From a virus: a stretch of 24,840 nucleotides of DNA. This document shows, in pieces, positions 1 to 24,840 of the stretch. The stretch's first letter is position 1; each line of letters opens with the position of its first letter. The notes below the pieces were generated by a model that searched no databases, was not told the DNA's origin, and was given only the letters and a program-made list of their open reading frames with translations. Made by a program: the position numbers and the translations under genes. The stretch lies in the IMG/VR virus record IMGVR_UViG_3300025869_000093, positions 1 to 24,840 of that record. One strand, written 5' to 3'.

Positions 1-533
1 AACCAATCGTATCTTGTATCGGCAATACTTTCTTCTACTAATGTATTAGAACCACCGACTGCTAATGAATCTTGGTATCCAACATTAGAAAAGTGAACCA
101 CTTCAAAAGAATAATCTGCGTTTGCACTTTCATCACCCTCAGTCCAACCTGATATATGACTACCTTTAACGACTTTAGAATCTCCTTGACTCCAAGCGTT
201 AACTGATGTTTCACCTGATTCTATCCAAGTAACTAAGTCATTGTCAAATGCGATATCAAACCTAAGTGCTGTAATATCTTCACCTACATCATCTAAGGTA
301 ACTTCCATTTCCAAGACTTTATCTCTCCAACTATCAAAGTTGTTATTATCAAAAGCTTGATTGTTTGTGTCTTGTGCTAAAAAATCATCTAAATCTTGTG
401 TAACTGAATTTTTCCACCAAGTTTGTGGTGAATCCCAATTACCTAATTGTTTTACTCTTATGATTGGGGATTGTCCAAAGACCATTCCAAACATAACTGC
501 TGTCATAACTATTTTCTTCATAAAATGAAACAT
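1..533 (-). CDS. Secreted cohesin-like protein, C-terminus beyond window edge
   Basis: An open frame runs from an ATG at 533 to the left edge without a stop, so only about 177 N-terminal residues are seen. I chose this start because GGAG lies 6 bases upstream; an in-frame ATG at 545 has no such site. The protein opens with Met-Phe-His-Phe-Met-Lys-Lys, a hydrophobic stretch and a possible cleavage at Phe-Gly-Gln, a typical export signal. The mature part is acidic and Trp/Asp/Asn-rich. One stretch (ALRFDIAFDNDLVTW) resembles the beta-strand pattern of cohesin or related carbohydrate-binding beta-sandwich domains. It follows the tail genes, separated by 50 bases that hold a shared promoter-like element. 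A Sec-type signal is unusual for a virion protein, so it may be exported by the infected cell. The signal peptide is seen; the cohesin resemblance is weak. Confidence 0.75.
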   Translation of the reverse strand, partial: MFHFMKKIVMTAVMFGMVFGQSPIIRVKQLGNWDSPQTWWKNSVTQDLDDFLAQDTNNQAFDNNNFDSWRDKVLEMEVTLDDVGEDITALRFDIAFDNDLVTWIESGETSVNAWSQGDSKVVKGSHISGWTEGDESANADYSFEVVHFSNVGYQDSLAVGGSNTLVEESIADTRYDW

Positions 534-560
534 TGTTTTCTCCATTGAGTTTTATTCAGT

Positions 561-581
561 AATAAATATAAGATTGTTAAA
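561..581 (-). promoter_or_regulatory. Shared TTTAAC-N7-TATTTATT element, copy 1
   Basis: On the minus strand TTTAAC (581-576) is followed after 7 bases by TATTTATT (568-561). It lies just past the stop of the preceding tail gene and 27 bases before the ATG at 533. The same layout occurs at 3320-3340 and 15941-15961, each time before the first gene of a structural unit, so it is probably a phage-specific promoter, perhaps late. The function is inferred from position and conservation only. Confidence 0.45.
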
Positions 582-583
582 AA

Positions 584-1573
584 TTAGACATCAAAACGGA
601 CTATGAAACTGGTTTCAATGTCGTCTGATAATTTTATAGGTTTAGCAAGTTTTCCGTGAGCCAAGAGCTCATTATTTTCGCTATATAGTCCAATATCAGT
701 TACAAAAGGTTTAAAATTAGACTCAGTTACAAATCCTAATGCCTCTGGTGCTGCATTATAAAATGTAGCATAACTTCCTGTTCCTTGTCCTGTTGGTTGG
801 TCACCTGGTCCAAAGTAATTGGACATAGACACAACACCCTCAGCCATTGTAATACTACCACTTCTATCTGGTGTAATACTAATATTTGTAGTTGTGTTGA
901 ACTCAAATGGTTTTACTCTTACACGATATTCATATTGATAGTGAGTTTGAGTTGCTTTATAATCTAACCTATATGAAGTTCCAAATCCAACATCTTTATA
1001 TGAACCTGTATCGGTCATTACTAATAGTCCTTGTTCATAGAAAATGTTTCCTACCTCACTACCACTACCACGAGTTGCGGCAGTAGTTAAACTACCACTT
1101 AAAAAATTATTTGTTTTGAATGTTGAGAAACTTGCTGAGTGATTGTTATCATATAGATTACCTTCCCCGTCATCTCTGATATCAAATGTCTGTCCACCAA
1201 CCGTAGCTGATAGTTCAATACTACCTGGTTTTATTTTTTCACCATACAATTCTCTCGCTACACTAATTACTGATGCCGAGTTATGTAGGTTTCTATTCAT
1301 AGAACCAGTATTTACATATTCTCTTCCGTGTTTAGAATAAAATAGATTGTGCAACATAGTATATGTTGGTAATCCAAAGTAATTTGTAGATACTGAACCT
1401 GTTGTTATTGTTATGGTTGCGTCTGATGAACTGACATAATTAAACTTAGAACCTGAACGAGCTTTGATAGCAAATACACCACTACCACTATCGTTGTTAG
1501 TGAATGTAAAGTTCTTAAAGGATTGAAAGGACTTTATAGTTGCGTCGTTATCTAAGTCAAGATTTTTGAACAT
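584..1573 (-). CDS. Tail/virion structural protein, paralogue B
   Basis: 329 residues, rich in Ser, Gly, Thr and Asn, with many short Gly-Ser stretches as in phage tail and fibre proteins. The last 40 or so residues contain DIGLYSENNELLAHGKLAKP and closely match the end of the gene just upstream (QVGLYNDENELLAIAKLSKP). The two also share a middle region (GSIEL/GNWEL, then a GLLVM/GIILL strand), so they are tandem paralogues. I remember this C-terminal motif from structural proteins of uncultured marine T4-like phages, but I cannot name the T4 counterpart. The start at 1573 has AGGAC seven bases ahead and lies 9 bases after the preceding stop. It is likely a baseplate- or fibre-associated protein; receptor binding is possible but not shown. 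Confidence 0.75.
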   Translation of the reverse strand: MFKNLDLDNDATIKSFQSFKNFTFTNNDSGSGVFAIKARSGSKFNYVSSSDATITITTGSVSTNYFGLPTYTMLHNLFYSKHGREYVNTGSMNRNLHNSASVISVARELYGEKIKPGSIELSATVGGQTFDIRDDGEGNLYDNNHSASFSTFKTNNFLSGSLTTAATRGSGSEVGNIFYEQGLLVMTDTGSYKDVGFGTSYRLDYKATQTHYQYEYRVRVKPFEFNTTTNISITPDRSGSITMAEGVVSMSNYFGPGDQPTGQGTGSYATFYNAAPEALGFVTESNFKPFVTDIGLYSENNELLAHGKLAKPIKLSDDIETSFIVRFDV

Positions 1574-1582
1574 TAGTTTGTC

Positions 1583-2611
1583 CTAAAAATCAAGTTTCAC
1601 TTTAATAATAGCTTCCCTTGAATATGATTTTAATAATGGTTTACTTAGTTTAGCAATCGCTAATAACTCATTCTCATCATTGTAAAGACCAACTTGTGTA
1701 ATAAAAGTTTTAGGGTCTTTAAAGAAAGTTCCTTGTGTTAGACTTCCGTCTGAACCAGTAGAGAAAGTTGGATTAGAACTAAAATTAAAGTCTTTATTAT
1801 TTGCTCTAATAAAGTAATTTGTTGAACTAATTTCTTCTTCTCTTCTTGCTTGGAAACTTGAACCTGATTTAATTGAGTTATAGAACTTTTGTGGTCTATT
1901 ATCAAAAGTATCTGAACTTCTTGGATTTACTGGGTCTGCTAAACCACCACTCGCTTCCATTTGAGATGCGTCTAACAATATAATTCCTAAGTCTGGATAG
2001 AATAATCCTAATCCACCACCTGGTTGACTTGCTGCTGCTGTATTGATTCCGTCATTAATGGAACCACTAACAACATTGAATACTCTACCACCCTCATTTA
2101 CGAGTGGATTAAGTCCAGCACCACTATCATCAATTAGTTGAATCTTTGCTGCTTTACCAGCCATTTGACCGGTTAATTGTAATTCCCAATTACCTGGGTC
2201 AATCTTTTCTCTTTGTCTTGCTCTTTGAAACGAGATAAAGTAGAAGTCATCACTTGATGAAGCTGCACCTGTAAATGAAAATTCATTTGTGTTTGGTGCC
2301 AAGATAACATTTCTAAATTGTCTATATAGAGCTGCTGTCTGTCTTCCACCAGTTGTTAGTTTAGTTGTATTACCTGCTGAACCACTTCCGTGAACATTTG
2401 CATATCCAACTGCGATTTGTGTTTCTGCAGATGTGTCTGTATTTGGGTCTACATTATATAATTCTAATACTGAACCCGTAATATTTCCATTAAGTGATTG
2501 AGTAAAAAATCCAGTAAGAGTTGAACTTCCACCCGTCCACAAACCACTTGATATGGTTGTTCTTTGGTTTTCAACTACATCATTTTCTGGATTAAATCTT
2601 TGAAATGCCAT
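1583..2611 (-). CDS. Tail/virion structural protein, paralogue A
   Basis: 342 residues, Ser/Gly/Asn-rich and without membrane segments. The C-terminal part contains YFIRANNKDFNFSSNPTF, then a 'PKTFITQVGLYNDENELLA' stretch and a final strand ending in KLDF. This end is shared with the downstream gene at 584-1573, so the pair arose by duplication. The middle has LFYPDLGIILLDAS, a strand-rich segment found at the same place in the paralogue. AAGGAG precedes the ATG at 2611, and the gene begins 10 bases after the stop of the 217-residue tail gene. It is probably a structural protein of the baseplate or fibre network made late in infection. The structural role is inferred from composition, family memory and neighbours; I cannot assign a T4 gene number. 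Confidence 0.75.
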   Translation of the reverse strand: MAFQRFNPENDVVENQRTTISSGLWTGGSSTLTGFFTQSLNGNITGSVLELYNVDPNTDTSAETQIAVGYANVHGSGSAGNTTKLTTGGRQTAALYRQFRNVILAPNTNEFSFTGAASSSDDFYFISFQRARQREKIDPGNWELQLTGQMAGKAAKIQLIDDSGAGLNPLVNEGGRVFNVVSGSINDGINTAAASQPGGGLGLFYPDLGIILLDASQMEASGGLADPVNPRSSDTFDNRPQKFYNSIKSGSSFQARREEEISSTNYFIRANNKDFNFSSNPTFSTGSDGSLTQGTFFKDPKTFITQVGLYNDENELLAIAKLSKPLLKSYSREAIIKVKLDF

Positions 2612-2621
2612 TATCTACTCC

Positions 2622-3275
2622 TTATACTTTACTTGGGTCAGCTTTTACTGAGATAGCTACGGTGAATTGTGCACCTGAACTATTACCAGTTACTGACAAG
2701 TTTGTGTTTGTTAACGTTGTTAATGACCTTGAAATCACTCTTACACTTTTACCTACAACTGATATAGAACGTTTTCTTTCTGCTTCATTCATAAATACTG
2801 GTGTTGTTGCTCCAGCGTTAATGAAGTCCTGTTCTTTTCTTACATTACCACCACCTGTTAATGATATATTAGCAACATCTGCATTAAACAATGTAAATGT
2901 ATATGTTTCATTAGGTGCGTTTCTTGTGTTAGGCGTTACGGCTTGTGTGATACCAGCTCCATTGAAAGTCAATGAAGGACTTGGTAATTCCAATATAGGA
3001 AGTTTATTTGTTTCCTTTGGAAGTGTTGTTAATTTATATCTCATTAATTGATTTTCATCTACGAACGCTTCTAATAAAGGCATATTTTCTATTACTGCCG
3101 CATAAAAGTTTGACCCATTTGGGTGCGCTGTATCATAAAGATTATAATCAACCTCGTCGTCTGCTAATGCAAACTTCGTAATTTTAAATTCGTTTTGTCC
3201 TCTTGCCAAAAGTTCACGACCTTTTTTTGTCAAGATGGCGTCTACTGTTATACTTGTATTATCTAAAAATCCCAT
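2622..3275 (-). CDS. Conserved phage tail structural protein (KKGRELLA motif)
   Basis: 217 residues. The N-terminus carries ILTKKGRELLARGQNEFKITKFALADDEVDY, given here only by its key parts: KKGRELLA at about residues 17-24, then FKITKFALADDEVDY at about 30-44. I recall this pattern from the N-termini of structural proteins in T4-like phages of marine samples. The remainder is predicted beta-rich with many Thr, Asn and Val. It is the first gene of a four-gene unit running to the left edge. AGGAG lies 5 bases before the ATG, and a 77-base gap upstream contains a promoter-like element, so this gene probably starts its own late transcript. Exact place in the virion is unknown; baseplate or fibre attachment is a guess from the neighbours. 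Confidence 0.75.
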   Translation of the reverse strand: MGFLDNTSITVDAILTKKGRELLARGQNEFKITKFALADDEVDYNLYDTAHPNGSNFYAAVIENMPLLEAFVDENQLMRYKLTTLPKETNKLPILELPSPSLTFNGAGITQAVTPNTRNAPNETYTFTLFNADVANISLTGGGNVRKEQDFINAGATTPVFMNEAERKRSISVVGKSVRVISRSLTTLTNTNLSVTGNSSGAQFTVAISVKADPSKV

Positions 3276-3319
3276 TTTATTTTGCTCCTGTGGATATGAT
3301 ATAACTATTCTTTTTCAAT

Positions 3320-3340
3320 AATAAATATAAGAAAGTTAAA
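3320..3340 (-). promoter_or_regulatory. Shared TTTAAC-N7-TATTTATT element, copy 2
   Basis: TTTAAC (3340-3335) and TATTTATT (3327-3320) sit on the minus strand in the 77-base gap after the gp7-like gene, 44 bases before the ATG at 3275. The spacer is 7 bases, as in the other copies, and copy 1 and copy 2 also agree in the flanking CTTA and TGAA bases. No hairpin terminator is visible in this gap. It is probably a promoter that restarts transcription for the tail-protein unit. Confidence 0.5.
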
Positions 3341-3352
3341 TTTTCCATTGTT

Positions 3353-6300
3353 TTATTCTGTTCGTAATTTACTTGTATCTGAATCTTGTGTCTTTAATAC
3401 GGTAGGTGCAACTTCATTAACTATTACTGGTTCTTCCCCGTCAATTGTGTTGTCCCTGGTTAAAATATTTCCTTGATAAAATGCTCTAAACAAGTTAGTT
3501 GATACTGCCATACTTTCAACATCTGATGCTTTGAATGATGAACTATATGCAACACTCGGTCCAATAGAAGCACTCAATGAACTCGAGTAAAAGAATTCTC
3601 TTTCCTGAGACTTTTCTGATAATCTTGAACCTGAAATATTAGGTTGTAATACTTCTGTAAATATATTGTTATGTGAACCGGAAGAAATACTTGCCGTAGC
3701 GTATAATGTTCCATACTCTCCTCTTTTATCTATACCATTTAGTATCATTAAAGAACGATTGTTTAAAAATCCTAATGATGAACCCGTATCAAAAAATGCT
3801 AAATTAATCTCTCCACCATAGGTTGTATATTCACCACTTGTTTCAAAATAATTATCATTAGAACCCGTTATATATCTTGTAATAAGAATACCCTCATCAT
3901 ATTCTCCAGCGTTTTCAAAAAATGTATTTTCAAATTCTGGTCTTTGACCTATAATTTGTTTATTTCTTTCTAAGATGTTTGGTTCAATCAATACACCGAC
4001 ACTTGTTTTTGCTCTTGCTGGAACTAATTGTAAAAGTGTATCGTAAATACTACTATCATAAAATTGTAGTATTCTTAAATAATCAAAGAAGTTATTTGAC
4101 ATATCATATCGTTTAAAATATTCTCTTCTTAAATGTCTTAGGTCTTTATAAAAAGATTTGTATTGGTCTCTTGGGTCACCAATGTAATCGTCAAAATTAA
4201 AGTCTGCAATACTATACATTATATCTTCATTGACTACATCAACTGGTGAGAAATAAATTCCTAATGAGTGGTCGTCAAGTGGTGCAAAATCGTCATTAGA
4301 TTGTTCCCGTCTTTTATCAACCAACAATGAACCACTACCATTTATATCTGGTGGTAATGTTGTGTCTTCAATTCTAATCTTAGTCGCATTTCTACGAGTT
4401 GGTCCTAAACTTGGAACTCTTAACTTTTCTTGGTCCACTATTGTTCGTGAGAAGTTTCCTGTAAATCCATCTACATCAACTGATTGTGCTTCTGTATATA
4501 ATGATAAGTCGTGTGCAGTATTTGAAGAAGTCGCTGATGATGATAAATTTTTGTTTTCATCTAATTGATAACGAACTAATAACTCATCAAATGATGATGA
4601 ATAACTATTACCATTATATGCTTTAGGTGTTCTTGTATGATTATCAAATACACTTGAACTTAATGGTTCTGACCATAAACGATATTCCATTAATGAACCA
4701 GTAAATTGATTTCCAAATGAACTACCACTACCACCTAAAAACACGTGTCCACTTGAAGTAAATGCCGCATTAATTGCAGAAGATGTTACTTCCATACTTT
4801 GACTATCTTGATATAAAATCTTTTGTCTTGATGATTCGTAATACTTCGTAGTTAATTCAAATGATGAACTAGCGTAAATACTATCATCATCAAATTCTGT
4901 TCCATTACTTGCTGACTTTCTTGTCAACATTACTGACCACATTTCATCATTATAAAATGGTTGTTCTGATGAAGTGATATAATTTACACTTCCATCTGAA
5001 CCACTAATAGTAAATCTTAAATGTCCATATTCATCTGTTTCACCATTATCTTCTAATGATATAGCAAAGTTGTCATCTTTTTGCAAGATTACTTGGTCTT
5101 GTGATTTAGGACTTCTAAATCTAAATTCTATTGTGTCTGGAATTAATCCGTCAGAAGCTGCTTTCCAATTAGATTGAATATATTGTGCCGCTCTAAAATC
5201 TGTTGCTCTTGTAAACTTTCTTTTGATTTCATAACTTACTCTTGTTCCTTTATCTGGTCCACCATACTCACGAACTCTTAACATAGAACTCGGTATACCA
5301 TAACAATTTAGTAATCCTTTTAGAGAACGTTCTGTTCCTTTTGTTTTAATAAAGAAAGGTAGGTTTGCTAATATTCTTTTCCAAATCTTTTCTGTTACCT
5401 CTTCCTGTGGTGATTCATATAAATCTGTTCCGTCTGTATTTTTACCTAATAAATATGTTGGTAAAGTTAATAAATCATTACCACTATATAGATTCATACC
5501 GAGTGCATTTGCATAATGTATTGCTACATCTTTCGATATACCCTCAGACATTTTATTTACTCTTACATTTAAATCAGTAATGGATTTAGTATAAGTCCAT
5601 ATTTCATCAAATTGTTGTCCAGTCATATCCATAAATTCTAAGAATACATTATTTTGTGTATCAGCGTAAATGTGTTCTGGTAATGAATTTCGTAATGAAT
5701 TCATATTTCTTTGGTCGTAATCAGAAGACTCTGTAATTCTTCTATTGAACCAAGTATTAGCATCTGAACTACCTACTGCTGCTAATGTATATGGTGATGA
5801 TGAGTTTGTCTTAGGCCAAGTTGTATCGTGGAATTGTCCAGCTGATGAACTCACATAAGATGAACTTTCAAAATACATATGATGTTCAAATGGGTCAAAT
5901 GAATTTTTAACTCGTTGTCTTTTTCTTTCTATCTCTTGGATAGTTTCTAATGAACTTGAGATACTAACTAATGATGAACTATCTGAATTATATCCCTCAA
6001 TTAGTTTTATTTTTTTCTCAAAGTTTCTAATTCTTGTTTCTGCACTTGAGAAATGAACAAAGTTTCCAAAACCATAATCGTCTGACTCTATTGTTAAATC
6101 AGTTGTTGTTTGACCATACTCTATATTTGGTTGGACATCTAATAAACTACCCGATACTAATAATCTTTCTATATCTCTTGAATCCTCATCAGACTCACTT
6201 AACAATCCTGTATGTGTGTTGTATTGTGTTCCTTGAAAATTTATTGGATTATCTTGTGAATTAAAGTTTGGTAGTCGTAAAAATATTCCGTCATCTACAT

Positions 6301-7231
6301 CATCTTCAAATGGAACTAATCTCACACTATCAACATAGTCTGGTAATCTTTTTTCTACAAATGAAAAACCCTCACCAAACTCAATATCATTTGATAGTGG
6401 CAGTTTTGTTTTTAAAATTCTTTGTTGCCCGTCAACACCTAATACACTATTAGTAACAAGATAATATTGTGAATCAATTTTTGCATAAGTTTTATATCGT
6501 TCTATATTATTCTTTACATAATTTACTCTAAATCCCTTAAACCTATTTGCTACTTGGTCATCACCTTTATGTCCGTAAAGATTTACTCCATCATTATAAG
6601 ATAAAGAAACACGAATACGATTACTATCTATAACTTCTTCAATGGTAGCAACATAATCTCTCGGTGATAAATTAGCTTGTTCTTGGTTAGGATTAATAAT
6701 TACTTCATCAGCTACCTGTTTATATTTATTGGTAAATTCACCATTTGGTTTAATAACTTTTCTTTTAACCAAATCATCTTTTGAAAATGCTCTATCTCCC
6801 AATCCGTCATTAACCAATGATGCTTTTGTTTCATCACTTACAAAAAATACTTCACCTGCCTCATCTCTACCACTTTCAACGTGTTCTCTAAATTCATCTC
6901 TTACTGCTTGAATACTTGGTGGTGGGTTTTTCGGGTCAAATCCTGCGTCCTTTATAGGGTCAACAATCATTTTTCCATCAACACCAATTTCCTCTAATAC
7001 TACTCCACCCGGACCCAATACTTCTATTACTCCGTCTGGTCTTACGATTGTAGGTGAACCTTTAAATGTTGGTCCCTCAACTATATTCTGTGGTTTTGGT
7101 TGTGGTGCAACCACTTTTGCTTTTGGTGTTCTTGCTGGTGTAATTCTTGGTGGAGCTGGTTTTGTTGATTGTTTTTTATTTGAACGAGTTCCTGCTCCTA
7201 CTTGTCTTGATTTACTTGTTGCTCTTGCCAT
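3353..7231 (-). CDS. Baseplate wedge protein, gp7 / tail protein I-like, with LamG-like insert
   Basis: 1292 residues, longer than T4 gp7 (about 1030). Residues 1-50 are basic and Pro-rich. At about 530-660 lies a helical region ending in NLPFFIKTKGTERSLKGLL and CYGIPSSMLRVREYGG; this resembles the P2 gpI-like tail protein module, and gp7 is the T4 equivalent of gpI. At about 700-860 a Ser-rich beta region with LMEYRLWSEPLS looks like a laminin-G/concanavalin-A-like domain, a fold often used to bind sugars. The C-terminal third includes a Tyr/Phe/Arg-rich segment (about 1010-1060) and a possible attachment module. It starts in a TAATG overlap with the 327-residue gene, at the end of the gp25-gp6 block. 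In T4 gp7 joins two gp6 copies in the wedge core. The gp7 call rests on the gpI-like motif and the context; the LamG call is by pattern. Confidence 0.7.
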   Translation of the reverse strand: MARATSKSRQVGAGTRSNKKQSTKPAPPRITPARTPKAKVVAPQPKPQNIVEGPTFKGSPTIVRPDGVIEVLGPGGVVLEEIGVDGKMIVDPIKDAGFDPKNPPPSIQAVRDEFREHVESGRDEAGEVFFVSDETKASLVNDGLGDRAFSKDDLVKRKVIKPNGEFTNKYKQVADEVIINPNQEQANLSPRDYVATIEEVIDSNRIRVSLSYNDGVNLYGHKGDDQVANRFKGFRVNYVKNNIERYKTYAKIDSQYYLVTNSVLGVDGQQRILKTKLPLSNDIEFGEGFSFVEKRLPDYVDSVRLVPFEDDVDDGIFLRLPNFNSQDNPINFQGTQYNTHTGLLSESDEDSRDIERLLVSGSLLDVQPNIEYGQTTTDLTIESDDYGFGNFVHFSSAETRIRNFEKKIKLIEGYNSDSSSLVSISSSLETIQEIERKRQRVKNSFDPFEHHMYFESSSYVSSSAGQFHDTTWPKTNSSSPYTLAAVGSSDANTWFNRRITESSDYDQRNMNSLRNSLPEHIYADTQNNVFLEFMDMTGQQFDEIWTYTKSITDLNVRVNKMSEGISKDVAIHYANALGMNLYSGNDLLTLPTYLLGKNTDGTDLYESPQEEVTEKIWKRILANLPFFIKTKGTERSLKGLLNCYGIPSSMLRVREYGGPDKGTRVSYEIKRKFTRATDFRAAQYIQSNWKAASDGLIPDTIEFRFRSPKSQDQVILQKDDNFAISLEDNGETDEYGHLRFTISGSDGSVNYITSSEQPFYNDEMWSVMLTRKSASNGTEFDDDSIYASSSFELTTKYYESSRQKILYQDSQSMEVTSSAINAAFTSSGHVFLGGSGSSFGNQFTGSLMEYRLWSEPLSSSVFDNHTRTPKAYNGNSYSSSFDELLVRYQLDENKNLSSSATSSNTAHDLSLYTEAQSVDVDGFTGNFSRTIVDQEKLRVPSLGPTRRNATKIRIEDTTLPPDINGSGSLLVDKRREQSNDDFAPLDDHSLGIYFSPVDVVNEDIMYSIADFNFDDYIGDPRDQYKSFYKDLRHLRREYFKRYDMSNNFFDYLRILQFYDSSIYDTLLQLVPARAKTSVGVLIEPNILERNKQIIGQRPEFENTFFENAGEYDEGILITRYITGSNDNYFETSGEYTTYGGEINLAFFDTGSSLGFLNNRSLMILNGIDKRGEYGTLYATASISSGSHNNIFTEVLQPNISGSRLSEKSQEREFFYSSSLSASIGPSVAYSSSFKASDVESMAVSTNLFRAFYQGNILTRDNTIDGEEPVIVNEVAPTVLKTQDSDTSKLRTE

Positions 7232-8214
7232 TAGTATCTACCCCCACCTTGTCGTCTTGTTCTTCTTGTTCTAACTGGCGCTGACGCTACCTGTGGTCTT
7301 GGTGTTCTAATTGGTGCCGTTGCAACTCTTGGTCTTGTTTCAACTGCTTGTCGCACTGGTGGTGGTGAAGGAACACCTAAAGCTGGTGGTGCTACTACTC
7401 TAATTGGTTGACCACCTATACTTCTTGTTGGTCTCACTTCTCTAACTGGAACACTTGGTCTTGGTCTAACGATTTGTATTACCGAACGAACTGGTGCCGG
7501 TCTTGAAACTTTTTTTGTTTTTCTTGTAACTTCTATCTGTTCATTTATAACTTCAATTATTGTTTCTCCGTTAGGAACTCTTTCTTTTTTAAGACCTGCT
7601 TTAATATTGTTTCTGGCATTACCTCTTTTAGATTTTACTTTTCTAACATCTACCTTAATAGGTTTTCTTTTAATACGAACAATTTTCTTTTTCTTTTTAA
7701 TCTCTATTGGTCCACCTAAAATCTCTTGTTGTCTTACATCACCTGAACCTAAAACTCCAATCCCCGTTTTTACCTCTTTGAAATCTGGTAAGTCTTTAAT
7801 GAAAGGTCCTTTTGGCGGCGGCGGTGGTGGTGGTAAAATTAAATCTTTTCTTTTTTTCTCTTCCTTTAAATCAACATCAGAAATAATTTCATCACCTTTT
7901 GTATCACCTTGACCTGGTCTATTTGTTTTAATATCGACCGGAAATCCATTTATGGTTTGTGGTTTAGGAACTGGTCCATTATCATCTATTGGTAATGGTT
8001 TTATTTCTTCTAACACCTCTATATTTTGTGGTCCTATTCCTCCTGGTCCTGGATTTGGTGTTGGTATATCTACCCTTATTGGGGTAAAGCTATTATCTTG
8101 GACTGATAATCCTGTATTTCTTGAACGAGCACCTTGTGCTACTTCTGCTCGTCCCGTTTTCCTACGAATTCCGTCAGTTCTTCTGTTTGCTCCTATGAAT
8201 GCTCTTCTTGCCAT
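7231..8214 (-). CDS. Pro/Lys/Arg-rich, largely disordered structural protein
   Basis: 327 residues with no recognised domain. The first 35 residues are Arg-rich, residues 40-130 are Pro/Gly-rich, and seven consecutive prolines occur at about 127-133. A Lys-rich segment (IKKKKKIVRIKRKPIKVDVRK) follows at about 172-192. The last 90 residues repeat Pro-Arg-Val-Arg-like units and end in TRRTRRQGGGRY. Such composition implies an extended, highly basic chain rather than a globular fold. It overlaps both neighbours in TAATG junctions, and the N-terminus of the next protein (gp7-like) has a similar basic, Pro-rich composition. It could bind nucleic acid or act as a scaffold or tether in the baseplate. 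The Pro run is coded by a GC-rich triplet repeat. Function unknown. Confidence 0.65.
   Translation of the reverse strand: MARRAFIGANRRTDGIRRKTGRAEVAQGARSRNTGLSVQDNSFTPIRVDIPTPNPGPGGIGPQNIEVLEEIKPLPIDDNGPVPKPQTINGFPVDIKTNRPGQGDTKGDEIISDVDLKEEKKRKDLILPPPPPPPKGPFIKDLPDFKEVKTGIGVLGSGDVRQQEILGGPIEIKKKKKIVRIKRKPIKVDVRKVKSKRGNARNNIKAGLKKERVPNGETIIEVINEQIEVTRKTKKVSRPAPVRSVIQIVRPRPSVPVREVRPTRSIGGQPIRVVAPPALGVPSPPPVRQAVETRPRVATAPIRTPRPQVASAPVRTRRTRRQGGGRY
7814..7834. repeat. Seven-unit GGC/GGT triplet repeat coding for polyproline
   Basis: Three GGC and four GGT triplets in a row (plus strand) read as seven Pro codons on the minus strand inside the basic 327-residue gene. This is the most GC-rich short stretch in a very AT-rich window. 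Such repeats can change length by slippage in steps of one residue without a frameshift. Confidence 0.85.
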
Positions 8215-9131
8215 TAGTATTGCTCGTTTGCTCGTTCTTGTAATGCTCCGTCTGCTATTTCTCTTTCAATTGGGTCTGGGTCATTTAACATTATGTCAAT
8301 TAATTCTTTGTTTGATATTCCATCACTTCTGAAATCAGAAGCTGCTCCATCACCAAGAAGTTCTTGTAAATTTGGTTTATCATCATCATCTAATACAATA
8401 TCACTATTATCAGTATCTTCATCTCCATCAACTTTATATAGTTTTGGTATAACGATTTGACCACCTACCATATTTTGTGTAAATCCTCTATCTGTTGGGT
8501 CTATGTCAAACTCTAAAACCTGCGGGTCTTTAGATTCAAATTTTATAGAACCCATATTTTGTCTACTTACTGGTTTGTATTGAATCATTTCACCCATTTC
8601 CGCAAACTCGTGTATATATTCTGAATTTTTTATTTTATCATCAAGTTGTAATATAAATTCTGTTCTGTCTGGTGATGTTTCTACAAGTTTGTATTTCATT
8701 TCTTTTATGAATACTTCCTCACGACTACTCTTATCTGATTCATCTCCGGTAGATTTAAAAAACTTTACTTCATCATTTACTACATCTCTATCAACTTGTC
8801 CATCAAAGATTATTCCTTTACTATCTACAAATTGAGTAGTTTCTCTACCAGCTAATCTTCTAAGAAACTTATATGTAACATTATAATCACCCTCACTAAA
8901 TCCTAAATCTCTTAGGTGCTGTCCTACATCAAGGTCTATAAAATCTCCGTCATTTTGAAAGTTAACTTCATTAAGACCCATAATTTTACTGATAAGAAAA
9001 TTATCTTCCATATCATAAACATATAGAACCATAAAATCGCTTTCAAAGTCTTTTCCCCAACTACTATAAACCTTTTCAGGATTAAAGTATTGGTTTCTTT
9101 CTTGTTGTGTAAATCCGTATTCTAATGCCAT
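8214..9131 (-). CDS. Unassigned structural protein of the baseplate block
   Basis: 305 residues. The first 110 residues are aromatic-rich and probably folded, with an SDFMVLYVYD strand and a segment LGFSEGDYNVTYKFLRRLAGRE at about 87-108 (key parts GDYNVTYKF and LRRLAGRE). I have seen this pattern in unnamed structural proteins of marine T4-like phages. A charged middle is followed by a very acidic run (DGDEDTDNSDIVLDDDDK) at about 235-252 and an acidic tail. No signal or membrane segment is seen. It overlaps the upstream gene by one base (TAATG) and is overlapped the same way downstream, so its translation is coupled to that of the baseplate genes. A role in the wedge is inferred from position only. 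Confidence 0.65.
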   Translation of the reverse strand: MALEYGFTQQERNQYFNPEKVYSSWGKDFESDFMVLYVYDMEDNFLISKIMGLNEVNFQNDGDFIDLDVGQHLRDLGFSEGDYNVTYKFLRRLAGRETTQFVDSKGIIFDGQVDRDVVNDEVKFFKSTGDESDKSSREEVFIKEMKYKLVETSPDRTEFILQLDDKIKNSEYIHEFAEMGEMIQYKPVSRQNMGSIKFESKDPQVLEFDIDPTDRGFTQNMVGGQIVIPKLYKVDGDEDTDNSDIVLDDDDKPNLQELLGDGAASDFRSDGISNKELIDIMLNDPDPIEREIADGALQERANEQY

Positions 9132-9916
9132 TATGCCTCATCCGGTTGGTATGGAAAACCTAATTGTAACCAAATTTCTTGTCCTCGTTTGGTATGATAT
9201 AATTGTTTATTAATTACTTCATCATATTGATAAGAGTTTAAATCTTTTTTTAAAGAACGATAGTTGTGTCTATGACCACGACCTCCACCTGGTCTTTTCT
9301 TTTTTCCTTTTTTTGTAAATCTTTTAACACTAAGTTTATCTTTTCTAAATTCTTCCCAACCTTCAGCGTTTTTAAATTTCTTTTTATTTCCAACGAACCC
9401 CTTCAATGTCAATGGTGGTCTCTTACCTTCTATATTAAAAAACTCCTTTAATAGTGAGTGTAATTTGTCAGTTGATATATCTGGTGTAAATTCTTCATTA
9501 AAGTAAACATTCATAACTTGAATTAAATTATCTCGTTTTGTCATTTGGAATTCTACTTGTTCGTCTGTTGCTTCTTCAGTAGCATTATCTTCTTCCTCAT
9601 CATCTTCGTCTGGGTCTTCTTCGGGTTGAAAGTAATGTGTAAATTCGTTGTCAATTTCTCCCTCAAAAAAGTATTGTGCATTTTCTAAACGAACTTGTTC
9701 AAATTCTTCTTCTAATGAAACACCTGGTGTTTCACCCTCAAATGAAACTAAAAATCCCTCATCATCTCTAAGTGGTGTATTGGCATCTACTGAACCAGAA
9801 ATAGCTTGTTGTTGTTTTAAAAAGTCTATTTCCTTTTGATATTCTATTTCAGGACCATTAAGTATATTACTATATACTTTAGATTTTTTTGCTGCTTCAC
9901 TTGGTAAATAAGGCAT
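9131..9916 (-). CDS. Hypothetical protein with acidic middle and basic second half
   Basis: 261 residues, not recognised. The middle (about 85-120) is almost all Glu and Asp (EEDPDEDDEEEDNATEEA), after which a basic segment follows: KRFTKKGKKKRPGGGRGHRH at about 199-218. The N-terminus begins MPYLPSEAAKKSKVYSNIL, and the C-terminal 30 residues (TKRGQEIWLQLGFPYQP) may be a small folded unit. The gene lies between the DNRLRE-like protein and the 305-residue protein in the baseplate block, with a 2-base gap before it and a one-base overlap after it. Opposite charges in one chain suggest a self-assembling or bridging part, but this is a guess. The His residues near the GGGRGHRH stretch are not a known motif. 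Confidence 0.6.
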   Translation of the reverse strand: MPYLPSEAAKKSKVYSNILNGPEIEYQKEIDFLKQQQAISGSVDANTPLRDDEGFLVSFEGETPGVSLEEEFEQVRLENAQYFFEGEIDNEFTHYFQPEEDPDEDDEEEDNATEEATDEQVEFQMTKRDNLIQVMNVYFNEEFTPDISTDKLHSLLKEFFNIEGKRPPLTLKGFVGNKKKFKNAEGWEEFRKDKLSVKRFTKKGKKKRPGGGRGHRHNYRSLKKDLNSYQYDEVINKQLYHTKRGQEIWLQLGFPYQPDEA

Positions 9917-9918
9917 TG

Positions 9919-11076
9919 TTATCTCACAACTCTAAATTCATAATTATCATCATAGAAGTTTATTTGTTCGTCTGTTGTTCCGCTACCACTAACAACCTTA
10001 ATACAAAAACGATAATCTCTTTCTGCTTGTAGTCCGTTCATTTGAACTCGGAAAAAGTTTCCGTCCGAATCACAACTAACTCTTGAACCACTACCAAAAG
10101 GTATGATTACTTCTTCAGTATCAGCGTCTCTTACTTCATACTCTACTGAAGCGCTTGGTAAATATTTAACACCTAACTCACTTGGTGTTGCGCTGAAACT
10201 TGATGAAGGATAAAGTTCTCTACCAACGACTCTAAATTTTACAATTGATTTTTCTTTATATTCTGTTTTCATATTCTTGAAATAAACTTTTAGTCTTTCT
10301 AAGTCTGTTGAACTTAATGGTGATAAACTTCCTGAGTTCCAAGATGAATCGTCCCACTCAACTTCTAACTTAGGTGGATAGATTGTATGTGTTTCTCTTG
10401 AAAAATATTTTAGGTTTCCTAATCTTGAACTATCACCCTCTTGTCCTGTATTGAAATCAAAACTTGCAGTTGCGTGATTGTTTCCATAAGAACCACTATC
10501 TTCTCTCTTAACGATAAATCCATTGTTTGGATAAACTGAACTTGAGTAAATAAAATTGTTTACCAAGTTTGTTACATCTGCCCTAACATCTTTTTTATCA
10601 AATGTTAAATCATAAGATGAACTAACTTCATATTGACCATTACTCGCAGTAAACCAAGAACCACCTTCAGTCAATACTGAACCTGTTACCCAAGGTGTTT
10701 TTGCCTCGTGGTTTCTATATTGATATGTAGCTCCATTATCAGTTACTGGGTCGTGGTCAAGTTTTCCTGAACCTTGTTTCCAACTACCACTAACCATATA
10801 AACGTGTAGTGGTTGTTCAACTTCTACTTCTTCTGAAGTTGCGTCAAATAAATTTAAATAATATTTTGCAGTAGAAGGTATCTTCCCGTCCTGTATAGAC
10901 TTAGAGATAAAACTTAAATCAAAGTCAATCAATACTCTTGATACATTACCTACCGTACCATTGTTGTTTACAACTTTATTAATTTCCAATATTTCATCAA
11001 TACCAGTATTTCTTGATGCTGTTGTTCCACCAGAATAAAGTGTTGTATCTCTTTTACCAAATTCAAAATAATGCAT
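9919..11076 (-). CDS. Baseplate-associated beta protein with DNRLRE-like domain
   Basis: 385 residues. Residues 45-240 resemble the DNRLRE family of secreted beta-sandwich domains: an early RVLIDFDLS strand, then the segment DVRADVTNLVNNFI at about 163-176, NNGFIVKRED at about 184-193, and a closing strand FSRETHTIYPPKLEVEW. The last 140 residues form a second beta region that looks Ig-like and ends in a string of strands (RDYRFCIKVVSGS). The start overlaps the stop of the gp6-like gene (TAATG), so it is made together with the wedge proteins. In T4 gene 6 is followed by 7 and 8; this could take the place of gp8, but I see no gp8 signature. DNRLRE-like folds often bind sugars or other proteins. 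The domain call is by pattern only. Confidence 0.65.
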   Translation of the reverse strand: MHYFEFGKRDTTLYSGGTTASRNTGIDEILEINKVVNNNGTVGNVSRVLIDFDLSFISKSIQDGKIPSTAKYYLNLFDATSEEVEVEQPLHVYMVSGSWKQGSGKLDHDPVTDNGATYQYRNHEAKTPWVTGSVLTEGGSWFTASNGQYEVSSSYDLTFDKKDVRADVTNLVNNFIYSSSVYPNNGFIVKREDSGSYGNNHATASFDFNTGQEGDSSRLGNLKYFSRETHTIYPPKLEVEWDDSSWNSGSLSPLSSTDLERLKVYFKNMKTEYKEKSIVKFRVVGRELYPSSSFSATPSELGVKYLPSASVEYEVRDADTEEVIIPFGSGSRVSCDSDGNFFRVQMNGLQAERDYRFCIKVVSGSGTTDEQINFYDDNYEFRVVR

Positions 11077-13046
11077 TATCTATCTCCCACTACTCTACCC
11101 TCAATATCGCTATTTGGGTTTTTTAATTCAAATATACTTGGGTCTAATGATGGATAAATGATTCCGTCTTTTGTAGCTGATAACATATCATAAGTATTAC
11201 CACTATATCCAAGACCTGTTTCAAACTTATTCTCAATAAGTATAAGTTCGTTGTTTGGATTATTTTCTGCTGGTGGAACTAATGATACTACACCCTCACA
11301 AGTAGAAATCTGATATGCTAAATCACTCAATATAATTGGTTGATTCATTTGCCACTTCTCTACTTGAAAGAATTCTTTTACTTTTTGTATTGTTCTAAAC
11401 AATACATCATTTTTATTATACCCTCTCTTTGTAACAATATTATATTTTACACCAAAGTTAATTATGTATCCGTCTTTAATATTGATAGCGTCTGTTAATA
11501 ATCTATATTGTGAAAGATATGTTTTAACATTTTGTTTTACTGCTCTATTCAATCTAACCAAACTTTTACTTGCGTCATATCCTAATAAATACATATTTAA
11601 TGCTAATGGATTTTTTACTTCTGTTCCTTGACTTCTTGTATCAACTACTAACCCATCATTAATAACTAATTGTCCATTCTGTTCTAATTGTTCATCTTGA
11701 ACAATAAATGCTTTTGCTACATTACCATATTTTTGTGGTAAAGAATAAACTCTTGTTATGTAGTCTGCTTTTGTAACTGCTCTATTTTGTGCATTAAAGT
11801 AAGCAGATGCATTTTGTTTTATTTCTGTAATGGTTTCTGTTGAAGCCCCACCCGAAGCTGGTTCTTCATTAATAGGTGTGATACTTGCTTTTACCGCAGC
11901 TAATGTAGTTGCACTTAAACCTTGTGTAGTATTTGTATAAGTTAATCTATTAAAAGATGTTATACTATTTGTTGATACATTATGTTCTACTGCTCCACCA
12001 TAATTATAAGATACGGTAAGTGTTGTGTTACTTGGTGCTAATCCAAATGTTCTTGTCTTTAAGAAATTACTTGGGTCAAATGACTCATCTAATCTTGATA
12101 CACCAAGACCTAACCTTGAACCGACATTGTCTGGATTTGGAATTATTTCTTCATCTGCATTATCACTAATACCTGAACCGAATCTCAATTCCATACGATT
12201 GTCATCACGAGCTCTTGTTGTAAATCTTCTTGATGCCTTTATTAATTTTAACAAATAAGGTGTATCAGTTTTAAATTCAGCTAACGCTGGGTCATTGAGC
12301 GTTGAATTTTCTTCATCTTCAAAAACCGTATCCTGTGCTAAAAATGGAACTTCATAAAATTTATTATTTTCACTATCTGTAACTTCAACTATACTTGTAA
12401 CTTTATCATTAGATAAAATAATTTTATCGAATTCTTTTGCACTTGTAAATGTAAATTCTTCTTCTTCTCTTACACCAGATTGAGCCATACCTTTTTTAGT
12501 TAATCTAAAGTTTGTAGGAATATTACCTGATGTGGGTTGTAATGCTTTTACTTCCATATTATCTAATGAACTTGATACTTTAAAATCAACATCATCTAAT
12601 AATGTAAATTCTGTTCCATTATTTGCTACCAGAGTTGAATTGGATTCTATCTTTCCTGCGAAATCTAAATTGGGTTTGTAATTATTTGCGTCGATAGCTA
12701 CTGCTGGAACATCAATACTAAATGTCATCTCAACAATAGCAGGTGATGCTAATCTTGGTTTATACCCATATGACTGAGCGATTGACAATACATTTTTTCT
12801 TTCTTCTGCGAATTGAATTAAAGTTTCTCTGAATTGGTTATCAACATAGTAATTCAATACATCTCCCACATACGCTGCCATTTCAACAAACATCATACCT
12901 GGTGATGCTTCATTAAAGTCATTGTATTGATTTGGGAAATATGATTTCGCAAACTCTATTAAGTTTTCTCTAATATCTGTAAAGTCTCTACCGAGATAAT
13001 TTACTTCTTTTGATAATGTTTTTTTATTTGTTCCGTAGTCGGACAT
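11076..13046 (-). CDS. 6: Baseplate wedge protein, gp6-like
   Basis: 656 residues, similar in length to T4 gp6 (660). The N-terminal 100 residues match the gp6/gpJ-like pattern: NYLGRDFTDIRENLIEFAK at about 17-35, SPGMMFVEMAAYVGDVLNYY at about 48-67, then Gln-Phe-Arg-Glu-Thr and SIAQSYGYKPR. A central part carries NAQNRAVTKADYITRVYSLP, the conserved 'N-RAVTxxDY' segment of gpJ-type baseplate proteins. In T4 two gp6 molecules bind one gp7 to make the wedge core and the inner ring around the hub. It follows gp25 with SD GGAG and a gap of two bases, the same gene neighbourhood as in many contractile tails. High confidence for the family. Confidence 0.92.
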   Translation of the reverse strand: MSDYGTNKKTLSKEVNYLGRDFTDIRENLIEFAKSYFPNQYNDFNEASPGMMFVEMAAYVGDVLNYYVDNQFRETLIQFAEERKNVLSIAQSYGYKPRLASPAIVEMTFSIDVPAVAIDANNYKPNLDFAGKIESNSTLVANNGTEFTLLDDVDFKVSSSLDNMEVKALQPTSGNIPTNFRLTKKGMAQSGVREEEEFTFTSAKEFDKIILSNDKVTSIVEVTDSENNKFYEVPFLAQDTVFEDEENSTLNDPALAEFKTDTPYLLKLIKASRRFTTRARDDNRMELRFGSGISDNADEEIIPNPDNVGSRLGLGVSRLDESFDPSNFLKTRTFGLAPSNTTLTVSYNYGGAVEHNVSTNSITSFNRLTYTNTTQGLSATTLAAVKASITPINEEPASGGASTETITEIKQNASAYFNAQNRAVTKADYITRVYSLPQKYGNVAKAFIVQDEQLEQNGQLVINDGLVVDTRSQGTEVKNPLALNMYLLGYDASKSLVRLNRAVKQNVKTYLSQYRLLTDAINIKDGYIINFGVKYNIVTKRGYNKNDVLFRTIQKVKEFFQVEKWQMNQPIILSDLAYQISTCEGVVSLVPPAENNPNNELILIENKFETGLGYSGNTYDMLSATKDGIIYPSLDPSIFELKNPNSDIEGRVVGDR

Positions 13047-13048
13047 TT

Positions 13049-13456
13049 CTATTCTCCAATTCTAAAGTCAAATGATAATAGTTCAATTACATCTGGATTA
13101 AGTGTGACTGAAAACTCAACCTGAATATTGACTTGATTTTGTTCTTGTATAGTGAATACATTTATAATGTTGATATAAGGTAAGAAAGTATCAGTAGCTG
13201 TTCTAATAGATTCTTCAACTCTATTTGGAATATCTTGTCCTTGTTCAAAGACGATATTTTTTAAACGACTCCCAAAGCTTGGTTGAAAAATTCTTTCACC
13301 TGGTGTGGTAAGTAATAGATTTCTAAGATTTGCTTTTGATTGTTCTAATACGGTTTTCGTTTTATAGAAAAATCCCTCTGGACTATAATCCAATGGAAAT
13401 CTTATTCCGACATACTTGTCATCATTTCTATCTATTTCTTTTACACTTCTTGCCAT
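13049..13456 (-). CDS. 25: Baseplate wedge protein, gp25-like
   Basis: 135 residues, the usual length of the gp25/GpW family, which is present in the baseplates of contractile tails and type VI secretion systems. The key segment is at about 44-70: NLRNLLLTTPGERIFQPSFG followed by SRLKNIVFEQ. The TTPGER-x5-FGS pattern is the family signature. gp25 sits in the inner baseplate, contacts the gp6-gp7 core and is thought to start sheath assembly. It overlaps the upstream 160-residue gene by one base (TAATG), and gp6 follows two bases after its stop, so the two wedge proteins are made in step. No part seems missing. Confidence 0.93.
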   Translation of the reverse strand: MARSVKEIDRNDDKYVGIRFPLDYSPEGFFYKTKTVLEQSKANLRNLLLTTPGERIFQPSFGSRLKNIVFEQGQDIPNRVEESIRTATDTFLPYINIINVFTIQEQNQVNIQVEFSVTLNPDVIELLSFDFRIGE

Positions 13457-13938
13457 TATGGTCTAAACCCACCTTCACCTGTTTTCTTTTTATTAATTGC
13501 TTTCATCAAACCAGAATAATCACGAGTTAATGCATTTTGAACATCTTCTGGCACTTGGTCCACATTTACACCTGCTTTCTTAATTGAATCAACCGCTGCC
13601 ATTTCTCTTGCTTTTTCTTTATTCTGTCCACGACCTAAATTTCCGTAACCTAATACTTCTGCCATATTATCACTACCTAATACTCCACCACCCAATGAAG
13701 GATATTCATCTTCCATTGGTGCACCTAATGGTTTGGTTTGGTTCAATACTTCATTTAACGCTGTGTTTTTTGTGTATTGTTTTTTAGGTTTTTTGATAAC
13801 CTTTTTAGGTTTAGGTTTAGAAATCGTTTCTGCTAATTTGATTTCTTTTTCTTCATTAATAAATATCTCGCTAAGTTGTTTTTTAACTTCTTTGCGAACA
13901 ACTAATTCAATTATATTTCTTAATTTATTTTTATCCAT
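13456..13938 (-). CDS. Small Lys-rich hypothetical protein of the baseplate block
   Basis: 160 residues, not recognised by family. The N-terminal half is a charged helix (residues 1-40, Lys/Glu-rich) followed by a Lys/Pro stretch (KPKPKKVIKKPKKQYTK at about 41-57). The middle is Gly-rich (LGAPMEDEYPSLGGGVLGSD) and the C-terminal 60 residues have two short helices, ending GEGGFRP. AGGAG lies a few bases before the ATG, with two bases between the upstream stop and this start. It sits between the spike-like and gp25 genes, where other T4-like marine phages also keep small unnamed proteins. Likely a minor virion or assembly protein; function unknown. Confidence 0.6.
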   Translation of the reverse strand: MDKNKLRNIIELVVRKEVKKQLSEIFINEEKEIKLAETISKPKPKKVIKKPKKQYTKNTALNEVLNQTKPLGAPMEDEYPSLGGGVLGSDNMAEVLGYGNLGRGQNKEKAREMAAVDSIKKAGVNVDQVPEDVQNALTRDYSGLMKAINKKKTGEGGFRP

Positions 13939-13940
13939 TA

Positions 13941-15536
13941 TTACTCCTGTTTTGCTAATTGTGATATTTCTGCAAGATTAATTACTTGCTCTAATTGTGC
14001 TACATCTTGTTGACCTTGTGCAGCATTTCTTGTCAATTCTTGTAATTGTGGTGAACCACCATTTAAAAAGTATCTTTGTAATTCTTTTGAAGTAGCGCCA
14101 TCTGATATAACATCTCTAACATCTGTTGTATCTATTTCTGGGTTATCTGGATTACTTTCAAACTCATCAAGTGTTGTTATAAAATCACTTGGTTCTACTT
14201 CTCCATTTTCTACGATTGAATTTAATTGACCTCCTACTTGTTGTGCACTTTGTGCTAATCCATCTGCTACACCTTTCATAACTTCAAGTTTAGCTTTCGC
14301 TCCAGCTATATCAGCTAACACACCATCAAATCCACCAAGTGCGTCAAGTCCTGGTAAACCTGGTAAACCAAGTTCATCTAATACTTCTTGAAGGTTTACC
14401 ATTTCAAAATCAAATCTTGGTAACCATTCTAAACTTATAAATCTTTTAATCATTTCTATATAAAATTTTATTGCGTCGTATCTAATTTTCATACCTACCA
14501 TAAAACTTGGATTAGGTATTCCACCTGGTAATACTGGTGGTAGTATTAAAAAAGGTAATGCTTGTAATTCTAATTTAAGTATTTCAACCATTGGTCTTAA
14601 GTCCCCAGCTCTTTCTTTTATAAACTTAGGTAACATTATATCTCCGTCTGGATTTGCTATATCCCTTTTTTGTCCATTAATAGTTACAAAGTCAATAACA
14701 CTATTTCTTGGTCTCAATCTAATTCTGTCTGCTGCTTCTAATAATATATCACCATCATTTGAATCAATAAGAATACTATCCTCTGATACAATTTCAATAC
14801 CAGTATCTCTTGCATTTAATTCTATCCTGTCTGCGTCCATTGTAATGGTTGCTGCTTCTTTTACTTCTGGAAATATTTCTCTACCTATTTTACTAAAAGT
14901 AACTTGTTCTTTTATACCAATATCAATAGTTGCAATATCAGCGTTATTGATATTTATTATACCTCTACTCTCTTCATCACTACCAAGATTTATATAGTTA
15001 TCAAATCTACCTTGGATAAGTGTTGAACCTTCTTCAAAAGCTTTAGCTGTTGGGTTTATATCTTTTTTTATAGTTCCAAATAATCGAGATAAAATACTTT
15101 CTTTTGGTGTTTTTACATCTGTGTTATCTACACCTGGTGAAATTACTTTTTCACTTTCTCCTAATTTCTGGTAGTTTACTGAAATATCAGTATCACTTAA
15201 TCTTGCTAAATAATAATTTTCATCTTTATAACTAAGTCCTAACCACAATTCTCCAACCATAGGATATTGAATAATATTAGAATTACAAGGTTTATAATTG
15301 TTAACCTCAGAATCTCCGTGTTGAGAATAAACATATCTACCAACAACTTCTTGTTGTTTTGTTTCAGCATCAGTTTTTAGTTCTAAAACTTCAAATACTT
15401 CTAAACTTGAGTTTGATTGAGCATCCGGAACTTCAACCGATATGTTTCTTAATATCGCACGAAGTTCATTTTTTGTGACTACACCATTACCTTGAACACT
15501 TACATTATCAAGCGGTTTGTCCACTATATTAGCCAT
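13941..15536 (-). CDS. Baseplate hub / central spike protein, gp5-like
   Basis: 531 residues. Residues 1-115 look like an OB-fold domain of the gp5/gpV type: NELRAILRNISVEVPD, then QYPMVGELWLGLSYKDENYYLARL. At about 225-285 there is a run of short strands, with TGIEIVSEDSILIDSNDGD followed by ILLEAADRIRLRPRNS, typical of the beta-helix part of spike proteins and VgrG. The rest is helical and includes a Pro-rich hydrophobic stretch LPFLILPPVLPGG near 328-340. There is no lysozyme domain between the OB fold and the helix as in T4 gp5, so cell-wall cutting must be done by another protein. The gene begins directly after the stop of the 129-residue gene. It probably forms the central spike. Family call by pattern and place, moderately sure. 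Confidence 0.72.
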   Translation of the reverse strand: MANIVDKPLDNVSVQGNGVVTKNELRAILRNISVEVPDAQSNSSLEVFEVLELKTDAETKQQEVVGRYVYSQHGDSEVNNYKPCNSNIIQYPMVGELWLGLSYKDENYYLARLSDTDISVNYQKLGESEKVISPGVDNTDVKTPKESILSRLFGTIKKDINPTAKAFEEGSTLIQGRFDNYINLGSDEESRGIININNADIATIDIGIKEQVTFSKIGREIFPEVKEAATITMDADRIELNARDTGIEIVSEDSILIDSNDGDILLEAADRIRLRPRNSVIDFVTINGQKRDIANPDGDIMLPKFIKERAGDLRPMVEILKLELQALPFLILPPVLPGGIPNPSFMVGMKIRYDAIKFYIEMIKRFISLEWLPRFDFEMVNLQEVLDELGLPGLPGLDALGGFDGVLADIAGAKAKLEVMKGVADGLAQSAQQVGGQLNSIVENGEVEPSDFITTLDEFESNPDNPEIDTTDVRDVISDGATSKELQRYFLNGGSPQLQELTRNAAQGQQDVAQLEQVINLAEISQLAKQE

Positions 15537-15926
15537 TTAACTTTCCTTACTGATAGAGCTTTCTATTTCGTCTTTTTTGATTTGTAACTCTTGAACATCT
15601 GTTTCTATTGCACTCATCAGTTGTTCTTTTTCTGCTTCTGATAAACCGAACTCACTATCGTCAGATGTTATTCGTTTTTCAGCTGCTGTAATTCTTTGAA
15701 CGATTGTTGCTAACTTAACAAGTTGTTCGTCGTTCTTTACATTGATTTCTAAATATTCTTTTAGCATAGGAACTATCTGAACGGCTGTATCTCCGTCCTT
15801 GATAAATCCCACAACCTCTTTCATCAATACTTCTAATTGTTGTTTATTGGTTTTGGAATTATCGTATATGTCCTTGAAGACATCTGATAAGGTTTTTCCC
15901 TCGAATATTTCGTAATCTTTTGCCAT
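15537..15926 (-). CDS. Helical hypothetical protein, first gene of late block
   Basis: 129 residues, almost fully helical by composition, rich in Lys, Glu, Val and Ile, and without Cys, Trp or membrane segments. The N-terminus (MAKDYEIFEGKTLSDVFKDI) is followed by two amphipathic helices, and the C-terminal 50 residues are very acidic and could form a coiled coil. The ATG at 15926 follows an AGG about 8 bases ahead. Its stop abuts the ATG of the spike-like gene, so it leads the baseplate operon. Two promoter candidates lie directly upstream. It could be an assembly chaperone or a small hub/baseplate part. I do not recognise the family. Confidence 0.65.
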   Translation of the reverse strand: MAKDYEIFEGKTLSDVFKDIYDNSKTNKQQLEVLMKEVVGFIKDGDTAVQIVPMLKEYLEINVKNDEQLVKLATIVQRITAAEKRITSDDSEFGLSEAEKEQLMSAIETDVQELQIKKDEIESSISKES

Positions 15927-15940
15927 AGTTTTTACCTAAC

Positions 15941-15961
15941 AATAAATAGTAAATAGTTAAA
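15941..15961 (-). promoter_or_regulatory. Shared TTTAAC-N7-TATTTATT element, copy 3
   Basis: On the minus strand TTTAAC (15961-15956) is followed after 7 bases by TATTTATT (15948-15941), 14 bases before the ATG at 15926. It is the least conserved copy in its spacer. The distance to the start is short for a promoter plus ribosome-binding site, so it might instead be a binding or processing site. Read on the plus strand the same bases give AATAAATA, which fits the cyanophage late-promoter form NATAAATA and could serve the divergent gene at 16070. Confidence 0.4.
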
Positions 15962-15974
15962 AAATAGGGATATA

Positions 15975-15982
15975 TATTTATA
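15975..15982 (-). promoter_or_regulatory. T4-type late promoter box TATAAATA
   Basis: The minus strand has an exact TATAAATA, the consensus -10 box recognised by gp55-containing RNA polymerase in T4. It lies 48 bases before the ATG of the first baseplate-block gene, leaving a leader of about 40 bases. A gp55-like gene is encoded close by (16336-17061). This is the best late-promoter candidate for the long baseplate operon. In AT-rich DNA chance matches occur, hence the moderate score. Confidence 0.5.
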
Positions 15983-15988
15983 TACTCG

Positions 15989-16015
15989 TTGATTTTTTTG
16001 ATTTTACCTTATAGT
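15989..16015 (+). promoter_or_regulatory. Weak sigma-70-like promoter for the plus-strand gene
   Basis: TTGATT (15989-15994) and TATAGT (16010-16015) are spaced by 15 bases, shorter than the optimal 17. It would give a leader of about 45-50 bases carrying the hairpin at 16025-16045. A second A/T-rich hexamer, TATTAT at 16016-16021, could also serve. Because the spacing is poor, the real promoter may be elsewhere in 15941-16020. Confidence 0.3.
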
Positions 16016-16024
16016 TATTATACG

Positions 16025-16047
16025 AAGTCGGAAAAACTCCGATTTTT
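16025..16047 (+). terminator. Terminator-like hairpin in leader of the plus-strand gene
   Basis: AAGTCGGA (16025-16032) pairs with TCCGATTT (16038-16045) around an AAAAC loop, with one G-T pair, and the T-run continues to 16047. In plus-strand RNA this is a weak intrinsic terminator placed 8 bases before a strong Shine-Dalgarno site. It may act as an attenuator, stabilise the 5' end of the mRNA, or end a short leader RNA. The minus-strand copy has no T-run. Confidence 0.45.
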
Positions 16048-16054
16048 ATTCATT

Positions 16055-16062
16055 AAAGGGGG
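16055..16062 (+). promoter_or_regulatory. Strong ribosome-binding site AAAGGGGG
   Basis: AAAGGGGG ends 7 bases before the ATG at 16070. This purine block is one of the strongest Shine-Dalgarno matches in the window and supports the plus-strand gene as real and well translated. Confidence 0.7.
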
Positions 16063-16069
16063 AAACTAA

Positions 16070-16291
16070 ATGAAAGACACAATCAAAATGATTATGGAAG
16101 GCGTAAATGGTATTAAAGACCTATTGCTTCACATAGTCGGCTTAGGTGTTCTCGTACAGTTAATATTTGTAGGGGGATTCTTAGGTATGGATATTGTCGG
16201 TAATTTGATTAGTTTGGTAAATACTTTCGCTAACGCGGGATTTGCCGGATTTATATCACTAATTGTGATACTCGGATTACTCAATAAATAA
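16070..16291 (+). CDS. Small two-helix membrane protein, the only plus-strand gene
   Basis: 73 residues. After a short amphipathic start (MKDTIKMIMEGVNGIKDLL) there are two hydrophobic, Gly-rich segments, at about 20-42 (LLHIVGLGVLVQLIFVGGFLG) and 55-72 (FANAGFAGFISLIVILGLL), joined by a short VGNLISLVNT stretch. This is a hairpin membrane protein. The gene has its own leader, a strong Shine-Dalgarno site and a terminator right after it, so it is an independent, probably highly expressed unit. Small proteins of this type occur in marine T4-like phages; I believe I recall similar 'GIKDLLLHIVGLGVL' sequences but cannot confirm this. Size and topology would fit a holin, or an inner-membrane or virion component. 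Function not proven. Confidence 0.8.
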   Translation: MKDTIKMIMEGVNGIKDLLLHIVGLGVLVQLIFVGGFLGMDIVGNLISLVNTFANAGFAGFISLIVILGLLNK

Positions 16292-16301
16292 AGGTGGAAT
16301 T

Positions 16302-16332
16302 AAAAAGGGGAATAGAAATATTCCCCTTTTTT
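16302..16332. terminator. Bidirectional intrinsic terminator, perfect 13-bp stem
   Basis: AAAAAGGGGAATA (16302-16314) pairs perfectly with TATTCCCCTTTTT (16319-16331) around a GAAA tetraloop. A T-run follows on both strands, so it can end the plus-strand gene (stop at 16291) and the minus-strand operon whose last gene stops at 16336, only 4 bases away. The GAAA loop is of the stable GNRA type in the plus-strand RNA. Confidence 0.92.
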
Positions 16333-16335
16333 ATT

Positions 16336-17061
16336 TTACAATATATCCCAACTACCAGTATATTTAGTTTCTATACTTCCGGTAGCTAAGTAATTCTTTT
16401 GTAAATTAACGTGATGTTTTTTCAGAACATTTATTACACGAGTAATATGTTGAGTGTTAGACCCAGTCATTTCTCTAATCAGAATATATAATGCTTTCTT
16501 ATTAAAGTTCTCAATGTTTTTTCTTTGTTCCATAAGATACAATACTGAGTTAGCAACATCAATATCTTGCTTTCTTTTAAACACGGTAGTTAAGTTGTTG
16601 GACCAATAGTCTACGAATAAATCCATATACTCTTTCTGTCCTTCTAAAACATCTTCTCTATTGGTTTCCCATAAAGCATCTCTTTTGTAATCAGTCGCTT
16701 CTTCTCCGTCAGTCTGTTTTAGTTTTTTGTAATTATTGTTGTTGTGTAGAATCAAATAGTTCTTAGCAACAATACTAAAGTAACTAAATGCTTTACCTTT
16801 ACCCTCGGTAAATTTATGCATATTCATATACAAGAAACTAACAACCTCGTGCATAACATCTACACTTGGAACATCAAAGTAATAAAACTTAAATGTATGA
16901 ATTATATTTTCTGCCAACTTCTCAAAAGGTTGTCTAATATGTTCATTATAAATTCGTTCTCTCATATGTGGACGAGTTTCTTTATTATGTCTAATGATTG
17001 CGTCTTCTGTTCCTTGGTGGAAGTAATATCTTGGTGAACCCTTTTTTGCTTTTCTTGGCAT
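16336..17061 (-). CDS. 55: Late-transcription sigma factor, T4 gp55-like
   Basis: 241 residues; T4 gp55 has 185. Residues 46-115 fit the core of region 2 of gp55-type factors: FEKLAENIIHTFKFYYFD, VMHEVVSFLYMNMHKF and KGKAFSYFSIVAKNYLI, the stretch that contacts RNA polymerase and the -10 box. A basic N-terminus (MPRKAKKGSPRYYFHQG) precedes it. The C-terminal 60 residues are helical and may be a helix-turn-helix (LIREMTGSNTQHITRVINVLKK at about 190-215; key parts LIREMTGS and HITRVINVLKK). In T4 gp55 needs the sliding clamp and gp33 to start late transcription at TATAAATA. It is last in a seven-gene operon and shares a TAATG junction with the previous gene; AAGGA lies upstream. The family is likely; promoter specificity in this phage is inferred. 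Confidence 0.8.
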   Translation of the reverse strand: MPRKAKKGSPRYYFHQGTEDAIIRHNKETRPHMRERIYNEHIRQPFEKLAENIIHTFKFYYFDVPSVDVMHEVVSFLYMNMHKFTEGKGKAFSYFSIVAKNYLILHNNNNYKKLKQTDGEEATDYKRDALWETNREDVLEGQKEYMDLFVDYWSNNLTTVFKRKQDIDVANSVLYLMEQRKNIENFNKKALYILIREMTGSNTQHITRVINVLKKHHVNLQKNYLATGSIETKYTGSWDIL

Positions 17062-17312
17062 TATAATTCCTTTTCTGTTATTTCGTTTATTTCATCTACT
17101 GCTTCTTTGATTGCTGTGAACACTACACCGATTTCATCATCAGCTTTAAATGTTCCTTTATTATCCAATTCATCTAAAACTTGTTTAGTGTCTTGTATTC
17201 GTTGTGCATAATCCTCTATCCAAGTTTCTAATCGTTCTGCTTTTCTCGTTAGATTAAATGTAGTCCAACCTAACATCAAAACAATTATACTTAGTAATAT
17301 GTATCCTATCAT
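17061..17312 (-). CDS. Small membrane-anchored coiled-coil protein
   Basis: 83 residues. Residues 3-22 (GYILLSIIVLMLGWTTFNLT) form one membrane helix; the rest is charged and helical (ERLETWIEDYAQRIQDTKQV...), probably a coiled coil on the cytoplasmic side. It is joined to the HD-domain gene by an ATGA overlap and to the sigma-factor gene by TAATG. GGAG lies 12 bases before its ATG. Similar short anchor proteins are common in T4-like phages and are rarely named. Whether it acts with the sigma factor or HD protein is unknown. Confidence 0.65.
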   Translation of the reverse strand: MIGYILLSIIVLMLGWTTFNLTRKAERLETWIEDYAQRIQDTKQVLDELDNKGTFKADDEIGVVFTAIKEAVDEINEITEKEL

Positions 17313-18100
17313 TTCTTTGGTTCTCCAAATAGTTCGTTAAATATATCCTTAGCGTCTGTGGTCTTGGTATTGAACTTTTCCTTAACCTCAGTATCTACTG
17401 CTTGTTTGATTTTGTTTACTGATTGTTCAACCTTAGCAGATTCTTTTTTGTCTTCTCTGTGCCACTCATCATACTCGGTGTGTGTAGCCATCATATCTGC
17501 TTGGTGTATAATGTAAGCGATATTACTTTTTAAACTCCAAGCTGGATTATATCCTTTAAGATATTTTTCGTTAGCGTCCTCATAAAGTCCGTCAGCTAAT
17601 TTCAATCCAAGATATTCCCACTCAGACATTTCTATTCCGTAATGTTGTAGAATAAATAATGACCTATCCGTAACATTCATATATGAAGATATGTTTTCAT
17701 TATGAGTATAGACTTCACCCATATTTTTTACTCTCCAATCATTGTCTTGAATTATATAATAATCATTACCCTCTAAGTCTCCAATCTTTCCTAAGTCGTG
17801 GTGCATAGCAGCAAATATTAATTCTTCATCTGTAAAATTAATCATAGCTCCATTTGACACCCAGACATCTTTAATTTGTTTTGACATATTGATAACGTGT
17901 AATATGTGTTCTACATATCCACCCACCATAGCATTGTGAAATGCTTTTTTAGCACTTGCTGGTGCCACGACCATTCTGTCCTCAAAGTCGTCATACATTT
18001 TGTTGAGTCGTTCTAATCTATCCCCACTAAATGTATTGTTGATAATTGTTCGTAAGTCTGTCCAATTATCTGTAATTTGTTGTTCTGTTAATTGCTTCAT
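17309..18100 (-). CDS. HD-domain phosphohydrolase
   Basis: 263 residues. The metal-binding HD pattern is visible: His55 and His65 (FHNAMVGGYVEHILHV), His101-Asp102 in AAMHHDLGKIGD, His133 (VYTHNENIS), and Asp202 in IIHQADMMATH. HD proteins cleave phosphate esters, for example in nucleotides, (p)ppGpp or RNA 3' ends; the arrangement 'MVGGYVEH...HHDLGKIG' is nearest to the YhaM-like/nucleotidase type seen in marine T4-like phages. The last 50 residues are charged and variable. It overlaps the glycosyltransferase stop by ATGA, and the membrane protein overlaps its own stop in the same way. Possible jobs are nucleotide clean-up or removing host signal nucleotides. The exact substrate cannot be told. 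Confidence 0.85.
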   Translation of the reverse strand: MKQLTEQQITDNWTDLRTIINNTFSGDRLERLNKMYDDFEDRMVVAPASAKKAFHNAMVGGYVEHILHVINMSKQIKDVWVSNGAMINFTDEELIFAAMHHDLGKIGDLEGNDYYIIQDNDWRVKNMGEVYTHNENISSYMNVTDRSLFILQHYGIEMSEWEYLGLKLADGLYEDANEKYLKGYNPAWSLKSNIAYIIHQADMMATHTEYDEWHREDKKESAKVEQSVNKIKQAVDTEVKEKFNTKTTDAKDIFNELFGEPKK

Positions 18101-19425
18101 TTTTCAATAACCTCGTATCTATTTTTTGTTAATCTTATATCTTTTTCATTTCTTAATCTATTTCTATATGGTGTCCATTTTATTCGTAATCCCCAACCAC
18201 CCATATGTTCAATTATTTCTTTTTTTGTAACTGACTTTCTTCTTCTTATAAACTTAACTATTTTATCATAGGATTCAGTTTTAGAAATAGTTTTTAAATC
18301 TTCTATTGTTGACCAATTATCAAACCAGCTCAATACTCTACCACTCCATTTGAAGTTTGGTAATAATGGATTTAAATAATCCTTTGCCTCTTCTCTGACA
18401 TTTGGATTATCTAACATATTTTCTATCGTTGATAAGAAATCTTTTTCTTCATACAATAGTGGATAATCTTTTCCAACCATTTCTGGATAACATAATTTAT
18501 TCGGTAATACATAAGGAACACCTTGACTTAATCCGTCCGTTGTAGATATGGACCAAGCACTATAAGTTTTAAAACACCCAACACCCATATGCATTTTACG
18601 AACGAAGTTTAGATATTCTTCTCTACTGGATAGTTTAACTCTTTCGGCATAAGGTCTGTCAAGAGTTGTTAATGTTGTAAAGACTTTAAAGTCTTGTCTT
18701 GTTTTATATAACTCGTCCATTTGTTCTACGAACCAACTATAACCAGTATAATCATTATCTCTATGATTGAATAAAATTGTTTTAGGTTCATACTCGTGGT
18801 CTGGTGAAACATCATCAATACCAAGATAGTGTGGTTGAATAATCTTTTCTAATTTACCAACTTGTTTATTATTTAAAAGTTCCTTACTTTTTTCAATAGT
18901 AAATTCTTTTAACCATTCTGAATTAACACCACACTCTTCCATTTCTAATACACCCAATAAATTCTGTGATAGCATTGTTGGTGTATAGTTTGAGTTTTCT
19001 TTTACTTCAAACCAATGTGAGTATCCAATGATTGGTAAATCTAAATTCGTAGAGTTCTTAAATAAATTACTTATTGCTAAAGTTTGTTCTGGTAAATGAC
19101 TATATATAATATCATAGTCTTCATTTCTCCAATCAATAACTTTTAAGATTTCATCTGCATTAAAGTGTGTTCTCATTTTGTTCGGATAACTTGGCATACT
19201 GATTATCAATTGTTCTGTATTTTCGAATTGTAAACTCTTGACATGCTTTGATGTTAGTATTGTCCAATGAATATCATCACGAACTTTATTTAGTTCTTTA
19301 ATTACATTTCTCAACACCACTACATAAGAATCCTTTTCCAAATCCTTTTGAAAGGTTTCATTTGGGTATACGAGTATTTTATACTTGTATGCTTTATCTT
19401 GATAGTGTTCAAAGAAGTTATCCAT
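18097..19425 (-). CDS. GT-B-type glycosyltransferase with C-terminal winged-helix-like domain
   Basis: 442 residues. The layout is that of a two-Rossmann GT-B enzyme. The N-terminal half (15-200) has YKILVYPNE and the DYDIIYSHLP strand; the second half begins at KTILFNHRDN (215-224) and contains MGVGCFKTYSAWSISTTDGLSQGVPYVLPN at 280-309 (key parts FKTYSAW, TTDGLSQGVP), where family-4/1-like enzymes hold the nucleotide-sugar. Residues 385-442 (IVKFIRRRKSVTKKEIIEHM, then WTPYRNRLRNEKDIRLTKNRYEVI) look like a winged helix-turn-helix. Glycosyltransferases fused to DNA-binding modules would fit transfer of a sugar to modified DNA bases, as T4 alpha- and beta-glucosyltransferases do. It overlaps the 668-residue gene by 8 bases. 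The GT fold is moderately sure, DNA as substrate is a hypothesis. Confidence 0.75.
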   Translation of the reverse strand: MDNFFEHYQDKAYKYKILVYPNETFQKDLEKDSYVVVLRNVIKELNKVRDDIHWTILTSKHVKSLQFENTEQLIISMPSYPNKMRTHFNADEILKVIDWRNEDYDIIYSHLPEQTLAISNLFKNSTNLDLPIIGYSHWFEVKENSNYTPTMLSQNLLGVLEMEECGVNSEWLKEFTIEKSKELLNNKQVGKLEKIIQPHYLGIDDVSPDHEYEPKTILFNHRDNDYTGYSWFVEQMDELYKTRQDFKVFTTLTTLDRPYAERVKLSSREEYLNFVRKMHMGVGCFKTYSAWSISTTDGLSQGVPYVLPNKLCYPEMVGKDYPLLYEEKDFLSTIENMLDNPNVREEAKDYLNPLLPNFKWSGRVLSWFDNWSTIEDLKTISKTESYDKIVKFIRRRKSVTKKEIIEHMGGWGLRIKWTPYRNRLRNEKDIRLTKNRYEVIEK

Positions 19426-21424
19426 TTTGAATCATCTCACAAAATTTCTTAGTGTTTAGATAAGCATCCATTTCTTCAGAAAGTATATTCGTTGGTTGTT
19501 CTACATCTTCTTGGAAGTGTGTAAAGAATTCTCCGTCAAGATATAAATGATTCTTTTCAACATTATCTGAACCCTTGTAGTTATTATCAAGAGCCGGGCC
19601 CATAAAAGTATTTTCATCTGTGTATAGACCACCATTTGCTTCTGATAAGTAGTGTGATAATTGTAATCCACTATCTTGACCCGTTGACTCTAAATTGATT
19701 TCTACAATTTCCCAACCATTTCGTCTTCGTCTGTCAAACATCTTGAACTTCATTGGCATTCCATACAACTTAGCTAAATCTCTCAATTGACGAGTTTTTA
19801 ATTTTTTAAGTTTATCAACTGACACAATACCTTGCTGTTGAGCTTTTTTAAATCTAATAAAAGATTCAACCTGTGGTTGAAAGAAATTTTCTTCTCTTTT
19901 CTTCCAACTTTGTCCAGATTGTATTTGCTGTTCATACTTGTTAGTTTCTGTTTCTATAAAGTCTATAATATGCTCTATGAATTCTGTCATAATAGCATTA
20001 AATGTATTTTCTCTATCACGAGATAAACCGAGTTCCTCACATATATGAGCGCCATATCTCACATAAAGTAAAGCGGTATCCATACTTGAAGCTTTTACTT
20101 TTAGGAATCCGCTAAATGTTCTGTCGTTATTAAGTTCTTGCCATTCTTTATAATGTGAATCAACCGCATCTGATAACCTTAACCAAAGATTAATACCATT
20201 TGAAGAAATAAGTTCAGCGACTGAAATAAATCTTTTTGACCACTTAGTTAATACCTCCGTGGTAATTCTATCTTTATAAATTGAATCCACATATGTAGAG
20301 TCATTTTCTGGACCACTTAAAAACTTATAAAGTCCAGTTGCAACTTTTTGTTTAAGACTCACTACAAATAACATCAATGGTTCAGTTTGATAACCAGAGA
20401 AATTTTTTGAACCTCTACCACTTAAGAAGTTATGGTGTTCTCCTCGTAAAACATAATTATCCGCACATACTTTGTCAACTTTCAATTGACTATAACCCCA
20501 ACTATCTTTTTTAATCAAAGTATCTGTTAATTCAGTTAAAGAGTGGTTGTGGGGTTCCCAATTATTATCTAACTGATTGATAGCTTTAATTTCTGCTTTA
20601 TGTGTGTCTATTGTTTCTAACCTTATTTCAATGGTTTTTTCAGCTGTCCAAAGGTTGTTGAATATATGACTTGGTAAAATTTCTTCAAGTGTAAATTCAT
20701 CTTTTGTCAATAATAACTTCTGCATAGTAGTATTAGTAAATACTTTTAATGACTTTGATGTATCTTTTCTTTCTTCATCAATTTTTATTAGTCTTTGTCT
20801 AACCTTTTTCCAAAACTTAACATCTTTTGATAGATTGTCATTGACAAACATTTTCATTACGGTCATAAAGTGTCCTCTATCTTTTGCTAATAAACAATCG
20901 TGCATAATAATATCTGATTCACTATTGTTATGTGGATTAGAAATTAACGATACGGGTAAGAAATTAAATCCAGAATCTCCCCATAACGCTCTTATAAGAT
21001 AAGCTACTTTTTTAACCAACATAGATTCTTCGGAAAGAAATGGTTCTCTATTAAATGGTGAGTTAATGATTGCCCACCTTTCAACTTCTGTAAAAGCATT
21101 GGTTAATCCTTGCTCTCGTGTAAGATAATACATATATCCTAATGGCATTCTAACTACCTCTTCAAAAGCTCCTATGTCACCATTATTAACTTTGTTAATT
21201 CTTTCTTTTACATTAAGTTTTGCAACTCCCTTTTCCAATCTATTTTTATACATTAAATAATCTTTTTCTACTTTAATAATAATATTATTTGACTGATTTT
21301 TCTCTGGCACCGGAACAAATTCATTATTAGTAGTCATATATAGTTCCTTACTTTCCGCTGACGAGACTTCTTTAATCTCTTTTTTATCGTTTTTCTTTTT
21401 TATTATTTTTTCTACTTGACTCAT
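19418..21424 (-). CDS. Large orphan protein with SAP/Rho-N-like basic segment
   Basis: 668 residues, not recognised. The N-terminal 60 residues are Lys/Glu-rich and likely disordered. Residues 80-500 are mainly helical; notable parts are RMPLGYMYYLTREQGL (92-107), YLIRALWGDSGFNFLPVSLI (142-161), LLAKDRGHFMTVMKMFVND (178-196) and LRGEHHNFLSGRGSKNFSG (326-344). At 536-570 the segment VDKLKKLKTRQLRDLAKLYG followed by MPMKFKMFDRRRRNG resembles SAP or Rho-N nucleic-acid-binding helices and is strongly basic. The C-terminal 90 residues are acidic. The gene starts in TAATG overlap with the DruA-like gene and runs into the glycosyltransferase, so the three are made together. No catalytic motif known to me is visible; it may be a new enzyme or a large DNA-binding subunit. 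Confidence 0.7.
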   Translation of the reverse strand: MSQVEKIIKKKNDKKEIKEVSSAESKELYMTTNNEFVPVPEKNQSNNIIIKVEKDYLMYKNRLEKGVAKLNVKERINKVNNGDIGAFEEVVRMPLGYMYYLTREQGLTNAFTEVERWAIINSPFNREPFLSEESMLVKKVAYLIRALWGDSGFNFLPVSLISNPHNNSESDIIMHDCLLAKDRGHFMTVMKMFVNDNLSKDVKFWKKVRQRLIKIDEERKDTSKSLKVFTNTTMQKLLLTKDEFTLEEILPSHIFNNLWTAEKTIEIRLETIDTHKAEIKAINQLDNNWEPHNHSLTELTDTLIKKDSWGYSQLKVDKVCADNYVLRGEHHNFLSGRGSKNFSGYQTEPLMLFVVSLKQKVATGLYKFLSGPENDSTYVDSIYKDRITTEVLTKWSKRFISVAELISSNGINLWLRLSDAVDSHYKEWQELNNDRTFSGFLKVKASSMDTALLYVRYGAHICEELGLSRDRENTFNAIMTEFIEHIIDFIETETNKYEQQIQSGQSWKKREENFFQPQVESFIRFKKAQQQGIVSVDKLKKLKTRQLRDLAKLYGMPMKFKMFDRRRRNGWEIVEINLESTGQDSGLQLSHYLSEANGGLYTDENTFMGPALDNNYKGSDNVEKNHLYLDGEFFTHFQEDVEQPTNILSEEMDAYLNTKKFCEMIQNG

Positions 21425-22614
21425 TATCTACCTATATCTCCTAAGTATTTTTCTTTTGCTTCTTCCCACGAGATGTTAATCATTCCGGAATAGAATAATT
21501 TCTCTGGTTTTATTTTGTTTTGTTCTAATAGTTTTTCATATCGTTTGATTGCTTTACGCTTCCACCAACTATCTATATACTCTATGTCTCTGTCAAACAT
21601 ATTTCTGATTTCCAATTGGTCTTCATTGATTTCACTTCTTAGAAATTCTTTTCCATTTTGATATATGTTAGCAAAATAACAACCTCGTTTAAATCCGTGT
21701 TCATACTTTGCTCTCTTGATATCTAACTCTTTATATATCATTTGAATAATCTTTTGTTTAATACCTGTAACGGGTTGTCCGTTTGCTCTTACACCAACTT
21801 TACTATCATATTCTTCTCGTTTATTATCTTTAATCCATTGGTGCCAAGTATCATAAAATGTATCGTCTGGTTTTAAACTAATCTTACCTTTGGTTTCTCC
21901 AAGAGTTTTCCATTGTGGTATTCCATTATACATTGAGTGAATACCATACAAAGCTGTTGTGGATATACCGACTAATGTTTGTCCATATAGTTTCTTCCAA
22001 GTATCACGAACTACATTTGATGTAACCATTTGTGCTACTAACTTACCACCCAACATATTGAAACCTAATGGTTGAACACAACATATCGTAGTTCCGATTG
22101 CAGTATGATTTAACTTACCCTCTTTAAATTTATTTTCTTTTGTCCAACCGATTAGTTCATCTCTAACTCCTAATGAAGTTACATCACTACCTAAACAAAT
22201 CATACCTAATACTTTACCAGATACTTTATCTTTAACATAAAACTTTACATTACGACCTGGATTTGCTGTGAACTCCATTGAGTGAATTAGTCTTCTTGTG
22301 ATAATCCAATCCTCGTTTGCTTTCGCATTACCTTGTTCTACTGGTTCGACGATTGGTTCTATTGAATTGATTTCTTGAATTGTTAATTCTTTATTATAGA
22401 TGTCTGTTGGTTGCCAGATAGTCTTTTCTAATCTGTCAATCGTATCTGCTCTATCCATAAAGAATTGTGGGTCTTTATTGAACTCTTCCCACTTCTTCCA
22501 TAATACTGATTCTTCTACTGACATCTCTTTTAGAAAGTCCATATTGTCTATGAACTTTTGTTTCTCTGCTTCGTAGTTAAACTCAGCTTCACCGAAAAAG
22601 TTTTCAAAACTCAT
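21424..22614 (-). CDS. DUF4338 / DruA-family protein
   Basis: 396 residues. Residues 100-225 follow the DUF4338 pattern of Druantia protein A: NVKFYVKDKVSGKVLGMICL (122-141), then VRDELIGWT (150-158), a 'LNHTAIGTT' strand (168-176), LGGKLVAQMV (188-197), DTWKKLYGQTLVGISTTALYG (204-224). Charged and Trp-rich helices make up the N- and C-terminal parts (QWKTLGETKGKISL; SWWKRKAIKRYEKLL). DruA belongs to a bacterial anti-phage system of unknown mechanism, and its fold has been suggested to be related to acyltransferases only by analogy; I cannot check that. Here it is in a phage operon, first of the large genes, one base downstream of the 50-residue peptide and coupled to the 668-residue gene. 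It may modify DNA or interfere with host defence. Family call is my own pattern match. Confidence 0.6.
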   Translation of the reverse strand: MSFENFFGEAEFNYEAEKQKFIDNMDFLKEMSVEESVLWKKWEEFNKDPQFFMDRADTIDRLEKTIWQPTDIYNKELTIQEINSIEPIVEPVEQGNAKANEDWIITRRLIHSMEFTANPGRNVKFYVKDKVSGKVLGMICLGSDVTSLGVRDELIGWTKENKFKEGKLNHTAIGTTICCVQPLGFNMLGGKLVAQMVTSNVVRDTWKKLYGQTLVGISTTALYGIHSMYNGIPQWKTLGETKGKISLKPDDTFYDTWHQWIKDNKREEYDSKVGVRANGQPVTGIKQKIIQMIYKELDIKRAKYEHGFKRGCYFANIYQNGKEFLRSEINEDQLEIRNMFDRDIEYIDSWWKRKAIKRYEKLLEQNKIKPEKLFYSGMINISWEEAKEKYLGDIGR

Positions 22615-22767
22615 CTATAACCTCGTGATAATATATAGTTGTAAAGATAAAACAACAAATGCTAATATTGTTCTGATGAACTCCATTAGATGATTGTGTC
22701 GGTCAAAAAACCTTTCTATCTTATACCATACTGATTGTTTGTATTTTTTATATTCTTTTTTACTCAT
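22615..22767 (-). CDS. Leader membrane peptide, 50 residues
   Basis: A short frame runs from the ATG at 22767 to a TAG at 22615-22617 directly before the ATG of the DruA-like gene. The first 28 residues are basic (MSKKEYKKYKQSVWYKIERF, then FDRHNHLM) and the last 20 form one membrane helix (RTILAFVVLSLQLYIITRL). AAAAGG lies about 10 bases before the start, just after the sigma-70 promoter. Position as first gene of the operon, good ribosome site and coupling to the next gene support it. It is too short for many gene callers. Function unknown; a positively charged inner-membrane peptide. Confidence 0.7.
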   Translation of the reverse strand: MSKKEYKKYKQSVWYKIERFFDRHNHLMEFIRTILAFVVLSLQLYIITRL

Positions 22768-22793
22768 AATTCTATAACCTTTTTATTTATACT

Positions 22794-22822
22794 AATATAC
22801 AACATTTTTGTTCCGTTGTCAA
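22794..22822 (-). promoter_or_regulatory. Near-consensus sigma-70 promoter of the sigma-factor operon
   Basis: On the minus strand TTGACA (22822-22817) and TATATT (22799-22794) are separated by exactly 17 bases, a full -35 match and a five-of-six -10 match. Transcription should begin near 22787, about 18 bases ahead of the ATG at 22767, just enough for the Shine-Dalgarno site. It would drive seven genes down to the gp55-like factor with the host polymerase, so early in infection. The -35 box begins 11 bases past the stop of the 3D-domain gene. Confidence 0.8.
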
Positions 22823-22832
22823 GAACTTTCTT

Positions 22833-23366
22833 TTAATTTGATATAAATTTTATATCCTCATTTAAATTTGCTTTCTTAATTGTAGCACTTGTAAACTTAT
22901 ATGGTTTAGTTCCTGGTGATTCCAAGATATCAATACGATTCACAAACCTTGCATTCATTGTATCTTTAACTTGATAGACTCCGTCTTTACCATCTGTTCC
23001 ATTTAAAACAATAAAGTCACCATAGTCTAACCAACCACCCCAACGCTTTAATAGATTTCTACTCACCGCAACATACTTGTATTCTGATGCTTTGTGTATT
23101 CTGATTTTAGTTCCGTCTGCTAATATGTTTGGTGTTCTATCGGTTTGTCCTCTGACTGGATGGTACATTGTAACAACAACATCAAGTCCGTCTAATCTAT
23201 AACCATTTTCTAATTCATCAATTCTTAATTGTAACCTAACTCTATCGTCTTCCAACGAATCAATCGTTGCCATATAATATTCACGATACCCTTTGAATAG
23301 TTTATCCCAAACCAATCCATTGAATAATGTAAAAATTGTTACAAATATAATAAAATATTTTTTCAT
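22833..23366 (-). CDS. Membrane-anchored 3D-domain (double-psi barrel) protein
   Basis: 177 residues from the ATG at 23366. A GTG at 23375 is in frame, but AGGAG ends there and has proper 8-base spacing to the ATG, so the ATG is the better start. Residues 3-20 (KYFIIFVTIFTLFNGLVW) are a membrane anchor or signal, followed by a charged coiled coil to about 54. From 59 on there is a 3D domain: VVVTMYHPVRGQTDRTPN, ILADGTKIRIH, WLDYGDFIVLNG, then VKDTMNARFVNRIDIL, with the Asp residues typical of the family. 3D/MltA-like barrels occur in peptidoglycan-acting proteins, so a role in lysis or the cell envelope is possible. It follows the RimK-like gene by 26 bases. Domain call quite sure, role inferred. 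Confidence 0.82.
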   Translation of the reverse strand: MKKYFIIFVTIFTLFNGLVWDKLFKGYREYYMATIDSLEDDRVRLQLRIDELENGYRLDGLDVVVTMYHPVRGQTDRTPNILADGTKIRIHKASEYKYVAVSRNLLKRWGGWLDYGDFIVLNGTDGKDGVYQVKDTMNARFVNRIDILESPGTKPYKFTSATIKKANLNEDIKFISN

Positions 23367-23392
23367 AGTTTCCACTCCTTTTATAGTAATAA

Positions 23393-24286
23393 CTATTTAG
23401 TTCCTATCTTTTTCTGTATATAATCTACCATTTGTTCAGCGACATTTATCTTGGTATATTTTTCCATACCTTGAAAACCTGGCGCAGAATTAACTTCACA
23501 TATTACATACTTACCATTATCAAATAACAAGTCTACACCCGCTATATCTAAATCTAATAATCTTGCACACTCACCACCAATCCACTCAATGTCTTCATCA
23601 ATCTGATAAGGAATTGCTTCCCCACCTCGTGTGATGTTTGCTCTAAAATCTCCGTCAATGGATTGTCTCATCATACAACCAACTACTTTTCCATTGATAA
23701 CCAATACTCTTAAATCTCTACCCAATGAATCTTCAACACATTCTTGAATAATAATGTTGTATCTGGCATTAGATAGTTCTGCCATTTTCATCAGTTGTCT
23801 AAATTGTTTTCTGTCCTCAACCATAAAGACTCCACTACCATATGAACCACTTAAAGTTTTTACAATCATTGGATACTTGATATTGTCCTCTACTAACTTT
23901 ACATTAATTGGATGCTTAACCAACATAGTTTTAGGAACTGGTAAAGATGACTGACCTAATATCTGTTGTGAATATAATTTATCTTTAACATTATCAATAG
24001 CATCACTTCCGTTAATCATCACAACACCCAATCTTTCTAAGTGTCTAATGATTGCTTTGATAAAGTAAGTCGTTCCACTACCTGTTCTCGGTAATACAAA
24101 GTCTGGTAATTTTCTTGGCACTCCGTCAACTATAATAGATTTCCTATCATCTCTATCAACGAATATATCTACATCTTGTGGATTAACTACACGAATCTTA
24201 ATGTCTCGTTTTTCAAACTCATCAACAAGTCTTTGGACTTCAAGATTTTCTCCTAATGATTTTTTATGTATTATCCAGCCGTTCAT
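23393..24286 (-). CDS. RimK-type ATP-grasp ligase
   Basis: 297 residues, same size as bacterial RimK (300). ATP-grasp signs: YPMIVKTLSGSYGSGVFMVE at 138-157 with Lys143 and the Gly-rich loop SGSYGSG, Glu182 (IIIQECVED), GRDLRVLVINGKVVGCM at 189-205, RANITRGGEAIPY (215-227), and metal ligands Asp252, Glu264 and Asn266 in AGVDLLFDNG-KYVICEVNSAPGF. The N-terminal LPRTGSG matches the RimK family. RimK adds glutamate to the C-terminus of ribosomal protein S6; relatives join amino acids to other acceptors. A phage copy could modify the host ribosome or a phage protein or base. It overlaps the UV-endonuclease gene by ATGA. Family sure, substrate unknown. Confidence 0.92.
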   Translation of the reverse strand: MNGWIIHKKSLGENLEVQRLVDEFEKRDIKIRVVNPQDVDIFVDRDDRKSIIVDGVPRKLPDFVLPRTGSGTTYFIKAIIRHLERLGVVMINGSDAIDNVKDKLYSQQILGQSSLPVPKTMLVKHPINVKLVEDNIKYPMIVKTLSGSYGSGVFMVEDRKQFRQLMKMAELSNARYNIIIQECVEDSLGRDLRVLVINGKVVGCMMRQSIDGDFRANITRGGEAIPYQIDEDIEWIGGECARLLDLDIAGVDLLFDNGKYVICEVNSAPGFQGMEKYTKINVAEQMVDYIQKKIGTK

Positions 24287-24840
24287 TTTATAAATCCTTC
24301 AATTGCTAATTCTTTGTGTTTTGCCTCTACCATAATATCTACATCATTACCATATGTATTTGGTAATTCTTTAATCAAGTCTGAATGTGCTTGTGGTCTA
24401 ATTGTTTCATCTAATTGGTGTTCTGCTTTTGATTCTGAATAATGAACTACTGGTGTGATATCACCCCAAGTAGATAATGCCATTTCCAATGCTTCTTGTT
24501 CTGTTTGTCCACCGGTATTGAATTTGTAATGATGATAATCAAACACGATTGGTATTCCGATTCGTTTGTGAATACCCTCGTATAAATCTTTTACTGAATA
24601 CATTGATGCCTTGTCGTCGTTCTCGACGGTAAGTCTTGTCTGAACTGACTCTGGTAGTCGTTCAAAGTTTTTACAAAATCTATCCATAGCACTTTCTTTA
24701 TCTCCATACACACCATTACAATGTATGTTGAGTTTGTTGTATGGTGTTCTTGATAAACCCATAAAGTCAAATATGTCTGCGTGGATAGTTAAATCTGTGA
24801 TTGTGTTCTGAACTACATTTTCATTTGGTGATACCAATAC
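24283..24840 (-). CDS. uvsE: UV-damage endonuclease (UvdE/UvsE), N-terminus beyond window edge
   Basis: The frame is open to the right edge, with about 185 C-terminal residues in view; the TTG near 24837 is an internal codon. The conserved residues are clear: LNIHCNGVYGDKESAMDRF, RLTVENDD with its metal-binding Glu, IVFDYHHYKFN, VHYSESK, RPQAHSDLI and the closing DVDIMVEAKHKELA. UvdE is a TIM-barrel enzyme that nicks DNA 5' to pyrimidine dimers and (6-4) products, starting repair without glycosylase action. T4 itself uses the unrelated DenV for this. A repair enzyme fits a phage exposed to sunlight. It is the most upstream visible gene of an operon with the ATP-grasp ligase and 3D protein. 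Very confident about the family. Confidence 0.93.
   Translation of the reverse strand, partial: VLVSPNENVVQNTITDLTIHADIFDFMGLSRTPYNKLNIHCNGVYGDKESAMDRFCKNFERLPESVQTRLTVENDDKASMYSVKDLYEGIHKRIGIPIVFDYHHYKFNTGGQTEQEALEMALSTWGDITPVVHYSESKAEHQLDETIRPQAHSDLIKELPNTYGNDVDIMVEAKHKELAIEGFIK

What the first reader, a model, noticed from the sequence alone, without database searches (positions are those of the whole stretch)
23393..24286. Phage-encoded RimK-type ligase
All ATP-grasp ligands seem intact. RimK adds Glu to ribosomal protein S6, so a phage copy could retune host translation; otherwise it may modify a phage protein or base in the neighbouring pathway.
Basis: partly seen in the sequence, partly recalled or inferred. 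Interest (0 to 1): 0.5.

Follow-up and report, generated by a model that had tools for sequence, protein, structure and literature searches.

The report
Phage RimK-family ligase, substrate unknown
This phage carries an intact-looking copy of an enzyme that joins amino acids to acid ends of other molecules; phage copies of this kind have been noticed since 2008, but this branch differs from the known ribosome-modifying version where that enzyme holds its target, so its target may not be the ribosome.

Summary
The ORF at 23393-24286 (-), 297 aa, is real and is a complete RimK-family ATP-grasp ligase: Pfam Rimk_N plus RimK, TIGR00768 above cut-off, AF2 model pLDDT 90.9 with best matches Pseudomonas/E. 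coli RimK (Z 33.6-35). Catalytic residues are intact, and it is under purifying selection. 59 loci in viral contigs encode relatives, in several gene contexts. Phage rimK was predicted in 2008 and is annotated in cyanophages, so the kind is known.

Not supported is the step "RimK, therefore S6". It scores 155 bits against the 331-bit cut-off for S6-RimK. A tree places it in another group, with cyanophages, some picocyanobacteria and a Marinimicrobia bin. Ser14, which contacts the polyglutamate chain in Pseudomonas RimK, is Glu in 57 of 57 viral copies (43 distinct) and 4 of 4 cyanophages, but Ser in 10 of 10 S6-RimKs. S6 ends in two acidic residues in 1 of 22 genomes carrying the clade, against 12 of 30 S6-RimK carriers and 0 of 19 non-carriers (a weak test). 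Most likely it ligates Glu or another amino acid to a carboxylate acceptor other than the acidic tail of S6. The acceptor is unidentified.

The parts
23393..24286 (-). rimK-family ATP-grasp amino-acid ligase, 297 aa (Rimk_N 15-97, RimK ATP-grasp 101-290)
24283..24840 (-). uvdE/uvsE UV-damage endonuclease, C-terminal 185 aa (runs off the window); its end overlaps the rimK start by 4 bases (translational coupling inferred)
22833..23375 (-). next gene downstream on the same strand, 180 aa, hydrophobic N-terminus by eye, phrog_21574 (unknown function); stands just behind rimK in the uvdE-type loci

Best explanation
It is an active RimK-family ATP-grasp ligase that T4-type phages carry as an auxiliary gene. 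It uses ATP to make an acyl phosphate on a carboxylate and joins the amino group of an amino acid, most probably L-glutamate, to it. The acceptor is probably not the acidic S6 tail that E. coli and Pseudomonas RimK extend, but another protein end or small molecule found in many hosts. Shown: family, predicted fold, intact catalytic residues, selection, separate group in the tree, changed acceptor-site residue, changing neighbours. Inferred: activity, glutamate as donor and the direction of chemistry (from the family). Unknown: the acceptor.
For: Family and fold. Intact catalytic residues. Purifying selection. Separate group of 47 rows (SH-aLRT 92, below the program's star), ten S6-RimKs grouped apart (97*). 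Equivalog test: 1 of 15 members of A1 matches NF007764 at 1e-80, with E 3e-202, which must be the E. coli RimK put in as control; the window does not. Ser14, which contacts the bound Glu chain in P. aeruginosa RimK (PMC10092738, section 3.3 read), is Glu in 57/57 viral copies (43 distinct), 4/4 cyanophages and 17/18 cellular clade members (1 Asp), Ser in 10/10 S6-RimKs, and Thr in the phage RimK-RimB hybrids YerA41 and Mosig, which keep the poly-Glu protease domain. S6 tails; Fisher p 0.004 between S6-RimK carriers and this clade's carriers, kinship ignored. No S6 gene found in 20 of 20 phage records, 13 of them possibly fragments. The gene stands behind nine different sequence clusters in 59 loci.
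Against: The nearest solved structures and sequences are still S6-RimKs (Z 33.6-35 against 26.5-31.3 for LysX/ArgX; 134-142 bits against 85). 18 of 30 genomes with a true S6-RimK also lack two acidic residues at the S6 end, and 18 of the 22 clade genomes are closely related picocyanobacteria, so that test is weak. One residue does not fix specificity: Glu at this position also occurs in one distant family member (L236) and Asp in Melnitz, while other distant members have Ser or Thr. The S7/R8 loop aligns differently in two alignments. The tree is a quick one, with long-branch warnings. Donor identity was not tested.
Confidence: 0.5

Rival explanations
1. It does glutamylate host ribosomal protein S6 (or makes poly-alpha-glutamate) and retunes translation during infection, as Monier and colleagues proposed in 2008 for other marine phage RimKs.
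For: Closest solved relatives are S6-RimKs, one of them solved with RpsF (5zk6, Z 34.8). PHROG name 'ribosomal protein S6 glutaminyl transferase'. RimK-like genes stand next to a translational regulator or repressor gene (regA by my reading) in Melnitz and Mosig. 2008 proposal in PMC2530865 (passages read).
Against: Fails the S6-RimK cut-off, separate group in the tree, Ser14 to Glu, no doubly acidic S6 end in 21 of 22 genomes carrying the clade.
Confidence: 0.25
2. A named special case, not counted in the best explanation: it acts on a phage component or on a small molecule of phage nucleotide metabolism (for example a folate or modified-nucleotide acceptor, or a virion protein).
For: thyX lies directly upstream in 17 of 59 loci, purine genes stand near it in S-RIM12 and S-CAM8, a phosphoribosyltransferase-like ORF behind it in L072 (my reading of the sequence, no family search). 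The YerA41 RimK-RimB hybrid is annotated as a structural protein.
Against: In the window's own context the neighbours are uvdE, an unknown protein and DruA-like; S-RIM32 places it near head and recombination genes and S-RIM8 among hypothetical genes before the terminase. Cellular relatives show no shared neighbour pathway. YerA41 is in another group of the tree.
Confidence: 0.2
3. It is a decaying or non-functional passenger gene.
For: Sporadic in cells: full-length strong matches in 5, plus one partial, of 121 genomes of one picocyanobacterial family; reported as a variable gene in a Synechococcus phage lineage (PMC6722890, passage read).
Against: Catalytic residues invariant over 57 viral copies, dN/dS median 0.13, overlap with the upstream gene in 53 of 59 loci.
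Confidence: 0.03

Closest known systems
S6-RimK of E. coli and Pseudomonas (NF007764; 4iwx, 5zct, 5zk6, 7qyr, 7qys)
   Same: Whole-length fold (Z 33.6-35.0, 289-291 aligned), ATP and metal residues, R64, R189, N262
   Different: 32% identity to E. coli RimK, below the equivalog cut-off, Ser14 to Glu, His215 to Thr/Ser, usual Ser68 to Gly, different group in the tree
Cyanophage 'ribosomal protein S6 glutaminyl transferase' (S-RIM12, S-RIM8, S-CAM8, S-RIM32)
   Same: 44-46% identity over 97-100%, same group in the tree and the same Glu at position 14
   Different: A separate phage lineage within that group, joined with picocyanobacteria; other neighbours
Marine phage RimK predicted by Monier et al. 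2008 (PMC2530865), and RimK-like proteins of Melnitz, Mosig and YerA41
   Same: RimK-family ATP-grasp proteins of phages
   Different: 28-30% identity for Melnitz, Mosig and YerA41; Mosig and YerA41 carry a C-terminal RimB (PF05618) domain and Thr at position 14, Melnitz has Asp there; separate group in the tree. The 2008 sequences themselves were not compared
LysX/ArgX (3vpd, 3vpb, 5k2m, 1uc8)
   Same: Fold (Z 26.5-31.3); ATP-grasp ligation to the terminal Glu of a carrier protein (function recalled, partner LysW named in PDB titles)
   Different: 20-24% identity, below the LysX cut-off (152.5 of 275.6 bits)

Membership tests
RimK-family alpha-L-glutamate ligase (TIGR00768 / PF08443+PF18030) | Score above the curated cut-offs | tested here: met
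   TIGR00768 227.2 of 143.4; PF08443 172.8 of 21; PF18030 50.9 of 26.4
RimK-family alpha-L-glutamate ligase (TIGR00768 / PF08443+PF18030) | Intact ATP-grasp catalytic residues and fold | tested here: met
RimK-family alpha-L-glutamate ligase (TIGR00768 / PF08443+PF18030) | ATP-dependent ligation of L-glutamate | not testable with these tools
   needs an enzyme assay
S6-RimK (NF007764, 30S ribosomal protein S6--L-glutamate ligase) | Equivalog cut-off 331 bits | tested here: not met
   155.1 bits; of 15 members of A1 one matches at 1e-80, with E 3e-202, taken to be the E. coli control
S6-RimK (NF007764, 30S ribosomal protein S6--L-glutamate ligase) | Groups with S6-RimK equivalogs in a tree | tested here: not met
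   10 S6-RimKs together (97*), window in another group of 47 rows (92); quick tree
S6-RimK (NF007764, 30S ribosomal protein S6--L-glutamate ligase) | Glu-chain contacts S7, R8, S14, R64, S68, R189, N262 (PMC10092738) | tested here: not met
   R64, R189, N262 kept; S14 is Glu in both alignments; S68 position is Gly (2 of 10 S6-RimKs also lack Ser there); S7/R8 loop not safely alignable
S6-RimK (NF007764, 30S ribosomal protein S6--L-glutamate ligase) | S6 of the organism ends in acidic residues | tested here: inconclusive
   1 of 22 carriers of this clade, 12 of 30 S6-RimK carriers, 0 of 19 without; the phage's own host is unknown
S6-RimK (NF007764, 30S ribosomal protein S6--L-glutamate ligase) | Adds Glu to S6 | not testable with these tools
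   needs assay or mass spectrometry
LysX / MptN / CofF | Equivalog cut-offs | tested here: not met
   152.5 of 275.6, 153.4 of 350, 110.2 of 300 bits
RimBK hybrid | RimB (PF05618) domain in the protein or genome | tested here: not met
   PF05618 not among the window protein's matches at E 0.001; no match in 13 of 13 viral records of the clade and 4 of 4 cyanophages, present in YerA41 and Mosig; the viral records may be fragments

The most novel reading that the evidence does not exclude
Phages of several lineages recruited a ligase of new acceptor specificity, with a carboxylate (Glu16) in the acceptor channel, that modifies a still unknown acceptor shared by very different hosts, perhaps a cofactor or a phage/host protein end rather than S6. 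T4-type phages may have taken up RimK-family genes as many as three times (this lineage, the cyanophage lineage, and the Mosig/Melnitz lineage).
Probability: 0.35. Interest if true: 0.6.

Novelty: new member of a known kind. Interest (0 to 1): 0.35.

Why it matters
Phage rimK carries the label 'ribosomal protein S6 glutaminyl transferase' in database records and PHROGs on homology. If this clade has another acceptor, that label is wrong for cyanophages and many T4-type phages, and repeated uptake of the gene points to an unrecognised step in phage infection that can be tested with one enzyme assay.

Tried and rejected
Link to uvdE or to the gene downstream: rejected as a general pathway, because thyX or other genes stand upstream elsewhere. 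Phage-encoded S6 as substrate: no match in 20 of 20 records. A separate RimB: no match in the 13 viral records and 4 cyanophages of the clade. Operon in cells: no neighbour shared by more than 9 of 31 loci. T4 late promoter TATAAATA: 2 matches in the window against 4.3 expected, 3 against 2.45 in L020, no signal. tRNAs in the window: none. Host: nearest isolates by three other proteins of the window are Flavobacterium phage immuto and Microcystis phage Mel-JY01, neither among the 30 records with a rimK match; host left open. Folate reading: the search for RimK, folate and polyglutamate returned two papers; two passages of one were read and do not address phages.

Rows dropped or incomplete: the tree left out L126 (truncated by my extraction) and L099 (short), lacked L205 and L211 (not extracted), used 25 of the 57 full-length viral copies, and Mosig and YerA41 were cut to their RimK part. 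The alignment also left out the distant family members and the three RimB/regA-type phages; five of those members and all three phages are. The S6 test used 30 of 76 genomes over the S6-RimK cut-off (29 of the 30 best-scoring, one skipped because its rimK frame has a stop, plus the lowest over the cut-off), 19 of the 122 genomes without a match at 1e-60 (the listed ones other than G027), and 22 of 25 genomes of the clade (no S6 in two, a partial one in the third). One of the 22 (L122) belongs to the Pelagibacter bin whose rimK contig looks like phage. In one search my script began at a wrong position for L195 and L200, whose matches lie near a contig end; redone: L195 had been read in a wrong frame, L200 was right, and the count stayed 0 of 19. 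The genome scan searched with motifs from the phage alignment, so it favours close relatives. Gene overlaps rest on the first start codon of each frame, so overlaps other than 4 bases may reflect the start chosen.

Full report
Observation. The ORF 23393-24286 on the minus strand starts with ATG, ends with a stop, and encodes 297 aa. It matches Pfam RimK (7.9e-51), Rimk_N (2e-13) and, more weakly, other ATP-grasp models, TIGR00768 above its cut-off, and PHROG 2599 'ribosomal protein S6 glutaminyl transferase'. The record is an IMG/VR virus contig of 24840 bases classed as linear, so probably a fragment, with T4-type baseplate wedge genes on the same strand. The AF2 model from a 40-sequence alignment has pLDDT 90.9 and pTM 0.89. 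Its best solved matches are the RimKs of Pseudomonas aeruginosa, P. syringae and E. coli (Z 35.0-33.6, rmsd 1.7-2.0, 289-291 residues), then LysX/ArgX (Z 31.3-26.5), then glutathione synthetase (25.4).

Reality and selection. 59 loci in viral contigs encode relatives, 71-96% identical in their best segments. dN/dS against the twelve nearest is 0.06-0.19, and the median over 1031 pairs with dS 0.1-1.2 is 0.13. In 59 loci with an upstream gene in view (the window and 58 relatives), the gene overlaps that gene in 53, by exactly 4 bases in 37. The upstream gene belongs to nine sequence clusters; the commonest are uvdE (17) and thyX (17). The gene thus changes place while keeping tight coupling, which fits a stand-alone enzyme and speaks against one fixed neighbouring pathway. 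In the thyX context, NagB-like and PIG-L genes and glycosyltransferase-looking ORFs sometimes stand close by.

Is it S6-RimK? Three lines say that it is not an orthologue. First, 155 bits against the 331-bit cut-off of NF007764, no better than MptN (153) or LysX (152); of 15 members of alignment A1, one matches at 1e-80, with E 3e-202, which must be the E. coli control. Second, a quick maximum-likelihood tree of 68 rows puts 25 viral copies, 4 cyanophages and 18 cellular rows (picocyanobacteria, a Marinimicrobia bin and an uncultured bin with the same neighbours, a planctomycete, an alphaproteobacterium, and L072, which is probably phage) in one group of 47 (SH-aLRT 92, below the program's star), while ten S6-RimKs group apart (97*), and Mosig, Melnitz and YerA41 form a third set (99*) on long branches that the program warns about. 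Cyanophage copies join picocyanobacteria (90) and the window's lineage does not (its own 26 rows 99*), so phages may have taken up such genes more than once; transfer from phage to cells is not excluded. Third, in P. aeruginosa RimK the bound Glu chain touches S7, R8, S14, R64, S68, R189 and N262 (PMC10092738; section 3.3 read, other passages). R64, R189 and N262 are kept here, but S14 is Glu in 57 of 57 viral copies (43 distinct proteins), 4 of 4 cyanophages and 17 of 18 cellular clade members (the other is Asp), against Ser in 10 of 10 S6-RimKs. A second alignment gives Glu in all nine clade rows included. YerA41 and Mosig, whose RimK part is fused to the poly-Glu protease RimB, have Thr there; Melnitz has Asp, and of five more distant family members one has Glu and four have Ser or Thr, so an acidic residue is not unique to this clade. 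The S7/R8 loop differs between the two alignments and is not used as evidence. Against this, sequence and fold still lie nearest to S6-RimK among characterised enzymes.

S6 tails. In genomes with the clade's gene, S6 ends in two acidic residues in 1 of 22; in 30 genomes with S6-RimK, 12; in 19 without, 0 (two rows checked again). Fisher's test gives 0.004 for the clade against S6-RimK carriers and 0.001 for S6-RimK carriers against non-carriers, but it ignores kinship, and 18 of the 22 clade genomes are picocyanobacteria. An acidic end goes with S6-RimK, yet 18 of 30 carriers lack it, so the test only weakens the S6 reading. In 121 genomes of the family of a Cyanobium carrier, a full-length match at 47-56% identity to a cyanophage copy was found in 5 (four of them already known carriers), a partial one at 57% in 1, and a 34-35% match in a long frame in 4; 111 have no match at 1e-30. 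A phage copy would then often bring a new activity, if the hosts of rimK-bearing cyanophages are typical of that family.

Literature. Monier et al. 2008 (PMC2530865; passages read) predicted rimK in marine T4-like phage contigs, one flanked by regA and several with DUF785 (PF05618), found them distant from bacterial RimK, and proposed a role like that of the T7 kinase that modifies S6 and other translation proteins. A 2019 study of a Synechococcus phage lineage lists a RimK-family gene among variable genes (PMC6722890; passage read). The RimB paper reports bacterial RimBK hybrids, and saw no glutamylation of Pseudomonas RpsF by the one it tested (PMC11957791; passages read). I saw no paper testing a phage RimK in the listings; several listings were cut at 10-27 titles, and the library lacks most subscription journals.

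Mechanism. By family, ATP phosphorylates an acceptor carboxylate and the amino group of an amino acid attacks it (recalled for ATP-grasp ligases). The residues for this are present. What is unsettled is the acceptor. I put 0.5 on an acceptor other than the S6 acidic tail without naming it, 0.25 on S6 or poly-Glu, and 0.2 on a phage or nucleotide-pathway acceptor in particular.

Verdict. Real, intact and conserved; a new member of a known kind (phage RimK-family genes). The S6 role is an inherited label that the evidence here does not support for this clade.

Noticed in passing
window 21424-22614 (-): DruA-like protein (PF14236, 1.3e-22; phrog_19197 of unknown function), named after a protein of the Druantia defence system; its cluster is in 22 of 60 loci.
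   Followed up: no
window 16070-16291 (+): 73-aa hydrophobic-looking ORF on the opposite strand to the surrounding genes; its cluster is in 11 loci, on the opposite strand in the rows shown.
   Followed up: no
L065 3845-5266; L067 3683-5068: Phage RimK-like proteins with a C-terminal RimB (PF05618) domain (YerA41, Mosig). The YerA41 protein is annotated as a structural protein.
   Followed up: partly
L040 4211-6004: NagB-like and PIG-L deacetylase genes and a glycosyltransferase-looking ORF (no Pfam match) between thyX and rimK, possibly a sugar pathway.
   Followed up: no
L031 5849-6004: Small acidic ORF (51 aa) between uvdE and rimK in 7 loci, overlapping rimK by 4 bases.
   Followed up: no
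L072: Contig filed under a Pelagibacter bin that looks like phage (HNH-like and phosphoribosyltransferase-like ORFs by eye) and is the 61% relative.
   Followed up: no
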